Source of the DNA: Fodinicola acaciae
GTDB lineage: Bacteria > Actinomycetota > Actinomycetes > Mycobacteriales > HKI-0501
DNA length: 64,000 nucleotides
Direction: 5' to 3'
Assembly: GCF_010993745.1 (NCBI RefSeq)
Contig: NZ_WOTN01000001.1
Coordinates: 1,615,235-1,679,234, forward strand
Shown here: piece by piece, positions 1 through 64,000 of the stretch
How positions within the stretch are numbered: position 1 is the first letter of the stretch
How the letters are laid out: each line of letters starts with the position of its first letter
Made by a program: the position numbers and the translations under genes
Notes under the pieces: generated by a model
What the model saw: only the letters and a program-made list of their open reading frames with translations
Databases searched by the model: none
Told to the model about the DNA's origin: nothing

Positions 1-155
1 ACGCCGCCATAGGTGCTGCCATACTCACCTGGCGGCAGGATGTGGTCCGGCAGCCAGGCCGTGTGATAGCCGAGCGCGTCAGCCGCCCGCGTGATCTCCT
101 GCAGTTGCCGGCGTCCGACGGCCGACTCGTTCGGCAGCACCACCTGAAGTCGCAT
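1..155 (-). CDS. LLM-class (luciferase-like) F420-type oxidoreductase, N-terminal part
   Basis: This is the first 51 codons of a leftward gene that runs off the left edge. It starts at the ATG at 155-153. The peptide begins MRLQVVLPNESAVG and continues with AADALGYHTAWLPDH. That is the first beta strand and helix of bacterial luciferase-like TIM-barrel enzymes, in which an early 'G(Y/F)xxxWxxDH' segment lines the flavin/F420 pocket. Such enzymes reduce or oxidise substrates using F420 or FMN in the cytoplasm. A second member of the family lies at 33989-34828. The substrate cannot be judged from this fragment. The assignment rests on the N-terminal motif alone. Confidence 0.75.
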   Translation of the reverse strand, partial: MRLQVVLPNESAVGRRQLQEITRAADALGYHTAWLPDHILPPGEYGSTYGG

Positions 156-171
156 TCCGCCGAATCTAACC

Positions 172-211
172 CGAAACGGCCGGCCGCGCAGGTGCGCGGC
201 CGGCCGTTTCG
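172..211 (-). terminator. Perfect 18-bp hairpin after the glycosidase gene
   Basis: Positions 172-189 and 194-211 are exact reverse complements around a 4-nt loop (AGGT), and the stem is very GC-rich. It begins 6 bp beyond the stop of the leftward gene ending at 217, and precedes the start of the next leftward gene at 155. There is no U-tract. It shares the core GGCCGCGCA/TGCGCGGCC with the hairpin at 26606-26635. Confidence 0.8.
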
Positions 212-216
212 TCAAC

Positions 217-3200
217 TCATCGGGTGACGGTGACCGTCGTGCTGGCTGTAACGCCACCGCTGGTGACCGAAATCGTGGCCGTACCAGCGCGTTTTCCAGT
301 GACCACACCGGTCGACGGGTCGACCGAGGCGACCTGCGCCGCCGACGATGACCAGACATGCGAGGCCGGGTCGGCGATCGGCAGCGTGACCGGCGGCAGG
401 TTGCTGCCGCCGACGTTCGTGCCGGTGGCGCTCAACTGCAGCGTCTTGCCTACCCGCACGGCCCCCGGCGCGGCGATCGTGATGCCGGACAACACCGGCT
501 CGACGCTGAACTGGATCGTGCCGTTCGGCGTCGTGTGCACCAGGCCGAAGTGATAGAAACCGCCTTTGTCGGCCGGCGCGTACGCTGGCATGCCCAGGTC
601 GGCGAAGGTCAGCTGCGGCACGCCGCCATGCGCCACGTCGGTCGCATTGCCGTCCGGATCCAGGATCTGCTCGGAAAAACCGCGCGCGTGGCCATACACC
701 ATCACGACGTGCCGGTCCGGATGCGTCTGCATGTAGCGCTGCACCAGCCGTACGTATTCGCGCGCCTCCCACCGCCGGCTGAACTGGCTGTCGGCGGCCT
801 CGTGCGGGTCGTACGCCGGCGTGTGCGTGACCACCATGATGGCCTTGGCGTCGGTGTTGTTCAGCTGCTCGACGAGCCACGGGAACTGCGCTCCGCTCGG
901 CACGTTGAACGGATCGGACTTCTGCAGGCCGATGTGCGAGCTGTTGCTGACGATCACCTGCGCCGCACCAAGTTTGTACGCATATCGGGTGTCGCCGAAG
1001 ACCTTGGTGAAATTCTGGTTCTCCGGAAGCGCGCCCTGGCTGATCTCGTGGTTGCCGACCGCGTCGCGGAACGGGATGCCGAGCGCCTCCATCTTCGACT
1101 TGGCGAACTGCAGGTTGGCCAGCTCGCCGTTGTCCGGCATGTCACCGAGGAACTGCGCCAGGTCAGGACTGGCGACCTTCGGCAATGTCGGAATCCGCTT
1201 CGCGATCGCCGCCATCACGTTGGCGCTGGCCGAATCCGGTGTCGATGCCAGCATGTGTGCGTCGTCGCCGGTCAGGATCGTGCTGCCGTTGCGACCGAAG
1301 TTTGCCGCGCTCTGCTCGAAACGCAGCCATGACGGGTTTTTCGGAATCGCCACGTACGGCGGCTTGACGATCGGCCGCGGCGAATACAGCGCCTCGATGC
1401 CACCGACGTTCAACTCGCCGTTGTACGGCTCGTCCGCCTGCTGGATCTGCAGGAAGTCGATGAAGCTCACGCTGATCGGAGCCGGCATCGTGGACGGCAC
1501 CGGGATGTTGATCCGTTTCCATCCGGTAAAGGTGATGAACTCCGGATAGAGCGTCGCGCTCGTGCCATCCGAACCGACGAGTTTCGCCGCGAAGTCGATG
1601 CCTTTGCCGTCGCCCTTGACCCACACGCCGACCGCCGTCGGCGCGCGACCGTTGGCGTCGGCCGGCGCGGTGATCGCCGATTTCGGGCTCAGCACGAGCT
1701 GTTTGACGCCTGGCGAGCGCTCGATCGCGTACGTGAGCTTGATCGAACCGGCGGCACTCGAACCGGGCGGCACGTCGCCTGGCGCGTTGGTGAAGGTCGC
1801 CGGCTGGTTGGTGGTGTTGCGCAGATTCCAGGCACTGGCGTCGGCTGTGTCGGCGATGTGCTGCGCCTTGCCACCGACCGCGACACTCGCCGTCGCCGCC
1901 TTCCCGGCGACTTTCGCTGTCACCGTTGCCATTCCGCCGTCGCCACTCGCCGCCGCGGTGAAGACGCCGTGTTGGTCGACGGCCCCGAGACTGGCCGGAT
2001 CGACCGACCAGGTCGCCGACTCCGCGGGAACCTGTACGTCCGCCGAGCCGCTCCTGCCGGTCAACGAGAAGGTGACCTTCTCGCCGCTGGAGATGTCTGG
2101 TTTCGGCGGGGAGATCGCGAGCGCGCTCAGGCTGTCGACGACGCGTACGGTCTGCACGCTGGTGGCCCAGCCGTTGCGAGCGACGATGACCGCGTTGCCG
2201 GCCCGATGCGTCGTCAGCACGCCGTTTTCGTACGAGGCAACAGAAGACGGATAAGCGGTCACGCTGGTGGTGCCGCTGGCCGGATTGCCGGCGCTGTCCG
2301 TGGCGTACACCTTCACCGGCACCGACGCGTTGGGCACGGTCACCACCGGTTTTCCGCCGTTGATCACCACATTGCGCGCCTCGCCGGCGGATTTGGCCGT
2401 GGTGTAGATGAAAATGCCGTTGGCGACATTGCGCTCGTGGCCGTCGGACGGTTTGTTCATCACCGACGGCGCCGCCTCGCCAGGCCGCCGCGCGATCATC
2501 TCGCTGGAGCCACCGCCGTCGAACAGGATCGCCGAATCCACGCCGTGCGCGAGAAAATAGCCGGTCGCCTCGGACGGCGTCACGCCGACCGCCTGATCGT
2601 CCGCGCCTCGCCCGTCGATGACCACGACGAGCGCGTGTTTGCCGTCCTTGCTCAGGCCCACCGCGGTTTCCGGGTTACGCGTCGGATTGTTGCCACCTGG
2701 CGGCTCACCGGTCGGGTCGACGTACGCCTTGCCGTCCTTGACCAGCTGCGTCGCTCCGCTGATCAGGCCGGTGAGATCGTTGTCCGGCGAGATTTTCTGC
2801 GAAATGGTGAGCTTTTCGCCGGCCGTCACGTTACTCGCCAGCCACTGGCCGCCTTCGCCGGCACCGGCGAGGCCCTGCTGACCGGCCGGCAACGCCGGCA
2901 AAACGGTGACATTTGTCTTGACGCTGTCGACGACGAAGGCGTTATCGCCGCTGTCGTGACCGGTGACCAATGTGGACGGTGGAAGCGTCGTCGATCCCGG
3001 TGCACGGTTGGTCTCGCCGAGATCCGGCGTCACGCGGGTGATCCCGCCTCCGGCCAGGTCTCCAACAACATTCAGGGATTTCACCGCGTGCGAGTTCGCG
3101 CCATCGGTGACACTCGCCTCGTACGCCTGCGCGCCGATCACCATCGACCCGTCTGGCCGTACGGACAGCTGCGCGTTGTAGTTTGGCCGCGGACTTTTGA

Positions 3201-3642
3201 CGATTTTTCCGTCACGAATAAGGCCGCCACGCGGAGCGCCGCTGGCATTGATGTCGAAGTAGTCGCCGTTTACTCCGGCGATCGCACCGGTGCGCGCGGC
3301 CATCGAGCTGATCGTCTCGTTGGCCGGGTCGGTGACGCGGTCGTGGTTGGCGACCATGCCGACGCGTACGTTCGGGTCGGTCAGGTCGAGGTCGAGCACC
3401 TGGCTGCGCTGCCGGCCGTCGACGGTGTCGTAGATTTCGCCGTACTGCCGGACGCCACGGGTGATCGTCGCGCTGGCAGATCGGCTCTGGTCGACCACGA
3501 GCTGCCACCCCGGCGGGGTCTTCGGCAGCCAGCTCCGGTCGGATGCGGGATTGTTCGCGCTCGCCGGCACGGCGGTCAGCAGACTCGCGGTGAGTGCCGA
3601 CGCCGTCGCCAGTCGCAACGTCAGGCGGGATCGAGCAGACAA
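217..3642 (-). CDS. Secreted phosphodiester glycosidase (NAGPA-like) fused to a metallophosphatase-like domain
   Basis: I chose the TTG at 3642-3640, which has GAGGAG seven bases upstream and gives an immediate signal peptide (MSARSRLTLRLATASALTA... to PASA-NN). This yields 1141 residues. An in-frame start at 3693 would add 17 residues before the signal. Residues about 60-400 carry phosphodiester glycosidase (NAGPA, formerly DUF2233) motifs: NGDYFDINASGAPRGG and LFDGGGSSEM. Ig-like segments follow at about 400-570, then a galactose-binding-like beta region at 580-720. A calcineurin-like phosphoesterase region follows at about 745-1045 (LGDMPDNG, GNHE, VTHTPAYDP, VYGHAR), and a C-terminal Big_2 Ig domain ends SGGVTASTTVTVTR. 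It probably removes or cleaves phosphodiester-linked sugars outside the cell. The first metal motif of the phosphatase (normally DxH) is poorly conserved here (GDDAH), so that domain's activity is uncertain. Confidence 0.85.
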   Translation of the reverse strand: MSARSRLTLRLATASALTASLLTAVPASANNPASDRSWLPKTPPGWQLVVDQSRSASATITRGVRQYGEIYDTVDGRQRSQVLDLDLTDPNVRVGMVANHDRVTDPANETISSMAARTGAIAGVNGDYFDINASGAPRGGLIRDGKIVKSPRPNYNAQLSVRPDGSMVIGAQAYEASVTDGANSHAVKSLNVVGDLAGGGITRVTPDLGETNRAPGSTTLPPSTLVTGHDSGDNAFVVDSVKTNVTVLPALPAGQQGLAGAGEGGQWLASNVTAGEKLTISQKISPDNDLTGLISGATQLVKDGKAYVDPTGEPPGGNNPTRNPETAVGLSKDGKHALVVVIDGRGADDQAVGVTPSEATGYFLAHGVDSAILFDGGGSSEMIARRPGEAAPSVMNKPSDGHERNVANGIFIYTTAKSAGEARNVVINGGKPVVTVPNASVPVKVYATDSAGNPASGTTSVTAYPSSVASYENGVLTTHRAGNAVIVARNGWATSVQTVRVVDSLSALAISPPKPDISSGEKVTFSLTGRSGSADVQVPAESATWSVDPASLGAVDQHGVFTAAASGDGGMATVTAKVAGKAATASVAVGGKAQHIADTADASAWNLRNTTNQPATFTNAPGDVPPGSSAAGSIKLTYAIERSPGVKQLVLSPKSAITAPADANGRAPTAVGVWVKGDGKGIDFAAKLVGSDGTSATLYPEFITFTGWKRINIPVPSTMPAPISVSFIDFLQIQQADEPYNGELNVGGIEALYSPRPIVKPPYVAIPKNPSWLRFEQSAANFGRNGSTILTGDDAHMLASTPDSASANVMAAIAKRIPTLPKVASPDLAQFLGDMPDNGELANLQFAKSKMEALGIPFRDAVGNHEISQGALPENQNFTKVFGDTRYAYKLGAAQVIVSNSSHIGLQKSDPFNVPSGAQFPWLVEQLNNTDAKAIMVVTHTPAYDPHEAADSQFSRRWEAREYVRLVQRYMQTHPDRHVVMVYGHARGFSEQILDPDGNATDVAHGGVPQLTFADLGMPAYAPADKGGFYHFGLVHTTPNGTIQFSVEPVLSGITIAAPGAVRVGKTLQLSATGTNVGGSNLPPVTLPIADPASHVWSSSAAQVASVDPSTGVVTGKRAGTATISVTSGGVTASTTVTVTR

Positions 3643-3770
3643 GCTTGTACTCCTCGAGGTGAGCTGTGCAAACGCCGATCGACAGCTCAACACCCTATGG
3701 CGTCTGGCAGGTTTCTGACTACAGAACGGCAGGCGGCCGTAAGGGAATTACATGACCTCATCTGGACCTC

Positions 3771-4451
3771 TCACTCAGGCAGCGCGAGCAGGCCGAGGAC
3801 GACCTCGTCGAGCCGGTCGGCGACGACGTCCGGAGTGTCCACAATCGGCGGTACGCGGCCTTCCAATCTGGTCACGAAGCCGGTGATCAGGCCAGCCCGG
3901 CCGGCACCGTGCGTGTCCCAAGAGTGGGCAGCGACCAGCGCGGCCTGATGCGGCTGCACGCCGGCCGTGGCGCATGCGTACAGATAAGCCGGTTTCGGCG
4001 GCTTCCACGTCTGCACATCGGCCGCGGACACAACGCCGGTGAGCCGCTGGTACGCGCCAGCGCCGCGCAGCGCCGTAGCCGCGACCTCCGCCGGACCGTG
4101 AGTGAACGCGCGCGCGGGGATGCCGGCGTCGGCCAGCTTGTCCAGAGCGGGGATCACATCGGGATGGACCGGCAGCTCGGCAAAGCCGCCTACCACGTAT
4201 TCGACCTGCTCGTCATCCAGCGTCCATCCGCTGGCCTGCGCCAACGCCGCGCGCGCGACCGCGCCGAATGGCTGGTAGGTGCCAGCGAGCGTCAACGCCA
4301 TGCCGTCGCGGAGCGTACGCGTGAAGAACAGCTCGAGCAGGTGCGCCGGCTGGCCAACCTCGACGATGCGCTCCCGCAACGGCTCGAGCGACAGGAGGGT
4401 CTCGAATACGTCGAAGAGGACGACCTTTGGTCGCTTCTTATGCGGTGTCAC
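3771..4451 (-). CDS. HAD-superfamily hydrolase (haloacid dehalogenase type II-like)
   Basis: This 226-residue cytoplasmic protein starts with GTG at 4451. The N-terminal VVLFDVFETLLSL is HAD motif I in the form DVFxTL, typical of haloacid dehalogenase/epoxide hydrolase N-domain relatives. RAFTHGPAEV stands where motif II lies, and TWKPPKPAYLYACATAGV carries the motif III lysine. AAHSWDTHGAGRAGLITGFVTR is the acidic motif IV region typical of 2-haloacid dehalogenases (H-x-W-D-x-x-G-A). The enzyme is expected to hydrolyse a small halogenated or phosphorylated acid, but the substrate is unknown. A TAGGCT hexamer (4465-4460) lies eight bases before the start with no ribosome site, suggesting a leaderless transcript. 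The divergent lipoprotein gene starts at 4518. Confidence 0.8.
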   Translation of the reverse strand: MTPHKKRPKVVLFDVFETLLSLEPLRERIVEVGQPAHLLELFFTRTLRDGMALTLAGTYQPFGAVARAALAQASGWTLDDEQVEYVVGGFAELPVHPDVIPALDKLADAGIPARAFTHGPAEVAATALRGAGAYQRLTGVVSAADVQTWKPPKPAYLYACATAGVQPHQAALVAAHSWDTHGAGRAGLITGFVTRLEGRVPPIVDTPDVVADRLDEVVLGLLALPE

Positions 4452-4459
4452 GAATGGTC

Positions 4460-4511
4460 AGCCTAGTTCCGTGACTGAGCGTGGTCTTTTGATCGCTTGT
4501 TGCCGTATTCT
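4460..4511. promoter_or_regulatory. Divergent pair of -10-like elements for leaderless starts
   Basis: On the minus strand TAGGCT (4465-4460) ends eight bases before the GTG start at 4451. On the plus strand TATTCT (4506-4511) ends six bases before the ATG at 4518. Neither start has a convincing Shine-Dalgarno sequence. This matches the actinobacterial leaderless layout (TANNNT about seven bases before the start codon), but no clear -35 was found. Confidence 0.45.
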
Positions 4512-4517
4512 GGGCGG

Positions 4518-5090
4518 ATGACGGGGAGATTTGCGTGGCTTCTGGCGGTTGTCGGTGTGGCCATGGTCGCCGGCTGTGGGGCCGGAGGTCAGCCTGGCGG
4601 CTTGCCGGCGGCTCCCGGTGCGGCGAGCCGGCCGTCGCCCAGCGTGTCGCCGTCGGAGTCACTGATTCCGCCAGTCGCCACCACAACCGGCACCCCAGAA
4701 CAGCAGATCCTCGCTCAGTACCGCACGTTTCTCACAGTCGCACTTCCACGGGCATACGCAGCCCCACCTGCGGCGCGCAAACGCATCCTCGAGCCGGTCG
4801 CCATGGAACCAGCGCTCGGCACCTACCTCACGACAATTGCCGATCTGGACGGCAAAGGACAGGAGCATCGCGGACATGCGAATCCAATAAGCCAGACCGT
4901 CCAGCGCAGCGGTCAAACCGCTCTCGTCGACTCCTGCGCTAATACGCTCGACAGTGGATCATGGGACAAGAAGACTGGCGAGCGGCTCACGCAAGGCAGC
5001 GCGCGTGACAATCTGCTGATTACGCTCAAAATCGCGCCAGACGGTGTGTGGAAAGTAGCCGGCACGAGTTATCGGGACACGCCGTGCTAG
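4518..5090 (+). CDS. Small secreted lipoprotein of unknown function
   Basis: The ATG at 4518 gives a 190-residue protein with a clean lipoprotein signal: MTGRFAWLLAVVGVAMVAGC, lipobox VAGC with Cys20 as the lipidated residue. A proline/serine-rich linker follows. The mature part (QQILAQYRTFLTVALPRAYAAPPAARKRILEPVAMEPAL...) resembles small actinobacterial lipoproteins with a SnoaL/NTF2-like tail, in which a conserved tryptophan near the end follows a DG turn (PDGVWKVAGTSY). It should sit on the outer face of the membrane. The TTG at 4497 is rejected because it would put seven residues before the signal. Its last codons overlap the start of the next gene by seven bases, so the two are translationally coupled. 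Confidence 0.75.
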   Translation: MTGRFAWLLAVVGVAMVAGCGAGGQPGGLPAAPGAASRPSPSVSPSESLIPPVATTTGTPEQQILAQYRTFLTVALPRAYAAPPAARKRILEPVAMEPALGTYLTTIADLDGKGQEHRGHANPISQTVQRSGQTALVDSCANTLDSGSWDKKTGERLTQGSARDNLLITLKIAPDGVWKVAGTSYRDTPC

Positions 5091-6022
5091 CAGAAGCCTG
5101 CCTGACTATCTGCCTCCTGGCAGCGATTCAGCCTGGTGTGGTCGACAAACCACGGCCGCCGCGACCACCACGTGCACTCGGCACGGACCACGGCGGTGTC
5201 GTGATCAGCGAGGCTGACCGATCGCGGCCCGGCGGCTCGACCAAAAGTGGATCGACCAGGACGTACGGCAAAACTGGCCACGATGCAACATCGCCGTTCT
5301 GTCGGGTCACGGATCTTGGCGGCAATCCGGAGGAGCAGAAGCTGCTCGACGTGAACTGCGGCAACCCTGGCCAGGGTCCGCTCATCAGCACGGCCGCGCT
5401 CGCAGAGCAGATCGCCAACCGCCTGCCGATCCCCCGGCCCGATCTGGAGATCCGGCCGTTCACGACGTACGCGGATGGTACGCGCGGCGGCCTCACCGGT
5501 GCGCCGATGTGGCTGTGGATAGGCAAAACCTGGAAACCGCTGACCCAACACACCGCCCTCGCCGACATCTGGGTCGACGTTGTCGCGACACCGACCTCAT
5601 CCACCTGGTCATTCGGCGACGGCGGCAAACTCACCTGCAAAGGCCGCGGCACACCACTAACCGACCCGGCGCAGGGCCTCCGCGGCTCCCCCGACTGCGG
5701 ACATATCTACCGTACGACATCAGGAAAAACGGCGTTCACGATCACCGCCACCGTGACCTGGACGATCACCTGGACCGGCTCCGGCAACACCGGCGGCGTC
5801 CTGCCGCCGCTCTATCTGACCACCTCGGTCCCCTACACCGTCAAACAGGCCAGATCCCAGCTTGTTTCACAGCTGCGGCCGCCATTCCCTGCTTATGTTC
5901 AAGCCGAGGCCGCTTCCATTCGACAAGTTCGGATCGGTGTTCAACCGACAGGACGCGTTGGCAGCTCGCGAAACGCCGTCGCACTCTCTGATGTCACAGC
6001 GTTGAGGGACGTTGCTCGTTGA
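5084..6022 (+). CDS. Secreted PKD-like domain protein of unknown function
   Basis: The GTG at 5084 overlaps the stop codon of the lipoprotein gene and begins a hydrophobic export segment (CLTICLLAAIQPGVV). This gives 312 residues. The middle holds a conserved actinobacterial pattern: ADIWVDVVATPTSSTWSFGDGG, then C-x(n)-DCGHIYRTTSG, then TFTITATVTWTITWTGSG. This is a PKD-type beta sandwich with the usual SFGDG turn and alternating Thr/Val strands, and a pair of cysteines (TCKGRG and PDCGH) likely to form a disulfide. No catalytic motif is visible. The last 50 residues are less regular and rich in Arg/Val. Such proteins commonly sit beside small lipoproteins, as here, but no function is established from the sequence. 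Confidence 0.7.
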   Translation: MLAEACLTICLLAAIQPGVVDKPRPPRPPRALGTDHGGVVISEADRSRPGGSTKSGSTRTYGKTGHDATSPFCRVTDLGGNPEEQKLLDVNCGNPGQGPLISTAALAEQIANRLPIPRPDLEIRPFTTYADGTRGGLTGAPMWLWIGKTWKPLTQHTALADIWVDVVATPTSSTWSFGDGGKLTCKGRGTPLTDPAQGLRGSPDCGHIYRTTSGKTAFTITATVTWTITWTGSGNTGGVLPPLYLTTSVPYTVKQARSQLVSQLRPPFPAYVQAEAASIRQVRIGVQPTGRVGSSRNAVALSDVTALRDVAR

Positions 6023-6079
6023 CAGCAAAGCGGCGCTAGGAGCACGACAAAAGGCGGGATTTTCCCACAATGGATGAGG

Positions 6080-6628
6080 TCACGCCGAGACAGGAAGGAG
6101 CGCCTGGCCGTACCAGTCGCAGGATTTCATGTCGCGCAGCGCCTGTTTCCGCGTACGGCCACCGAGCCGCTCCACGTACACCATCCCATCGAGATGGTCG
6201 ACCTCATGTTGAAAGCACCGCGCCAGATATCCGGTCGCCTCAACGGAAATCGGCGAGCCGTGCAGATCCACCCCGCCGCAGCGCACGTTCATCGCGCGTG
6301 GCGTCGGATATGACAGGCCTGGTACGGAAAGACAGCCCTCTTCCTCGTCGTCCGGCTGCAGGCCACCCGGCAACCGCTCGACCGTCGGGTTGATCATGTG
6401 GCCGCGCGCGTCAGGTCCGCAGTCGTAGACGAAAACCCGCAGGCCGACGCCGACCTGGTTGGCGGCGAGACCGACACCTGGCGCGGCCGCCATGGTCGCG
6501 AACATCGCGTCGATCAGCCGCCGCAGATTGTCGTCGAAGTCCGTCACCGGAGCGGTCGGTGTGTGCAGGACCGGCTGGCCGTAGAGCACGAGCGGCGGCA
6601 GTGTGTCGATCTCGGCCGGGGCCGTCAT
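6080..6628 (-). CDS. def: Peptide deformylase
   Basis: This 182-residue enzyme removes the formyl group from nascent N-terminal methionines at the ribosome. All three signature motifs are present: GVGLAANQ (51-58), EEGCLS (96-101, Cys99 as metal ligand) and QHEVDHLDG (140-148, His141 and His145 as ligands with Glu142 as general base). The start is the ATG at 6628, with GGAGG seven bases upstream. That ribosome site lies inside the preceding regulator gene, whose stop overlaps this start as ATGA. Pairing a deformylase gene with a winged-helix regulator in one transcript is unusual, because def normally sits with fmt. This may therefore be an accessory deformylase copy. Confidence 0.93.
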   Translation of the reverse strand: MTAPAEIDTLPPLVLYGQPVLHTPTAPVTDFDDNLRRLIDAMFATMAAAPGVGLAANQVGVGLRVFVYDCGPDARGHMINPTVERLPGGLQPDDEEEGCLSVPGLSYPTPRAMNVRCGGVDLHGSPISVEATGYLARCFQHEVDHLDGMVYVERLGGRTRKQALRDMKSCDWYGQALLPVSA

Positions 6629-7140
6629 CGGATGACCTCCTCAGGGGATACGAGCGGAAAGAGCCGGGTGACCAGGGCGACCGGCGCACTGTCCGGCGGG
6701 CGCGCGGACGGGTCCTGTTCGCGGTCGAAGTACGGCGCGACCAGGTCCAGGATCGAGGCGGCCAGCTGGTCCAGCTCGGCCGGCGTCAGGTGCACCGTGT
6801 ACGTCGCCGCCGCCTGCCGCTGCCACTCCACCGGATAGCCCTGCCGGCGCGACCGCCACTGTGCGTAACGCTCGTCGTCGCGCCGGTCGAGCGCCTCCTC
6901 GGTCGCCGCGACCAGCCGCCACGGCTTGAGCCGCGAGTCGGCCGACTCGGCGACCTCCACCAGGCCGTAGCGCGCCAACTGCCGCAGATGAAACGACGTG
7001 GCACCTGTGTTGGTGCCGAGCGCCGCGGCCGCTTCCGACGCCGTACGCGGTCCGCCGGCCAGCAGTTCCAGCAACGCCAACCGGAGCGGATGGCTTCGCG
7101 CCCGCGCCTGGTCGACCGTCGAGTCGACAACCTCACCCAT
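6625..7140 (-). CDS. ArsR-like winged-helix transcriptional regulator
   Basis: The ATG at 7140 starts a 171-residue protein. Residues about 10-75 form a winged helix of the ArsR/HTH_20 kind: ARSHPLRLALLELLAGGPRTASEAAAALGTNTGATSFHLRQLARYGLVEV. The recognition helix is TGATSFHLRQLARYG. The C-terminal half is helical (LTPAELDQLAASILDLVAPYF) and probably holds dimerisation or ligand contacts. No metal-binding CxC is seen, so it is unlikely to be a metal sensor. The gene overlaps def by four bases and is preceded by a 43-bp spacer full of repeats (7153-7189), the natural place for its own operator. An in-frame start at 7176 lies inside those repeats and is rejected. Confidence 0.82.
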   Translation of the reverse strand: MGEVVDSTVDQARARSHPLRLALLELLAGGPRTASEAAAALGTNTGATSFHLRQLARYGLVEVAESADSRLKPWRLVAATEEALDRRDDERYAQWRSRRQGYPVEWQRQAAATYTVHLTPAELDQLAASILDLVAPYFDREQDPSARPPDSAPVALVTRLFPLVSPEEVIR

Positions 7141-7152
7141 AACCGCACAGTA

Positions 7153-7189
7153 GACTATGCACAGCCGACTTTGCAAAGTGGACTATGCA
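7153..7189 (-). promoter_or_regulatory. Three 14-bp-spaced repeats with a central palindrome; probable regulator operator
   Basis: GACTATGCA (7153-7161), GACTTTGCA (7167-7175) and GACTATGCA (7181-7189) recur at exactly 14-bp spacing. The middle copy is part of a perfect 12-bp palindrome, ACTTTGCAAAGT (7168-7179). The block lies directly upstream of the winged-helix regulator start (7140) and overlaps the MerR gene's stop codon. Direct repeats with fixed spacing plus a palindrome suggest cooperative binding by the regulator. Confidence 0.55.
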
Positions 7190-8079
7190 GTCGCCACCTC
7201 CAGAGCGTCGACCAGCCACGAGTGCATCGCACCGGGGAAGACGGCGACGCCTGCGACCCGCCCGGCCAGCGTCCAGTAGCGACGAATACGCGGGTCCCGT
7301 TCGAAGGCGTAGTGCGCCGACAACCACCGCCGAAAAGACAGCGTGTCGCGCTCTCGCAGCACCGCCGCGTGGATGTCGACAAACCGGTCGAGCGGCTCCC
7401 CCGGCCCGGCCGCCCGCCCGGCCACCACGTACGGTTCGGCCAACTGGCACGCCTCACTGATCCCGGCGAGGAGTGCACGTTCGGCTGTCCGATTCGCCTG
7501 GGCATGCGCCAGCCGCTGCCGCAGAAACGACCGGTCGCCGGCCAGGCTCACCATCTCGGCGTACGCGACGACCTGACCCACCGTCGGGTCGGACGGCGGC
7601 TCCGGCACTGTCATGGCAACGAAATCGTCCACGGTCTCCACCGGAAACGACGCGATCGCCTGCCGCCGCCAGAAATCCACCAGCACCTGGTGGGCCGCCC
7701 GGCTGTTTTCCACCATCGCAAGCAATTCTAGCCGTGCTGGCCGCTCCGCACCCGCGGTCTCGACCGCGGTCAACGCCGCCCGGCGCCACGCCAGCGACGC
7801 CAACTCGACGTCGAGCGTGGCCCGTTCGGCGGCGACGACGTCCGAGACGGAGCGCTCTCCCACCAGCACGTCGGTGATCGCCGCCAATCCGAGCCCGAGC
7901 GAGCGCAGCTGTCGTACGAGGTTGAGCTGCTCGACCGCCGCACTTTCGAATTTGCGGTGCCCGCCGGCGCTGCGTACGCACGGCAGGACACCTTCGTCGC
8001 AATAAAAACGGATCGTCCGGACCGGCACGCGGGCGAGCCGCGCGAGGTCGCCGATGCTCATGAGCGTGTCATTGGTCAC
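7183..8079 (-). CDS. MerR-family transcriptional regulator
   Basis: I favour the GTG at 8079, nine bases after a GGAGGTG ribosome site (298 residues). The ATG at 8061 is the alternative and begins exactly at the domain. The N-terminus MSIGDLARLARVPVRTIRFYCDEGVLP is a standard MerR HTH, followed by the wing segment GGHRKFESAAVEQLNLVRQLRSLGLGLAAI and a coiled dimerisation helix. The 180-residue C-terminus is helical, with no cysteine cluster, so it senses something other than a thiolate-bound metal. A BmrR/TipA-type small-molecule or stress role is possible. It is transcribed away from the DinB-like gene at 8125 and likely controls it from the shared promoter region. Confidence 0.85.
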   Translation of the reverse strand: MTNDTLMSIGDLARLARVPVRTIRFYCDEGVLPCVRSAGGHRKFESAAVEQLNLVRQLRSLGLGLAAITDVLVGERSVSDVVAAERATLDVELASLAWRRAALTAVETAGAERPARLELLAMVENSRAAHQVLVDFWRRQAIASFPVETVDDFVAMTVPEPPSDPTVGQVVAYAEMVSLAGDRSFLRQRLAHAQANRTAERALLAGISEACQLAEPYVVAGRAAGPGEPLDRFVDIHAAVLRERDTLSFRRWLSAHYAFERDPRIRRYWTLAGRVAGVAVFPGAMHSWLVDALEVATA

Positions 8080-8085
8080 GCGGTC

Positions 8086-8117
8086 TTGCACCTCCAGCCA
8101 GGTGGAGTTTCTACGGT
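8086..8117 (+). promoter_or_regulatory. Promoter with a 20-bp spacer and inverted repeat; candidate MerR site
   Basis: TTGCAC (8086-8091) and TACGGT (8112-8117) are separated by 20 bp, the overlong spacing typical of MerR-activated promoters. The spacer holds CTCCA (8092-8096) facing TGGAG (8103-8107). The -10 element ends seven bases before the ATG at 8125, which has no ribosome site, so the transcript may be leaderless. Confidence 0.5.
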
Positions 8118-8124
8118 ACGGCGC

Positions 8125-8856
8125 ATGAAGCCGAACCCAGCCACCCTCCGCAGCGAAGCCCAGGCCTTTGCCGATGCCGTACGCGACGGCGATCCAGAAG
8201 CATACGTCCCGACCTGCCCCGACTGGCAGTTGCGCGTGCTCGTCGGCCACATCGGCCAGGCATTCCGCTGGTCCGCCGGCATTCTGCGCACCCGAGCCGC
8301 GGCCGCAGTCCCCGACCCGCATGACGCCGATCCGGGACCGGTCACCGCGTGGCGAAGCTGGATCATGGACAGCGCCGACGAGTTCCTTGCGGCCTACGAC
8401 AGGACGCGAGAGCTGGTGTGGACCTTCCTCGGCAATCGCTCACCGGAATTCTGGCTCCGCCGGATGCTTCACGACACCACCGTGCACCGATATGACGCGT
8501 GCCTGACCACCGGAGCGGCGTACGCGCTCACCGATCACCTCGCCGAAGATGGAGTCAACGAGCGCATGGAGCTGTTGTCTGACCCAGTCGCGTGGAAGGT
8601 GCTGCCAGCACTGGAAAAGCTGCGTGGCGAAGGGGAAACTCTCCAGTTCCAACCGGAAAGCGGCATCGGCTGGTTCGTCACCCGTACGCCCAGCGGCATT
8701 GCGTACGAGCGAAAACACGGCTCCGCCGACGCCACTGTCGTCGCGCCGATGCCGGCCCTGCACCTGCTGCTGGCCGGCCGGATCCCAGTCGACCAAGCCA
8801 TCGTCGCCGGCAACCGCACCCTTATCGAGCACTGGCTGTCGACGACTTCGCTGTGA
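8125..8856 (+). CDS. Maleylpyruvate isomerase-like (mycothiol-dependent, DinB-fold) protein
   Basis: This 243-residue cytoplasmic protein has the TIGR03083/maleylpyruvate isomerase N-terminal pattern: EAYVPTCPDWQLRVLVGHIGQAFRW (residues about 30-55), where 'PTCPDW..DLVxHxG' supplies the first metal-ligand histidine. RMLHDTTVHRYDA (about 115-128) carries the second metal-binding group, usually HxxEHxxHRxD. The C-terminal half matches the SCP2-like MDMPI-C region (HLLLAGRIPVDQAIVAGN). Relatives use a metal and mycothiol for isomerisation or thiol transfer, but most are uncharacterised. The second motif has Thr-Thr-Val where a glutamate is common. It faces the MerR gene and is its most likely target. 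The next gene begins 200 bp downstream. Confidence 0.72.
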   Translation: MKPNPATLRSEAQAFADAVRDGDPEAYVPTCPDWQLRVLVGHIGQAFRWSAGILRTRAAAAVPDPHDADPGPVTAWRSWIMDSADEFLAAYDRTRELVWTFLGNRSPEFWLRRMLHDTTVHRYDACLTTGAAYALTDHLAEDGVNERMELLSDPVAWKVLPALEKLRGEGETLQFQPESGIGWFVTRTPSGIAYERKHGSADATVVAPMPALHLLLAGRIPVDQAIVAGNRTLIEHWLSTTSL

Positions 8857-9058
8857 ACGTAAGGCAATCTCCGCAGGTCCCGGACCTACCCACGATCGCA
8901 GGGGCAGCTGTCCAGAGACAACCGCGCAGTGGCGAATGCTGCGTCTTTGTCCTCCATCTCAGGCACTTTTCGCTCTAGCGGCGGCCTTTCGTGACCTGCA
9001 ACCCTGAATTGCGCCAAGACGGAATTGGCGCTCTTTCCATCTCACGAGGGGCAATGCA

Positions 9059-9553
9059 TTGCGACGAACAATCATCAGGGCGTCCGCGCTTGCGGTGGCA
9101 CTTTTGGCTGTGCTGGCGGGAAGTCTCACGCTCGCCAGCCCGGCATCCGCCGCGCATGCCGACCGGTCCATCAGCGCCAAGGTGATGCGGGCCAACGCCA
9201 AGAGCCTGGCGGTCAACGAGTGGACCTGGACGCTGCCCGAGCTTCACTCCGGTGACTGCACGATGTTCGGCGGCGCGACCTGGACCTTCCGGGAGAACGG
9301 CACCGCGGACTTCCGGGGAACGGTTACGAGCAGCGACGATCACGACGCCTGGATCCAGTGGATCGACGTGTTCGACAAGAACGGCGCGTTCATGGGCAAC
9401 ATCGTCAACACCTATCCGGACACGCCCGACCCGACACGGTTCGCCAAGAACCTGCCGGACAGCAGCCTGCAGTATGCCTGGTATGGCTACGGGCACTTCA
9501 ACGCCGACTGGTACTGGAACATCGGACACGTCCAGTTGCACTACCACTGCTAG
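9059..9553 (+). CDS. Small secreted protein (DUF6294-like), function unknown
   Basis: The start is a TTG at 9059, seven bases after GAGGGG. It gives a 164-residue protein with a classical Sec signal (MRRTIIRASALAVALLAVLAGS..., cleavage near ASA-AHAD). The mature domain (about 130 residues) contains SGDCTMFGGATWTFRENGTADFRGTVTSSDDHDAWIQW and ends YWNIGHVQLHYHC. I recall this pattern from Streptomyces secreted proteins grouped as DUF6294. The two cysteines, in DCTMF and at the C-terminus, could form one disulfide. Aromatic beta strands suggest a compact extracellular sandwich. No enzyme motif is seen. A strong hairpin follows immediately, so it is monocistronic. Confidence 0.7.
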   Translation: MRRTIIRASALAVALLAVLAGSLTLASPASAAHADRSISAKVMRANAKSLAVNEWTWTLPELHSGDCTMFGGATWTFRENGTADFRGTVTSSDDHDAWIQWIDVFDKNGAFMGNIVNTYPDTPDPTRFAKNLPDSSLQYAWYGYGHFNADWYWNIGHVQLHYHC

Positions 9554-9558
9554 GGTGG

Positions 9559-9592
9559 CTGGTCCGCCTCTCGGCAACGGGAGGCGGACCAG
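9559..9592. terminator. Bidirectional terminator between a secreted-protein gene and uvrA
   Basis: CTGGTCCGCCTC (9559-9570) and its exact complement (9581-9592) enclose a 10-nt loop, and TTCTTTC follows on the plus strand. The hairpin starts six bases after the rightward stop at 9553 and lies 15 bp beyond the uvrA stop at 9607, so it can serve both convergent genes. Confidence 0.85.
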
Positions 9593-9606
9593 TTCTTTCG
9601 CGGCGG

Positions 9607-12585
<2,979 letters not shown>

Positions 12586-12756
12586 CGCGGTGTGTCCGCT
12601 CTCTCGTCGTTAGGACTGAAGACTGTGCAGAGACGAGAAGTCCCCCGCACCAATGTAACCGGGGGGTCCGACAGTTTGATCCCGGCCTCGTACATGTGTC
12701 CAGCGATCGTCGCCGACCAGCACTTATGCGTACGAGGCGTGACTTGCGTACGGGAG

Positions 12757-12809
12757 GGTCGCATGGCCACCATGCGTGCGTCCAGTGCACGCATGGTGGC
12801 CATGCGACC
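12757..12809. repeat. Nested palindromic element (family 1), best copy
   Basis: Positions 12757-12779 and 12787-12809 are perfect 23-bp inverted repeats around a 7-nt loop. Each arm is itself a palindrome, CGCATGG-CCA-CCATGCG, so the element holds four alternating copies of CGCATGG. It lies between the divergent uvrA and acyl-CoA dehydrogenase genes, where a terminator is not expected. Near-identical copies occur at 41780-41828 and 50179-50227. Confidence 0.9.
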
Positions 12810-12819
12810 TCACGACCCT

Positions 12820-12847
12820 TTGGCCTGGACCGACTGGTCGGTATGCT
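12820..12847 (+). promoter_or_regulatory. Promoter of the acyl-CoA dehydrogenase with a TetR-type operator
   Basis: TTGGCC (12820-12825) and TATGCT (12842-12847) form a -35/-10 pair with 16 bp between them. The dyad ACCGACTGGTCGGT (12829-12842) fills the spacer, so a bound repressor would block polymerase. A 12/14 match, ACCGGGTGGTCGGT, sits at 15059-15072, directly in front of the tetR-type gene. Confidence 0.65.
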
Positions 12848-12867
12848 CCGGACGACGGCAGCCCAGA

Positions 12868-12899
12868 CGATGAGCCCACCGATGAGCCCACCGATGAGC
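12868..12899 (+). repeat. 12-bp tandem repeat in the dehydrogenase leader
   Basis: CGATGAGCCCAC occurs twice in a row (12868-12879, 12880-12891), followed by a partial third copy CGATGAGCA. The block sits between the promoter and the ribosome site AGGAG of the gene at 12916. It contains three out-of-place ATGs that could initiate short decoy peptides. Confidence 0.75.
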
Positions 12900-12915
12900 A
12901 TCGACAGGAGCACCG

Positions 12916-14127
12916 ATGGATTTCGCGTTCGACGCACGTACCGAGGAGCTGCGCGGCCGGCTGAACGAGTTCATGGACTCGCACGTCTATCCGGCCGAGC
13001 CGATCATCGAGGAGCAGCTGGAGAAACGGGACAATCCGTGGGAACAGCCACCGGTCATCGACGAGCTCAAGCAGGAGGCGCGCAGCCGCGGCCTGTGGAA
13101 CTTCTTCCTCCCCGGTGAGCACGGCGGCGCCGGACTGACCAACCTCCAGTACGCCCCCCTGGCCGAGATCACCGGTCGCAGCCCGGAGCTGGCGCCGGCC
13201 GCACTCAACTGCGCAGCGCCCGACACCGGCAACATGGAAGTGCTGAGCATGTTCGGTACGCCGGCGCAGAAAGAGCAGTGGCTGCGGCCGTTGCTGGACG
13301 GCGACATCCGCTCGGCCTTCTGCATGACCGAGCCCGACGTCGCCTCCTCCGACGCCAGCAACATCAGTACGCGGATCGAACGCGACGGCGACGAGTACGT
13401 GATCAACGGCCGCAAGTGGTGGTCGTCCGGCGCGATGAGCCCGCGCTGCAAGATCTTCATCGTCATGGGCAAGACCGACCCGGCCGCGCACCGGCACCGC
13501 CAGCAGTCGATGATCCTGGTGCCGAGGGACACGCCGGGCGTGAACATCAGGCGCGGCATGCACGTTTTCGGCTACACGGACGGATCGCACGGCGGCCACG
13601 CCGAGATCGACTTCGACAACGTACGCGTGCCGATGGACAACATCGTCTCCGGCGAAGGTGACGGTTTCGCGATCGCGCAGGCGCGGCTCGGCCCCGGCCG
13701 CATCCACCACGCGATGCGGATGATCGGCATGTCCGAGCGCGCGCTGGAGATGATGTGCCAGCGGGTCAGCAGCCGCGTGGCCTTCGGCAAACCGATCGCC
13801 GAGCAAGGCGTTGTGCAGGACTGGATCGCCGAGGCGCGGATCCGCATCGAACAGCTGCGCCTGCTCGTACTGAAGACGGCCTGGCTGATGGACACCGTCG
13901 GCAACAAGGGCGCGCACACCGAGATCCAGGCGATCAAGGTGGCCGCTCCGTCGGTGGCGACCTGGGTGATCGACCGCGCCATCCAGGCACATGGCGCGGC
14001 CGGTGTCAGCCAGGATTTCAAACTGGCGTCGTTGTACGCGCACGCGCGCACGCTGCATCTCGCCGATGGCCCGGACGAGGTGCACAAGCGGTCGCTGGCG
14101 CACCGGGAGCTGCGCAAGTACGCCTGA
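12916..14127 (+). CDS. Acyl-CoA dehydrogenase, ACAD10/11-like
   Basis: This 403-residue FAD flavoprotein fills the whole acyl-CoA dehydrogenase fold: helical N-domain, beta middle domain ([16 protein letters not shown] around residues 135-150, the flavin-contact strand) and helical C-domain ([22 protein letters not shown]). Several segments closely match the ACAD10/ACAD11 subgroup as I recall it: [44 protein letters not shown] and [31 protein letters not shown]. In animals this subgroup acts with a kinase on phosphorylated 4-hydroxyacyl-CoAs. The kinase-type partner is not in this window. AGGAG lies five bases before the ATG. A TetR-type site overlaps the promoter. Its stop lies three bases from the stop of the convergent lanthipeptide-like gene. 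Confidence 0.93.
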
Positions 14128-14130
14128 CGA

Positions 14131-14319
14131 TCAGGGGTTCTGGTAGCAGCAGTCGCCGTTGGTCTTGACCGTCGTCCCGACGCAGGTCCGCAGGCAGCTG
14201 AGGTTTCGGCTGGCGCACGGGCCACCCTGCGTCGGTGTCGGATAGTCCAGGGTCTGCTCCAGCTCCTCGACGCGGATGTCGAGGTCGTACTCGTCGTCGA
14301 TGGGCGTACGCGTCAGCAT
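14131..14319 (-). CDS. FxLD-like lanthipeptide precursor, orphan
   Basis: This small gene encodes 62 residues and has an ATG with GGAG six bases upstream. The leader MLTRTPIDDEYDLDIRVEEL carries YDLDIRV, a close match to the FDLDVRV-type motif that names FxLD lanthipeptides (Tyr replaces Phe). A Gly-Gly follows (PTPTQGG), and then a core of about 29 residues beginning PCASRNLSCLRTCVGTTV. The core has five cysteines and six Ser/Thr, suited to forming thioether rings, and ends GDCCYQNP. No lanthionine synthetase, FxLD methyltransferase, protease or exporter gene is found within the window on either side. A ribosomal peptide or a disulfide-rich peptide are alternatives. The gene lies on the same strand as, and 106 bp downstream of, the tetR-type gene. 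Confidence 0.6.
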   Translation of the reverse strand: MLTRTPIDDEYDLDIRVEELEQTLDYPTPTQGGPCASRNLSCLRTCVGTTVKTNGDCCYQNP

Positions 14320-14393
14320 GGCGGTCTCCGCTCGCGGGCATTGGGACGCCATCAGACTGCGATCGGTCATCACCCGCGCGACAGGGGTCGGAT

Positions 14394-14420
14394 CCGGGAA
14401 ATTGCCGGAAAATCTCCCGG
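14394..14420 (-). terminator. Weak hairpin after the TetR-type gene
   Basis: CCGGGA (14394-14399) faces TCCCGG (14415-14420) with a 15-nt loop, six bases after the tetR-type stop at 14426. It is short, and read-through into the lanthipeptide-like gene at 14319 is possible. Confidence 0.3.
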
Positions 14421-14425
14421 CCGGG

Positions 14426-15058
14426 TCAGCCGCGCAGGCTCGCCAGCAGCAGGTCGCCGTAATGTTCGGCGACCTTGCGCGCGGACAGCCGGCCTTTGCG
14501 GCGATACCAGAAGCCGAGGTGGTGCACCGCGCCGAAGTAGTAGTCGACGACCAGCTCAGCCGGCACGTCGGCGCGGAACTCACCGGCGCGCTGGCCGTCC
14601 TCGATCATGCCGCGGAACCGCTCGTGATAGCGCCGCCGCTCGGCGCGTACGAGCGCCTGCTTCTCGGTGCCGAGCATGTGCATCGACCGGAAGAAGATCA
14701 CCGTGTCGTCGAGGTTGGCGATGCTGGTCAGCACGACGTCGACCGCGGCGGCGTGGATGCGTTCCGCGTACGACCCATCGCCGGCGAACAGCTTCTCCAG
14801 CCGCTCCGTCTGCACGGACAGCACGCGGTGGTAGATCTCGTAGAGCAGGTCGTCCTTGGAGCCGAAGTAGTGATACATCGCGCCTTTGGTGACGCCGGCG
14901 GCCTCAACGACCTCCTGCACGGAGGTGCTTTCGAAGCCCTTCTCGGCGAACAGCCGGGTGGCGGCCTCCAGCAACCGGCCGGGCACGCCGCTCAGGCTGC
15001 CGAGGCTGCGCTCGGGATGGCCGAGTCCGACCGCGGACGTCTCCATCCAGTGGATCAT
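14426..15058 (-). CDS. TetR-family repressor
   Basis: Up to 210 residues from the ATG at 15058; the ATG at 15046 is equally plausible. Residues about 25-70 are a TetR HTH: RLLEAATRLFAEKGFESTSVQEVVEAAGVTKGAMYHYFGSKDDLLYEIY. The ligand domain (DTVIFFRSMHMLGTEKQALVRAERRRYHERFRGMIEDG) resembles the KstR/FadR-like regulators that sense acyl-CoAs. The dyad ACCGGGTGGTCGGT begins one base upstream of the 15058 start and also overlaps the region in front of the HAD gene at 15097. The same dyad sits in the acyl-CoA dehydrogenase promoter at 12829. I infer that it represses itself, the dehydrogenase and probably the HAD-MBL pair, and responds to a fatty or hydroxy acyl ligand. Confidence 0.87.
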   Translation of the reverse strand: MIHWMETSAVGLGHPERSLGSLSGVPGRLLEAATRLFAEKGFESTSVQEVVEAAGVTKGAMYHYFGSKDDLLYEIYHRVLSVQTERLEKLFAGDGSYAERIHAAAVDVVLTSIANLDDTVIFFRSMHMLGTEKQALVRAERRRYHERFRGMIEDGQRAGEFRADVPAELVVDYYFGAVHHLGFWYRRKGRLSARKVAEHYGDLLLASLRG

Positions 15059-15072
15059 ACCGGGTGGTCGGT
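15059..15072. promoter_or_regulatory. Probable TetR operator between tetR and the HAD gene
   Basis: ACCGGGTGGTCGGT is a dyad with half-sites ACCG/CGGT and matches the perfect site at 12829-12842 in 12 of 14 positions. It touches the tetR-type start and lies 11 bp before the HAD gene's TATTGT -10 element (15084-15089), so one bound dimer could block both divergent promoters. Confidence 0.6.
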
Positions 15073-15096
15073 CGGGCCACGGCTATTGTCGTGAAC

Positions 15097-15744
15097 ATGG
15101 AAAAGCTGCGGGTGGCCGTCTTCGACTACGGCGGCGTGATCACGACGGCGGTGAACCGATCCGTGATGGCCTGGCTGGCCGACGAAGGGATCGAGGTCGA
15201 CGGCTATCGCACGACCATGGCCGAGTGGGTCTTCGCCGAGACCGCCGACGGCACGCCGGCGCATCGGCTGGAGACCGGCGAGCTGTCCGGTCCGGAGTTC
15301 GAGCGGCTGCTGGCCGCGCGGCTCCGGCGCACCGACGGCGGACCGGTGGTCGCCGAAGGGCTGCTGGAGCGGATGTTCGAGGGAATGACGCTGGACGACG
15401 CGATGGTCCAGCTGGTACGCGACCTGCGCGCCGCCGGACTGCGTACGGCCATGCTGTCCAACAGCTGGGCCAACCACTATCCGGAGGACCTGGTGGCCGA
15501 GCTGTTCGACCTCAGCGTCATCTCCGGCGAGGTCGGCCTGCGCAAGCCGGACTCGGCGATTTTCCAGCTGCTGTTGGAAAGACTCGACACACCGGCGGCG
15601 ACGGTCGCGTTCGTGGACGACATCGCGCACAACGTCGAAGGGGCCGCGAAGCTCGGCATCTCGGCGGTGCTGCACACCGACGCGGCGAGTACGCGCGACT
15701 GGTTCGCCGAGCGCGTACCAGCGTTGGCCACCGGCCTGCGCTGA
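15097..15744 (+). CDS. HAD-like hydrolase, ACAD10/EPHX2 N-domain type
   Basis: This 215-residue protein shows all HAD motifs. AVFDYGGVIT is motif I, with the second Asp replaced by Tyr-Gly-Gly as in the HAD domains of mammalian ACAD10 and epoxide hydrolase 2. AMLSNSWANHY is motif II, GLRKPDSAIFQLLLERL motif III, and FVDDIAHNVEGAAKLG motif IV. The Tyr in place of a second catalytic Asp suggests changed phosphatase activity. The ATG at 15097 lies seven bases after TATTGT (15084-15089) and has no ribosome site. GTG at 15091 is the alternative. It shares the promoter region and TetR site with the divergent regulator and is followed after seven bases by the metallo-beta-lactamase gene, forming a two-gene operon. 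Confidence 0.85.
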   Translation: MEKLRVAVFDYGGVITTAVNRSVMAWLADEGIEVDGYRTTMAEWVFAETADGTPAHRLETGELSGPEFERLLAARLRRTDGGPVVAEGLLERMFEGMTLDDAMVQLVRDLRAAGLRTAMLSNSWANHYPEDLVAELFDLSVISGEVGLRKPDSAIFQLLLERLDTPAATVAFVDDIAHNVEGAAKLGISAVLHTDAASTRDWFAERVPALATGLR

Positions 15745-15751
15745 TGGCACG

Positions 15752-16426
15752 ATGCAAGGGGTGACGGACACCTACACCGGACAACTGAACGGCGGGCCGG
15801 CGCAGACCCGCCAGCTGGCGAAACTGGAGATCACCAAGGTCTCGGTCGGGCCGATGGACAACAACGCCTATCTGTTGCGCTGCCGCGAGACCGGCGACGC
15901 GCTGCTGGTCGACGCCGCCAACGACGCCGACACTTTGTTGGCGCTGCTGGCAAAGCACACCGCCGGCAAGCTGGAAACGGCGTTCACCACGCACCAGCAC
16001 TTCGACCACTGGCAGGCGCTCGGCGCGGTCGTCGCGGCGACCGGCGCGACGACCGCCGCCGGCCGACCCGACGCGCCGGAGCTGCCGGTGGCCGTCGACG
16101 TGCCGCTGGACGACGGCGACGAACTGGCCGTCGGCGACTGTACGCTGACGGCCATCCACCTCGTCGGCCACACGCCGGGTTCGATCGCTCTGGCATACCA
16201 GGATCCCGCAGGCCACGCGCACATCTTCACCGGCGACTCGCTTTTTCCTGGCGGTGTGGGCAAAACCTGGCAGCCGGAGGACTTCACGTCGTTGCTGCAC
16301 GACGTGACGACGAAGATCTTCGACCGCTTCGGCGACGACACCTGGATCTATCCGGGCCACGGCGACGACACCACGCTCGGCGCGGAGCGGCCGCATCTCG
16401 GCGAGTGGAAAGAGCGCGGCTGGTAA
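15752..16426 (+). CDS. Metallo-beta-lactamase-fold hydrolase, glyoxalase II-like
   Basis: This 224-residue cytoplasmic protein carries the dinuclear metal motif TTHQHFDHW (HxHxDH). It also has GHTPGSIAL (third His region), FTGDSLFPGGVGKT (bridging Asp) and YPGHGDDTTLG (last His). These are the hydroxyacylglutathione hydrolase/thioesterase-type signatures; in mycothiol organisms such enzymes hydrolyse thioesters of the local thiol. The start is ATG at 15752, seven bases after the HAD stop; GTG at 15761 is possible. Sitting behind an ACAD10-type HAD gene under a TetR of acyl-CoA type suggests a role in acyl thioester or hydroxyacid catabolism, but this is inference. Its stop is three bases from the convergent stress-protein stop. 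Confidence 0.85.
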   Translation: MQGVTDTYTGQLNGGPAQTRQLAKLEITKVSVGPMDNNAYLLRCRETGDALLVDAANDADTLLALLAKHTAGKLETAFTTHQHFDHWQALGAVVAATGATTAAGRPDAPELPVAVDVPLDDGDELAVGDCTLTAIHLVGHTPGSIALAYQDPAGHAHIFTGDSLFPGGVGKTWQPEDFTSLLHDVTTKIFDRFGDDTWIYPGHGDDTTLGAERPHLGEWKERGW

Positions 16427-16429
16427 CTA

Positions 16430-16873
16430 CTACGGCACGACCGTGACCGGCCAGCGGCCAGCGCGTACCAGCCGGACCGCGATCGAGCCGACCAGCCGGT
16501 GACCGGCCTGACTGGACGCGCCGACCACCACCGCGTCGGCGCGCTCCTCGTCGGCGATCCGGGCCAGCTCCGCGTACGGGTCGCCGTGAACGGTGATGAA
16601 GCGGTACGCGACGCCACTGCGTGCCGCGGCCGTCTCCACCTCCTTGCGGAGGTCTTCGGCCACCTCCTCGTTGGTCTGCTCGACCGACCCGGCCAGCTCC
16701 GGCACCAGCGAGGTCATCGATGGCGTGCTGCCGACGTAGACCAACAGCAGCTCGGCGCTCTGCCGGCGGGCCAGTCCGGCCGCGTACGCGGCGGCGCGCA
16801 TCGAGGTGTCCGAGCCGTCGATGCCGACCAGGATGGTCGTCGGGCCGTCGGTGCCCAGTTCGAAGCCGCTCAT
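16430..16873 (-). CDS. Universal stress protein, single UspA domain
   Basis: This is a 147-residue one-domain UspA protein. TTILVGIDGSDTSMRAAAYAAGLARRQSAELLLVYV covers strand 1 and helix 1, and the end DAVVVGASSQAGHRLVGSIAVRLVRAGRWPVTVVP covers the nucleotide-binding region. In ATP-binding Usps the loop reads GxxGx9GS. Here GASSQAGHRLVGS keeps the glycines and the final Ser in slightly altered spacing, so ATP binding is likely but not certain. The ATG at 16873 has GAGGAA upstream. Longer in-frame openings extend to 17185 but have no domain support. It is convergent with the hydrolase gene and read away from the LCP gene. Confidence 0.88.
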   Translation of the reverse strand: MSGFELGTDGPTTILVGIDGSDTSMRAAAYAAGLARRQSAELLLVYVGSTPSMTSLVPELAGSVEQTNEEVAEDLRKEVETAAARSGVAYRFITVHGDPYAELARIADEERADAVVVGASSQAGHRLVGSIAVRLVRAGRWPVTVVP

Positions 16874-17106
16874 CGGCCGGGTTTCCTCGCAATCGTCGCA
16901 GGTAGCTGACACGATATCGGCCGGCCGAGCCGGGCGCGTACCGACAACACCGGTAAAACCCGGCAAAATTTCCGACCAACTCGAAAGAGCAGGCAACCAA
17001 ACGGTGGTGTGCGTCGTTCCTAAAGCGAGAGCCACGGTCGAGCGGCGGTCGGGTATCCTTCCGCTTCGACCCGCAGCACGGCACACGACCACAACAAAGG
17101 AGTTGG

Positions 17107-18183
17107 GTGAGGTTGGCGTACCAGGCCACGCGGAAACGGCCCGACCAGGGCAAACCGCGTAAGTCGAAGTCGCCGCGGTGGGCACGGCTGTGCCTCGTCG
17201 CCGGGATCGCGATCGTCGTGCTGGCCGGTGGCGGATACGCCGCGGCCAACGTGGTCGTCAATCACTACGCCAGCGAGGTCAAGAGTGACAACCTCCTCGG
17301 TGGCGTACCGCAGAACGAGCGAGCCAGCCTGCCGCCGTCCGGTGCGCCGGTCACCGGCCCGCTCAACATCCTGTTGCTCGGCTCGGACAACGCCGACAAC
17401 TCGCGGGCCAAGAGCCAGGGGGTGGACGGCCAGCGGTCCGACTCGATCATCCTTTTCCACATCGACAAGGACTTCAAGAAGGTCTACGCCTTCTCGATCG
17501 AGCGCGACTCGTACGTGCGCATCCCGGCCGGCGGGTCGTGGGGCGGCGGCAAGAACAAGATCAACGCCGCGCTGCAGTACGGCGGGCCGTCGCTGACCGT
17601 GCGGACCGTGCAGAACCTGCTCGACATCAAGATCCCGTACGTGGCGGTGGTCAGCTTCGCCGCGCTGATCAAGTCGGTCGACGCGGTCGGTGGCGTGGAC
17701 GTCTACGTCGACAAGACGACGTACGACAACCAGTTCAAGCGCACCTGGACCAAGGGCATGCACCACCTCAACGGCACCGACGCGCAGTTCTACGTACGGC
17801 AGCGGCACGGCCTGGCCGGCGGCGACTACGACCGGATGAAGCGCCAGCAGCAGCTGATCCGCGCGCTGTTCAAGAAGGCGACGTCGGCCGGCGTACTGAC
17901 CAACCCGTTCAAGCTCAACGACCTGGTCACCGCGGTCGCCGCGTCGGTCAAGGTGAGCGACGGCATGCCTGTCAAGGACCTGGCGTTCGCCGCCCGCGGC
18001 CTGTCGCTCGACGCGGTCACCTTCAGCACGATGCCGATGGCCGGCACGCTGAAGATCGACGGCACCGACTACGAACAGGTCAGCACCTCCGGCGCCGAAG
18101 CGCTCGGCAAGGCCATCAACGCCGACGACTTCACCGCGTATTTCAAGCGCTATCCCCCCAACAACGCCTCACACGGCCTGTAA
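17107..18183 (+). CDS. LytR-CpsA-Psr (LCP) family cell-wall glycopolymer ligase
   Basis: This 358-residue membrane-anchored enzyme probably attaches glycopolymers (teichoic acid-type or arabinogalactan-type) to peptidoglycan from polyprenyl-phosphate donors. It starts with GTG at 17107, four bases after AAGGAG. A basic cytoplasmic tail (KRPDQGKPRKSKSPRW) precedes one transmembrane helix (LCLVAGIAIVVLAGGGYAAANVVV, about 29-52). The LCP domain follows: NILLLGSDNADN, GQRSDSIILFHIDKDFKKVYAFSIERDSYV (Asp and Arg residues that bind pyrophosphate and Mg), KINAALQYGG, VDAVGGVDVYVDK, then YVRQRHGLAGGDYDRMKRQQQLI with the conserved RxR and DxxRxxRQ. No C-terminal LytR_C domain is present. A family 1 hairpin follows the stop. 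Confidence 0.95.
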   Translation: MRLAYQATRKRPDQGKPRKSKSPRWARLCLVAGIAIVVLAGGGYAAANVVVNHYASEVKSDNLLGGVPQNERASLPPSGAPVTGPLNILLLGSDNADNSRAKSQGVDGQRSDSIILFHIDKDFKKVYAFSIERDSYVRIPAGGSWGGGKNKINAALQYGGPSLTVRTVQNLLDIKIPYVAVVSFAALIKSVDAVGGVDVYVDKTTYDNQFKRTWTKGMHHLNGTDAQFYVRQRHGLAGGDYDRMKRQQQLIRALFKKATSAGVLTNPFKLNDLVTAVAASVKVSDGMPVKDLAFAARGLSLDAVTFSTMPMAGTLKIDGTDYEQVSTSGAEALGKAINADDFTAYFKRYPPNNASHGL

Positions 18184-18195
18184 ACCCACCGGTCG

Positions 18196-18252
18196 TTGGT
18201 CGCATGGACCCCTTGCGTGCGCCTGACGCACGTATGGGGTCCATGCGACCAA
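18196..18252. repeat. Family 1 palindromic element acting as a likely terminator
   Basis: Arms 18196-18221 and 18227-18252 (26 bp) pair with one mismatch and one G-U, around a 5-nt loop. It begins 12 bp after the LCP stop. The flanks TTGGTCGCATGG/CCATGCGACCAA match the other family 1 copies, while the inner part reads ACCCC/GGGGT instead of CCACC/GGTGG. Confidence 0.85.
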
Positions 18253-18318
18253 CCAGCGGCGGCGAGTCCGGAGCTTGACTACGGTTCGTCACCGCAAAAC
18301 CGGACTTTCGTTACATCG

Positions 18319-19836
18319 TCAGCTCATCGAGCGACCTGCGGTCTTGCCGATGCGGATCATGTTCCACGACTGCGCCGGCAGCGACAACGAAAGCGACCCA
18401 GCGTCCACTTTGGACGCCGCGGCCTGCCGCGGCGTGACCCGTTCGGGATTCTCCGCCGTGTTCGTGGCAGCGGAGTCGTCGTCGGTCAGGTACGTGTGCA
18501 CCGCGACCTCCAGATCCGGATAGCCGCGCAGGTCCACGGTCAGCGGCAGGCTCTCGTCGATCAGCCGGTTGACCGCGAACACCGTCAGCCCCGAGCCATC
18601 CGGCGACTCCACCGCGACGCTGTCGAGGGCCGGCACGCCACCGAACCACGAGGTGTCGTACGACGGACTGGTCGCGACCGTACGCAGTACGGTCCCCCGG
18701 CCGTATCGGCTGGTCAGCGCGAACGGGTGGAAGATCGTCTGGCGCCAGGACGGCCCACCCGGCTCCGACCTGATCGCGCCGATCGCGTTGACCAGCTGCG
18801 CCAGGCAGGCCATCTTCACCCGGTCGGCGTGCCGCAGGAGGCTGATCAGCAGGTTTCCGACGACGACGGCGTCGGTGACGTTGTAGGTGTCCTCGATCAG
18901 CCGTGGCGCCGCCTGCCATCCCTGCGTCTTGTCGTCGCCACCCATGTACCAGACATTCCACTCGTCAAAGGAAAGATTGACGCGTTTCTGGTGCCGTCCC
19001 TTGGCGCGTACGAAATCCGCCGTGGCGATGACGTTGTCGATGAAGTTGTCCATGTCGACCGCACACGCCAGGAAACTCGCCTTGTCGCCCTTGCGTTCCT
19101 GGTAATACGTGTGCAGCGAGACGTAGTCGACGACGTCGTACGTGTGCTCCAGCACCGTCGCCTCCCAGCTGCCAAAAGTCGGCATCTGGGAGTTGGACGA
19201 GCCGCACGCCACCAGCTCGATGGTCGGATCGACCAGGCGCATCGCCTTGGCCGTTTCGGTCGCCAGCCGGCCATATTCCTCGGCCGTCTTGTGGCCGATC
19301 TGCCACGGCCCGTCCATTTCGTTGCCGAGACACCACACGCGTACGTCGTGCGGGTCGGCGGCGCCGTTTTTCCGCCGCAGATCCGACCAGTACGTGCCGG
19401 CCGGATGGTTGCAGTATTCGACCAGCCGCGCCGCCGCGTCGGGTCCGCGGGTGCCGAGGTTGACGGCCAGCATCGCCTCGGAGCCGACGCCGCGCACCCA
19501 TTTGCAGAACTCGTCGGTGCCGACGTCGTTGGACTCCACCGAATGCCAGGCCAGCTCCAGCCGGGCCGGCCGCTGGTCGCGCGGCCCGATGCCGTCCTCC
19601 CAGCGATAGCCGGACACGAAGTTTCCGCCTGGATAACGGACGATCGGCACGCCGAGCTCGCGGGTCAGGTCGGCCACGTCCCGCCGGAATCCGTCGCCGT
19701 CCGCGGTCGGATGGCCGGGCTCGTAGATCCCGGTGTAGACGCACCGGCCGAGATGTTCCACGAACGTCCCGTAGATGCGCGGGTCGACCTCGCCGACACG
19801 GAAGTCGGGATCGACGACAATGCGAGCCTCGGACAC
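18319..19836 (-). CDS. Alpha-L-arabinofuranosidase, GH51
   Basis: This 505-residue intracellular glycoside hydrolase of family 51 releases terminal arabinofuranose from arabino-oligosaccharides by a retaining mechanism. It begins at the characteristic IYGTFVEHLGRCVYTGIYEPGH. The catalytic acid/base is Glu173 in CLGNEMDGPWQIG, and the nucleophile is Glu292 in LSFDEWNVWYMGG. A C-terminal beta-sandwich domain runs from about residue 370 to the end. There is no signal peptide, so the substrate must be imported first. It is the last gene of the operon 24036 to 18319, behind a binding protein and two permeases. That context explains how short arabinosides reach it. The next stretch, 18253-18318, holds nothing recognisable. 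Confidence 0.95.
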   Translation of the reverse strand: MSEARIVVDPDFRVGEVDPRIYGTFVEHLGRCVYTGIYEPGHPTADGDGFRRDVADLTRELGVPIVRYPGGNFVSGYRWEDGIGPRDQRPARLELAWHSVESNDVGTDEFCKWVRGVGSEAMLAVNLGTRGPDAAARLVEYCNHPAGTYWSDLRRKNGAADPHDVRVWCLGNEMDGPWQIGHKTAEEYGRLATETAKAMRLVDPTIELVACGSSNSQMPTFGSWEATVLEHTYDVVDYVSLHTYYQERKGDKASFLACAVDMDNFIDNVIATADFVRAKGRHQKRVNLSFDEWNVWYMGGDDKTQGWQAAPRLIEDTYNVTDAVVVGNLLISLLRHADRVKMACLAQLVNAIGAIRSEPGGPSWRQTIFHPFALTSRYGRGTVLRTVATSPSYDTSWFGGVPALDSVAVESPDGSGLTVFAVNRLIDESLPLTVDLRGYPDLEVAVHTYLTDDDSAATNTAENPERVTPRQAAASKVDAGSLSLSLPAQSWNMIRIGKTAGRSMS

Positions 19837-19858
19837 TCGGTTTTCCTTTCGAATACGG

Positions 19859-20764
19859 TTACTTGAAGCCGGTCGTCGCGACGCCTTCGACGATGCGCCG
19901 CTGGAAAATGACGAAGACCAACAGCAACGGCAGTGCGCCGAGCACGGCCGATGCCATGATCTGCGCGTAATGGATGCCGTACGCGCTGGACACCTGCGAA
20001 AGGCCGACCGGCAGCGTCATCATCCGCGTGTTGGTCATGACCAGCAGCGGCCACAGGAAGTTGTTCCAACTCCACACAAACTGGAAGATGAACACCGCCG
20101 ACACCGCCGGCCGGGTCAGCGGCATGTAGATGCCTTGATAGATGCGAAACCAGCTCGCCCCGTCGACGTGCGCCGACTCGGCGAGCTCGGCCGGAATGCC
20201 GCGGAAGAACGCCGCGAAGACGAAGACCGCGATCGGCGGTGCCGGCAGTGCCTGCAGGATCAGCGCCCAGTACGTGTTGAGCAGGTGCAACGTGTTGAAC
20301 TCGTTGAACAGCGGCACGATCAGCACCTGCGGCGGGATCACCAGGCCGGCGCCGATCAACGCGAACAGCCAGCGCCGCCCGCGAAACTTCGTCTGGGACA
20401 AGGCGAATCCGGCCATCGAGCAGACCACGACGGCCAGGATCGCGGTCACCGCCGCCGCGACGAAACTGTTCAGATACCAGTTCTGGATGTCGCCGGTGCC
20501 GAGCACTTTCGCGTACGCGTCGAAAGTCCAGCTGCCGCTCCACCACGCGGCCGGGTTGACCGCGATCTCTCCTTCCGGCCGCAGCGAGGTGACCGCGGCC
20601 CAGACCAGCGGGAGGGCCCAGATGACCGCGAAAACCACGAGCACCGAAACACAGAAGCCGTTGAACCACCGAGCCTTCGCGTCGACGATCTGCCGGCGCG
20701 CCGCCGGCTTCGTACGCGCCGGCGTCGCGACCGCCGGCGTACGGCTCGTCGTGCTGGTTGCCAT
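19859..20764 (-). CDS. Carbohydrate ABC permease, MalG type
   Basis: This 301-residue inner-membrane subunit has about six transmembrane helices. The cytoplasmic EAA loop reads IPAELAESAHVDGASWFRIYQGIYMPLTRPAVSAVFIFQFVWSWNNFLWPLL, the ATPase docking site of MalG-like permeases. The N-terminal 40 residues are basic and disordered (SRTPAVATPARTKPAARR). It starts at the ATG at 20764 with GGAGG eight bases upstream. The previous permease stop lies three bases before that ATG. Together with the gene at 20768 it forms the channel for arabinosides. No ATPase gene is present, so a shared MsiK-type ATPase is presumed. Confidence 0.93.
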   Translation of the reverse strand: MATSTTSRTPAVATPARTKPAARRQIVDAKARWFNGFCVSVLVVFAVIWALPLVWAAVTSLRPEGEIAVNPAAWWSGSWTFDAYAKVLGTGDIQNWYLNSFVAAAVTAILAVVVCSMAGFALSQTKFRGRRWLFALIGAGLVIPPQVLIVPLFNEFNTLHLLNTYWALILQALPAPPIAVFVFAAFFRGIPAELAESAHVDGASWFRIYQGIYMPLTRPAVSAVFIFQFVWSWNNFLWPLLVMTNTRMMTLPVGLSQVSSAYGIHYAQIMASAVLGALPLLLVFVIFQRRIVEGVATTGFK

Positions 20765-20767
20765 CGC

Positions 20768-21676
20768 TCACACCTCCCGCAGCTGGCGGCGGTTGACCAG
20801 CAGCCAGATCACCGAGACCGTCAGGATGAGTACGAAATACAGCGTCGAGATCGCCGCAGCGTAACCGGTGCGGAAGTCGGTGAAACCGATGTCGTAGATG
20901 TAGCCGATGATCGGCCTGGTCGCGAAGTTGGGGCCGCCTTCGGTCATCAGGTAGATCTGGTCGAAGACCTTCAGCGAGGCGATCGCCTGCAACAGCAACA
21001 CCAACACGGTCGTGCGCCGCAGCATCGGGATGGTGATGTTCCACAGCTGGCTCCACGGACTGGCACCGTCGACCGCGGACGCCTCGTAGAGCTCACGCGG
21101 AATTTCCTGCAGACCGGCCAGATAGAGCACGAAGTTGAAGCCGAGCGTCCACCACACCGTCGTCAGCGCGACCGACGCCATGGCCCAGTTGGGGTCGCCG
21201 AGCCAGTTCGGCGCGCTGATGCCGACGGCGCCGAGCCAGCTCTCCCAGAGGCCGATTTTGGGCGTGTAGAGCCAGGTCCAGATGAGCGCGACGGAGGCGA
21301 CCGGCACGACGTACGGTGCGAAGAACACCAGCCGGAAGAACCACCGGCCGTGCCGCATCCGGTCGGTCAGGATCGCCAGCGCCAGCGCGACGATCACCAG
21401 CGGCGGTGTCGTCATGATGGTGAACAGCAGCGTGTGCCAGGTGGACGACCAGAAGTCCGCGCTGGTCAGCGCTTCCAGGTAGTTGGACACGCCGGCGAAG
21501 CTGCCGAGGCCCGACTTCACCAGCGCTCCGTTGAAAAAGCTCATCACAAAGCCGTAGAGCGTCGGCACCACCAGGAAAAGCAGATAGATCACCAGGAACG
21601 GAGCGACCAGTCCCCAGCCGGCACGATGTTCGGTCCGTCTTCCCGGTGCGGCGCCGGAGATCGTGTGAACAACCAT
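20768..21676 (-). CDS. Carbohydrate ABC permease, MalF type
   Basis: This 302-residue membrane protein has the start ATG at 21676, seven bases after GAGGAG; the in-frame TTG at 21691 is rejected. Six transmembrane helices are predicted, the first at GLVAPFLVIYLLFLVVPTLYGFVMSFF. The EAA motif is IPRELYEASAVDGASPWSQLWNITIPMLRRTTVLVLLLQAI, followed by LKVFDQIYLMTEGGPNFATRPIIGYIYDIGF, diagnostic of MalF/UgpA-like sugar permeases. It is the third gene of the arabinoside operon, 21 bp after the binding-protein gene. Confidence 0.94.
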   Translation of the reverse strand: MVVHTISGAAPGRRTEHRAGWGLVAPFLVIYLLFLVVPTLYGFVMSFFNGALVKSGLGSFAGVSNYLEALTSADFWSSTWHTLLFTIMTTPPLVIVALALAILTDRMRHGRWFFRLVFFAPYVVPVASVALIWTWLYTPKIGLWESWLGAVGISAPNWLGDPNWAMASVALTTVWWTLGFNFVLYLAGLQEIPRELYEASAVDGASPWSQLWNITIPMLRRTTVLVLLLQAIASLKVFDQIYLMTEGGPNFATRPIIGYIYDIGFTDFRTGYAAAISTLYFVLILTVSVIWLLVNRRQLREV

Positions 21677-21697
21677 CGCGCGTCTCCTCAATCCTCG

Positions 21698-23026
21698 TTA
21701 CAGCGGCGACGGAGTGTTGGCGTATTTGGTGAGCTTGGCGACGATCTGCGGCACCGCGGCGGCCGGCGTCAACTGACCGGACAGCACCGCGCCGATCGCC
21801 GACCCGGCGATGTATTCGAAATCCGAGCCGGAGCCGGAATACCAGGCGTCGTCGTCGTAATGTGCCGAGTTGGCGACCTGGGCGTAGTCGGACTGCGGCG
21901 ACATCTTCGCGTACGCCTCGCTTTTCTGGAACGGCACCCAGGCCGGGATGTGACCACCGCCGGCCCAGGTGGCGCTCTGGTCCAGCATCGACCGGACGAA
22001 GCCGAAGATCACCGCTCGTTTTTCCGCGTCGCGGCTGGCACTGCGCGGCAGGACGAAGGAATGCGAGTCGGCCTGACAGGCGTACGCGCCGCCGAAGACG
22101 TTTGGCAGCCGCGTCATGCTGAACGGCGTCTTCGCGGTGAGGAACGTGCTGATCTCCCAGTCACCCTGGAAATAGAAGCCGGCTTTGCCGCTGGCGAACA
22201 GCGTCGTCGCGGCGCCGTAGTCGATGTTGTTCGGCATCAGCTTGCCTTTGCTGGTGAGGCTCGCCAGATAACCGAGCACGCGCTCGGCCTTCGCCTCGTC
22301 CAGCACGATTTTCCGGCCCTGGTCGGCCAGTACAGTGCCGCCGAGCTGCCAGTAGAGGCTGGAGAAGATCCGCCAGGGCGTCGCGGTCTCCGCGGTCATC
22401 GCGACGACACCGCCATAGCCACCGGTGACCCTCTGCACCGCCTTCATCGCGTCGACCAGGCCGGTCGGACCGTCCAGGTTCCTCAGTTTCCCCGAGCTGT
22501 CCAGCAGGCCGGCCTTCTTGCAGATGTCGGTGTTGTAGTACATCACGAACGGATGCGTGTCGAGCGGGATGGCGTAGAGCTTGCCGTTGGTGTGCGCCTT
22601 CTGCCAGGCCGTCTTGGTGAAGTTTTCCTCGGTGAAGCCGAAACGGGCCAGCTCGGTCTTGTCCAGCGGCTCCAGCAGGCCGGCCTCGGCCAGGATGGTG
22701 GCGCGGGTCAGGTGCGCGATCGCCACGTCCGGCGGCTGGTTTCCCAGCGTCGCCAACGAGACCTTCGTGTAGTACGGATTTCCCCAGGAGAGCGTCACCG
22801 ACTTCAGGCTGATGTCCGGATGCGCCTTCGCGTACGCCTTTTCCATCGACACCATGCGATCGCCGTCACCGCCGCCGAGCAGGTTCCAGTACGCCAACTC
22901 GTGCGCGCCGGGTCCGACACCGAAGATGCCGGTGGCCAACGGCGAGTCGCACGCGCTCAGCGCCATCCCGCTCACGCCCAGCAGTCCGGCCGTACGCAAC
23001 AGGTCGCGCCGGCTCATCGGTCTCAT
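21698..23026 (-). CDS. Extracellular sugar-binding lipoprotein of an ABC importer
   Basis: This 442-residue protein begins at the ATG at 23026 behind a strong GGAGGAGGG site. The N-terminus MRPMSRRDLLRTAGLLGVSGMALSAC combines a twin-arginine-like SRRDLLR with a lipobox (LSAC), so it is probably exported folded and lipid-anchored. The body is a family 1 solute-binding fold: LAYWNLLGGGDGDRMVSMEKAYAKAHPDISLKSV, PDVAIAHLTRA, YYTKVSLATL, GKLYAIPLDTHPFVMYYNTDICKKAGL, FYFQGDWEISTF. It captures the arabino-oligosaccharide or a related sugar outside the membrane. Its start overlaps the regulator stop as ATGA, tying transporter expression to the LacI gene. Confidence 0.93.
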   Translation of the reverse strand: MRPMSRRDLLRTAGLLGVSGMALSACDSPLATGIFGVGPGAHELAYWNLLGGGDGDRMVSMEKAYAKAHPDISLKSVTLSWGNPYYTKVSLATLGNQPPDVAIAHLTRATILAEAGLLEPLDKTELARFGFTEENFTKTAWQKAHTNGKLYAIPLDTHPFVMYYNTDICKKAGLLDSSGKLRNLDGPTGLVDAMKAVQRVTGGYGGVVAMTAETATPWRIFSSLYWQLGGTVLADQGRKIVLDEAKAERVLGYLASLTSKGKLMPNNIDYGAATTLFASGKAGFYFQGDWEISTFLTAKTPFSMTRLPNVFGGAYACQADSHSFVLPRSASRDAEKRAVIFGFVRSMLDQSATWAGGGHIPAWVPFQKSEAYAKMSPQSDYAQVANSAHYDDDAWYSGSGSDFEYIAGSAIGAVLSGQLTPAAAVPQIVAKLTKYANTPSPL

Positions 23027-24036
23027 TTTCCCTCCTCCGTCGAGGATCCGGCGGTCGACGCGCGTACGACCAGCTGCACTGGCAGCAGCACACGCGAGGC
23101 CACCTCTTCGCCGCGGATGCGGCTGAGCAACAGCGACATCGCTCGTTTTCCGGTCTCCTGCATAGGAATCCGTACGGTCGTCAACGGCGGTGTCAGATAT
23201 CCGGTGAACGGCATCTCGTCGCAACCGGCCACCGCGCAGTCGTCCGGCACGCGTACGCCCCGACTGTGCAGGGCCGACAACACGCCCAACGCGATGAGGT
23301 CGTTATGGGCGAACATCGCGCTGATCGTCGGGTCGCGGTCCAGAAGTGCCGCCACAGCCGCGAAACCGCCTTGCGCACTCCAGTCGGTCTGCACGATCCG
23401 GCTCGCTGGCAGCCTCACCCCGCGGTCGGCCAGCGCGGCCTGGAATCCCTTCGACCGGGCCGAAACGACCCGCCGGTCGGCCGGACCCGCGACCATCGCC
23501 ACCCGCCGATGACCGAGATCGACGAGGTGATCGGCGACCAGCCTTCCCGTATCGCGGTGGTTGGAGCCGACCACCGGCACGCCGCCGCCTGGCACGTGAT
23601 GCACGCTCACCGCCGGCACCCGGCCACGCAACAACGTGCCGATTTCCGCGTTTGCCTCCAGCCGCGGCGCCGCCGACAGAATGCCGTCCACCCGTCTTTC
23701 CAACAACTGCCGGATAAACAGCGGCCCGTCCTCGCCGAGCGCGGTGCCGATGATCACCGCGTGACCGTTGCCGCGCGCCTCACGTTCCGCGCCGATCACG
23801 AACTGGCCGAGAGCCCAGTCGTCGAGGTCGTCGGCGACGATGCCGATCGAGTACGTCGACCGGCTCAGCAGGCCGCGCGCGACCGCGTTGGGCACGTAGC
23901 CGAGCTCCTCGGCGGCGGCCAGGATCCGCTGCCTGGTCTGCTCGGACACCGCCACCGGCGCGCCCTTGAGCACCTTGCTGACGGTCTGGAAGCTCACGCC
24001 GGCATGCGCGGCCACATCCTTCAGCGAGGCGTACAC
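23023..24036 (-). CDS. LacI-family repressor of the arabinoside operon
   Basis: The GTG at 24036, six bases after GGAGG, gives 337 residues. The N-terminal HTH is SLKDVAAHAGVSFQTVSKVLKGAPVAVSEQTRQRILAAAEELGYVPNAVARGL, including the LacI hinge helix. The periplasmic-binding-like ligand domain follows (YSIGIVADDLDDWALGQF, DGILSAAPR, HRRVAMVAGPADRRVVSARSKGF, CDEMPFTGYLTPPLTTVRIP). It is the first gene of the operon it should control. A perfect 16-bp palindrome (24055-24070) lies 18 bp upstream of the start, so it is autoregulated. The inducer is probably arabinose or an arabinoside taken in by the linked transporter. Confidence 0.93.
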   Translation of the reverse strand: MYASLKDVAAHAGVSFQTVSKVLKGAPVAVSEQTRQRILAAAEELGYVPNAVARGLLSRSTYSIGIVADDLDDWALGQFVIGAEREARGNGHAVIIGTALGEDGPLFIRQLLERRVDGILSAAPRLEANAEIGTLLRGRVPAVSVHHVPGGGVPVVGSNHRDTGRLVADHLVDLGHRRVAMVAGPADRRVVSARSKGFQAALADRGVRLPASRIVQTDWSAQGGFAAVAALLDRDPTISAMFAHNDLIALGVLSALHSRGVRVPDDCAVAGCDEMPFTGYLTPPLTTVRIPMQETGKRAMSLLLSRIRGEEVASRVLLPVQLVVRASTAGSSTEEGK

Positions 24037-24054
24037 AGCTAACCTCCGTGCATT

Positions 24055-24070
24055 AGGCGAACGTTCGCCT
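24055..24070. promoter_or_regulatory. LacI-type operator of the arabinoside operon
   Basis: AGGCGAACGTTCGCCT is a perfect 16-bp palindrome with the central CG typical of LacI-family sites. It lies 18 bp before the GTG start at 24036 and is the only such dyad in the 110-bp region before the antiporter gene's stop. Confidence 0.75.
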
Positions 24071-24146
24071 TGCCGGAAGACAATGCCAGCTGACCATCCC
24101 GCAGGCAACACCTCGCAGCGGTGTTTCCGCTGGCCACATGAGGCCT

Positions 24147-25610
24147 CTACGGCCGGGTGAAGACGTGCGTCGAGTCGGCTGGGTTGTCCGGGTCGACGAT
24201 CGCCAGCACCTCGTCGCCGGCCGCCAGCACGGTGTCGCCCCGCACCGGCAGCAGCCGGCCGTCGCGGCTCACCAGACTGATCCACACGTCCTCGCCGATG
24301 TCCAGATCGTCGATGGCCGTGCCGTCCGCCGGTGAGCCGGCCGCGACGTTGAAGCGGCAAACGCCGTCTGGTTCCTGGCGCAGCCGTACGCCCAGCGACC
24401 ACGGCTCCGGCTCGACCAGCCGCATCGGCACGCCCATCCGGTTGGCCAGGAACGGCACCAGTCCGCCCTGCACCACAACGGAAAACGCCACGACGACGAA
24501 AATGATGTCGTACGCGCGCACGTTGCCGCCGATGTCCGAGGCCAGGATGAACGTGCCGAGCAGGATCGGCACGGCGCCTTTCAATCCCGACCACAGCACG
24601 AAAAGCCGCTCACCCCACTGCAGTCTGATCGGCAGCAGGAGCAGGCCGACCAGCAGGGGCCGCACCACGAATGCCAGCAACACGGCCAAAACCAGGCCGA
24701 TCTGCCAGGCATTGCCGTCCGGCAGCGACTTCAGCGACACGGTCAACCCCAGCACGGTGAACGCGACGATCTCGCCGAGGCTGGCCAGGGATCCGTGGAA
24801 CCGCTCGATTTCCCGCTTGTACGGCGCGCGTACGTCACCGAGCATGATGCCGGCGATGAACACCGCGAGGAAACCGGAGCCGTGCGCGACCGTCGCCACG
24901 CCGTAGATGACGAAGACGCTGGCAAGCGTACGCAACGCGTAAAGGCCTTCGCTCGGCAGCGGCACGCGGCGAATGAACACGGAAAGGCCGATTCCGCCGG
25001 CGATGCCGACCGCCGCGCCGACGGCCATCTGCAACAGGAACTCGGTGACGCCGGTCCACACCGCGCCGAAGCCGGTCACGCCGGCGGTCGCGAGCAGTGC
25101 CACCATCAACGCGATGCCGACCGGGTCGTTGGCCCCGGACTCGCCTTCCAGGATCACGCCGGACCGGCCGGACACCTCGCGCCGGCCGAGCACCGAAAAC
25201 ACCACCGCCGGGTCGGTCGGCGCCAGCGCCGTGCCGATCAGAAGGGATATCATCCAGTCCAGGCCGAAAATCGCGTGCGCGAGAAAGGCGACGGCCGCTG
25301 CGGTGACCAGGGTGCCAGCGGTGCCGATCCAGACGATCGCGCCGGCCGCCGACCGCAGCCGGCGCCGGCCGATGTGCATGCCGCCGTCGAACAGGATGAC
25401 CACCAGCGCGACCGTGACAATGCGCTGAACGGTCTCGATCGGGATTTTCTGCAGCGATGGCACCAGATCGGACGCCACCGCGGCGCCGATGAGGAAAAGC
25501 GCCGGCGCCGGCACGCGCAGCCGCGCGCTCAGCCGGTTGGAGAGCACCGCGAGCAGGACCGCCGCCGCCACCAGGCCGGCCATGATTCCAAACGGCGTTA
25601 CGTCTTCCAC
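24147..25610 (-). CDS. Cation/proton antiporter, CPA1 (NhaP2-like) with C-terminal TrkA-C domain
   Basis: This 487-residue membrane protein has about 12-13 transmembrane helices over residues 10-390. TM segments include FGIMAGLVAAAVLLAVLSNRLSA and LVVILFDGGMHIGRRRLRSA. The ion-binding region of CPA antiporters is seen in LLIGTALAPTDPAVVFSVLGRR and GVILEGESGANDPVGIALMVALLAT (the conserved ND pair). The last 90 residues (MRLVEPEPWSLGVRLRQ... AVRGDTVLAAGDEVLAIVDPDN) form an RCK_C/TrkA-C regulatory domain. It exchanges Na+ or K+ for H+ at the cell membrane. The downstream neighbour is the divergently organised LacI region; no operon partner is clear. Confidence 0.93.
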   Translation of the reverse strand: MEDVTPFGIMAGLVAAAVLLAVLSNRLSARLRVPAPALFLIGAAVASDLVPSLQKIPIETVQRIVTVALVVILFDGGMHIGRRRLRSAAGAIVWIGTAGTLVTAAAVAFLAHAIFGLDWMISLLIGTALAPTDPAVVFSVLGRREVSGRSGVILEGESGANDPVGIALMVALLATAGVTGFGAVWTGVTEFLLQMAVGAAVGIAGGIGLSVFIRRVPLPSEGLYALRTLASVFVIYGVATVAHGSGFLAVFIAGIMLGDVRAPYKREIERFHGSLASLGEIVAFTVLGLTVSLKSLPDGNAWQIGLVLAVLLAFVVRPLLVGLLLLPIRLQWGERLFVLWSGLKGAVPILLGTFILASDIGGNVRAYDIIFVVVAFSVVVQGGLVPFLANRMGVPMRLVEPEPWSLGVRLRQEPDGVCRFNVAAGSPADGTAIDDLDIGEDVWISLVSRDGRLLPVRGDTVLAAGDEVLAIVDPDNPADSTHVFTRP

Positions 25611-25677
25611 TCCAGTCCCCCCAGCCGACGAGTCATCCTGCTGCCGACCAGGCTTCCCGGCTCACCGTTGGTCAACC

Positions 25678-26481
25678 TTAGCCGAAAGCCGCCGCGTGGT
25701 CGCGAGCCCATTGCCGGAAGGTGAGCGCCGGCCGGCCGGTGACCTCGGCCACGGTCGTCGTGACGGCGACCGGCTCCATCTGCTCGTACGCGTCCAGCAG
25801 AACGTCCACAAAGGACTCGGGAAAGCCGTCGGCCAGCATCTGCGCGCGAGCGTCGGCGCGCGGGATTTCCTGCCACCGTACGTCCCGACCCAGCGCCTCG
25901 CCGATGAGCCGCACCTGCTCGGCCTGTGACAGCACTTCCGGACCGGTCAACGGATAGATCGCCGAGTCGTGGCCGTCGTCGAGCAGCGCGCGCACGCTCA
26001 CCGCCGCGATGTCCTTCTCGTGCAGCATCGGCAGCGCGAGGTCACCGTACGCGCCGCGTACGACATCACCGGCACGGATCTGCGCGGTCCACCACAACGC
26101 GTTGACCGCGAAAGTGCTCGGCTGCACGTACGTCCAACGCAGGCCGGACTCGCGCAGCAGCTGGATCTGTTCCGGCGGACCGAAACCGACGACGCCGCCG
26201 GAGCCGAGATAGACGACTTTCGGGACCTGTTTGGCGATCACGTCCAGCACCTCGCGCGCCGCGTCGGCGTTGTGCAGTGGCCAGACCAGAAACACGGCGT
26301 CCACATCGGACAGTGCCGGCTCCAGCGAGGTCGGAATGGCGAGGTCGCCGACGGCCAGGTCGACCGGAACGACCGCCCGCGGGCTGCGGCTGAGCGCGCG
26401 CACGTCCGCGCCTTCCGCGACCAGCTGCGCCACCACTTCGCGGCCGACATTGCCGGTCGCGCCGGTCACCAGAATTCGCAC
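25678..26481 (-). CDS. NmrA-like NAD(P)-binding oxidoreductase/sensor
   Basis: This 267-residue atypical short-chain dehydrogenase starts MRILVTGATGNVGREVVAQLVAEGADVRALSR. The GxxGxxG Rossmann motif (TGATGNVG) is followed by an arginine that favours NADP. The middle FLVWPLHNADAAREVLDVIAKQVPKVVYLGSGGVVGF and WTYVQPSTFAVNALWW are typical of the NmrA/azoreductase-like TMR subgroup, which lack the classical YxxxK catalytic pair. It may be an NADP-dependent quinone-type reductase or a redox sensor. The gene is monocistronic. About 125 bp separate it from the hairpin that ends the next operon. Confidence 0.88.
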   Translation of the reverse strand: MRILVTGATGNVGREVVAQLVAEGADVRALSRSPRAVVPVDLAVGDLAIPTSLEPALSDVDAVFLVWPLHNADAAREVLDVIAKQVPKVVYLGSGGVVGFGPPEQIQLLRESGLRWTYVQPSTFAVNALWWTAQIRAGDVVRGAYGDLALPMLHEKDIAAVSVRALLDDGHDSAIYPLTGPEVLSQAEQVRLIGEALGRDVRWQEIPRADARAQMLADGFPESFVDVLLDAYEQMEPVAVTTTVAEVTGRPALTFRQWARDHAAAFG

Positions 26482-26605
26482 GGTTTCTCCTTGGTCGTGT
26501 CGTCGTCACGACCAAGGTTGCGAACACTGTGCCCCGATGCGCCAGAAAGGCATACGGATTCGCAAGAAAATGGCTGAGATAGCTTGCCTGTGACGTAATC
26601 CGTCA

Positions 26606-26635
26606 GACCCGGCCGCGCACGTGCGCGGCCGGGTC
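26606..26635 (-). terminator. Perfect 30-bp palindrome ending the Mau-like operon
   Basis: Positions 26606-26635 are a perfect uninterrupted palindrome centred on CACGTG, with the GC-rich core GGCCGCGCA/TGCGCGGCC also found at 172-211. It lies seven bases beyond the stop at 26642 of the last operon gene. No U-run follows. Confidence 0.8.
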
Positions 26636-26641
26636 CGTCGG

Positions 26642-26923
26642 TCACTTCGCCAGCATCGGTCCGAAGTCGGTCCGGTGGGCCTGCAGGTTCACCGTGCCGT
26701 TGTTGTCACCGGAGACGTGGACGACGCTGGTGGTGCGCCGCATCGTGCCGGCCGGGACGGTGCGGACGTTGGGTCCGAGGTTCACCGTTCTGGTGGCCAG
26801 ATGCATCGCGAACACGTCCTGGGGCGCGTCGTCGGGGCCAGCGGCCGCCGCGACGTAAACGTTCTTCGTGCCGTTGGCATTCTCCAAAATGAAGGCGATG
26901 CCACGGTCGGTCGGTGTGCTCAT
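26642..26923 (-). CDS. Small protein of unknown function, last gene of the Mau-like operon
   Basis: This 93-residue protein begins MSTPTDRGIAFILENANGTK. It has no signal peptide, membrane helix or cysteine. Alternating hydrophobic stretches (GIAFILENANGTKNVYVAAAA, HVSGDNNGTVNLQAHRTD) suggest a small beta sandwich or barrel of cytoplasmic type. Its start overlaps the previous stop as ATGA, so translation is coupled to the operon. I do not recognise the family. Because it is strictly bound to the Cys-rich exported protein and its thiol-redox helpers, a role in binding, chaperoning or silencing the product is possible but only a guess. Confidence 0.65.
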   Translation of the reverse strand: MSTPTDRGIAFILENANGTKNVYVAAAAGPDDAPQDVFAMHLATRTVNLGPNVRTVPAGTMRRTTSVVHVSGDNNGTVNLQAHRTDFGPMLAK

Positions 26924-27351
26924 CCGTTCGTCCTTTCGCTGTCAACACTCACTTTCTCGGCCGCCGGTGGGGCTGAGGCGACCAGCGGGTCGGCGGACGC
27001 GGCCGGTACGCCGAACATGATCTGCCGCCAGTCACCCCGGTAGGGATAGATCCCGCAGCTGGTCTGGATGCCCAGCCGTGCCGGCAGCCGGGCCGCCATG
27101 ATGTGCGCGTTCACCTTCCCCATCTCGTAAACGTCCTCCAGGTGCCGCCACAACGTCACGCTGAGCATGGTGCGCTCGCGCCAGAGCACGACCGCCTTGC
27201 CGCCGACGAAACCGGTGGCGTGCCGGCGGACCTGCCGCTTTATCCGCACGTGCAGGAAAAGCAGCACGAACAACCGGCTCACCGACGGGCACGCGAACCG
27301 GGTGATGACCACCTGGCCACGCCGGTCACTGACCCGTTCGCCGTTTTCCAT
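26920..27351 (-). CDS. Unknown protein with monooxygenase-like (ferredoxin-fold) features
   Basis: This 143-residue protein begins at the ATG at 27351, eight bases after GGGAG. It starts three bases after the CcdA-like stop and overlaps the next gene by four bases. The core VVLWRERTMLSVTLWRHLEDVYEMGKVNAHIMAARLPARLGIQTSCGIYPYRGDWRQIMFG has the strand-helix rhythm and aromatic placements of small antibiotic-biosynthesis-monooxygenase or heme-degrading ferredoxin folds, which I state only as a resemblance. A hydrophobic patch (SVSRLFVLLFLHVRIKR) is probably a core strand rather than a membrane helix. Two cysteines are present (FACPS, TSCGI). The last 25 residues are Ala/Pro/Val rich and probably disordered. 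Confidence 0.65.
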   Translation of the reverse strand: MENGERVSDRRGQVVITRFACPSVSRLFVLLFLHVRIKRQVRRHATGFVGGKAVVLWRERTMLSVTLWRHLEDVYEMGKVNAHIMAARLPARLGIQTSCGIYPYRGDWRQIMFGVPAASADPLVASAPPAAEKVSVDSERTNG

Positions 27352-27354
27352 CGC

Positions 27355-27996
27355 TCACGCTCCCAACATCACGTACGCGGCGACGCCGACCAACGCGACA
27401 CCGCTGGCTCGGCGGACCCAGTGAAACCACGACTGGCGGAAATCCCCCAGCCGGGCCGGCCCCCGCAGCTGGAAGACAATGCTGCGGCCCACGACCATGA
27501 GCACCGTCACGGTCGTCATCCCGCACAGCGTCCACCACGAGGCGCCCGGCGCGAGCAGCACCAGACCGGTCAGCGCCACCCAGGTCAGTGACGTCGATTT
27601 CTGCGTGGTGAACAGCAGCGAGAGGTCGAATCCCCAGACCACGCCGAGCTTTCCCGGCGGCATGGTTTTCAGGTGTTCCACCGGCACCTGGCGCCAGACG
27701 TGCGGCGTACGGGCGGCCAGGTCGAGCAGCGCGAAAAGCACCAGGAGAACGCCGGCGATGATCTGCCTGACCAACGACGGGATCAACCAGACCGCCAGCG
27801 AACCGACGGCGAAGACAGCGGTCGCCAGCACAGCCGACGCCACCATGCCGCCGATCCAGAGACCGGCCAGAAACCTCGCGCCCCGCGCCTTGCTGCGTTT
27901 GAGCATCGGACCGGCGACCCCGGCCATGGACTGGCCTCAAGGGCTGAAGATCTGCAGGATCGCCGCCACCCCGCCGATAATCAGCCAGGTCGCCAT
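27355..27996 (-). CDS. CcdA/MauF-like redox membrane protein with an in-frame TGA at codon 20
   Basis: Reading from the ATG at 27996 gives MATWLIIGGVAAILQIFSP, then TGA (27939-27937), then GQSMAGVAGPM in the same frame to the stop at 27355 (213 codons before it). In CcdA-like actinobacterial membrane proteins the equivalent place reads SPCG, where the cysteine is redox-active. TGA replaces that codon here, so selenocysteine, a TGC/TGT-to-TGA mutation or an assembly error are all possible. The ATG at 27927 (GAGG seven bases upstream) would give a 190-residue protein lacking the first membrane helix and the motif. About five further helices follow, including GKLGVVWGFDLSLLFTTQKSTSLTWVALTGLVLL. 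The gene starts three bases after the Cys-rich gene's stop and presumably passes electrons for disulfide handling. Confidence 0.7.
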
Positions 27997-27999
27997 GGA

Positions 28000-28332
28000 T
28001 CAGTTGTAGCGGCAGTCAGCGGCCGACAGCACATCTCCCGGAGTTTCGCAGCAGGAGCAGTGCAAGAAGCCGCCGCTGGCGGTGCAGTACCAGATGTAGC
28101 CGGCGTGGGCGTGGCAGTAGTCGTACGAGGTGTTGGGCGGGTAGTTGTAGAGGTTGCAACAGGCCGGCCGGCCCGCGTCGGCCGGAGACGCGCTCGCCGC
28201 GGCCGCCTTGTTGGGGCGGCCGAAAAGCCCTGCCGACACGGCGACACCGGCCGCGCCGATGGCCGTCAGGACCCGCCTCCTGAGCATCTTCTTGCCGGTC
28301 ACCGCGGCGACCGGGCCTTCTGGTGCTGTCAT
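28000..28332 (-). CDS. Tat-exported protein with eight cysteines, resembling the N-terminal part of MauA
   Basis: This 110-residue protein starts at the ATG at 28332, overlapping the MauD-like stop (ATGA). Residues 14-46 form a twin-arginine-type signal: KKMLRRRVLTAIGAAGVAVS then PNKAAAASAS. The mature 60-residue part has eight cysteines (58, 59, 73, 83, 92, 94, 95, 107) and one tryptophan (81). The stretch YIWYCTASGGFLHCSCC resembles the YWRxCxxDGxxCxC region of methylamine dehydrogenase small subunit MauA. The protein is too short to hold the second half of MauA or the tryptophan pair that forms its TTQ cofactor. Order behind MauE- and MauD-like genes copies the mauE-mauD-mauA order. Four disulfides outside the cell are likely. 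A peptide effector or bacteriocin is an alternative. Confidence 0.75.
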   Translation of the reverse strand: MTAPEGPVAAVTGKKMLRRRVLTAIGAAGVAVSAGLFGRPNKAAAASASPADAGRPACCNLYNYPPNTSYDYCHAHAGYIWYCTASGGFLHCSCCETPGDVLSAADCRYN

Positions 28333-28862
28333 GAGACTCCTTCCAATACCTTGGAAATCTGGCCAAGAAGAGGTTGGACCTTGCTGAACGTGTACGCCTC
28401 GACCAGCACGCCACGCTGGAAGCGCAATGCCGTCGGGCTCATCTTGACGCCGAAGTTCGTCGCCATCCACGAGCCGCCTTCGTCGACGTGGTGCGGCAGG
28501 TGGTCGAGCCCGTAGTGCTCGACGAAGTCCACCCCGACCGGCGCCGCCGCGCATGACACCACGATGCCCACGTCGCCGAGGGTTTGCCGCGTATAGCTGG
28601 AAAGCTCCTGCGCGACGTTGGCGCAGGTGGTGCAGATCGAGCTGAGCACCAGGACGGTCGCGGCCGGGCGGTCGGCCAGGTGTGCCAGCCCCGCCGGCCA
28701 TTCCTGCGCGGTGGCGCCGGCCGTGAAGTCGGAGTACGGCGTGACGTGTTGCTCCTCGCGCGCCTCCGGCACCCGGCTGGAAAGCTCGCCGACCATCGCG
28801 AAAAGCAGCACCACAGCGGCGGTCAGCACCAGCAGGGCAACCGCACCCAGGATCATCATCAT
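28329..28862 (-). CDS. MauD-like membrane-anchored thioredoxin-fold protein
   Basis: This 177-residue protein has one N-terminal transmembrane anchor (MMMILGAVALLVLTAAVVLLFAMV) and an external thioredoxin-like domain with a CxxC active site, Cys77-Thr-Thr-Cys80 in LVLSSICTTCANVAQEL. In methylamine utilisation clusters MauD has this layout and is needed to form or rearrange the many disulfides of the small subunit. The cis-proline region is suggested by GVKMSPTALRF (residues about 145-155). It overlaps the MauE-like gene upstream and the Cys-rich gene downstream by four bases each. I infer that the Cys-rich product is its substrate. An ordinary TlpA-like reductase is the alternative. Confidence 0.8.
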   Translation of the reverse strand: MMMILGAVALLVLTAAVVLLFAMVGELSSRVPEAREEQHVTPYSDFTAGATAQEWPAGLAHLADRPAATVLVLSSICTTCANVAQELSSYTRQTLGDVGIVVSCAAAPVGVDFVEHYGLDHLPHHVDEGGSWMATNFGVKMSPTALRFQRGVLVEAYTFSKVQPLLGQISKVLEGVS

Positions 28863-29383
28863 CCGGCCGGCTCCTCTCGATTGCGAACGTTGTCAATAAT
28901 GCGCAGCAGGTGTCCGCGATTGGCCCACATCAGCCATCCCGCGGAAAACACCGTGGTCAACAGTGCTGTCGTCGCCACGAAAGTTTCGTCGTACGCGCCC
29001 ATCCACAGGCTGACGGCCGACACGACGACGAACACCAAGCCGGTGAGGACGTTTGCCATGCCCAGCGGTTTTCCGTTCTGCGTACCGAAACAACCGCAGG
29101 GCTCGCTGCTTCCGGTGACCAGACCGGCCAGCCCGAGCACGGCAAACAACAGGCCCAGCGTGCCGGCGAGCACCAGCCCGGCCGGCCTGACCGGCGGCAA
29201 CACGACCGCGAGCACGGTGGCCAGCTCCGCGACGGCGGTCAGTTTTGTCAGCCAGCGCAACGACTCGGCCCGCAGCGGCAGCACCTCGGCCAGCGCTTTA
29301 GCGCTAATCCCCGGTCGTACGATTTTGGCGGCCCCAGCCTGCAGGAACATGCTGAGGACGCCTGCGTTGGCGATTGCCAACAC
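28859..29383 (-). CDS. MauE/DoxX-like redox-associated membrane protein
   Basis: This 174-residue integral membrane protein has four helices: NAGVLSMFLQAGAAKI, LTAVAELATVLAVVLPPV, GLVLAGTLGLLFAVLGLAGLVTG and VLTGLVFVVVSAVSLWMGAY. The loop SSEPCGCFGTQNGKPLG carries the CxC pair and Phe-Gly of MauE-family proteins, which support disulfide formation with MauD. The start is uncertain: GTG at 29383 is the usual-type codon. GGAGG lies six bases before an in-frame ATC further upstream (29407), so a longer protein cannot be excluded. It is the first gene of a six-gene operon running to 26642, and 135 bp separate it from the terminator of the protease gene. Confidence 0.82.
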   Translation of the reverse strand: MLAIANAGVLSMFLQAGAAKIVRPGISAKALAEVLPLRAESLRWLTKLTAVAELATVLAVVLPPVRPAGLVLAGTLGLLFAVLGLAGLVTGSSEPCGCFGTQNGKPLGMANVLTGLVFVVVSAVSLWMGAYDETFVATTALLTTVFSAGWLMWANRGHLLRIIDNVRNREEPAG

Positions 29384-29518
29384 AAGCCCGAAAAGACTGA
29401 TGCCACACCTCCGGTCCTCCCATGGCGGGAAATCCGCCGGAACGAGGGGGTGTCATATGGGTAGATGAGTCGCAGATCAGTGTCAAGAGGATCTGTCGCA
29501 AACTTTGATTCGAGCATG

Positions 29519-29551
29519 AAAAAACCGGCCAACACCGAAGTGCTGGCCGGC
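29519..29551 (-). terminator. Intrinsic terminator of the serine protease gene
   Basis: On the minus strand an 11-bp stem GCCGGCCAGCAC/GTGTTGGCCGG (one G-U pair) with a stable UUCG tetraloop is followed by six U residues. It lies about 18 bp after the protease stop at 29569. It is the clearest rho-independent terminator in the window. Confidence 0.92.
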
Positions 29552-29568
29552 TTTTTACCGTCTCTTTG

Positions 29569-30555
29569 TCAGGCGGCCTGCGCCTTGTTGTAGAGATTCT
29601 GAGCGTCCGCACCGAAATACGGTCCGAACATCCAGATGGAGACCAGGTTGATCTTGTAGCTGTTCACCGAGTTGAGCAGCCCGGTGCCGGTCGACTCGTT
29701 GAAGCTCCGGAACCACGGACCACCACTCGCGCCACCGGTCATGTCACAGGTCATGCCGATGCCGTCGCTGATCAGCGCGTTGAACGTGTTGCCGCTGCAG
29801 TAGATCATCTTGGTGCCGTCGTACGGGTCGGCCGCCGGCCAGCCAAACGCGTACATCGCCGCGTTTTTTGCCTGGTTGAAGGCCACACCCTGGCCACCGA
29901 CCACGTCGGTCAGCGACTTGCCGTTGAGCTGGTTGACCACGGCGGCGCCGACGTCGTAGTTGATGTCCTCGCTGGCGACCCACTGCGGCGTCGACATCGT
30001 GGCCCGCGCCGACCAGGTGCCGTAGGGCGCGTTTCCGTTGTTGTAGGCCGGAACGAAGGTCCACTTGGTGTGGAAGTTGCCGCCGAGCTTGACGCAGTGC
30101 CCGGCGGTGATGACCACGCTCTTGTTGCCGCTGGTCACCGCGTTGCCGCTGCACGACGCGTTACGCGGAGTGCCGGCGTCGTTGTAGACGAAGAAAACCC
30201 GGCCGGCGGTGTGCACCACCGCGCCGCCACCGGTCCACGCGCCGCCACCGGACGGGAACGCCTGCGGTTGGACCACGCCACCAACCGCGGTCGGCCGTAC
30301 GGTCGCCGGCCGGCCGGCCGCGACCTTGCCGCTGATCTTCTTGGTCGTACGCGCCAGCAACTGGTCCATCGGGATGGCGGCACGCATCCGCGCCGGCGTC
30401 CAGTAGGCGGAGACCTTCTCGGCCTGCGCGTTGGTCACCGCCTGGGGGTGCGCGATCCCCGAGTCCGCCGACGCCGGCGCCGGCGCGAACAGTCCGCACG
30501 CCACCAACGTGCTCGCCGCGAGCACCGCACCGCTTCGCCAGTGTCTTCGCAACAT
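29569..30555 (-). CDS. Secreted trypsin-like serine protease
   Basis: The ATG at 30555 gives a 328-residue preproprotein. A Sec signal (HWRSGAVLAASTLVACGLFAPAPASA-DSG) is followed by a propeptide of about 70 residues, then a chymotrypsin-fold domain. His153 in VVITAGHCVKLGG, Asp201 in DINYDVGAAVV and Ser277 in CDMTGGASGGPWF form the catalytic triad. The cysteines around His and Ser suggest two disulfides. Similar actinomycete proteases act extracellularly, often with V8/glutamyl-like substrate preference. An in-frame start at 30615 would add 20 residues before the signal and is rejected; AAGGTGG lies five bases before the chosen ATG. The gene is monocistronic. Confidence 0.93.
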   Translation of the reverse strand: MLRRHWRSGAVLAASTLVACGLFAPAPASADSGIAHPQAVTNAQAEKVSAYWTPARMRAAIPMDQLLARTTKKISGKVAAGRPATVRPTAVGGVVQPQAFPSGGGAWTGGGAVVHTAGRVFFVYNDAGTPRNASCSGNAVTSGNKSVVITAGHCVKLGGNFHTKWTFVPAYNNGNAPYGTWSARATMSTPQWVASEDINYDVGAAVVNQLNGKSLTDVVGGQGVAFNQAKNAAMYAFGWPAADPYDGTKMIYCSGNTFNALISDGIGMTCDMTGGASGGPWFRSFNESTGTGLLNSVNSYKINLVSIWMFGPYFGADAQNLYNKAQAA

Positions 30556-30742
30556 AGGCACCACCTTCTCTGCCGACCGGCGCATCAGCCCGGTCATCCA
30601 CCGGAACCACCGCACGAATCGGATATGACCCGTTTGGTGCTAGCGAGCGTCCAACCGTTCGGCCCCGGTGACCATCGGCCGTACGGCCAGGAAGAGGGGA
30701 ATTAAAGAACGATTTACAGGACGCTGGCGATGTCGGCGCTGG

Positions 30743-31885
30743 TCAGGAAACGGTCGGCCAAACCGAAAATTCTGTCAATGCGACGATTTGGCTGGTCGCA
30801 TCCGGCCCGGACAACCGGACATAACGCGCATTGACCGGCTCGTCGAGTGTGATCTTCTCGAAGCCGCTCTCCGGTCGTACGGTCTTGCGCTGCGTCCAGT
30901 GCACACCGTCGTCGCTTGTCGACACCGAGACTTGAGCGATTGAGATGCCGCGCGCGAACACCGTGCCCACCGGTCGCGACGCGCCGAGATCGATCCACAC
31001 GGCGGTGTTGGCCCGGCATGGCGGCGCGCTCGACGTGCCGCCGCTCTCGCATTTCTGCACGGTGATGTTGTCGTCGAAGCGGCCGTTGGTGACCGGGCAC
31101 GGATCCAGCCGCACCGGCGCCTTCTCCCCCTGCACGAAACACGCCGCACCGCGCGACTCCGGCGCGCCCGGACCCGCCGGCGCGGCGATGGCCTGCGACC
31201 GGTACGTCGTGTCGAAGCTGGTGTCCGGACCATTCGTCGACATCGTCGTGGAGACACGGAAATCCGCGCGTACGTCCTCCAACGCTCGCGGATCGACACT
31301 GTCGCCCGGCGACGCCGGCTGGCGCCACACCTGCGCGTCACCGGCGGTGAACTCGGCGAAGTACGACCGGCTGCCGGTCAACCGCGACCAGATGAGGGTG
31401 CCGTCGGTGGCGGCGTACAACCGGCTCGGTCGCCAGAAGGTCAGATCCGGCATCCGCAGGTCCGTACGCTGGATCTGGAAGTCGGTCTCCAGGCCTGGCC
31501 CGGACGGCCCGGACAACCTGGCGGCCAGCGAGAATCCGCTTGCCTCACCGAAGAATCCGCGTACGTCGTCGCCGCGCATGCGGAAGTGATAGACGCCGTT
31601 GCCGTCCGTACGCTGCTGCTGGAGTGTCTTGCAGATCGGCAGGCCGTTGTCGCTGAGGCAGGTCAGCAGGGCCGAGCCGGCGGTCAGGCCGACGGTCAGC
31701 ACCTCGGCCGGGTCGGGCGTACGGAACAGGCCGACCTGCAGGCCGCTCGCCGCCGCGCCGCCAGGCTGGAACAGGCTGCCGTGCAGGTCGACGGATGCCT
31801 TCGGGTCGACCTTGCTGGCCGCACAACCGGCCAGTGCCACCACCAAAACCGCGGCCATCGCGGCACGTACGCGCATCCGCGGCAT
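30743..31885 (-). CDS. Lipoprotein with a C-terminal discoidin (F5/8 type C) domain
   Basis: The ATG at 31885 gives 380 residues; the ATG at 31876 is also possible. The signal MPRMRVRAAMAAVLVVALAGCAAS ends in a lipobox, so the protein is membrane-anchored outside. Residues about 25-130 form a carboxypeptidase regulatory-like or transthyretin-like beta domain (TDGNGVYHFRMRGDDV). The C-terminal 130 residues form a galactose-binding-like discoidin domain: AVWIDLGASRPVGTVFARG, VSTSDDGVHWTQRK, NARYVRLSGPD. Such domains bind glycans or other cell-surface ligands. No catalytic residues are recognised. The gene begins 15 bp after the family 2 hairpin that ends lpd and is otherwise isolated; the 190 bp between it and the protease start hold nothing recognisable. 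Confidence 0.78.
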   Translation of the reverse strand: MPRMRVRAAMAAVLVVALAGCAASKVDPKASVDLHGSLFQPGGAAASGLQVGLFRTPDPAEVLTVGLTAGSALLTCLSDNGLPICKTLQQQRTDGNGVYHFRMRGDDVRGFFGEASGFSLAARLSGPSGPGLETDFQIQRTDLRMPDLTFWRPSRLYAATDGTLIWSRLTGSRSYFAEFTAGDAQVWRQPASPGDSVDPRALEDVRADFRVSTTMSTNGPDTSFDTTYRSQAIAAPAGPGAPESRGAACFVQGEKAPVRLDPCPVTNGRFDDNITVQKCESGGTSSAPPCRANTAVWIDLGASRPVGTVFARGISIAQVSVSTSDDGVHWTQRKTVRPESGFEKITLDEPVNARYVRLSGPDATSQIVALTEFSVWPTVS

Positions 31886-31899
31886 GCTATCAGCCGCTG

Positions 31900-31947
31900 T
31901 CGAGGGTGACGTTTTAGCGATCAAATAGCCGGAAACGTCACCCTCGA
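31900..31947. repeat. Family 2 hairpin, GAGGGTGACGTTT type, after lpd
   Basis: TCGAGGGTGACGTTT (31900-31914) and its exact complement (31933-31947) enclose an 18-nt loop. It lies nine bases beyond the lpd stop at 31956 and is well placed as its terminator. The arms recur at 58298-58347 and 60032-60064. Confidence 0.88.
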
Positions 31948-31955
31948 TGCGGTTT

Positions 31956-33356
31956 CTACAGGTTGATCATGTGGCCGGCGAGGCCGTGGATGGCCTCCTT
32001 GACGGCTTCGCCGAGGGTCGGGTGCGCGTGTACGTTGCGGGCGACCTCGTGCACGGTCAGATCCCACTGCTGCGCCAGCGTCAGCTCCGGCAGCAGCTCG
32101 GTGACGTCGGGCCCGACCAGGTGCGCGCCGATGATCTCGCCGTACTTGGCGTCGCTGAGGATCTTGACGAATCCGCTGGTGTCGTTGAGGCCTGGAGCCT
32201 TTCCGTTGGCGCTGAACGGAAACTTCGCCACCTTGACGTCGAAGCCCTGCTCCTTGGCCTGCGCCTCGGTCCAGCCGAAGCTGGCGATCTGCGGCTGACA
32301 GTAGGTCGCGCGCGGGATCATGACGTAGTCGAGCTCCATCGTCTCGGCGTTGCCGATGGTCTCGGCGGCGATGATCCCCATCGCCTCGGCGGCATGCGCC
32401 AGCATCAGTTTCGCCGTGACGTCACCGATCGCGAAGATGTGCGGCACGTTCGTACGACACCGGCCGTCGACCTCGATGGCGCCACGGTCGGTCAGCTTGA
32501 CACCGGTGTTTTCCAGGCCGTAACCGGAAACCCGCGGCGCGAAACCGATCGCCTGGAGCACCTTGTCGGTCTCCAGCACCTGCTGCTCGCCGTTTTTCGA
32601 GACCGTCACGCGCACTTTGTCGCCGCTGTCGTCGATCGACTCGACGCGCGTCGAGGTGAGCGTGTCGATGCCGAGCTTGCGATATGCCCGCGCCAGCTCC
32701 TTGGAAACCTCGGCGTCCTCCAGCGGCACCAAACGGTCGAGGAACTCCACGATGGTGACCTTCACGCCGTAGCTGTTGAGCACGTACGCGAACTCCACGC
32801 CGATCGCGCCGGCACCGGCGATCACGATGCTCTCCGGCAGCGTGTCGGACAGGATCTGCTCCTCGTACGTGACGACCCGCTCGCTCAACGAGGTGCCCGG
32901 CAGCAGCTTGGTGGTGGAGCCAGCGGCGATGATGCAGTTGCCGAAGGTCACCGTCTCCTCGCCACCGTCGGCGAGCTTCACCCGCAGCGTGTTGGCGTCG
33001 GTGAAGGTGCCCCAGCCGGTGAACTCGGCGATCTTGTTTTTCTTCATCAGATAGTGCACGCCCTTGACGCGGCCGTCGGCGACCTGGCGGCTGCGCTCGT
33101 ACGCCTTGCCGTAGTCGACCGACACCGTGCCGTCGACCTCGATGCCGAAGGTCTTCGCCTCGTGCTGGAAGATGTGCGCCAGCTCGGCGTTGCGCAGCAG
33201 CGCCTTCGACGGGATGCAGCCGACGTTGAGGCACACCCCGCCCCAGTATTTCTCCTCGACGACGGCGACCGAGAAGCCCAGCTGCGCGGCCCGGATGGCG
33301 GCCACGTACCCACCTGGGCCAGCACCCAGGACAACGACGTCAAAGTGTTGAGTCAC
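31956..33356 (-). CDS. lpdA: Dihydrolipoamide dehydrogenase (E3)
   Basis: This 466-residue FAD flavoprotein reoxidises lipoyl groups of 2-oxoacid dehydrogenase and glycine cleavage complexes with NAD+. The GTG at 33356 begins [27 protein letters not shown] (FAD-binding GxGxxG). The redox disulfide lies in [17 protein letters not shown] (CxxxxC). The NAD domain has [21 protein letters not shown], the second FAD motif is [22 protein letters not shown], and the C-terminal active-site pair is in [14 protein letters not shown] (His-x-x-x-x-Glu). TATCAT (33369-33364) ends seven bases upstream of the start, which lacks a ribosome site, so the mRNA may be leaderless. No other complex subunits are nearby. 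Confidence 0.97.
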
Positions 33357-33363
33357 AGGCCGG

Positions 33364-33438
33364 ATGATATTTCGCCGGACCGGCCGCCGCTCATCCTGGC
33401 CCGCGCCGGGGAGGGGTCCCCGCCGCCGCTCGTACGAT
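33364..33438. promoter_or_regulatory. Divergent leaderless-type promoters of lpd and a lipoprotein gene
   Basis: TATCAT (33369-33364, minus) ends seven bases before the lpd GTG. TACGAT (33433-33438, plus) ends six bases before the GTG at 33445. The 88-bp intergenic region holds both and no Shine-Dalgarno sequence for either gene. Confidence 0.5.
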
Positions 33439-33444
33439 CGCCGC

Positions 33445-33969
33445 GTGACCGTACGACTCGTCGCCGTCCTCGCGGCGCTCGCCGTCCTCGCCGGCTGTGG
33501 ATCAGCGCCCAAGCCGAAGCCGTCCCCGTCACCGACCGGGCCCAGTCCGGCGCTGGTGTCGTGGTCCAACGCGTACTGCGGTGCGACCAAGGACCTCCGG
33601 TTTCTGGTGTACACGCTGCCGAAAGGCTTCGACATCAAGTCCGAGGCCGACCGGCCGAAGGCGGCGGCCGCTCTGCAGACCCTCGACACCAAGCTCACCG
33701 CCACCGTCGCGGCGCTGAGAAAACTGCCGAAGGCGCCGGCGCCACGCGCCAACACGCTGGCCGCCGGCGAGCTGAGCTTCTACGCCGGCCTGCTGGCGAA
33801 GGTCACCGAATACCGGACGTTGCTGCCACGAGCTCCGCTGTCGTACGCGCAGTCGGCGCTGACGTTGACCGAGCTCGACCTCTCGCAGCACACGCCGGCG
33901 GTCGAGACCGACAGCGTGCCAGGCCTGCGCGCAGCCATGGACGCCAGTCCCAACTGCCGCCTGTCCTGA
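33445..33969 (+). CDS. Small secreted lipoprotein, unknown function
   Basis: The GTG at 33445 gives 174 residues. The signal [18 protein letters not shown] ends in lipobox LAGC and is followed by a Pro/Ser/Lys linker ([14 protein letters not shown]). The mature domain is helical: [62 protein letters not shown]. Two cysteines (AYCGA and NCRLS at the end) may form a disulfide. This is a common actinobacterial type with no known activity. Start choice is supported by TACGAT six bases upstream. The upstream in-frame start at 33364 gives an Arg-rich non-signal sequence and is rejected. The next gene follows after 19 bp. Confidence 0.75.
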
Positions 33970-33988
33970 CCGGAGTAAGACTGGAGGC

Positions 33989-34828
33989 ATGCATCCTCTT
34001 CGATTCGGCCTCAAGCTGAGCCAGGGCGCCACCATCGACACGCTCAAGTCCGTCTGGCGGATCGCCGACGAGTCCGGCTTCGACCACTGCTGGAACATGG
34101 ACCACTTCGCCAGCCTCGGCCAGGACGACAAGCTGGACATCTTCGAGGCGTGGACCGCGCTCGCCGGCATGGCCGCGCTGACCAGCCGCGTACGCATCGG
34201 CTGCTCGGTCACCGGCAACACCTACCGGCATCCGGGCGTACTCGCCAAGATGGCGGTCACCGTCGACCACCTCTGCGGTGGGCGGCTGGAGTTTGGCATC
34301 GGCTCGGCGTGGGCCGAAAACGAGCACACCATGCTGGGGCTGCCGTTTGGCACCGCGCGCGACCGGGCCGACTGGTTCGAGGAGTCGCTGAAGATCATCA
34401 CGTCGCTGTGGACACAGCCCCTGACGACCTTCGAAGGCCAGCACTACGAGCTGGAGAACGCGATCGCCGAGCCAAAGCCGGTGCAGAAACCGCATCCGCC
34501 GATCTGGATCGGCGGCAGCGGCCGCAAACGTACGCTCCGGCTGGCCGCCGAATACGCGGCCGTGTGGAACGCCGCCGGCGGCGAGCCGGAGCAGGTCGCC
34601 GAGGCGGCGGCGGTGCTGGACCAGCACTGCGAGGACATCGGACGCGACCCGGCCGACATCCGGCGGTCCGTACAGATCCGCTTCGACTCCGCCGAGCAGG
34701 TGCTGCGTGCGGTCGAGGCGTTCGCCAAGATCAACGTCACCGAGCTGCTGTTGATCGTCAACCGCGACCCGGTGCGCCAGGCCGAGGAGCTGGCCGCCCT
34801 GCTCCCCCGCCTCCGCACCCTCGGCTAG
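33989..34828 (+). CDS. LLM-class F420-dependent oxidoreductase
   Basis: This 279-residue TIM-barrel protein of the luciferase-like family (TIGR03560-type by appearance) begins with ATG after GGAG. MHPLRFGLKLSQGATIDTLKSVWRIADESGFDHCWNMDHF is the N-terminal barrel and cofactor region. RVRIGCSVTGNTYRHPGVLAKMAVTVDHLCGGRLEFGIGSAWAENEHTMLGL contains the GxGxxW/E F420-binding loop. KPVQKPHPPIWIGGSGRKRTLRLAAEYAAVWNA is the typical PIWIGG motif. It should transfer hydride between F420H2 and an unknown substrate. It is followed by a degenerate hairpin and a convergent response-regulator gene. Confidence 0.93.
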   Translation: MHPLRFGLKLSQGATIDTLKSVWRIADESGFDHCWNMDHFASLGQDDKLDIFEAWTALAGMAALTSRVRIGCSVTGNTYRHPGVLAKMAVTVDHLCGGRLEFGIGSAWAENEHTMLGLPFGTARDRADWFEESLKIITSLWTQPLTTFEGQHYELENAIAEPKPVQKPHPPIWIGGSGRKRTLRLAAEYAAVWNAAGGEPEQVAEAAAVLDQHCEDIGRDPADIRRSVQIRFDSAEQVLRAVEAFAKINVTELLLIVNRDPVRQAEELAALLPRLRTLG

Positions 34829-34840
34829 CCGGTTTTTCGC

Positions 34841-34886
34841 CGCAGGGACTCCTACCTGCACCTGGCGCACGTAGGGAGCTAGCGAC
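34841..34886. repeat. Degenerate family 1-like hairpin
   Basis: CTCCTAC (34850-34856) can pair with GTAGGGAG (34871-34878) across CTGCACCTGGCGCAC. The ends CGCAGGGA.../...GCGACC resemble the outer parts of the family 1 element at 18196-18252. It sits between two convergent genes and includes the last codons of the response-regulator gene, so a terminator role is likely. Confidence 0.4.
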
Positions 34887-35526
34887 CGTTGAGGTAGGCG
34901 AGGACGGCGAGGACGCGGCGGTTGGTGTCGTCGGACGGGCCGATGCCGAGCTTGGCGAAGATGTTGGCCGAGTGCTTGCCGACGGCGCCCTCGCTGACGT
35001 ACAGCCGCGCCGCGATCGCCGCGTTGGAGCAGCCTTCGGCCATCAGCGACAGCACCTCGCGCTCGCGTGGCGTCAGCGCGGCCAGCGGCTCGTCGCGGGA
35101 GTTGCTGGCCAGCAGCTTGGCGATCACCTCGGGGTCCATCGCGGTGCCACCGGCGGCCACCCGGCGTACGGCGTCGATGAACTGGTCGGCGTTGAACACG
35201 CGGTCCTTGAGCAGATAGCCGATCGCGCCGGACCCGTCGGCCAGCAGCTCGCGCGCGTACAACTGCTCCACGTGCTGCGACAACACCAGTACGGGCAGGC
35301 CCGGCCTCTCCCGGCGTGCGTGCAGCGCGGCCTGCAGGCCTTCGTCGGTGAAGGTCGGCGGCAGGCGTACGTCGACGATCGCCACGTCGGGATGCTCGTC
35401 GGCCAGCGCACGCTGCAGCTCCGGCCCGCTCGCGACCGCCGCCGCGATGTCGAAGCCGTGTGCCGACAGCAGATGCGTCAGGCCGTCTCGGAGGAGGTAG
35501 AGGTCCTCGGCGAGAACAACACGCAC
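34879..35526 (-). CDS. NarL/LuxR-type response regulator
   Basis: This 215-residue cytoplasmic regulator has a receiver domain (MRVVLAEDLYLLRDGLTHLLSAHGF) with phospho-acceptor Asp52 in VAIVDVRLPP, Ser/Thr switch residue near VLVLSQHV, and Lys in YLLKDRV. The C-terminal LuxR HTH is LTPREREVLSLMAEGCSNAAIAARLYVSEGAVGKHSANIFAKLGI. It starts within the last 49 bases of the kinase gene, so the pair is translationally coupled. It is clearly paralogous to the regulator at 39832 (shared VDVRLPP, ELLADG, GYLLKDRV and LAALTPREREVLSLMA segments). Target genes are not evident; the membrane operon at 37483, divergent from the kinase, is the nearest candidate. Confidence 0.94.
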   Translation of the reverse strand: MRVVLAEDLYLLRDGLTHLLSAHGFDIAAAVASGPELQRALADEHPDVAIVDVRLPPTFTDEGLQAALHARRERPGLPVLVLSQHVEQLYARELLADGSGAIGYLLKDRVFNADQFIDAVRRVAAGGTAMDPEVIAKLLASNSRDEPLAALTPREREVLSLMAEGCSNAAIAARLYVSEGAVGKHSANIFAKLGIGPSDDTNRRVLAVLAYLNGR

Positions 35527-37370
35527 GGCAGCTCCAGTGTCACCAGGGTCGGACCACCCAGCGGACTACTCACGGTGACCCTACCGTCGAAGGGTCCCAG
35601 CCTGCGCTGGATGCCACGCAGGCCGGTGCCGATGTCCGGATCGGCACCGCCTTTTCCGTTGTCGCGTACGGAGATCCGCAGCTCACCGTCGTGATGCTCG
35701 ATGTCGATGCGCACCTCCGACGCGCCCGAGTGGCGGACGGCGTTGGTCAGCAGCTCGACGACGGCGAAGTACGCGGCGGCCTCCAGCGGCGGCTCGGCGT
35801 GGCCGTCCAGGTCGGCCTCGACGCGGACGGCCAGCGGCGTGTCGAGCGCGACGGCACGGATCGCGTCGACCAGGCCACGCTCGGCAAGCACAGGCGGATG
35901 GATGCCGCGTACGAGGCTGCGCAGCTCCGCCAACGCGGTCGCCGATGTCTCACGCAGCTGCGCGACCAGCTTCTTCGCCGCGGCCGGATCGCGGTCGATC
36001 AGCGCCTCGACCGCACCGAGCGTCATCCCCATCGCGACCAGCCGTGCCTGCGTGCCGTCGTGCAGGTCGCGTTCGATCCGCCGCAGCTCGGCGGCCTGCG
36101 TGTCGGTGGCGGCCGTACGCGTCTCGGTCAGCTGCTCGACGCGCGCGGCCAACTGCTCGCGCTCGGCGAACAGCCGCGCGCTGGCGGTCGGTGCCAGCAG
36201 GACGGTCAGCCATCGCGTGTGCAGCCGCTGGATCACCGGTGTGGCCGCGAACCCGGCGATTACGAGCACCAGGCCGATCGTCATCGCGAGCCATGACGAG
36301 CCGAACAGCTCGCCATAGAACGGCTGCGGCCGCGAGCCGAAAAACATCGCGAACGACGGAAAGAACAGCCCCCATCCGCCATAGCCGATCAGCGCCACCG
36401 GCGGCAGGTTGAGCAGGCAGCCGATCACCGGCTGGCAGGCCAGCCAGAACAGGTCGCGCCAGGTGGCCGGATCTTCGGCGTACGCGCGCGAAACGCTGGC
36501 GAAATCGGTCCACCAGGAAGCCGTACGCACCGTCTGCGGCGCCGGGCCGTACGGCCGCGGCACACCGGCATAGCGGCGGAAGAAGTCCGGCAGCGGCCGC
36601 ACGGCGACCAGCAACCGTACGGCCACCAGCGGACCGGTGAACACCAGGACGACCACCGCGGCGGCCAGCACCACCAGCGCGACCAGCGAGCCAACCAGGA
36701 AGGCGGCCGATCGCAGTGTCGCCAGCAGGCAGCGGCCAAACCAGCGGCGCCATGCCGCGCCGCGCGCCGCCGCTGCCGGTGTGGCCGGTCCGATCATGAA
36801 CCGCGTCCAGCGGCCGTGCAGCCGCAACAGTGCCGGCGCGACCAGCCAGCCGGCGACCGCTGCCGGCACACCGAGAATCCATTGCCACGACAGGAAAAGA
36901 CTGGCCACGCCGTAGGCGAGGAGCGCGGCCGGCAGTCCGGCGATCACGCTGCCGACGACCGGGTCGGCCAACAGCCAGCCGATGTCGCGCCAGGTCGCCG
37001 GGTCGGTCCAGATCCAGTGGCTGTGCTGCTGGAAGTCCGGCACGCGAGCCGACCGGAACGGTCGGCCGTACCGCGATCGATAGAGCCCGTCGGCGCTCGG
37101 CTCGGTCGGTCGTGGCCGGGGCCGATATGGCTCGGCGGCCGGCGCCGCCGACCACTGGCCGGCGAGCCGTCGCGCGAGCGTGGCCATCCATCGGCTGCGG
37201 TCGAAGACCGGTGGAAACACGAAGATCATGCCGACGCAGGCGGCCAGGATGGCGATCGCGTGCGCCGCGGCCAACAGCACCTTGACCGGCGTGAGTGCGA
37301 GCAGCGCCGCACCGCGTAGGACCGCGCGCGCGTTGCTCGTCACCAGCTTCACGCACTCAGTCTGGTCCAC
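35478..37370 (-). CDS. Sensor histidine kinase with two tandem sensor modules (HisKA_3)
   Basis: This 630-residue membrane kinase has a short N-terminal helix pair (LLALTPVKVLLAAAHAIAILAACVGMIFVF), then two related membrane modules of the 'Sensor' type. Each begins with PATWRDIGWLLADPVVG or PATWRDLFWLACQPVIG and holds about two to four helices. After the coiled segment SARLFAEREQLAARVEQLTETRTA comes the dimerisation/phosphorylation helix AELRRIERDLHDGTQARLVAMGMTLG (His in DLHDG), followed by an ATPase domain with ELLTNAVRHSGASE (N box) and SVRDNGKGGADPDIGTGLRGIQRRL (G box). The duplication of the sensor module is the main difference from its paralogue at 40464. An internal GTG (VKLVTSN) is a possible later start. 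Confidence 0.92.
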   Translation of the reverse strand: MDQTECVKLVTSNARAVLRGAALLALTPVKVLLAAAHAIAILAACVGMIFVFPPVFDRSRWMATLARRLAGQWSAAPAAEPYRPRPRPTEPSADGLYRSRYGRPFRSARVPDFQQHSHWIWTDPATWRDIGWLLADPVVGSVIAGLPAALLAYGVASLFLSWQWILGVPAAVAGWLVAPALLRLHGRWTRFMIGPATPAAAARGAAWRRWFGRCLLATLRSAAFLVGSLVALVVLAAAVVVLVFTGPLVAVRLLVAVRPLPDFFRRYAGVPRPYGPAPQTVRTASWWTDFASVSRAYAEDPATWRDLFWLACQPVIGCLLNLPPVALIGYGGWGLFFPSFAMFFGSRPQPFYGELFGSSWLAMTIGLVLVIAGFAATPVIQRLHTRWLTVLLAPTASARLFAEREQLAARVEQLTETRTAATDTQAAELRRIERDLHDGTQARLVAMGMTLGAVEALIDRDPAAAKKLVAQLRETSATALAELRSLVRGIHPPVLAERGLVDAIRAVALDTPLAVRVEADLDGHAEPPLEAAAYFAVVELLTNAVRHSGASEVRIDIEHHDGELRISVRDNGKGGADPDIGTGLRGIQRRLGPFDGRVTVSSPLGGPTLVTLELPCVLFSPRTSTSSETA

Positions 37371-37482
37371 GGCCGTTTCGTCCGCACTGGGCCTGGGGTC
37401 CTGCCGGGGGTGGGCCTAGCACCACCCCACCTCGGAGCCCAGACGCATGTTGGCCGGCGGCCGGCGTTCGTACGTTCGAGTC

Positions 37483-37866
37483 ATGCTGAAATCGCGTTTC
37501 CGTCCCGTCATCGGCCTCGTCGCCGGCTATGTCGTCGTCAGTTTTCTCGCGCTGGTCGTCGCCGTCATCTGGAGCGACAATCCGGCGCTGGTGACCGACG
37601 CGGTGTGGATCCGCGGCGGCATCGTGGCCGCGACGTCCCTGCTGATGCTGCTTTTCACCGTACGCGCCGCACGTGCTTCCAAGCGCGATTTCCTGCGGCT
37701 GCGGATCGTCTCGGCGGTCATGGTGGTGGCCATCGCGGTGCTCGTCTCCATCCCCGGTTTTCTGCCGCTGTGGATGCGACTCGAGCAGGGACTGTGCGGC
37801 CTCCTGCTGCTCGGTGTCGTCGTGCTCGTCAATCGTAAATCCATGCGATCGGAGTTCGCATCATGA
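37483..37866 (+). CDS. Small four-helix membrane protein, unknown function
   Basis: This 127-residue protein starts at the ATG at 37483, six bases after TACGTT (37471-37476). It has four predicted transmembrane helices: PVIGLVAGYVVVSFLALVVAVIW, GGIVAATSLLMLLFTV, RIVSAVMVVAIAVLVSIPGFLPLW and GLCGLLLLGVVVLVNRK. Helices 2 and 3 are joined by a basic loop (RAARASKRDFLRLR), which places that loop in the cytoplasm. It is the first of three genes joined by ATGA overlaps with the VC0807-like and SDR genes. It is read away from the large sensor kinase, so it may be that system's target. No family is recognised. Confidence 0.72.
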   Translation: MLKSRFRPVIGLVAGYVVVSFLALVVAVIWSDNPALVTDAVWIRGGIVAATSLLMLLFTVRAARASKRDFLRLRIVSAVMVVAIAVLVSIPGFLPLWMRLEQGLCGLLLLGVVVLVNRKSMRSEFAS

Positions 37867-38510
37867 CCGCCGTACAGAGCAAGCCTCGCGGGATCAACCG
37901 CGCGATCATCGTCAATCTCGCCATCGATGTCGCGGCACCGGTCGCGCTTTTCTATCTGTTGCGGGCTTTCGGCGTCAATCAATGGCTGGCACTGACTCTC
38001 GCCGCGATTCCGCCGGCGGCGCGTGCCGTTCAGAGCATCATCACCAGTCGTAAAATCGACGGCTTGGCCCTTTTCGCGCTGAGCATTATCGCGCTCAGCC
38101 TGCTGGGGTCGTTTGTCACCGGAAGTCCGCGTTTCCTGCTGGCGAAAGACGGCTGGATGACCGCGGTCGCCGGCGGCTGGATCCTGCTGACGATCCTGCG
38201 TACGCCGTTTATTTTCTCTTTCCTGCGCACGATCCTGACCGGCGAGGCGCTCGAGCGCATGGAGGGCAACTGGCGCGACTCGCCGACTTTCCGGCATTCG
38301 ATGCGGGTCGCGACCGCGATCTGGGGTGTCGGCCTGGTCTTCGACGCGGGCGTACGAGTGGTGCTCGCGTACACGCTGCCGATCGACCAGGTGCCGCTGA
38401 TCAGCACGCTGCAGTATGTCGTTTTGTTCGTCTGCCTGGAAGTTGGCACCAGGCTCTATCTGCGCCGCAAGTCCATCCGCGACAAAATCGAATCGGAGTC
38501 TTCCAAATGA
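37863..38510 (+). CDS. VC0807-like integral membrane protein
   Basis: This 215-residue protein has six probable membrane helices. The pattern AIIVNLAIDVAAPVALFYLLRAFGVNQWLALTLAAIPPAARAVQSIITSRKIDGLALFALSIIALSL followed by GSPRFLLAKDGWMTAVAGGWIL is typical of VC0807 family proteins. These have a conserved GSPRxLLxRE/DxxxT segment and no assigned function; some relatives resemble intracellular septation protein A. The gene overlaps both neighbours by four bases. Codon use is normal for the region. Confidence 0.8.
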   Translation: MTAVQSKPRGINRAIIVNLAIDVAAPVALFYLLRAFGVNQWLALTLAAIPPAARAVQSIITSRKIDGLALFALSIIALSLLGSFVTGSPRFLLAKDGWMTAVAGGWILLTILRTPFIFSFLRTILTGEALERMEGNWRDSPTFRHSMRVATAIWGVGLVFDAGVRVVLAYTLPIDQVPLISTLQYVVLFVCLEVGTRLYLRRKSIRDKIESESSK

Positions 38511-39223
38511 GCGAGGTAGTGTTGGTGACCGGAGCCGCGAACGGCATCGGAGCCGCGGTGGCGCGCCGATTCGCGCGTAACGGAGCCAAAGTCGTGATCG
38601 CCGACATCGTCGACGGCTCGGCGGTCGCGTCTGAGATCGATGGTTTGTACGTACGCACCGATGTCTCCAGTGAGGCCGACAACCGCGCGGCCGTGGCGGC
38701 AGCGGTCGAGGCGTACGGCGGCCTGGACGTGGTCCATCTCAACGCCGGCACCGGCGGCGGCGGCGCGCTCGACGACTTCGACCTGACGCGCTTCCGCCGG
38801 ACCTTCGCCGTCAATGTCGAAGGCATGATGTTTGGCATTCTCGCCGCGCTGCCCACCATGCGACCCGGCGGCTCGATCGTGGTCACCTCAAGCCTCGCCG
38901 GCATCGCGCCAAACTGGTTTGACCCGGCGTACTCGGCCAGCAAACACGCCATCATCGGCCTGGTCCGCTCGCTCGCGACCACGCTCGCCGAGTCGAAGAT
39001 CACGCTCAACGCGATCTGTCCCGGCTTCGTGGAATCCTTGATGTTCCAGGCGATCCGCGCCGAGGTCGTCAAGCACGGTCTCGCGATCGCCGACCCCGAC
39101 GAGGTCGCACAGGCAGTCGAACAGATCATCGCGGGCGGCGAAACCGGCCAGGCCTGGATCGTCCAGGCGGGCCGCGCACCGGAGCTGGTCACCTTCCCCG
39201 AATTCACCCTGCCCCAGGCCTAG
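38507..39223 (+). CDS. Short-chain dehydrogenase/reductase (classical SDR)
   Basis: This 238-residue cytoplasmic oxidoreductase has the cofactor motif VLVTGAANGIGAAVARRFARNGAKVVIADIVDG (TGxxxGxG; the acidic Asp after the second strand favours NAD). HLNAGTGGGG stands for NNAG. The catalytic residues are Ser in SIVVTSSLAGI and YxxxK in YSASKHAIIGLVRSL. INAICPGFVESLM is the usual PG motif. Overlap with the membrane-protein genes makes it the end of a three-gene operon; its substrate is unknown. The stop is followed by the repeat-rich 608-bp intergenic region. Confidence 0.93.
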   Translation: MSEVVLVTGAANGIGAAVARRFARNGAKVVIADIVDGSAVASEIDGLYVRTDVSSEADNRAAVAAAVEAYGGLDVVHLNAGTGGGGALDDFDLTRFRRTFAVNVEGMMFGILAALPTMRPGGSIVVTSSLAGIAPNWFDPAYSASKHAIIGLVRSLATTLAESKITLNAICPGFVESLMFQAIRAEVVKHGLAIADPDEVAQAVEQIIAGGETGQAWIVQAGRAPELVTFPEFTLPQA

Positions 39224-39266
39224 CGCCGCTTCCTTAGCAACGCGCACGACTCGCCACCCCACCGCG

Positions 39267-39431
39267 AAACTGTCGTACTCCCCTGCTGGAATGGCCCCCA
39301 CCCAGTCACGGGTGGGGGGTGGGTTTGAGGCCTTTCACCTGGCTCGAAAATGTTCGTGGGTGTGCCTCTCGACCCACCCCCCACCCCGACCACTGGGTGG
39401 GGGCCATTCTTTGGGTTGGGTACGACAGTTT
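39267..39431. repeat. 165-bp long imperfect inverted repeat
   Basis: Three perfect stem blocks are nested symmetrically: 39267-39278 with 39420-39431 (12 bp), 39289-39306 with 39392-39409 (18 bp) and 39312-39324 with 39372-39384 (13 bp). They are separated by small unpaired bulges and a 47-nt apical loop. The stem contains long C and G runs (GGCCCCCACCC). It has no coding potential and begins 43 bp after the SDR stop. Equal spacing on both arms argues for a structured RNA, a cruciform or a MITE-like element. Confidence 0.85.
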
Positions 39432-39533
39432 TGGCGCGGTCTCGGCGTGTCGCGGGTCGTTGGCGTGTCGCGGTCGGAGGGTCGGTGGCGTTGGCCGGCG
39501 CACGCAAGGCCACCACGCGTGCGTTCAACGCAA

Positions 39534-39815
39534 GCATGGCCACCATGCGTGCATCCGGCGGCAGGCGTTCACGCGAGTGGCATGGAGCGCTAAATGCCCG
39601 CCTTGACCTTTTGTGTAATGGTGGCATGGGCCCCTTACGTGCGTCTGACGCAAGCATGGCGTCCCTGCGACCATCACTCTGGACGCCACCCGTGATCAAT
39701 GTGACTGATGTGACTGGCGAGGCGACAGCGGCGCGCTGCCACCCGAGACCCACCCCACCCGAGACCCCACACCGGACTGAGACCCGGCCAACACATGCAC
39801 GCATGGTGGCCATGC
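39534..39815. repeat. Cluster of family 1 arms flanking about 240 bp of non-coding DNA
   Basis: GCATGGCCACCATGCGTGCAT (39534-39554) is exactly complementary to 39795-39815. A second, degenerate family 1 hairpin lies between them at 39619-39673 (outer arms TGGTGGCA/TGCGACCA). A further worn direct copy precedes at 39501-39525 (CACGCAAGGCCACCACGCGTGCGTT). The block fills the gap between the SDR gene and the response regulator at 39832, and I see no gene in it. Confidence 0.8.
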
Positions 39816-39831
39816 GTGCAGCCCGCTACGG

Positions 39832-40476
39832 CTACCCCGTGGCGCCGAGGTACGTCAGCACAGCCCGCACGCGGCGGTGCCCGCTGTCCGTCGGCGCGAG
39901 GTCGAGCTTCGTGAAGATATTGCCGACATGCTTGTGCACAGCGCGTTCGGTGACCACCAGCCGCTCAGCGATGCCGACGTTGTCGTAACCCTGCGCCATC
40001 AGCGACAGCACCTCGCGCTCCCGCGGCGTCAGCGCCGCCAGCGGGTCGGTGCGCCGCACCAGCACCTGCGCGATCACCTCCGGATCGATCGCCGTGCCTC
40101 CACCGGCCACGCGACGCAGCGCGTCCAGGAACTCCTCGACGCGTACGACCCGGTCCTTCAGCAGATAGCCGACCCCGCCAGCACCATCGGCGAGCAGCTC
40201 GGCGGCATAGCTTTCCTCGACATACTGCGAAAACACCAGCACCGGCTGACCAGGCCGCAACCGGCGTACGGCCAGCGCCGCACGGATGCCCTCGTCGCGG
40301 AAGGACGGCGGCAGGCGTACGTCCACCACCGTCACGTCCGGCTGGTGTTTTTCCACAGCGGCAACGAAAGCATCGCCGTCGGCGACTGTCTCGACCGCCT
40401 CGAAGCCGGCGGAGGCCAGCAGCAGGTTGATGCCCTGAGCCAGTACGACATTGTCCTCGACGATCACGACCCGCAC
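39832..40476 (-). CDS. NarL/LuxR-type response regulator, paralogue
   Basis: This 214-residue regulator has the receiver MRVVIVEDNVVLAQGINLLLASAGF with Asp52 in VTVVDVRLPPSF, switch residue in VLVFSQYVEES and Lys in YLLKDRV. The LuxR HTH is LTPREREVLSLMAQGYDNVGIAERLVVTERAVHKHVGNIFTKLDLA. It overlaps the 3' end of the kinase gene at 40464 by 13 bases. Sequence blocks are shared with the regulator at 34879 throughout, and both end in an (R)RVLAVLAYL/RRVRAVLTYL helix, so the two systems arose by duplication. Target genes are not visible nearby; the family 1 repeats immediately downstream are not typical response-regulator sites. Confidence 0.94.
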   Translation of the reverse strand: MRVVIVEDNVVLAQGINLLLASAGFEAVETVADGDAFVAAVEKHQPDVTVVDVRLPPSFRDEGIRAALAVRRLRPGQPVLVFSQYVEESYAAELLADGAGGVGYLLKDRVVRVEEFLDALRRVAGGGTAIDPEVIAQVLVRRTDPLAALTPREREVLSLMAQGYDNVGIAERLVVTERAVHKHVGNIFTKLDLAPTDSGHRRVRAVLTYLGATG

Positions 40477-41696
40477 GGCAACTCCACCTGGATCCGCGTA
40501 CCCTCGCCAGCCGGACTCGACACGGTCGCCGTGCCATCGAGCGCCGCCACTCGACGCCGGATGCCGACGACACCGGTCCCCCGCGACTCGTCGACACCGC
40601 CAACTCCGTCATCGACGATGTGCACCAACAGCTTCGCGTCCTCCTGCCACACCCGCACGCGTACGCTGTTCGCATGAGCGTGCTTCGCCACGTTCGTCAG
40701 ACCTTCGGCGACAACGAAATACGCGGCGGCCTCCACCGCGGCCGGCAGTTTTCCCAGCACCTCAACGGAAACCTGGCACGGCACCGACGAGCCGGCTCCG
40801 AGCGCGGCGAGCGCTCCGGCCAGTCCGCGGTCGGTCAGGATCGGCGGATAGACGGTACGCGCGACCTGCCGCAGCTCAGCCATCGCCGCCTCGGTTGATG
40901 CCTGCGCATCGCTCAGCAGCTCGGCTGCGGCCGCCGGATCGTCGGCAAGGGTGCGCTGCGCCACCGCCAGCCGGATGCCGAGCGACACGAGCTGTGCCTG
41001 TGCGCCGTCGTGCAGGTCACGCTCGATCCGTCTCAGCTCGGCGGCATGCGCGTCGATCGCGTCGGCACGCGTCTCGGTCAGCACCTCGACCCGTTTCACC
41101 AGCTCGTCGGTCGCACTCGGCTGCAGGATCCAGCGCGCCAGCCACGCCTGCGCACGTGCGAGCACCGGGACGACCCACCAGAACAGCACCGCCGAGATGG
41201 CGACCTGACCGAGCGTCGACAGGATGGCGACCGTCCAGTTGGTGACGGGTACGCCGAGCGGCATGACCGGGTCGTTGGCCGGCGCCAGCCACCACAGGGC
41301 ACCTTCGATGATCGCGACCGGCGCGCCGAGCACCGCGTACAGCGCGATCATGCCAAACGGAATCCCCAGCACGACCTGCGTCGCGACCCAGCCGAGGTCG
41401 CGCCAGGTGGCCGGATCGGTGACGACCTGACGCAGCCTGGCACCGACACCACGTGGCAGCGGGCGATAACGCGGCTCGATCGGATCGCCGAGAAACCGGC
41501 CGACCCGGAGCCGCTCGACGTCGGTCCACTGGCGGAGCCCGGTGAGCGCCAACGGCAGCAACACCAGGCCGAGGCCGGCCACGACGATCGTCAGCAATGT
41601 GCCGAAGAGCAGCGGAAACACCAGCGTCGCGGCCATGCCGAGCGGCAGGCCGATCAACAGATAACCGGCCGAGCGCAGCCGTTCGTTCATCCTCAC
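40464..41696 (-). CDS. Sensor histidine kinase (HisKA_3) with one sensor module
   Basis: This 410-residue kinase has two N-terminal helices (LIGLPLGMAATLVFPLLFGTLLTIVVAGLGLVLLPLAL), then one 'Sensor' module beginning DPATWRDLGWVATQVVLGIPFGMIALYAVLGAPVAI and a further helix pair. The H-box is AELRRIERDLHDGAQAQLVSLGIRLAVAQ. The ATPase domain carries EGLTNVAKHAHANSVRVRVW (N box) and HIVDDGVGGVDESRGTGVVGIRRRV (G box). It shares the PATWRDLGW start and the H-box context with the longer kinase at 35478, which has two modules. The ATG at 41696 begins MRMNERLRSAGYLL; MNERL is equally possible. The signal is unknown, probably membrane or envelope stress. Confidence 0.92.
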   Translation of the reverse strand: MRMNERLRSAGYLLIGLPLGMAATLVFPLLFGTLLTIVVAGLGLVLLPLALTGLRQWTDVERLRVGRFLGDPIEPRYRPLPRGVGARLRQVVTDPATWRDLGWVATQVVLGIPFGMIALYAVLGAPVAIIEGALWWLAPANDPVMPLGVPVTNWTVAILSTLGQVAISAVLFWWVVPVLARAQAWLARWILQPSATDELVKRVEVLTETRADAIDAHAAELRRIERDLHDGAQAQLVSLGIRLAVAQRTLADDPAAAAELLSDAQASTEAAMAELRQVARTVYPPILTDRGLAGALAALGAGSSVPCQVSVEVLGKLPAAVEAAAYFVVAEGLTNVAKHAHANSVRVRVWQEDAKLLVHIVDDGVGGVDESRGTGVVGIRRRVAALDGTATVSSPAGEGTRIQVELPCGS

Positions 41697-41779
41697 GACC
41701 GCCAGTCTGGCCCATGCTGGAGCACTTCGCGGTGGAGCAGGCTACACCGTTTTCCGTGGTACCTACGCGCTGGTGAGGA

Positions 41780-41828
41780 CCGCATGGCCACCATGCGTGC
41801 ATCCAGCGCAAGCATGGTGGCCATGCGG
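41780..41828. repeat. Family 1 palindromic element between divergent genes
   Basis: Arms 41780-41800 and 41808-41828 (21 bp, one mismatch) flank a 7-nt loop (ATCCAGC). The 20-mer CGCATGGCCACCATGCGTGC is identical to the left arm at 12761-12780. It sits between the divergent kinase (start 41696) and amidohydrolase (start 41897) genes. Confidence 0.88.
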
Positions 41829-41896
41829 CATGAGCGGTGGCGGGTGCGAGCGCTGTCATAGGATGACGTGACCGTCGTACGTCCGTGGAAGGCCTC

Positions 41897-43105
41897 ATGA
41901 CCGCTGCGCAGGAACCCACCTCGGCACTGCTCGCCGAGATCGCCGACACCGGTCGGGACCAGCACCGCGGCGGCTACTCACGGCACCTGTTCACCGACGC
42001 CGAGCTGGGGCTGCGCGAGTGGTTCACCGAGGCCGCCACCCGCCGCGGTCTCACCGTCGAGGTCGACCGCAACAGCAACCTGTGGGCCTGGTGGGGCGAG
42101 CCGGGTCCCGGCGCCGTGGTGACCGGCAGCCACCTCGACTCGGTGCCGGGCGGCGGCGCGTACGACGGACCGCTCGGCGTCGCGTCCGCGCTGGCCGCCG
42201 TCGACCTGCTCAAGGCCGAGGACTTCCGACCGACAAAGCCGTTCGCGCTGGCGGTCTTCGCGGAGGAAGAAGGTGGCCGCTTCGGCCGCGCGTGCCTCGG
42301 CTCAGCGCTGTCGACCGGCACCGTCGACGCCGCGGATGCCTTGCGCCGCACCGATCCTGACGGCGTCACGCTCGCCGAAGCCGCCAAGAGGGCCGGCTTC
42401 GACCCGTCGAGTTTCGGTGCGGACAAAGACAGGATCGCCAATATCGGTACGTTCGTCGAGCTGCACATCGAGCAGGGCCGCTATCTCGCCGACCTCGCAC
42501 CGGTCGCGGTCGCGTCGGCGATCCTCGCGCACGGCCGGTGGCGTTTTCGCTTTGCCGGCCAAGGAAATCACGCCGGCACGACCCGGCTGGAAGACCGCGC
42601 CGACCCGATGATGCCGGCCGCCGCGACCGTCATCGCCGCTCGCCAGGCAGCCGCCAAGCACGACGCGCGCGCCACGGTCGGTCGGCTGCAGTCATTGCCA
42701 GGTGGCACGAACGTGATCGCGTCCACAGTGGACCTGTGGCTGGACGCGCGTGACGACCGCGACGAGGTCGTCACGCGACTCGTCGAGGACATCACGAGAG
42801 CCGCCGAGTCGGCCTGCCGCGACGAAGGCTGCCAGCTGACCGTCACCAGGGAATCGTTCGCTCCCGAGGTCACCTTCGACACGACTTTGGCGCGACAGCT
42901 GGCAAAGATCACCGGCGACGCACCGATCATCCCGACCGGCGCCGGCCATGACGCCGGCATCCTGGCGGCCGCGACACGCACCGGCATGCTGTTCGTACGC
43001 AACCCCACCGGCATCAGCCACGCACCTGAGGAACACGCCGAAAAGCCGGACATCGAAATCGGCACGAAGGCGTTGGCCGCCGTCGTACGGGACCTGGCCC
43101 GATGA
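41897..43105 (+). CDS. M20-family allantoate/N-carbamoyl-type amidohydrolase
   Basis: The ATG at 41897 has GGAAGG four bases upstream and gives 402 residues. The M20 metal ligands are visible: His/Asp in TGSHLDSVPGGGAYDGPLGV, Glu in FAEEEGGRFGRACLGS, His in ELHIEQGRYL and a terminal His in GISHAPEEHA. These cover the AllC/HyuC/ureidoglycolase group, which hydrolyses allantoate, N-carbamoyl amino acids or related amides. The gene overlaps the formimidoylglutamate deiminase gene by four bases. In actinomycete histidine degradation, HutF yields N-formylglutamate, and an AllC-like enzyme beside hutF may deformylate it. I infer that role from context rather than from active-site residues. A family 1 repeat lies 70 bp upstream. 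Confidence 0.88.
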   Translation: MTAAQEPTSALLAEIADTGRDQHRGGYSRHLFTDAELGLREWFTEAATRRGLTVEVDRNSNLWAWWGEPGPGAVVTGSHLDSVPGGGAYDGPLGVASALAAVDLLKAEDFRPTKPFALAVFAEEEGGRFGRACLGSALSTGTVDAADALRRTDPDGVTLAEAAKRAGFDPSSFGADKDRIANIGTFVELHIEQGRYLADLAPVAVASAILAHGRWRFRFAGQGNHAGTTRLEDRADPMMPAAATVIAARQAAAKHDARATVGRLQSLPGGTNVIASTVDLWLDARDDRDEVVTRLVEDITRAAESACRDEGCQLTVTRESFAPEVTFDTTLARQLAKITGDAPIIPTGAGHDAGILAAATRTGMLFVRNPTGISHAPEEHAEKPDIEIGTKALAAVVRDLAR

Positions 43106-44502
43106 CCGCGTTTCGGCTCCGCCACGCGTGGCTGCCAGGCGGACTGACCGGACCGCTGGAGATCGAGGTCGATCCCAAAGGCATCATCGCGGCGATCCGC
43201 ACCGGCGGCCATTTTCCAGACGCCACACCGCTTCCCGGCCTGGTCGTGCCAGGATTCGCCAACACGCACTCACACGCCTTCCACCGCGCGCTGCGCGGGC
43301 GCACGCACGACGCCGCCGGCACTTTCTGGACCTGGCGCGAGCGGATGTACGCGCTGGCCAACGCGCTCGACCCCGAGCTGGTCTATCTGCTCGCGCGCGC
43401 CGTTTACGCGGAAATGCTCGCCGCCGGCTACACCGCGGTCGGCGAATTCCATTACCTGCACCACAAACCTGACGGCAGGTCCTACGAGGACGATCCGTAT
43501 GCGATGACCGCCGCGCTGCACAAGGCGGCCACCGACGTCGGCATCCGGCTGACCCTGCTGGACACCTGTTATCTCAGCGCCGGCATCAACGCCGACCGTA
43601 CGCCGATTCCGCTTGCCGACGAACAAAAGCGCTTCACCGACGGCAGCGTGCAGGCCTGGTCGTGGCGATGGAAGTCCCTGCAGGAGGCATTTCCGGACGA
43701 CAGCGCCTTCCGGCTCGGTGCGGCGATCCACTCGGTACGCGCGGTGCCGGCGGCCGCCATCGAGACCATCATGTCCACAGTGGACGGTGACACGCCGTTG
43801 CACGTGCACCTTTCCGAGCAACCGGCCGAAAACGAGGAAACGCTGGCGGCGTACGGAAAAACGCCGACGACGCTGCTGTCCGACCACAAGGTGCTCGGTC
43901 CGCGTACGACCGCCGTGCACGCCACGCACCTGACCGACACCGACATCGAGATCCTCGGCGAGTCGCGCACCAACATCGCCTTCTGCCCGACCACCGAGGC
44001 CGACCTGGCCGACGGCATCGGCCCGGCCGGCCGGCTGCACGACGCCGGCGCTCGGCTGGTGATCGGCAGCGACCAGCACGCGCAGATCGACCCGGTCGCC
44101 GAGCTGCGCGCGCTGGAATACGGTGAGCGGCTGCTTTCCGGCACACGCGCCACCGGCGACAAAACAGGCCATAGTGCCGGCCGCCGCGTCCGCTTCAGCC
44201 CGGCCGAGCTGGTCAGGTTTGGCGCGGCCAACGGCTATCGCGCGCTCGGCCTGCCCGGCGGACAGCTCGTCGTCGGCGCACCTTTCGACGTGGTGTGCCT
44301 GCAGGCCGACTCGGCCCGCACCGCCGGCTCCTCGCCTGACCAGCTGCTGATGGCGGCGTCGGCCAGCGACGTGCTGCTGACCGTCGTCGGCGGCCGGATC
44401 CTGGTGCGCCAGGGCCGTCACCACCGGCTCGGCCGCGCCAGCGAGCTGCTGACCGACGCCATCGACCGGGCCTGGTCGGCCGTCAAACCGACCGAGGGCT
44501 GA
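43102..44502 (+). CDS. hutF: Formimidoylglutamate deiminase
   Basis: This 466-residue amidohydrolase converts N-formimidoyl-L-glutamate to N-formyl-L-glutamate and ammonia in the five-step histidine pathway. The N-terminal metal site is PGFANTHSHAFHRALRGRTH (HxH). YTAVGEFHYLHHKPDG and HVHLSEQPAENEETLAAYGKTP (metal His and catalytic Glu) follow, then TTAVHATHLTDTDIEILG and LVIGSDQHAQIDPVAELR (metal Asp). These match HutF/guanine-deaminase-like enzymes, and ERMYALANALDPELVYLLARAVYAEMLAAGYTAVGEFHYLHH is specific to HutF. hutH, hutU and hutI are not in the window, so this is part of a dispersed pathway. The 3' end overlaps the convergent gene at 44483 by 20 bp. Confidence 0.93.
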   Translation: MTAFRLRHAWLPGGLTGPLEIEVDPKGIIAAIRTGGHFPDATPLPGLVVPGFANTHSHAFHRALRGRTHDAAGTFWTWRERMYALANALDPELVYLLARAVYAEMLAAGYTAVGEFHYLHHKPDGRSYEDDPYAMTAALHKAATDVGIRLTLLDTCYLSAGINADRTPIPLADEQKRFTDGSVQAWSWRWKSLQEAFPDDSAFRLGAAIHSVRAVPAAAIETIMSTVDGDTPLHVHLSEQPAENEETLAAYGKTPTTLLSDHKVLGPRTTAVHATHLTDTDIEILGESRTNIAFCPTTEADLADGIGPAGRLHDAGARLVIGSDQHAQIDPVAELRALEYGERLLSGTRATGDKTGHSAGRRVRFSPAELVRFGAANGYRALGLPGGQLVVGAPFDVVCLQADSARTAGSSPDQLLMAASASDVLLTVVGGRILVRQGRHHRLGRASELLTDAIDRAWSAVKPTEG

Positions 44503-44797
44503 GCGGATCGATCAGGCCGACCTCCCACACGGTCTGATCGCTGTTCGGCTCCTCGATCAGCGCCAGGTTCTCCCGGATGTGGCTGAGCACCAGGTTGCGC
44601 GCGCCCACCAGGTCGGGCGCGACGCCGACCTGCTGGCGATACGCGCGCACCTCGTACGCCGGCAGGCCGCGGCCGCCGTCCGGCTCGCGCTGCGCCGGGA
44701 TCTCGCGGATCAGATAGCAGTCGAGCTGGTCGATGTCGCTCCAGTCGATGCCGATCATCGGCCCGTACAGCGTCCGCGGCATGTCCTTGTCGGTCAC
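44483..44797 (-). CDS. Hypothetical 104-residue protein
   Basis: The ATG at 44797 has GGAG a few bases upstream (AAGGAGTACGAGTGACC context). The sequence MTDKDMPRTLYGPMIGIDWSDIDQLDCYLIREIPAQREPDGGRGLPAYEVRAYRQQVG is acidic and soluble, with one cysteine and conserved-looking aromatic positions. It ends TVWEVGLIDPLSPRSV. I do not recognise the family. It overlaps the 3' end of hutF by 20 bp and is read divergently from the XRE regulator at 44981. Between the two lie two perfect palindromes, so its expression could be tied to that regulator. Confidence 0.6.
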   Translation of the reverse strand: MTDKDMPRTLYGPMIGIDWSDIDQLDCYLIREIPAQREPDGGRGLPAYEVRAYRQQVGVAPDLVGARNLVLSHIRENLALIEEPNSDQTVWEVGLIDPLSPRSV

Positions 44798-44880
44798 TCG
44801 TACTCCTTCAACGGCGGAGCTAACCGCCCCGATTTGTCGACTTTTCCGTCACGCGCTGCTGTGGCGGAATGACGCACAGC

Positions 44881-44957
44881 TTGACAGGAATGATCGAATC
44901 GCGCAAGCTTGCGCCTCGTCAGGTTGGAATCGCCAATGTTGAACGCGCGCGTTCAAC
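44881..44957. promoter_or_regulatory. Two palindromes and a -35 box upstream of the XRE gene
   Basis: TTGACA (44881-44886) is a consensus -35. GCGCAAGCTTGCGC (44901-44914) is a perfect 14-bp palindrome overlapping the expected -10 position. A perfect 20-bp palindrome, 44938-44957 (GTTGAACGCG/CGCGTTCAAC), lies 24 bp before the ATG at 44981. Both dyads sit in the intergenic region shared with the divergent gene at 44797. Confidence 0.6.
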
Positions 44958-44980
44958 TGCAATAGGGAGTCGAGAGAGAG

Positions 44981-45832
44981 ATGGCGCGTAGACGAGGTCC
45001 TTCACTGCGAGCGCAGTGGCTCGGCCAGCAACTCCGCGAGATGCGTGAGGCGCGGAAGCTGACGCTGAAGGAGTGCGGCGACTATCTGGTGCGCGACCAG
45101 GGCTCGGTCAGCCGCTTCGAGAACGCCACACTGCCGTGCCGGCCACAAGACGTGATGGCGCTGCTCAACCTGTTCGGCATCGACGACCCGCGCAAACGCG
45201 AGCACTACGACCAGGTGGCACGTGAGGTGTGGCAGACCGGCTGGTGGGACCGCTACGCCGAGGACCTGCACGAGAAGTTCATCGACCTCGCCTGGCTGGA
45301 GTCACGCTCCGACGAGATGCGCGGCTACGCGAGCCTGGTGATCCCTGGCCTGTTGCAGACACCTGAGTACGCCGAGGAAGTTATCCGAGCATCCGATCCG
45401 GACGCCTCGAATGAGCAGGTCGCCAAGTATCTGGAATTTCGGCTGACACGACAACGCGTTCGCGATGACGAGTCCAAGCGCTTTGCGTTCATTCTCGACG
45501 AATCCGTGCTGCGCCGGATCATCGGTGGACCTGCGATTATGCGTGCTCAGCTCGACTACCTGTTGACGCTGGCCAAGGATCCGCGCATCGAGCTACGCGT
45601 GTTGACTTTCTCGGCTGGTGCACACGCGGCTCACAACGGAGAGTTCCAACTGTTCGTACTGCCTGAGCCGTATCCCGAGGTGGCCTACTCGGAGACATTG
45701 GCCGGGTCACTGTACGTGGAAACTGAAGGCGTAGAACGCTTCTCCCGGGCGTACGATCTGCTTGGCAAGAAGGCCATGACCGCCAAGCAGTCCGTCGAGA
45801 TCATCTCGGCGGCCCGGGAGGACACTTCATGA
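44981..45832 (+). CDS. XRE-family regulator with DUF5753 domain
   Basis: This 283-residue protein starts MARRRGPSLRAQWLGQQLREMREARKLTLKECGDYLVRDQGSVSRFENATLPCRPQDVMALLNLFGI, an XRE HTH at residues 14-70. The C-terminal DUF5753 domain is recognised by SRSDEMRGYASLVIPGLLQTPEYAEEVIRAS, FRLTRQRV, FAFILDESVLRRIIGGPAIMRAQLDYLLTLA, IELRVLTFSAGAHAAHNGEFQLFVLPEP and YVETEGVERFSRAYDLLGKKAM. This architecture is the WhiJ/BldB-linked regulator type of actinomycetes. The gene overlaps the DUF397 gene by four bases, the standard pairing. Palindromes upstream suggest autoregulation. The pair can influence differentiation or antibiotic production in Streptomyces; the role here is unknown. Confidence 0.95.
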   Translation: MARRRGPSLRAQWLGQQLREMREARKLTLKECGDYLVRDQGSVSRFENATLPCRPQDVMALLNLFGIDDPRKREHYDQVAREVWQTGWWDRYAEDLHEKFIDLAWLESRSDEMRGYASLVIPGLLQTPEYAEEVIRASDPDASNEQVAKYLEFRLTRQRVRDDESKRFAFILDESVLRRIIGGPAIMRAQLDYLLTLAKDPRIELRVLTFSAGAHAAHNGEFQLFVLPEPYPEVAYSETLAGSLYVETEGVERFSRAYDLLGKKAMTAKQSVEIISAAREDTS

Positions 45833-46065
45833 TCGTTATCGGCCGCACTGGAACGCTGGACCCCGCCATCCTGAATGGCGCTGTCTGGCAGAAGAGCAGC
45901 CGAAGCCAAGGCGGCAGTGGCAACTGCGTGGAAGCCGCGCCGCTGGCCGACGGGTCGGTGGCCGTACGCCACAGCCAGCAGCCGGACGCCACCGCCATCG
46001 TCTACACCGCCGCCGAGTGGCAGGCTTTCCTCGTCGGTGCCAAGTCCGGCGAGTTCGACTTCTAG
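45829..46065 (+). CDS. DUF397 protein, partner of the XRE regulator
   Basis: This 78-residue protein has the DUF397 signature: AVWQKSSRSQGGSGNCVEAAPLADGSVAVRHSQQPDATAIVYTAAEWQAFLVGAKSGEFDF (W-x-KSS-x-S...G-x-CVE, then R-x-S..P, then F..W-x-x-F...K-x-G-E-F-D). It has no HTH or signal. It overlaps the regulator gene as ATGA and shares the final four bases with the convergent carboxylesterase gene. DUF397 proteins are believed to modulate their linked XRE protein, rather like an antitoxin and its partner. Confidence 0.95.
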   Translation: MIVIGRTGTLDPAILNGAVWQKSSRSQGGSGNCVEAAPLADGSVAVRHSQQPDATAIVYTAAEWQAFLVGAKSGEFDF

Positions 46066-47489
46066 CTGAGCCTGGTGACCTCGTCGTCCGGCGGCTCGAC
46101 GGCGAACCCGCCACCCCACACGCGCACGCGACCGTCGTAGACCGGCCAGCCGGGATCGCCAGTGGCCGCGAACCGTCCCCAGGCCTGGTGGATGTCGTCG
46201 CGTATGGCCAGATTGTCCGGCGTGTCGATGTGCGCCGCCGCGAGGCCGTCGAAGATGTACACAAGATCCATGCCGTGTCCGGCGCCGAAAGCTTCGCCAA
46301 GCGGCTCGGCGGTCAGCAGCGCAGCGTACGCGCGGCCGCCGGCCTCGACCTGCGCGCGTGCCAGCCGCCAGGCGGGCAGCTTGTAGATGGCGTCGCTCAG
46401 AAAGAGCGTACGCAGCGTCGTCAGGTCAGCGGACGGCGCGCGCTTGCGATAGGCGGCCAGCATGGCCTCCGGCTGCGCGATGCCGCCTCGGCCGATCTCG
46501 TCCAGCAGCGCGGCTTCGTCGGCCGGTGCGTACGCTTCGCCTTGCATCGCCTGAAAAGACCGCATCTCGTCGCGGTTTGCGCTGACCAGCAACGGAATGC
46601 CGGCGACCGATCCGTCGGTGACCGCGTCGTGCGGCCGGCGCGGCAGGATGTCGCCGTCGAGTACGGTCCCCCACGCGCGGCCGCCGGGCAGGTTGCGGCG
46701 GCCGAGGTCGTTGTCGATCACCACCTGCTGTGCCGCCAGAATCCGCTCGACCGGCAGCGCGGCCAACTCGTCCACAGTGGACACCTGTGCGGCGGCGAGG
46801 AAATCGGCGGTGATCTCTCGAGCCGTCTCCAGTGAGTAGACGCGCGAGGTGTTGCCGCTGCTCAAGATCGCCTTGTCAAACGTGCCGGCGGCCGCCGGCA
46901 GCGCGAACAACGAGCCGATCGAGAAGGCTCCGGCCGACTCGCCGGCGATCGTGACGTTGTCCGGATCGCCGCCGAACGCGCCGATGTTTTCCCTGATCCA
47001 CCGCAAGGCGGCGGCCTGGTCCCGCAGTCCGAGGTTGGTCGAGCCGGTCCAGCCGTGGTCGACAAGATGCAGGAAGCCGAGCGCGCCGATGCGATAGTTC
47101 GGCGCGACGACAACGCAACCGGTCCCCCGGCTCAGCGCCGCGCCGTCGGTGTTCGGTGGTGACGCCGAGCCGGTTTCGAAGCCACCACCGTAGATCCAGA
47201 CGATCACCGGCCGACGGCCGGAGACGTCCGGCGTCCACACGTTCAGATACAGGCAGTCCTCGCTGGTCGCGCCGATCGACGGCAGTCCGGACATGCCGGC
47301 GAAGCCGACCTGCGCCGGCGCCGGCGCGAACTCGACCGCGTCGCGTACGCCGCTCCACGGCTCGACCTCGCGCGGTGGCCGCAGCCTCAGCGCGCCGACC
47401 GGCGGTGCCGCGTACGGTATGCCGGCGAAAAGCAGGCCGTCACCAAGCGCGCGCCCGCGCAGCCGGCCGCTGGCCGTCACGATCTCCAT
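46062..47489 (-). CDS. Type-B carboxylesterase (para-nitrobenzyl esterase-like)
   Basis: The ATG at 47489 gives 475 residues; ATG at 47501 and the start at 47513 are in frame without support. It is an alpha/beta hydrolase without signal peptide. The oxyanion region reads VIVWIYGGGFETGSASPPNTDGAALSRGTGCVVVAPNYRIGALGFLH. The nucleophile is Ser in VTIAGESAGAFSIGSLFALP (GESAG). The N-terminal GIPYAAPPVGALRLRPP and ASTSEDCLYLNVWTPD (here GATSEDCLYLNVWTPD) are hallmarks of the family. The charge relay Glu and His lie later, with His probably in GAGHGMDLVYIF. It hydrolyses esters of small alcohols or aromatic groups. Its stop overlaps the DUF397 stop on the other strand. Confidence 0.93.
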   Translation of the reverse strand: MEIVTASGRLRGRALGDGLLFAGIPYAAPPVGALRLRPPREVEPWSGVRDAVEFAPAPAQVGFAGMSGLPSIGATSEDCLYLNVWTPDVSGRRPVIVWIYGGGFETGSASPPNTDGAALSRGTGCVVVAPNYRIGALGFLHLVDHGWTGSTNLGLRDQAAALRWIRENIGAFGGDPDNVTIAGESAGAFSIGSLFALPAAAGTFDKAILSSGNTSRVYSLETAREITADFLAAAQVSTVDELAALPVERILAAQQVVIDNDLGRRNLPGGRAWGTVLDGDILPRRPHDAVTDGSVAGIPLLVSANRDEMRSFQAMQGEAYAPADEAALLDEIGRGGIAQPEAMLAAYRKRAPSADLTTLRTLFLSDAIYKLPAWRLARAQVEAGGRAYAALLTAEPLGEAFGAGHGMDLVYIFDGLAAAHIDTPDNLAIRDDIHQAWGRFAATGDPGWPVYDGRVRVWGGGFAVEPPDDEVTRLS

Positions 47490-47534
47490 GCCACCGATCA
47501 TGCTCCATGTCATGCTCGTTTGCGGCGTGACATG

Positions 47535-49010
47535 TCAGGCCATCACCGCGGCGATGCCGAGGGTGAGCAGGCCCCGGACCATCCGCGAGGTGGCGTCCAG
47601 GAAGTCCGGCAGGCTGTCCTCCCCGATGCCGATCACCGGCATCGTCGCCCGCACCGCCTCGCGGACCGTACGCGTGCCGTCCAGCGCCACCAACACCTGC
47701 GCCATCACCGCGTCCAGCCGCACCGAGAACGCGAGTCCGCCGGAAACCTCCAGCTCGGCCGCCGCCAGTTCCCAGCCGCCGTCGGAACACACCAGCGACT
47801 GGGTGAACCGGTGCCCGGACACCAGCTGGATCCTCAGGTCGGCGATGTCCGGCCTGTCGCGGAGAAAGTCGTGTGCGGAAAACGCACGCTGGATCCGCTC
47901 GGTGGCCGATCCCTCCACCGCTTTCGCGTCGTCCGCGCGGATGACAGTGCCGTCGCCGTCGGTGCCACGCAACAAAACCGCGCCGAAGCCGATCTGCTCG
48001 ATCCCCTGATCGCGGTAATAGCCGGCCCAGCGGTCGACCTCGGTGGTGTACGTGGTGAGATCGGTGTCCAGATCCAGATTCCACCGAGCCGCATGGCCGA
48101 GAGGTTCGTTGGTGTGCAGGTGAATCAACCAGCTGTCGGCGCCAGGAGCCAGCCACTCGTGCAGCACCTCGGCCCAGTCGTCGCCGGCTTTCATCGGCCA
48201 GCTCACCAGAACCGCGCCGTATCCGCAGTCGGTGAGGTGTCGTGGCATGGTGCCGACGATTTCTCGACAAAGCGCCGCCGGCTCGCGTCCGCTGTCACGG
48301 TAGACGTAATCGCTGGCCGGCGAGATCACGTATGGCGGATTGCTGACGACAAGGTCGAAACGCTCGCCGTCGACCGGCTCGAAAAGACTGCCTTCGCGAA
48401 ACTCGATGTTGTCGACGCCATTCAGCGCCGCATTGAACCGGGCGTACGCGAGCGCACGTGGATTGATGTCGGTGGCGACGACGTGCTCGGTGTCTGCCGC
48501 GCACACCAAGGCCTGGATTCCGTTGCCAGTGCCCAGATCCAGCGCGGTCGCGACCTTCCTGCGTACGGTCAGGCTGGCCAGCAGCGCGGCCGGCGAGTTG
48601 ATTCCGGTGACATACAACGGATCGCCGCGTTCGGCCGGATCGTAGGGCGCATCCGAGGCGATCCACAGATCGATGCTCGGCACCAGCCGTATGGTGGCCG
48701 AGGCCGTGGACCCCTCGACCACGACCGCGCCACTTTCCAGCAATGCCGCGAAAGCCGGCTTTCCGAGCGCGGCCGTCACCCGATCGGCTGGCACGTCCCA
48801 GCCCATTGCCAACAGCGTCACCACGTCGGCGAGCGGACCCGGCTGCGCCGCGAGCCGCCGGCGATAGATCTCGCGGTCGGTGCGGCGCGCCGAGAGCGAG
48901 CCGTCGTTGCGCAGCAGGTCGCCGAGCGCGTCGACCGTGTAGCCGACCTTGTCCAGTGCCTCCCGCAGCGCTTCGAGATCGCCTCGCACCGCCGGTGTGG
49001 TCGCCGTCAT
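47535..49010 (-). CDS. N5-glutamine/adenine-type SAM methyltransferase with extra N- and C-domains
   Basis: This 491-residue cytoplasmic protein has a Rossmann methyltransferase core in residues about 160-300: ALDLGTGNGIQALVCAADTEHVVATDINPRALAYARFNAALNG (SAM-binding motif I and acidic motif II), then FDLVVSNPPYVISP (motif IV NPPY). NPPY enzymes methylate a planar amide or amino nitrogen, such as glutamine in release factors or adenine/guanine in RNA. The N-terminal 150 residues (LREALDKVGYTVDALGDLL... DREIYRRRLAAQ) and the C-terminal 180 residues are those of the actinobacterial DUF7059/DUF7782-type methyltransferases by appearance. The target is unknown. The gene stands alone, 20 bp from the carboxylesterase. 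Confidence 0.87.
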   Translation of the reverse strand: MTATTPAVRGDLEALREALDKVGYTVDALGDLLRNDGSLSARRTDREIYRRRLAAQPGPLADVVTLLAMGWDVPADRVTAALGKPAFAALLESGAVVVEGSTASATIRLVPSIDLWIASDAPYDPAERGDPLYVTGINSPAALLASLTVRRKVATALDLGTGNGIQALVCAADTEHVVATDINPRALAYARFNAALNGVDNIEFREGSLFEPVDGERFDLVVSNPPYVISPASDYVYRDSGREPAALCREIVGTMPRHLTDCGYGAVLVSWPMKAGDDWAEVLHEWLAPGADSWLIHLHTNEPLGHAARWNLDLDTDLTTYTTEVDRWAGYYRDQGIEQIGFGAVLLRGTDGDGTVIRADDAKAVEGSATERIQRAFSAHDFLRDRPDIADLRIQLVSGHRFTQSLVCSDGGWELAAAELEVSGGLAFSVRLDAVMAQVLVALDGTRTVREAVRATMPVIGIGEDSLPDFLDATSRMVRGLLTLGIAAVMA

Positions 49011-49077
49011 TCACGAATTCTCGCGTATCCGGTCGGCGATCGTGCCGCCACGGCGGCAGCTTGGCCCGATAGGGCAA

Positions 49078-50100
49078 TCAGGTCGTGCCGCGTACGACCA
49101 GCTCGGTCGGCACCACGACTTTGCTGCGTACGCTCGGATTCTGGATCACGGTCACCATCAACCGCGCCAGCTCGCGGCCCATCCGCACGGTCGGCTGCGC
49201 GATCGTCGTCAGGCCCGGCCGCATGCGCGCGCTTTCCGGTTCGTCGCCGAATCCGATCACCGCGACATCGCGCGGCACGCGGATTTTGGCGGCACGCAAA
49301 GCTCTGATCGCGCCCTGGGCGGTCAGGTCGGACGCGGCGAACAACGCGTCGAACGGCGCGCCGCGCGCGATCAGCTCCGTCGTCGCGGCGAATCCGCCCT
49401 CGTTGGTGAAATCCGCCTCGACGATCAACCGCGGCTCCTCGGCCAGGCCGACCGCCGCCAAACCCCGTTGATAGCCGGTAAAACGATCGACGCCGTGGCG
49501 TACGTTGGGAAAGCCGGTGACGGCCGCGATCCGCCGGCGGCCGTTGGCGTAAAGATACTCGACCGCTCGTTTCGCGCCGCCGACATTGTCCGCGTCGACA
49601 AAACACGCGCCGCGGGCCGCGAACGGTTTTCCCATGAACACCACCGGCACACCGGCCGAGAGCAACACGCGCGCCAGCGGATCGCGGCGCGGCGGCGCGA
49701 TCACCATGACACCGTCGACGTGCTGGCTGCGAACGTAATGCTCCAGCCAGTCACGGTCGCTGGCCGACCGGGCGATCATGATGACCAGCCGATATGGCGT
49801 TTCGGTCAGCTCGGCCGACAATCCCTCGATCATGCCGGCGAAAAACGGCTGCGCGAAAATGTTCTTCTGGTCCTCGGTGATCACCAGGCCGACGGTGTCG
49901 GACCGGCTGGTGACCAGCTGCCGCGCGGCCAGGTTGGGCACGTAACCGAGCTCGGCGATAGCGGCGCGCACCAGCTTTTCGACCTCCGGGCTGACCGGCG
50001 TCGAGCCTCGTACGACCCGGGAGACGGTCGACGGTGACACGCCGGCGCGCGCCGCCACCGCGTCCAGCGTCGGCCGAGTCGGCTTCCGCTGTGTGCTCAC
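49078..50100 (-). CDS. LacI-family transcriptional regulator
   Basis: This 340-residue regulator has the HTH PTLDAVAARAGVSPSTVSRVVRGSTPVSPEVEKLVRAAIAELGYVPNLAARQLVTSRS (residues 10-68, including the hinge LVTSRSDTVGLVI) and the sugar-binding-like sensor domain (EDQKNIFAQPFFAGMIEGLSAEL, DGVMVIAPPRRDPLARVL, GRRRIAAVTGFPNVRHGVDRFTGYQRG, GFGDEPESARMRPGLTTIAQP). No transporter or catabolic gene is adjacent; the S53 peptidase upstream and the methyltransferase downstream are unlikely sugar genes, so the target is probably elsewhere. A family 1 palindrome lies about 80 bp upstream, too complex to be its own operator. Confidence 0.93.
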   Translation of the reverse strand: MSTQRKPTRPTLDAVAARAGVSPSTVSRVVRGSTPVSPEVEKLVRAAIAELGYVPNLAARQLVTSRSDTVGLVITEDQKNIFAQPFFAGMIEGLSAELTETPYRLVIMIARSASDRDWLEHYVRSQHVDGVMVIAPPRRDPLARVLLSAGVPVVFMGKPFAARGACFVDADNVGGAKRAVEYLYANGRRRIAAVTGFPNVRHGVDRFTGYQRGLAAVGLAEEPRLIVEADFTNEGGFAATTELIARGAPFDALFAASDLTAQGAIRALRAAKIRVPRDVAVIGFGDEPESARMRPGLTTIAQPTVRMGRELARLMVTVIQNPSVRSKVVVPTELVVRGTT

Positions 50101-50178
50101 GCGTACCCCCGGTCGGACCCGTCTGATCAGCCGACATACCTGTCGACCGACCCTAGCGGACGATCACCCCCGTTTTGG

Positions 50179-50227
50179 TCGCATGGCCCCCATGCGTGCG
50201 TTGAGTGCACGCATGGGGGCCATGCGA
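50179..50227. repeat. Family 1 palindromic element after the S53 peptidase gene
   Basis: Arms 50179-50199 and 50207-50227 are perfect 21-bp inverted repeats with a 7-nt loop (GTTGAGT). The inner half-palindrome reads CGCATGG-CCC-CCATGCG, one base different from the 12757 copy. It lies 30 bp beyond the leftward peptidase stop (50257) and 79 bp before the LacI start, consistent with a terminator. Confidence 0.88.
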
Positions 50228-50256
50228 ACTTTCGTGGGAGTCGCGCGGCGAAAGCC

Positions 50257-51666
50257 CTAGAAGGCGCCCAGGCCGTGTGGCGTGCCGACGCCGGTCACGC
50301 CGTCCCAGCCGGCGACGCCGGTGCACAGCGCCACGTGCGCCGAGCAGTCGGCCGCGCCGTTCCGCGCGTTGGAGCCGCCGACCACGTCGTCGATCGTGCC
50401 GGCCGCCGCAGCGTACATCGTGTTCGGTCCCTCGACACCGGACACGTGACCACCGCGTGCGTAGAGCCCGGCGAGTAACGGCGACGCCGCGCTCGTACCA
50501 CCGACGACCAGCCAGCCACCGCCGGTGCCACTGTCCGGTGTGTACGTGTCATACACGGCGACGCCGGTGTACGGGTCGGCGTCGGACGACACGTCCGAGG
50601 TGGCGCGGTGACCGCCGCAGTTGGCCGAGACCGCGGCCGGCTGGCCGACTGCCGGCGCCAGATTGGTCGCGCAGCCGCTGCCGGCGCCGACCCAGCTGGT
50701 GGTCCCCTGCGAGTTGGTGAACATGTTGCCCCACGCGGTCTGCGTGTACGTCTGGCCGCCGTCGGCGGTCTTCAGCGTCGTGCCACCGGCCGAGGTCACC
50801 CACGGCAGCTGCTGCGGCCAGATCTGCGTATTGCCGGCATAACCGGCGTCACCGGACGACGCCACCACGGCCATGCCGGGCCGGTGCAGCGCCTTGGCTG
50901 GCGCGCCGGTGCCGATGTAGCTGGCCTGCAGGCCCGGCGGCAGACCGTAGCTCATGCTGACCGCCTTGGCACCGAGCTTGGCCGCCTCGCCGACAGCCGT
51001 GCCGAAGTCGTCGGCCAGCGGCCCCGGCAGGTTGAGCGTCGCCGCCTCCAGCAGCTTCAGCAGGTCCATCGGGATCTGCACGACGGTGATGTGGCAGGTC
51101 GGACAACCGGCCGACGCCATGTCGACGTCCAACGCGGTTTCGGTCGCGTACGACTCCTCGACCGAGGCGAGCGACGAGTTCGGCGCGAGTGGCGCACCGC
51201 CGTGGTAGTCCACGATTTTCAGGCAGCCGTTGCCGGTCGTGCAGGCCGGCAGGCCGTACTGGCTGCGATACGTGGCGAGGTCGGACTCCAGCTTCGGATA
51301 CGCGCCGACCGCGACGATCGACACGGTGTTGGCCTGGCCGACGCTGGCGGCCGGCAGGAAGTAGGCCTTGGCGAGCTCGGCCGGACCGTAACCAGCCGGC
51401 GTCGCGGTCGTCATCGGCGCTGCCGACGCCTTGTCCTTGGTGACGGTCAGCAGATCGCAGCCGAGATTGACCAGCCTGCCGCGCAGGGCGGCCCGGCAGG
51501 TGTGGCGGATTCCGTGGCCGGCGGCCAAAGTGCCGGCGCGAACGGCCTTCGCGACGGCGGTCGCGTTGGGTGTGTTGGGCCCGTGCGCCGCGGCCGGAGC
51601 GGCCGCCAGCACGGCCGCCACCAGGCTGGTGGCCGCCAGTAGTCCGGAGAATCTGCGTACGCGCAC
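50257..51666 (-). CDS. Secreted S53 (sedolisin/kumamolisin-like) serine-carboxyl peptidase
   Basis: The GTG at 51666 gives 469 residues starting with the Sec signal MRVRRFSGLLAATSLVAAVLAAAPAAA-HGP. The catalytic Glu and Asp are in ESYATETALDVDMASAGCPTCHI (E-x3-D), the oxyanion Asp region in VVASSGDAGYAGNTQ, and the nucleophile Ser in GWLVVGGTSAASPLLAGLYA (GTSxxxP). Members cleave proteins at acidic pH outside the cell. A typical activation domain of about 180 residues is not visible; only about 90 residues separate the signal from the catalytic domain, so the protein may be self-active or need another factor. It has eight or more cysteines, several paired (CPTC, CTTGNGC). The longer reading frame from 51816 has no signal. 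Confidence 0.93.
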   Translation of the reverse strand: MRVRRFSGLLAATSLVAAVLAAAPAAAHGPNTPNATAVAKAVRAGTLAAGHGIRHTCRAALRGRLVNLGCDLLTVTKDKASAAPMTTATPAGYGPAELAKAYFLPAASVGQANTVSIVAVGAYPKLESDLATYRSQYGLPACTTGNGCLKIVDYHGGAPLAPNSSLASVEESYATETALDVDMASAGCPTCHITVVQIPMDLLKLLEAATLNLPGPLADDFGTAVGEAAKLGAKAVSMSYGLPPGLQASYIGTGAPAKALHRPGMAVVASSGDAGYAGNTQIWPQQLPWVTSAGGTTLKTADGGQTYTQTAWGNMFTNSQGTTSWVGAGSGCATNLAPAVGQPAAVSANCGGHRATSDVSSDADPYTGVAVYDTYTPDSGTGGGWLVVGGTSAASPLLAGLYARGGHVSGVEGPNTMYAAAAGTIDDVVGGSNARNGAADCSAHVALCTGVAGWDGVTGVGTPHGLGAF

Positions 51667-51833
51667 GCCAACACCGCCTCTGCAGCAGGGATTTACCGTA
51701 CGATGACCCCAAATGACCGCAAAACGTGCCGCGGCCTTCCAGTGCGTGCGAAACCTAATCCCGAGCCGGCGGCGTTGACAAGATTCCTTACCGATTCCGG
51801 TCTGATTTATCCGCAATTTTCCGGTGGATCGCC

Positions 51834-52814
51834 TTAACCGGACCTTTGGCGCGCGCCATCAAGAGGTAAAGCAAGCGGCAAGCCGAAAAGTGGAAACAGC
51901 TCGCTCGCCGACAGGTACGAACACATGCCGGCGATCCGGCCGTCGCGGACGTCGAAGAGCACCAGGGCCCATGGCACGAGGGCGTCGCCGCGCGGCACGT
52001 ACTGGCCGTACGCCGGCACCCCGTTTGCCGCCGTAGGAACGAAACGCGAGCCATGGCAACTGCCGTCGGAGCCGCGCAACGCGGTCGCGATGTGTTCGCG
52101 GCCGCGCAGCCACCAGGCGAACGGCGGCATGGACATCGTCGCGTCCTCGTGCAGCAAGGCGGTCAGCGCGTAAACGTCATAGCGTTCGAATGCCGCGATA
52201 TAGCGCTCAAGCAGCTTTCGCTGCTCGTCGCCCAACGGCTCGCCGCCGCTCAGGTCGCGTGACTGCATGGTCGTACGCGCGCGTTGCAACGCGCTGTTCA
52301 CGGACGCGACGGACGTGTCGAGCAGACCGGCCACCTCGTCTGCCTTCCAACGCAGCACGTCTCGCAGGATGAGTACGGCGCGCTGGCGTGGCCGCAGATG
52401 CTGGAGCGCGGCGACGAACGCGAGCCGGATGGTCTCGCGCTCCACCGCCAACTCAGCGGGATCGGCAGCACTGAGCACGCGGCTGTCCGGCACCGGCTGG
52501 ATCCACGCGGTCTCCGGCAGCGGCGCGTCGAGGCCGGGGCCAGGCTGCGCCGGACCGCTCAGATCCATCGGACGCGCCCGGCGCTGGCCGCTGCGCAACA
52601 TGTCGAAGCAGACATTCGTGGCGATCGCGTAGAGCCACGTCTTGAACGACGCGCGACCGGCGCGGAAACTGTCGATCCCCCGCCACGCGCGTACGAACGC
52701 CTCCTGGACGGCGTCCTCGGCCTCGGAGCCGGAACCGAGCATGCGATAGCAATAGCCCGTGAGCGCCGCTCGGTGCTCCTCGAGCCGTACGTCGATCTCC
52801 GCGGTCACGCTCAC
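51834..52814 (-). CDS. ECF RNA polymerase sigma factor with C-terminal SnoaL-like domain
   Basis: The GTG at 52814 gives 326 residues. Sigma region 2 is LEEHRAALTGYCYRMLGSGSEAEDAVQEAFVRAWRGIDSFRAGRASFKTWLYAIATNVCFDMLRSGQRR (residues 10-80). Region 4 is FVAALQHLRPRQRAVLILRDVLRWKADEVAGLLDTSVASVNSALQRARTTM (about 145-200). The last 120 residues form a SnoaL_2/NTF2-like domain (LLERYIAAFERYDVYALTALLHEDATMSMPPFAWWLRGREHIATAL). This is the large-ECF (SigG/SigJ-like) type, in which the attached domain acts instead of an anti-sigma factor. No anti-sigma gene is adjacent, which fits. The spacing Pro-rich linker (GLDAPLPETAWIQPVPD) is typical. Confidence 0.93.
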   Translation of the reverse strand: MSVTAEIDVRLEEHRAALTGYCYRMLGSGSEAEDAVQEAFVRAWRGIDSFRAGRASFKTWLYAIATNVCFDMLRSGQRRARPMDLSGPAQPGPGLDAPLPETAWIQPVPDSRVLSAADPAELAVERETIRLAFVAALQHLRPRQRAVLILRDVLRWKADEVAGLLDTSVASVNSALQRARTTMQSRDLSGGEPLGDEQRKLLERYIAAFERYDVYALTALLHEDATMSMPPFAWWLRGREHIATALRGSDGSCHGSRFVPTAANGVPAYGQYVPRGDALVPWALVLFDVRDGRIAGMCSYLSASELFPLFGLPLALPLDGARQRSG

Positions 52815-52978
52815 CCGACCGAGTCTACGGACCACCGCTGGCGTGACCTAAGACGCACAGCCGATTTCCAGTCACGCAAGGAAAGTCTCTTGACGTTGCG
52901 ATGCCTTTCGTGGACCGTGTCGATGCCTTTACGACGGAGATCAGCCTTTACGGTTTCATGGCGGATGAAAGGTGCGAT

Positions 52979-53971
52979 GTGACCATGACAGGGACGTTCT
53001 CCACCTCTGTCGACCTTACCGGACCACTGTCGGTGCAGGTGTCCATCAATCCGTTGGTCAGCGCGTTTTCGCTGGTCGCCGACAGCATCGGCGGCCGGTC
53101 GCAGGGGACGCCGGAGGCCGTACGGTCGACGGTCCGATCGGCCGTGTCGCATCCGGACGTGTTGCGACCACTGTTCGCGCGAGAGTCGTCCGCCGTTCCT
53201 GACTGTCTCGTACCTTTTGGCCGGCCCGGCAACGCGGCGATGGCCGACCAGTTGGCCGAGTTACGTGCGGTCTCGGCCAGTAACCTGGTCGGCGAGATCG
53301 ACCAGACGTACGACGGCCGACCGCCGGCCTGCTGGCGTCCGGTGCTCAGCCAGCCACACCGCTGGCTCGACGCGTACGCGACCGCGCTCACCGAGGCGTG
53401 GACGGCGACCCAACGGCTGTGGAGCCGCGCTCGCAGCCTGCTCGCCGCCGAGACCGACCGGATCGGCGCGGCCGTCGTGACCGACGCCGTCGACGTGTTG
53501 CTGAGCAGCCTGAGCAGCCGGTTTCGTTATTCCGACGGCCGGCTCCTGCTGCCGGACGCCTTCCCGGTCGCCACCGGAACCGCCGGCCGGCCGCTCGTAC
53601 TCGTGCCGGTGGTGTCCGGGATCGGCGCCAACACCTTCAACCTGGACCGGCCCGACCTGGTGTGGATCGGCTATCCGGTGCCCGGGATCGGCAACCTCTG
53701 GGAACGCGAGCCGCCGGCCGCCTGCGGATCCGACCCGCTGCGCATCCTGATCGGACCCGTACGCGCCACGCTGCTGCGCGGACTGTCGGCGCCGATGAGC
53801 ATGAGCGACGCGGCCGCGCTGGCCGCCTGCAGCGCGACGACGATGACACATCACTGCCAGTATCTGGAGCGAGCCGGCCTCATCTACCGGCACCGGCGGC
53901 AACGTACGGTGATGATCCATCGCTCGGTCCGCGGCGACAACCTGGTCGACCTCTTCGCCACGGCTTGTTGA
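52979..53971 (+). CDS. ArsR-type winged-helix regulator (DUF5937-like architecture)
   Basis: The GTG at 52979 follows AAGG by six bases and gives 330 residues; ATG at 52985 and 52901 are alternatives. The first 240 residues form an alpha/beta effector domain (VQVSINPLVSAFSLVADSIGG, LFARESSAVPDCLVPF). The last 90 form a winged helix: LRILIGPVRATLLRGLSAPMSMSDAAALAACSATTMTHHCQYLERAGLIYRHRRQRTVMIHRSVRGDNLVDLF. An ArsR-like HTH at the C-terminus with a large N-domain is common in actinomycetes and not linked to metals. It is separated from the divergent sigma gene by 165 bp and may be stress-related, but no target is seen. The stop lies inside the bidirectional terminator. Confidence 0.8.
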   Translation: MTMTGTFSTSVDLTGPLSVQVSINPLVSAFSLVADSIGGRSQGTPEAVRSTVRSAVSHPDVLRPLFARESSAVPDCLVPFGRPGNAAMADQLAELRAVSASNLVGEIDQTYDGRPPACWRPVLSQPHRWLDAYATALTEAWTATQRLWSRARSLLAAETDRIGAAVVTDAVDVLLSSLSSRFRYSDGRLLLPDAFPVATGTAGRPLVLVPVVSGIGANTFNLDRPDLVWIGYPVPGIGNLWEREPPAACGSDPLRILIGPVRATLLRGLSAPMSMSDAAALAACSATTMTHHCQYLERAGLIYRHRRQRTVMIHRSVRGDNLVDLFATAC

Positions 53972-54028
53972 TCACGGGAAATCCCGCACGTTTCGGACCC
54001 GAAACGTGCGGCATTTTCCCATGATCAA
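53968..54028. terminator. Bidirectional terminator containing both convergent stop codons
   Basis: The outer arms TTGATCA (53968-53974) and TGATCAA (54022-54028) carry the TGA stops of the genes on each strand (53969-53971 and 54027-54025). The inner stem CCGCACGTTTCGG (53984-53996) pairs perfectly with 53999-54011, and the middle GGGAAAT/ATTTTCCC adds further pairing. Confidence 0.88.
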
Positions 54029-55041
54029 GAGTCGCAGCCGCAGGAGTCGCGGTGGACGAGGCGTGGCGCCAGCCGGTCGGAGTGTGGTTTGCGGGCCGGG
54101 TCGGCGAGGCGGTCCAGCAGCCGTTGTACGGCCAGCGTGCCGATGTCGTGCGTCGGCTGCGCCATCACGGTGAGCCGAGGCGAGAAGTCCGCGGCCCACG
54201 AGAAGTCGTCGAAGGCCACCAACGCCATGTCGTCCGGCACACGCAGGCCGGCCTCGCGGATCGCGCGTACGGCGCCGATCGTCATCATGTTGTTGCCGAC
54301 CACCACCGCCGTCGGCCGCTCGTCCAGCTCCAGCAACGCGTGCATCGCCTTGCAGCCAGCGTTTTGCTCGGAGTCGCCGTCCACGACCAGGTCCTCAAGC
54401 ACCGGCAGCCCGCAGCGCTGGAGACCGCGCCGATAACCTTCGTCGCGCTCGACGGTCGTGCTGAAACCGGCGCGGCCGCGTACGAACGCGACCCGCCGGT
54501 GGCCGTTGCCGGCCAGGTGCGCGACCAGCTCGGCGACCGGCTCCGCGTTTTCCGGTCCCACCTGGTCGAACCGGTCGTCCACCATCCGGTCGACGAACAC
54601 AGCCGGCACGTCGCGGTCGGCAAGGTAGCCGATCGTGCGCGCCGGGTCGATCGACGGCGCCACGATCAGGCCGTCGACGCGGCGCTGGTGAAGGGCCTGC
54701 ACGACCGACAGCTCGTTGTCCGGTTCGTCGTGCGAGTCGGCCAGCAGCAACGTGTAGCCGGCGCGTACGACCGCCGCCTCGATCCCCTGCAGCACCTCGA
54801 CCAGTGACGGGTTGGAGATCGCCGACACGACCACGCCGATCGACCGCGTCCGCTGCGTGACCAGGGCTCTGGCCAGCACGTTGTGCGTGTAGCCGGTCTC
54901 GGCGATCGCGGCCAGTACGGCCTGCCGCGTCTCGTCGCGCACCACCCTGGTGCCGTTGAGCACGTGCGACACGGTCGCGATGGACACACCGGCCAGGCGG
55001 GCGACCTCGGTCATCGTCACCGCCGGCTTGCTTCTGGTCAT
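54025..55041 (-). CDS. LacI-family regulator of the polyol-type operon
   Basis: The ATG at 55041 gives 338 residues with the HTH VTMTEVARLAGVSIATVSHVLNGTRVVRDETRQAVLAAIAETGYTHNVLARALVTQRTRSIGVVV, including the hinge helix. The sensor domain (NPSLVEVLQGIEAAVVRAGYTLLLADSHDEPDNEL, DGLIVAPSIDP, GHRRVAFVRGRAGFSTTVERDEGYRRGL, VVVGNNMMTIGAVRAIREAGLRVPDDMALVAFDDF) binds a sugar or polyol. The last residues SCGCDS are unusual and short. It is read divergently from the transporter genes at 55164, and tandem operator sites lie between them (55073-55096). It likely represses both directions. A later start at the in-frame GTG is not supported. Confidence 0.93.
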   Translation of the reverse strand: MTRSKPAVTMTEVARLAGVSIATVSHVLNGTRVVRDETRQAVLAAIAETGYTHNVLARALVTQRTRSIGVVVSAISNPSLVEVLQGIEAAVVRAGYTLLLADSHDEPDNELSVVQALHQRRVDGLIVAPSIDPARTIGYLADRDVPAVFVDRMVDDRFDQVGPENAEPVAELVAHLAGNGHRRVAFVRGRAGFSTTVERDEGYRRGLQRCGLPVLEDLVVDGDSEQNAGCKAMHALLELDERPTAVVVGNNMMTIGAVRAIREAGLRVPDDMALVAFDDFSWAADFSPRLTVMAQPTHDIGTLAVQRLLDRLADPARKPHSDRLAPRLVHRDSCGCDS

Positions 55042-55072
55042 CGCCACCCCCACGGTCAGCGCGACCATATCA

Positions 55073-55096
55073 CGTAAACGCTTGCGTAAACGCTTA
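55073..55096. promoter_or_regulatory. Tandem LacI-type operators, 12-bp direct repeat
   Basis: CGTAAACGCTTG (55073-55084) and CGTAAACGCTTA (55085-55096) are adjacent copies with LacI-type AAACGCTT cores, and they are followed by CGTG, giving an overall near-palindrome. The repeats lie 32 bp from the regulator start and about 68 bp before the binding-protein gene. Confidence 0.75.
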
Positions 55097-55163
55097 CGTG
55101 CCCGTACGGTGCCTGCAGAGGCGTACCAAGAGAGATGCCGGTCACAACCGAAGAGGAGCGCCT

Positions 55164-56513
55164 GTGAAGACCCCCCGCACGCACAGATGGCGCCTGATCA
55201 CCGCCGGTCTCACGGCCGTGCTGATGCTCGGAGGCTGCGCCGGCGCCGGCGCTCTGGGTGCCGGCGGCGGCATCAGCCTGACCGTCGCGATCGTGGCCAA
55301 CCCGCAGATGAAGGACGCCATTCAGCTGTCCAGCCAGTTCACCCGCGACCATCCGGAGATCCACCTGCGCTTCGTGACGCTGCCGGAGAACGAGGCGCGC
55401 GCCAAGATCACCGCGTCGGTGGCGACCCAGGGCGGCGAGTACGACATCACCATGATCAGCAACTTCGAGGCGCCGCAGTGGGCCCAGAACGGCTGGCTGA
55501 CCAACCTCACGCCGTACATGTCGGCCGGCTACGACGCCAACGACTTCGTGCCGTCGATCCGCGAGTCCGTTTCCTACCACGGCGGCATGTACGCCGCGCC
55601 GTTCTATGGCGAGTCGTCGTTTTTGGCTTATCGTAAGGATCTTCTCGCCAAGGCCGGCCTGACGATGCCGGCGCGTCCGACCTGGCCACAGGTCGCCGCG
55701 ATGGCCGCGAAGCTCAACAACCCCAAAGGCGGCGTCGCTGGCATCTGCCTGCGCGGCCTGCCCGGCTGGGGTGAGGTGCTGGCGCCGCTGGACACCGTCA
55801 TCAACACCTTTGGCGGGCGCTGGTTCGACGAGAAATGGAACGCGCAGCTGACCTCTCCAGAGGTGCGCAAGGCCGTCCAGTTCTACGTCGACACCGTACA
55901 AAAATATGGCGAGCCAGGCGCGGCCATCAGCGGATTTTCCGAGTGTGTCACGCAGTTCAGCCAGGGCCAGGTGGCGATGTGGTACGACGCCACCTCGATG
56001 GTGAGCACGATCGAGGACCCGGCCAACAGCAAGGTCGCCGGCAAGATCGGCTACGCGCCGGCGCCGGTCGTCGCGACACCGGCCTCCGGCTGGCTCTACA
56101 CCTGGGCGCTCGGAATTCCGTCGACGTCACAACACAAACAGGCCGCGTGGGACTTCATCCAGTGGATGACCAACAAGAAATACATGACGACCGTCGGCAG
56201 CCAGCTCGGCTGGGCCCGGGTGCCACCGGGAAGTCGTTTGTCCACCTACCAGATCCCGCGGTACGCGGCGATCGCCAAGCCATACGCGGAGGCCACGCTG
56301 TCCGCGATGCGCACCGCCGACCAGGCGCATCCGACCGCGAAACCGGTGCCATATCAGGGAATCCAGTTCGTCCGGATACCGGAGTTCCAGGATCTGGGCA
56401 CCCGGGTGAGCCAGCAGATCGCCGCGGCGATCGCCGGCAACATCACCGTCGACCAGGCACTGCAACAGTCGCAGCAATACGCCGAGACCGTCGGCGAGAC
56501 GTACCGGCAATAG
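55164..56513 (+). CDS. Sugar/polyol-binding lipoprotein of an ABC importer
   Basis: The GTG at 55164 has GAGGAG five bases upstream and gives 449 residues. The signal KTPRTHRWRLITAGLTAVLMLGGCAG has a lipobox (LGGC). The binding domain resembles sorbitol/mannitol-type solute-binding proteins (MtlE/SmoE group): ISLTVAIVANPQMKDAIQLSSQFTRDHPEIHLRFVTLPENEARAKITASVATQGGEYDITMISNFEAPQWAQNGWLTNLTPYMSAGYD, YAAPFYGESSFLAYRKDLLAKAGL, GGRWFDEKWNAQLTSPEVRKA. It captures substrate outside the cell for the permeases at 56523 and 57452. Substrate identity is inferred from family resemblance only. The leader of 67 bp carries the tandem operators. Confidence 0.92.
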   Translation: MKTPRTHRWRLITAGLTAVLMLGGCAGAGALGAGGGISLTVAIVANPQMKDAIQLSSQFTRDHPEIHLRFVTLPENEARAKITASVATQGGEYDITMISNFEAPQWAQNGWLTNLTPYMSAGYDANDFVPSIRESVSYHGGMYAAPFYGESSFLAYRKDLLAKAGLTMPARPTWPQVAAMAAKLNNPKGGVAGICLRGLPGWGEVLAPLDTVINTFGGRWFDEKWNAQLTSPEVRKAVQFYVDTVQKYGEPGAAISGFSECVTQFSQGQVAMWYDATSMVSTIEDPANSKVAGKIGYAPAPVVATPASGWLYTWALGIPSTSQHKQAAWDFIQWMTNKKYMTTVGSQLGWARVPPGSRLSTYQIPRYAAIAKPYAEATLSAMRTADQAHPTAKPVPYQGIQFVRIPEFQDLGTRVSQQIAAAIAGNITVDQALQQSQQYAETVGETYRQ

Positions 56514-56522
56514 GGAGTGCAG

Positions 56523-57455
56523 ATGACCACCATCGCAACCGGCATGCGTCCGCTGACCAGAGCGGAGAAACAGACGGTCCGGCGAGAGGGCTGGTCGCGG
56601 CGGCTGCCGCTGCTGCCGGGCCTGGTCTTCGCCATTATCGTCACCCAGCTGCCGTTCCTGTTCACGCTGTTTTACTCGGTGCAGTCGTGGAACCTGGTCC
56701 GCCCCGGCTCGCAACACTTTGTCGGACTGGAAAACTACGCGCGGGTGTTCACCGACAGCGTGTTCCGGCAGGCCGCGCTGAACACCATCCTGATCACCGC
56801 CGGCTGCGTGATCGTCGCGATGCTGCTGGGAATTGGCCTCGCATTGTTGCTCGACCGCGCGTTTCCCGGCCGGGCCGTCGTGCGTACGCTGCTCATCACG
56901 CCGTTCCTGATCATGCCGGTGGCCGGCGCGCTGCTCTGGAAAACCACCATGTTCGACCCGACTTTTGGTCTGGTCAATGCGGTCCTGCGGGTGTTCGGCG
57001 CCGGTGACACCGCCTGGGTCGCGGAGTTTCCACTGACGTCGGTGATCGCCGCGCTGGTCTGGCAGTGGACGCCGTTCATGATGTTGCTCGTACTCGCCGG
57101 CCTGCAAAGCCAGTCGCACGAGGTGCTGGAGGCCGCGTCGGTGGATGGCGCCAACCGCTGGCAGACCTTCGTTTCGGTGACACTGCCGCATCTGCGCCGC
57201 TACATCGAGCTCGGCGTGCTGCTCGGCGCGATCTACGTCGTCAACACCTTCGACCAGATCTACATGATGACGCAGGGCGGACCGGGCACCTCCAGCACCA
57301 ACCTGCCGTTTTACCTGTATCAGCGCGCGTTTCTCGGCTTCGACATCGGCCAGGCGGCCGCGCTCGGTGTCGTCGTCGTGGTCGGCACCATCATCGTCGC
57401 GACCGTCGCGCTCCGGCTGATCTTCAAGAGCTTCACCGCCGCGGAGGGATCATGA
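56523..57455 (+). CDS. Sugar/polyol ABC permease, MalF type
   Basis: The ATG at 56523 has GGGAG five bases before it and gives 310 residues; GTG at 56517 is rejected. Six membrane helices are predicted, starting RLPLLPGLVFAIIVTQLPFLFTLFYSVQSW. The EAA loop is SHEVLEAASVDGANRWQTFVSVTLPHLRRYIELGVLLGAI, followed by VVNTFDQIYMMTQGGPGTSSTNLPFYLYQRAFLGFDIGQAAALGV, typical of SmoF/MtlF permeases. It follows the binding-protein gene by nine bases and overlaps the next permease by four. Confidence 0.94.
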   Translation: MTTIATGMRPLTRAEKQTVRREGWSRRLPLLPGLVFAIIVTQLPFLFTLFYSVQSWNLVRPGSQHFVGLENYARVFTDSVFRQAALNTILITAGCVIVAMLLGIGLALLLDRAFPGRAVVRTLLITPFLIMPVAGALLWKTTMFDPTFGLVNAVLRVFGAGDTAWVAEFPLTSVIAALVWQWTPFMMLLVLAGLQSQSHEVLEAASVDGANRWQTFVSVTLPHLRRYIELGVLLGAIYVVNTFDQIYMMTQGGPGTSSTNLPFYLYQRAFLGFDIGQAAALGVVVVVGTIIVATVALRLIFKSFTAAEGS

Positions 57456-58288
57456 CCACGCCTCGTACGGACCGCCGCTGGCGGCCGGGCTCGACCGCGC
57501 TCACCGCTCTCACCTGGATCATCGGCATCGGGTTCTTCTTTCCGGTGCTGTGGATGTTTCTCACCGGCTTCAAGACCGAGGGCGACGCCTACACCAACCC
57601 GCCGCGGCTGTTTTTCCTGCCGACACTCGAACAGTACGAGCAGGTGTTCGCGCGCGGCGTCGTGCCGTATCTGCTCAACTCGGCTTTCGCCACCATCATG
57701 TCGACACTGCTGGTGCTGGTGCTGGCGATCCCGACCGCGTACGCGGTGTCGATCCGGCCGGTGAAGAAGACCCAGGACGTGCTTTTCTTCTTCATCTCCA
57801 CCAAAATGCTGCCGGTGGCCGCGGTCATCGTGCCGCTCTACGTCGCCGCCAAGCAGCTGGCGATGCTGGACAACATCTGGACGCTGGTCGTCCTCTACAC
57901 CGCGATGAACCTGCCGATCGCGGTGTGGATGATGCGGTCGTTTTTCCTTGAGGTGCCCAAAGGCATCATCGAGGCGGCCCAGGTCGACGGCGCCGGCCTG
58001 CCGCGTATCCTCCGGCAGATCATGCTGCCGGTGGTTGCTCCCGGCGTCGCCGCCACCGCGCTGATCTGCGTGATCTTCGCGTGGAACGAGTTTTTCTTCG
58101 CGGTCAACCTGACCGCGGCGCGCGCCGCGACCGTGCCGGTGTTCCTGGTCGGTTTCATTACCAGCGAAGGACTTTTCTGGGCCCAGCTGTCGGCGGCTGC
58201 CACGCTGGCCTCGCTGCCGGTCATCATCTGTGGCTGGATCGCACAGAAACAGCTGGTCCGCGGCCTGTCCATGGGTGCGGTCAAGTAA
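57452..58288 (+). CDS. Sugar/polyol ABC permease, MalG type
   Basis: The ATG at 57452 overlaps the upstream stop (ATGA) and gives 278 residues. Helices include TALTWIIGIGFFFPVLWMFLTGF, LLNSAFATIMSTLLVLVLAIPTAYAV, DVLFFFISTKMLPVAAVIVPLYVAAKQL and ALICVIFAWNEFFFAVNLT. The EAA motif is VPKGIIEAAQVDGAGLPRILRQIMLPVVAPGVAATALI. The motif QDVLFFFISTKMLPVAAVIVPLY resembles the SmoG/MtlG group. A reading frame open upstream to 57065 overlaps the other permease and has no support. No ATPase or polyol dehydrogenase follows, and the operon ends at a family 2 hairpin. Confidence 0.94.
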   Translation: MTTPRTDRRWRPGSTALTALTWIIGIGFFFPVLWMFLTGFKTEGDAYTNPPRLFFLPTLEQYEQVFARGVVPYLLNSAFATIMSTLLVLVLAIPTAYAVSIRPVKKTQDVLFFFISTKMLPVAAVIVPLYVAAKQLAMLDNIWTLVVLYTAMNLPIAVWMMRSFFLEVPKGIIEAAQVDGAGLPRILRQIMLPVVAPGVAATALICVIFAWNEFFFAVNLTAARAATVPVFLVGFITSEGLFWAQLSAAATLASLPVIICGWIAQKQLVRGLSMGAVK

Positions 58289-58297
58289 GGACCAGGG

Positions 58298-58347
58298 CGA
58301 GGGTGACGTTTGGCGGCCGTGAAATGCGGCGCCAAGCGTCACCCTCG
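58298..58347. repeat. Family 2 hairpin after the polyol permease operon
   Basis: The 18-bp arms 58298-58315 and 58330-58347 pair except for one G-U, with GAGGGTGACG/CGTCACCCTC identical to the copies at 31900 and 60032. It lies nine bases after the permease stop at 58288 and 22 bases beyond the stop of the leftward gene at 58370, so it can terminate both. Confidence 0.88.
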
Positions 58348-58369
58348 ACGCGGACGGCGCCGAGGAGGC

Positions 58370-59059
58370 CTAACGTGTGATGGGCGCGGCCTGCAGCAGC
58401 AGCCGGCAGGAGCGCCCTCCGATAACCGCGTCGAGCTCGACGCCTCCGGACAGCCCGCCGGAAGCGGCCTCGGCGGCCGGCAGCCGCAGCGACTCACCCG
58501 GACCGAGCAGGCGGCCTGAGGTGTCGGACGGCGCGACGACCGGCGTGGCAGCCAGTACGGCGCCGTCGGCGTCCCGGACGACGTACGTCCCTCGCAACGT
58601 CGCCAGCGAACCGAGCTCGACCGGCCGATCGCCCGCCGCTGTGAGTACGAACGCGCCGTCGCGGTCGATCCACAGCCGTACGGCTTCGGCGGGATGCTCC
58701 AGCAGCGTCGCGATGGCCTGTTGAAGCAGCGACTCCACCTCGTCGAGCGGCGCCGGGGCATAGCCGGGAATCATCACCTCCCACCCAGCGGTGGCCAGAT
58801 GGCGTACGACGGAGCCGGGAATCGCCGGCTCGGCAGGCACGACCGGCGCACCGCCGGCGAGCAACGACCGCAGTCGCGAGAGCACGCCGCTGTCCAGTGC
58901 TCCCTCGAACGTGCCAAGGGTGTCGAGCGGACCGGCCGTGGGCAGCGACATCGATGAGCCGACGAACAACCGGCCCGTGCCGCCGGGCTCTATGGCCAGC
59001 CGCACGTCCGTACGCTGGCTCCCCCCGGACGCGGCGTACCGGATCTGGTCGTCGGCCAC
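58370..59059 (-). CDS. Uncharacterised protein, partner of the HExxH protease gene
   Basis: The GTG at 59059 follows GGAG by five bases and gives 229 residues (GTG at 59065 adds two). The N-terminal part VRLAIEPGGTGRLFVGSSMSLPTAG, the middle GYAPAPLDEVESLLQQAIATLLEHPAEAVRLWIDRDGAFVL and the end VELDAVIGGRSCRLLLQAAPITR suggest alternating beta strands and one long helix. No signal peptide, membrane helix or recognised motif is seen. It lies 17 bp after the metalloprotease stop on the same strand, so the two form an operon. A binding or inhibitory role toward the protease is a guess from proximity. Confidence 0.65.
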   Translation of the reverse strand: MADDQIRYAASGGSQRTDVRLAIEPGGTGRLFVGSSMSLPTAGPLDTLGTFEGALDSGVLSRLRSLLAGGAPVVPAEPAIPGSVVRHLATAGWEVMIPGYAPAPLDEVESLLQQAIATLLEHPAEAVRLWIDRDGAFVLTAAGDRPVELGSLATLRGTYVVRDADGAVLAATPVVAPSDTSGRLLGPGESLRLPAAEAASGGLSGGVELDAVIGGRSCRLLLQAAPITR

Positions 59060-59075
59060 GAGCACTCCTTTCGGT

Positions 59076-59936
59076 TCACGCGGTGGCCAGCGTAAAGGCT
59101 GGCTCGGTCGCGTTGCGATGCGCGTTGAGCCAGGTGGTCATGAACTGCACATGCCGCATCTGCACCGGCCCCGGCAGGTTGGTGCCCGGCAGCTGGCCGC
59201 CCATCACGCTGTTGGTGTTGGTGTAGCTGTTCGTACCGGCCGTGTCCGGCGTCGCGGTGGCGTTGGGGTCGGTCGTCGGGTTGGTGCCGACGGTCGCGGT
59301 GTAATGCGCCTGCGAGAGCTGATATTCGTCCGGGTTGCCGATCATGTGGCCAAACTCGTGGATCGCGGCGTTGTTGACATAGTCGCGGTTGGCCCTGTTG
59401 GTCGACGGGTCGTCGACGAACCAGTTCGTCATGTTCAGCCCTGGCCACACGGGTACGCCGGCGTGTGCGGTCACGTTGTGGTGCGCCGAGGACGAGGTGA
59501 AGTTCACGTTGAAGATCAACGGAATGTCATGGTTGGCGTTGGTGAGCTTGTACCGGCGGTTCCAGGCCCTTTCGATGTTGCCTTCCCAGATCTGTTTCGA
59601 CCGCGCCAGGTTGTTGTTGACCGCGGCGCCGGCCCCGGTGACGTTGATACGGACCGTGCAGACCAGGCCCGTACGCTGGTATTCCAGCTCGTAGCCGGAG
59701 GTCGCCGGAAACACGGTTGGCACGTAGACACCGGCCCCGTTGGCGACCTGGAGCGTCTCCGACCAGGGGCCACCGAGCCCGGTCTGCTCGTCGAGCATCC
59801 CCTGGTCGAGCATCCGCAGCGCGGTCACCTGGTCGGCCGGCGCCGGAAGGAGGGCGATCAGCATCGGGCGGGTGCCCGGCAGGGTCTTGGCGGTCGTCAG
59901 CTCCGCCCGCCACCTGGTCATCCGCGGCCCTGCCAC
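59076..59936 (-). CDS. HExxH zinc metalloprotease-like protein
   Basis: This 286-residue protein starts MAGPRMTRWRAELTTAKTLP. A zinc site reads AAIHEFGHMIGNPDEYQL, of the form HExxHxxGxxDE, in which the Asp or a following residue would be the third ligand as in some metzincin-like enzymes found with HEFGHMLGLxDEY. The preceding region (VNNNLARSKQIWEGNIERAWNRRYKLTNANHDIPLIFNVNFTSSSAHHNV) looks like the upper subdomain with a Trp-rich helix. No signal peptide or twin-arginine is found, so it may act inside the cell or be exported by another system. It has no propeptide. Its downstream partner at 58370 is unknown. Activity is predicted, not proven. Confidence 0.75.
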   Translation of the reverse strand: MAGPRMTRWRAELTTAKTLPGTRPMLIALLPAPADQVTALRMLDQGMLDEQTGLGGPWSETLQVANGAGVYVPTVFPATSGYELEYQRTGLVCTVRINVTGAGAAVNNNLARSKQIWEGNIERAWNRRYKLTNANHDIPLIFNVNFTSSSAHHNVTAHAGVPVWPGLNMTNWFVDDPSTNRANRDYVNNAAIHEFGHMIGNPDEYQLSQAHYTATVGTNPTTDPNATATPDTAGTNSYTNTNSVMGGQLPGTNLPGPVQMRHVQFMTTWLNAHRNATEPAFTLATA

Positions 59937-60031
59937 CCTGACCAGTCACGCTAGGAACGGTCCCAGCGGCGTGAACCGAGGGCAAGGATCCGGTGGACAC
60001 CGTTCGCTGCCCGAACAGGCAGATCCGCGAG

Positions 60032-60064
60032 AGGGTGACGTCCCGCGCTGGAACGTCACCCTCG
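60032..60064. repeat. Family 2 hairpin after the oligopeptide-binding gene
   Basis: GAGGGTGACGT (60032-60042) and its exact complement (60054-60064) enclose an 11-nt loop. It lies seven bases beyond the leftward stop at 60072 and shares the GAGGGTGACGT arm with the copies at 31900 and 58298. Confidence 0.85.
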
Positions 60065-60071
60065 CCCCGGC

Positions 60072-61742
60072 CTACTTGCTGCTGCTGAGACCGACCGTCA
60101 GCGTGCTTGGATACGGCGGATACGGCGGCAGGTAGAAGTTGGCCACGTTGGAGCCACGGAGAAACGCGTTCTTCGCGTAATACAACGGAACAACCGGCGC
60201 GTCCTGCATGATCTGCTTGTCCAGCGCGGCCCACTGCTGACCGGCCTTGGTCAGGTCGGTCTGCGCGATGGCCGTGTTGATCGCCGCGTCAACCTGCGGA
60301 TTGGAATACTGCGCGATGTTGTAGGCGTTGTTGCCGATCTCGCTGCTCGCGAACAACGGCTGGATCGACCCCTGCGCACTCGGGAAGTCCGGCAGCCAAC
60401 TGGTCAACGAGATGTCGTAGAGCGGCTTGCCGCTGGTCGAGTCGGCCGTCGCCGAGTCGTAGTCGACGCTCTTGATGGTGACCTTGATGCCGGCCTTCTG
60501 CAGCGACGCCTGCACGGCCTGCGCGATCGCCACGTTGTACGAGACGTTGTCGGTCAGCAGCACCAGCGGTGCGGTCTGGGTGAACTTCGCCTGCGCCAAC
60601 AGTTGTTTGGCCTTGTTGGGGTCACCGGCCGGCGGCGCCGGATACAGGTCGTACTTCTGATAGCCGGGAATGCCCGGCTCGATCAGTGTCGTCGCGATGT
60701 CACCGGCGATGACCGGTCCGCCCGCGGCGATCTGTACGGCGTTCTTGTCGACCGCGTATTCGATCGCGCGGCGTACGTCCGGATTGTTCAGCGGCGCCTT
60801 GCGGGTGTTGAGCGCCAGGTATTTCAGCGCACCACTGGGCGAGATCGCCAGCCGCGACTTCACCTGCGGGTTGTTGAGCACCTTCGGCGCGAGCGCTGCC
60901 TGCAGGTTGACGAAGGAGAAAGCCGACTTGTCCGCGCCGGAATCGGCGATCACCCGCTGGTTGATGACGGTGTCGTCCAGCGCCATGTCCAGCACGATCG
61001 AGTCAGGTAGGGCCGTACGCACCGGATCGGTCTTCTGGTCCCACTTGTCGTTGCGTACCAACACGATCTTGCTGCCCTGCTGTGCCGACTGGACCTTGTA
61101 CGGTCCGTTGGCGACCGGGTGGTCCTGATAGTGGACGATGTCCTCTTTCGCCTTCGGCACGCCGGTGAAGGCCGGCATGCTGACGATCCACGGCCAGTCG
61201 CCGAACGGCTTGTTCAGGTGGAAGATGATCGTGCTGTCGTTCGGCGTCTCGATCGAGGGCAGCTCCTGGCCGCTGAACGGGCCCTTGTACTTGTCGCCGC
61301 CGACCAGCAATGTCTTGTGATACGCCAAACCCTCGGACAGCTGCGGTGCGAACGTCCGCTCCACGCTGTATTTCACGTCCTGCGCGGTGATTTTCTTGCC
61401 GTCCTCGTACAGCACACCGGGCTTGAGGTGATAGGTCCACGTCTTGCCGCCATCGCTGGGCGTGCCGGTGTCGGTGGCCAGGTCACCCACGACCTTGGCC
61501 GGCTGGTCCGGCGAGGTCTGCCAGGTGGTCAGGCTGCGCAGGATCAGGTGGATCGAGCTGACCGCGAGGCTCTGGCTTTTCGCCGGATCCTCCTTCAGCG
61601 TCGGATTGTCGTAAAGAATGTGCAGCGTGCCACCCTTGGTGGCGGCGCCGCCGTTGGTGGAGCTGGTCGGATTGGCGTTGCAGGCGGCCGCGACCAGCGC
61701 GACCGCGGCGGTGAGGGCCAACAAAGCCCGGCTTTTGTTCAC
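60072..61742 (-). CDS. Oligopeptide/dipeptide-binding lipoprotein (SBP family 5)
   Basis: The GTG at 61742 follows AAGGA by eight bases and gives 556 residues. The signal MNKSRALLALTAAVALVAAAC has a lipobox (VAAAC). The family 5 pattern is clear: GGTLHILYDNPTLKEDPAKSQSLAVSSIHLILRSLTTWQ, TGTPSDGGKTWTYHLKPGVLYEDGKKITAQDVKYSVERTF, PFGDWPWIVSMPAFTGVPKAKEDI, YQDHPVANGPYKVQSAQQGSKIVLVRNDKW, LALNTRKAPLNNPDVRRAIEYAVDKNAV, SLQKAGIKVTIKSVDYDSA. It binds peptides or another small amphipathic ligand outside the cell. The two permease genes lie upstream in the same operon (113 bp between this gene and the DppB-like stop). Confidence 0.94.
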   Translation of the reverse strand: MNKSRALLALTAAVALVAAACNANPTSSTNGGAATKGGTLHILYDNPTLKEDPAKSQSLAVSSIHLILRSLTTWQTSPDQPAKVVGDLATDTGTPSDGGKTWTYHLKPGVLYEDGKKITAQDVKYSVERTFAPQLSEGLAYHKTLLVGGDKYKGPFSGQELPSIETPNDSTIIFHLNKPFGDWPWIVSMPAFTGVPKAKEDIVHYQDHPVANGPYKVQSAQQGSKIVLVRNDKWDQKTDPVRTALPDSIVLDMALDDTVINQRVIADSGADKSAFSFVNLQAALAPKVLNNPQVKSRLAISPSGALKYLALNTRKAPLNNPDVRRAIEYAVDKNAVQIAAGGPVIAGDIATTLIEPGIPGYQKYDLYPAPPAGDPNKAKQLLAQAKFTQTAPLVLLTDNVSYNVAIAQAVQASLQKAGIKVTIKSVDYDSATADSTSGKPLYDISLTSWLPDFPSAQGSIQPLFASSEIGNNAYNIAQYSNPQVDAAINTAIAQTDLTKAGQQWAALDKQIMQDAPVVPLYYAKNAFLRGSNVANFYLPPYPPYPSTLTVGLSSSK

Positions 61743-61855
61743 CGGAGGATTCCTTTCAGGAAACGGGACCGTCGACGTTGACAAAGCCGCCGAAACATCG
61801 CACCCGAGCGCGGCTGTGCGACTCCAGAGCACGCAGCCAGCCGGCCAGATGTGCG

Positions 61856-62848
61856 TCACTGCTCATAACTCACCCGCGGATCCAGGAAGACGTACGCCAC
61901 GTCGACCACCAGGTTGGCGACGATGATCAGAAATCCGGAAAACAGTGTCAGGCCCACCACCAGCGGCAGATCGAGCTGGTTGACCGCCTGGATCAGCAGC
62001 TGACCCATTCCCTGCATGCCGAAGACCGACTCGGTGATCACCGCGCCGCCGAGCAACGAGCCAAGATCCAGGCCGAAAACCGTGGCGATCGGCGCGAGTA
62101 CGGCACGCAGGCCGTGGCCGATCACGACCCGCCGCTCGGTCAGGCCCTTGGCCCGAGCCGTGACGATGTAGTCCTCCCCCAGCACCTCCAGCATCTGGTT
62201 GCGCGTCAGCCGCGCGTACACGGCCATCGACACGAAAGCCAAGGTGCACCAGGGAAGCACGAGATGCCAGGCCCACTGCACCGGATCGTCGAAAAACGGC
62301 ACGTAACCGTTGACCGGCACCATGTTGAGGCCGAAGCCGAAGATCAGGATGCCGAGCAGGCCGACCAGGTAGGTCGGCGCGGAGACGCCGCCGAGGGCCA
62401 GCACCATCGTCGAGCGGTCGAGCAGGCTTCCGCGCCGTACGGCCGAAATCACCCCGATCGTGACGCCGATCAGCAACCACAGAATCGCCGCGCCGACCGC
62501 GATCGACGCGGTGACCGGAAAACGCTCGCCGATCAGCTGCGTCACCGGCGCACCCTGCTGGAACGAATAACCGAAACAGGGCGCCGCGCAGTGCACCACG
62601 CCGGCGCCCTCGCCAAACGTACGACCGGCGACGATCCCCACCAGGAACTCGCCAAACTGGACATATATTGGCAAATCCAAGTGTTCGAAATGCAGCACGG
62701 AGGCGAGTCGGTCCGGCGTACACGGCTTGCCGCACGACAGCTGCGCCGGATTCGACGGCAGCAGATAGAAAACGACGAACGTGATGATCGCGATCAGCAG
62801 CAGGACGACCACGATGCCGAGCAGCCGGCGCAGAACGTATCGGATCAC
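61856..62848 (-). CDS. ABC permease, DppB/OppB type
   Basis: This 330-residue subunit has six membrane helices, the first (MIRYVLRRLLGIVVVLLLIAIITFVVFYLLPSNPAQLSCG) with the classic RRLL start. The inner-membrane binding-protein-dependent permease domain includes SIAVGAAILWLLIGVTIGVISAVRRGSLLDR, and the EAA-like loop is VLGEDYIVTARAKGLTERRVVIGHGLRAVLAPIATVFGLDLGSLLGGAVITESVFG. The Cys residues in the first periplasmic loop (LSCGKPCTPD) may form a disulfide. It overlaps the DppC gene by four bases. No ATPase genes (DppD/DppF) occur in the window; they may lie beyond the right edge or elsewhere. Confidence 0.94.
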   Translation of the reverse strand: MIRYVLRRLLGIVVVLLLIAIITFVVFYLLPSNPAQLSCGKPCTPDRLASVLHFEHLDLPIYVQFGEFLVGIVAGRTFGEGAGVVHCAAPCFGYSFQQGAPVTQLIGERFPVTASIAVGAAILWLLIGVTIGVISAVRRGSLLDRSTMVLALGGVSAPTYLVGLLGILIFGFGLNMVPVNGYVPFFDDPVQWAWHLVLPWCTLAFVSMAVYARLTRNQMLEVLGEDYIVTARAKGLTERRVVIGHGLRAVLAPIATVFGLDLGSLLGGAVITESVFGMQGMGQLLIQAVNQLDLPLVVGLTLFSGFLIIVANLVVDVAYVFLDPRVSYEQ

Positions 62849-63840
62849 AGCCGCGCCAGCCTCGGGTCGAGAGCGTCCCGGATGCCGTCACCCAGAATGT
62901 TGAACGCGAGCACCGCCAGAAACAGTGCACCGCCGGGGAAAAGTAGATACATCGGGTCGGTCTGCACCCATTCCACCGCGGTGCTGATCGACCGTCCCCA
63001 GTCGGGCGTCGGCGGCGGGATGCCGACACCGAGATAGGACAGCGCGGCCTCGGTGCCGATCATGCCGGGGATCAGGATCGAGCTGTAGACGATGATCGGC
63101 GCGGCGACGTTTGGCAGCAGCTCGCGGACCATGATGTATGCCGGCCGCGCGCCGAGCGTACGCGCCGCGTCGACGAACTCGCGCCGCGACAGCGACAGCA
63201 CCTGGGCGCGTACGACCCGGCCGACCGTCGGCCAGCTGAAAAATCCCATGATCACGATCAGCAGCACCGGCCGCGGCAGCCAGTCGGGCGCGATCACGGT
63301 CAGCGCGATCATGAAGATCAGCGACGGAAAGCTGAACACCACGTCCATGATCCGGCCGAGCAGGCTGTCCACGAAGCCACCGGTCAGTCCGGCGACCAGG
63401 CCGACGATGGTGCCGAGCACCACGGCCACCAGCGACGCGGCGACGCCGATCAGGAAGGACGTACGCGCGCCGTAGACCACGATCGCGAACATGTCACGAC
63501 CGGTCAGCGGCTCGACGCCGAACCAGTGCCCGCCGCTCACCCCACCGAACGCACCGCGCGGCGCGTTGCCTTGGACCGGGTCGAGCAGCTCGGTGTGGTA
63601 AGTGAACGGGTCCTGGCCCTCCAGCGCCGCGAGCAGTGGCGCGAAGATCGCCACAAGCACGAACAAAAGCACCACCACCGCGCCGGCCAAAGCCCACCGG
63701 TCGCGGCGCAACCGCTGCCACGCCAGCTGCCACGGCGTACGTCCGACAACGGCGCTGCGCGCGGTCGGTGGCGCGGCGTCCACCGCGTCTGTCGGCGGCA
63801 AGCTCAAACGGGCCACTCCCTCGTCGATCGCGATCCACAC
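62845..63840 (-). CDS. ABC permease, DppC/OppC type
   Basis: The start is uncertain: GTG at 63840 gives 331 residues, while 63897 (TTG) and 63816 (GTG) are in frame, none with a good ribosome site. The basic pre-helix WQLAWQRLRRDRWALAGAVVVLLFVLVAIFAPLLAALEG is the OppC_N segment. The periplasmic loop HWFGVEPLTGRDMFAIVVYGARTSFLIGVAASLVAVVLGTIVGLVAGLTGGFVDSLLGRIMDV and the EAA loop LSLSRREFVDAARTLGARPAYIMVRELLPNVAAPIIVYSSILIPGMIGTEAALSYLGVGIPPPTPDWG are diagnostic. It forms the channel with the DppB-like subunit and is the first gene of the operon. Confidence 0.93.
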   Translation of the reverse strand: MWIAIDEGVARLSLPPTDAVDAAPPTARSAVVGRTPWQLAWQRLRRDRWALAGAVVVLLFVLVAIFAPLLAALEGQDPFTYHTELLDPVQGNAPRGAFGGVSGGHWFGVEPLTGRDMFAIVVYGARTSFLIGVAASLVAVVLGTIVGLVAGLTGGFVDSLLGRIMDVVFSFPSLIFMIALTVIAPDWLPRPVLLIVIMGFFSWPTVGRVVRAQVLSLSRREFVDAARTLGARPAYIMVRELLPNVAAPIIVYSSILIPGMIGTEAALSYLGVGIPPPTPDWGRSISTAVEWVQTDPMYLLFPGGALFLAVLAFNILGDGIRDALDPRLARL

Positions 63841-63975
63841 CGTCTTGGATCGCGGCAAGCTGCGCCGATCTTCCCGGTTCCATCCACGATTCGCCAAGCA
63901 ACGACACAGATCACAGTCGAATTGCCGCTTTCTGATACCTAATTGTCATTTTCGGAGTGCCGGCCCGCCTCGTCG

Positions 63976-63981
63976 TAGAGT
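63976..63981 (+). promoter_or_regulatory. -10-like TAGAGT six bases before a start codon
   Basis: TAGAGT (63976-63981) lies six bases ahead of the GTG at 63988, with no ribosome site, matching the leaderless pattern at several other genes in the window. No -35 is evident. Confidence 0.35.
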
Positions 63982-63987
63982 GCCGGT

Positions 63988-64000
63988 GTGACCATCACCG
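63988..64000 (+). CDS. Start of a rightward gene cut by the window edge
   Basis: Only GTG-ACC-ATC-ACC-G is present (V-T-I-T). The leaderless-type -10 in front and the divergence from the peptide permease operon make a gene start plausible, but nothing can be said about its product. Confidence 0.35.

Follow-up and report, generated by a model that had tools for sequence, protein, structure and literature searches.

The window, by which we mean the whole 64,000-nt stretch of Fodinicola acaciae DNA that was analysed, contains a gene in which an in-frame TGA codon is very probably decoded as selenocysteine (Sec). The gene occupies 27355..27996 on the minus strand and comprises 213 codons, with Sec as residue 20 (TGA at 27937..27939, minus strand). 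Translation runs from the ATG at 27996-27994 through MATWLIIGGVAAILQIFSP to the TGA at 27939-27937, continues in the same frame with GQSMAGVAGPML and ends at the TGA stop codon at 27357-27355; the original prediction, which had placed an in-frame TGA directly after a first membrane helix, is correct in both coordinates and sequence. The product, a distant relative of CcdA/DsbD_TM proteins, is predicted to span the membrane with six helices, and its TGA forms part of an S-P-U-G motif, from which we derive the family name SPUG, coined in the present analysis. The Sec reading is based on the codon found at this position among homologues, the sel genes of the host, the co-occurrence of the codon with SelA and tRNA-Sec, a SECIS-like hairpin downstream, a Sec formate dehydrogenase (Sec-FDH) serving as control, and a cassette found on a Streptomyces plasmid.

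The codon itself is strongly conserved. The host genome (8.86 Mb in 4 contigs, here G000) holds two further copies of the family, both with TGA at the same codon, and a first collection search returned TGA in 12 of 12 relatives (Actinomadura, Micromonospora, Plantactinospora, Virgisporangium, Allorhizocola and two metagenome-assembled genomes, MAGs). It had been argued that a random nonsense mutation would rarely fall exactly on the position of a redox cysteine; with two paralogues and all twelve relatives carrying it, the placement lies far beyond chance. When a sample of 396 genomes of the phylum was searched with a profile, 54 contained the family, and the codon is visible in 52 of these (44 TGA, 8 TGC; 2 not scorable). 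In the profile alignment of loci, 83 rows have a codon at the site (72 TGA and 11 TGC); dropping 11 rows that repeat genes already counted leaves 72 non-redundant genes, with 64 TGA, 8 TGC and zero other codons, so that the alignment of homologues proposed earlier returns Cys or TGA only. Outside this count stand four rows (three genes, from G004, G284 and G360) that fall short of the site, as well as a weak partial match in G009 (E=2.7e-4) that the profile missed. The positions of S-P-U-G-x-S-M are each 89-100% conserved in 70 aligned members, giving the pattern by which selenoproteins are recognized: an in-frame TGA aligned with Cys and conserved flanks on both sides. The presence of the same TGA in many independent genomes rules out a sequencing error or a recent pseudogene in this strain, a reading of negligible probability that has the in-frame stop itself and nothing more in its favour, since TGA occurs in 64 genes, including the two paralogues and a copy on a complete Streptomyces plasmid.

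Sec and Cys forms have been exchanged within the family. A FastTree phylogeny of 69 genes, from which L024 (divergent) and L016 and L063 (both truncated) were omitted, places the TGC forms on three branches: L061/L066/L072 (support 0.98), L075/L076/L077/L079 (support 1.0) and L078 alone. This suggests at least two, and probably three, Sec/Cys changes, the separation of L078 being seen in this one tree. Among 260 close pairs, third codon positions change most, both upstream and downstream of the TGA, with 1561 nonsynonymous versus 1183 synonymous codon changes; as the pairs share ancestry and nonsynonymous changes outnumber synonymous ones, we take the third-position excess as a mild sign of coding. 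The TGC forms L076-L079 are 476-511 aa long and have an extra C-terminal part; L078 gives sub-threshold beta-propeller matches. Two very divergent members, L091 (in G207) and L098 (in G139), keep U-G (SG-U-G in L098) and a downstream hairpin (weak in L091, -5.5 kcal), and given these the family may be wider than the 72-gene count.

The same alignment bears on whether the TGA could be a true stop, with the protein starting by re-initiation at ATG 27927 and the first helix being a separate or vestigial leader. The GAGG that had been pointed out 7 nt upstream of this ATG is indeed present, and the plasmid homologue is annotated from the same Met. The GAGG is forced by the TGA followed by a Gly codon (TGA-GGN), however, and Gly comes next in 64 of 64 TGA genes. 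Moreover, the position of ATG 27927 is not ATG in 6 of the 64 TGA genes (TTC in 2, GTC in 2, CTG in 1, ATC in 1), eight homologues run continuously in one frame via TGC, S-P-U-G sits within a conserved helix, and both the Sec machinery and the hairpin described below track the TGA. With the Met codon not kept in these six genes, we reject re-initiation, which appears extremely improbable, in favour of Sec insertion.

The host is equipped to decode Sec. Contig C2 of its genome carries selB, selA, tRNA-Sec and selD in one cluster, all above curated cut-offs (tRNA-Sec 80.9 bits with anticodon UCA, selA 425.5, selB 287.2 and selD 386.5 bits). The genome search for these four genes that had been suggested as a check therefore finds all of them in one place, and the genome encodes the SelA, SelB, SelD and tRNA-Sec by which a selenoprotein assignment is judged. 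These factors, encoded elsewhere in the genome, would insert Sec at the TGA under the direction of the downstream hairpin. A further site of Sec use lies at C1:978610-981684 (L109, L110), a Sec formate dehydrogenase with the motif ENQARI-U-HSATVPG.

Of the 44 TGA-form genomes in the 396-genome sample, 43 have a SelA match, versus 1 of 8 TGC-form genomes (Fisher p=5e-7); for tRNA-Sec, at E 1e-9 or below, the counts are 41 of 44 and 1 of 8 (Fisher p=7e-6). These tests take genomes as independent, which they are not fully; the overall sample rates are 236/396 for SelA and 206/396 for tRNA-Sec. Outside the sample, SelA occurs in 4 of 5 close TGA relatives and 11 of 12 further genomes, with the same two counts for tRNA-Sec. 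Pooling all TGA-form genomes, in sets that may overlap, gives a SelA match in 58 of 61 and tRNA-Sec in 56 of 61. Two TGA-form genomes, G067 and G491, yielded neither SelA (E 1e-3), SelB (E 1e-60) nor tRNA-Sec (E 1e-9), and the SelA match of a third, G295, is weak (2.4e-12). G067 and G295 are drafts of ~220 and ~340 contigs, respectively, and the G491 locus comes from a MAG; in these three, the sel locus may simply be missing from the assembly. The single TGC-form genome with SelA, SelB and tRNA-Sec is G196, perhaps a case of a recent switch; its selB lies on contig C37, ~23 kb from the Cys-form gene. A separate observation concerns L018 (in G004), a copy of the gene module with only the 3' half of the membrane gene and without the Sec codon, in a genome where SelA, SelB and tRNA-Sec are present; it looks like a decayed copy.

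Some bacteria have UGA-reading tRNAs other than tRNA-Sec, and G067 and G491, with TGA and no detected sel genes, would fit a decoding of UGA as another amino acid (e.g. Cys inserted by a special tRNA). The SelA and tRNA-Sec matches in 58 and 56 of the 61 TGA-form genomes are hard to reconcile with this, as are the conservation of the SECIS hairpin and the position of the plasmid gene beside selD, selA and selB. We consider such read-through highly improbable and retain selenocysteine as by far the more probable amino acid inserted.

The hairpin lies at 27909..27925 (minus strand), with a 6-bp stem (GGCCGG/CCGGUC) and the loop GGUCG. It begins 11 nt past the TGA, and its loop begins 17 nt past it. 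A SECIS-like stem had been anticipated just 3' of the codon, and what is found is a hairpin with an fdhF-type GGUC loop at the expected distance: the GGUC loop is common to the window hairpin, Escherichia coli fdhF and the Sec-FDH of the host (our internal control for SECIS), and is located 18 nt from the TGA in the latter two vs 17 nt in the window. RNAalifold applied to 17 clade-I genes predicts a single hairpin spanning nt 15-31 (the T of the TGA being nt 1), with 6 bp and a 5-nt loop that reads GGUCG in 11 of the 17. In this alignment 100% of cells are paired, vs 20-65% in slid versions and with 0 of 500 shuffles equalling it. Two pairs show changes on both sides and three of the six stem pairs are invariant; the number of covarying pairs (2) is matched by 98 of 500 shuffles. 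The covarying pairs coincide with amino-acid changes (A to V with G to D or S), suggesting that RNA pairing may constrain the protein sequence. When a 47-nt segment is folded freely, the pairs of the window hairpin form with a probability of 0.63-0.70 (at least 0.98 in the plasmid copy), and in a 54-nt context an alternative fold beats it.

For bacterial SECIS elements (bSECIS), the published limits are a hairpin 16-37 nt downstream, a G within the first two loop positions and an energy of -7.5 kcal or lower (PMC13188914). By these limits and the loop pattern, 59 of 64 TGA sites pass, compared with 0 of 8 TGC sites and 169 of 1597 controls, the latter being codon-phased positions further down the TGA genes. 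The energy limit alone is passed by 1 of 8 TGC sites and 347 of the 1597 controls. All 59 passing TGA sites have an N(0-1)G[G/U] loop, and the window site falls within the limits (17 nt, loop GGUCG, -9.5 kcal). In five TGA genes the hairpin is too weak for the energy limit of -7.5 kcal, one of them being a host paralogue (L003, -7.2). Outside clade I, the best hairpin is found further down, with its loop 25-33 nt past the TGA.

A copy of the system resides on the Streptomyces anthocyanicus NBC 01636 plasmid NZ_CP109276.1. Its homologue is 54% identical, has TGA at the site and is preceded by AAGGAG upstream of the first-helix ATG. Within ~7.3 kb, the plasmid carries MauE, the thioredoxin-like protein, the Cys-rich peptide, the TGA gene, DN1, DN2, tRNA-Sec (on the opposite strand), selD, selA and selB. 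The homologue is annotated as a hypothetical protein from a Met past the TGA, and at least one RefSeq record therefore misses the Sec codon, with the gene start placed after it. No formate dehydrogenase is listed in the ~91 kb examined of this 387-kb plasmid, for which the gene table is incomplete, and neither of the two members from other clades used as plasmid queries (one from clade II, one from clade III) gave a match.

An AlphaFold2 model of the membrane protein built from 13 sequences is all-helical (pLDDT 81.4, pTM 0.79), which we read as six membrane helices; the first long helix is broken at S-P-U, and a second break occurs at ~residues 128-135. Invariant in the 70 aligned members are U/C20, G21, Q103 and T131. 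No other Cys is present in the first 230 residues of 41 of the 64 TGA proteins (two of the 41 being truncated sequences); the single further Cys of the window protein, in ...WWTLCGMT..., lacks conservation.

In CcdA/DsbD proteins, the redox pair consists of one Cys in the first helix and one in the fourth. Both are present in our comparison set of 14 CcdA/DsbD_TM proteins from the host and related genomes (two without the N-terminus). Single-pair hhalign runs align this set with SPUG over the whole length at 96.3% (local) and 98.1% (global), with SPC opposite SPU and the PC in the fourth helix of CcdA opposite T131-Q132 of the family. Controls gave 0.3% for reversed CcdA, 0.1% or less for shuffled sequences and 9.6% for MauE, and the earlier description of the protein as CcdA-like holds at the profile level (96-98%, controls at most 9.6%). 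The first residue of the redox pair is kept, as Sec or Cys, and the family has no conserved Cys at the fourth-helix position. Pfam reaches less far: the window protein (P0001) has no PF02683 match at E 0.1, the best of 10 further members scores 18.9 bits against the CcdA gathering cut-off of 27.1, and two family members give sub-threshold matches to PF02683/PF13386. Among the 50 Foldseek matches listed, CcdA (5VKV) has the highest probability (0.80; E=0.21, TM 0.37). With VIA-align, 522 of 978 chains reached a Z of at least 2 (maximum 5.7), general helical matches in which CcdA falls outside the 50 listed, providing no evidence against the relationship; a PDB profile search with the family gave a single match, Pendrin (E=0.017). 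At the profile level, the protein is thus a remote relative of CcdA/DsbD, with the first-helix redox residue and without a conserved second Cys.

Several small genes on the same strand surround the selenoprotein gene. A MauE-family membrane protein (28859..29383; PF07291, E=1e-15) is followed by a thioredoxin-like protein (28329..28862) that carries a CxxC motif (SSICTTC) and, at its N-terminus, a hydrophobic stretch; the window protein has no Pfam match of its own, and its relative in L012 gives a sub-threshold Thioredoxin match. Next comes a Cys-rich small protein with a TAT-type signal region (28000..28332), our proposed client, with 8 invariant Cys and 1 invariant Trp in 13 aligned sequences; the TAT model scores above the cut-off in the relative from L004 and below it in the window protein. 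Beyond the selenoprotein gene lie DN1 (26920..27351), with a predicted ABM-like (dimeric ferredoxin-like) fold, and the small protein DN2 (26642..26923), which is also encoded on the plasmid and was matched in 8 of the 15 clade-I loci. The DN1 model (pLDDT 75.5), antibiotic-biosynthesis-monooxygenase-like in predicted fold, matches FasU (Foldseek E=1.1e-5) and SnoaB (1.5e-4), and the PDB profile search with DN1 gave one match at E=1.3. Directly upstream of the module, the protein encoded at 29569-30615 (minus strand) has no Pfam match at E 0.1 or less; its sequence resembles that of an exported serine protease of the trypsin type (GASGGPW).

MauE, the thioredoxin-like protein, the Cys-rich peptide and DN1 were each found by tblastn in 15 of 15 clade-I loci (L002, L004-L017), the peptide match in L013 being positioned past the selenoprotein gene. 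The paralogue locus L003/L036 has the thioredoxin-like protein, the peptide and DN2 only. Outside clade I, where nine loci were viewed by crude ORF listing, the module is only partly supported. L088 has MauE (PF07291) and a TAT-type Cys-rich protein, L106 a Cys-rich protein with a TAT signal (above cut-off) and LGFP repeats, and L101, a TGC form, a thioredoxin-like ORF (sub-threshold AhpC-TSA), a short ORF resembling the end of MauE and a Cys-rich protein with LGFP repeats; L056 has a MauE match by tblastn (E=3e-4). In the crude ORF listings, no module neighbours were recognised for L105, L082, L076 and L078, nor for the TGC forms L099 and L100.

From this arrangement, we propose how the protein might work. 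Sec would replace the first-helix redox Cys of a CcdA/DsbD-type thiol electron carrier and, like that Cys in CcdA, would sit mid-membrane. Its exchange partners could be thiols in MauE and in the neighbouring CxxC thioredoxin-like protein, and this exchange would set or keep the disulfides of the exported 8-Cys peptide from the same module. Because most members have no other Cys, selenosulfide bonds formed with partner proteins would take the place of an internal disulfide in the cycle. That the Cys-rich peptide is the client of this exchange is suggested by gene neighbourhood, and we put it forward tentatively, at somewhat below an even chance. A broader proposal, more doubtful still, is that of a widespread actinobacterial single-selenium transmembrane redox system in which a CcdA-like carrier, having lost its second conserved Cys, would act through selenosulfide bonds with the CxxC thioredoxin-like protein and MauE to mature exported Cys-rich proteins. 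Such a system would bring its own tRNA-Sec, selD, selA and selB and so be mobile as an autonomous cassette.

The family appears to be new. None of 11 members scores above any cut-off in Pfam and NCBIfam release 20. A catalogue of bacterial selenoprotein families from May 2026 holds 119 by its own count (Table 1 of PMC13188914), and compared by name and motif, none of the rows there corresponds to SPUG or to a stand-alone CcdA-like protein. Among the literature matches listed, within the open-licence PMC scope, there is no report of the family. Because of these three results, we call SPUG a new selenoprotein family, as judged from its sequences, absent from the catalogues searched.

With SPUG, the bacterial selenoproteome gains a family seen in 54 of 396 sampled genomes, and its presence may be part of the reason that many actinobacteria retain Sec machinery despite its cost. 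As a putative membrane thiol carrier in which a single chalcogen is conserved, it also provides a test of how proteins of the CcdA type can function when no internal disulfide is available. The arrangement on the plasmid suggests that one client is enough to carry Sec decoding along, and if the cassette reading is true, one membrane protein could bring Sec decoding to a new host.

Several known systems resemble the module in part. The mau (methylamine utilisation) set comprises MauE, MauD, MauF and the light chain of methylamine dehydrogenase (MADH). As in that set, a MauE homologue, a thioredoxin-like protein and a TAT-type Cys-rich small protein adjoin a polytopic membrane protein. In contrast, the Cys-rich protein of the module fails the MADH light-chain model, and no MADH heavy chain is found among the 8 window proteins scanned with Pfam. 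TIGR02659 has no match in the window Cys-rich protein (E 1) or three relatives (E 0.5), the best score being 12.8 bits (L088, over the signal region) versus a cut-off of 196.85, and the PDB profile search with the peptide gave 7 matches (best E=0.14), none to MADH; we reject its identification as MADH light chain. CcdA/DsbD_TM proteins (PF02683, PF13386) share with SPUG the first-helix motif (SPC for SPU) and a full-length profile alignment, whereas SPUG has Sec for the first-helix Cys, T131 and no Cys at the fourth-helix PC, and scores below the Pfam cut-offs. In the catalogue, the family nearest by name is TsoB (NF045694), which is rhodanese/DsbD fusion-like with a UxxxxU motif (PMC13188914). 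With the catalogued selenoprotein families, SPUG shares the exchange of UGA and Cys codons, a bacterial SECIS shortly downstream of the codon and co-occurrence with SelA, SelB and tRNA-Sec.
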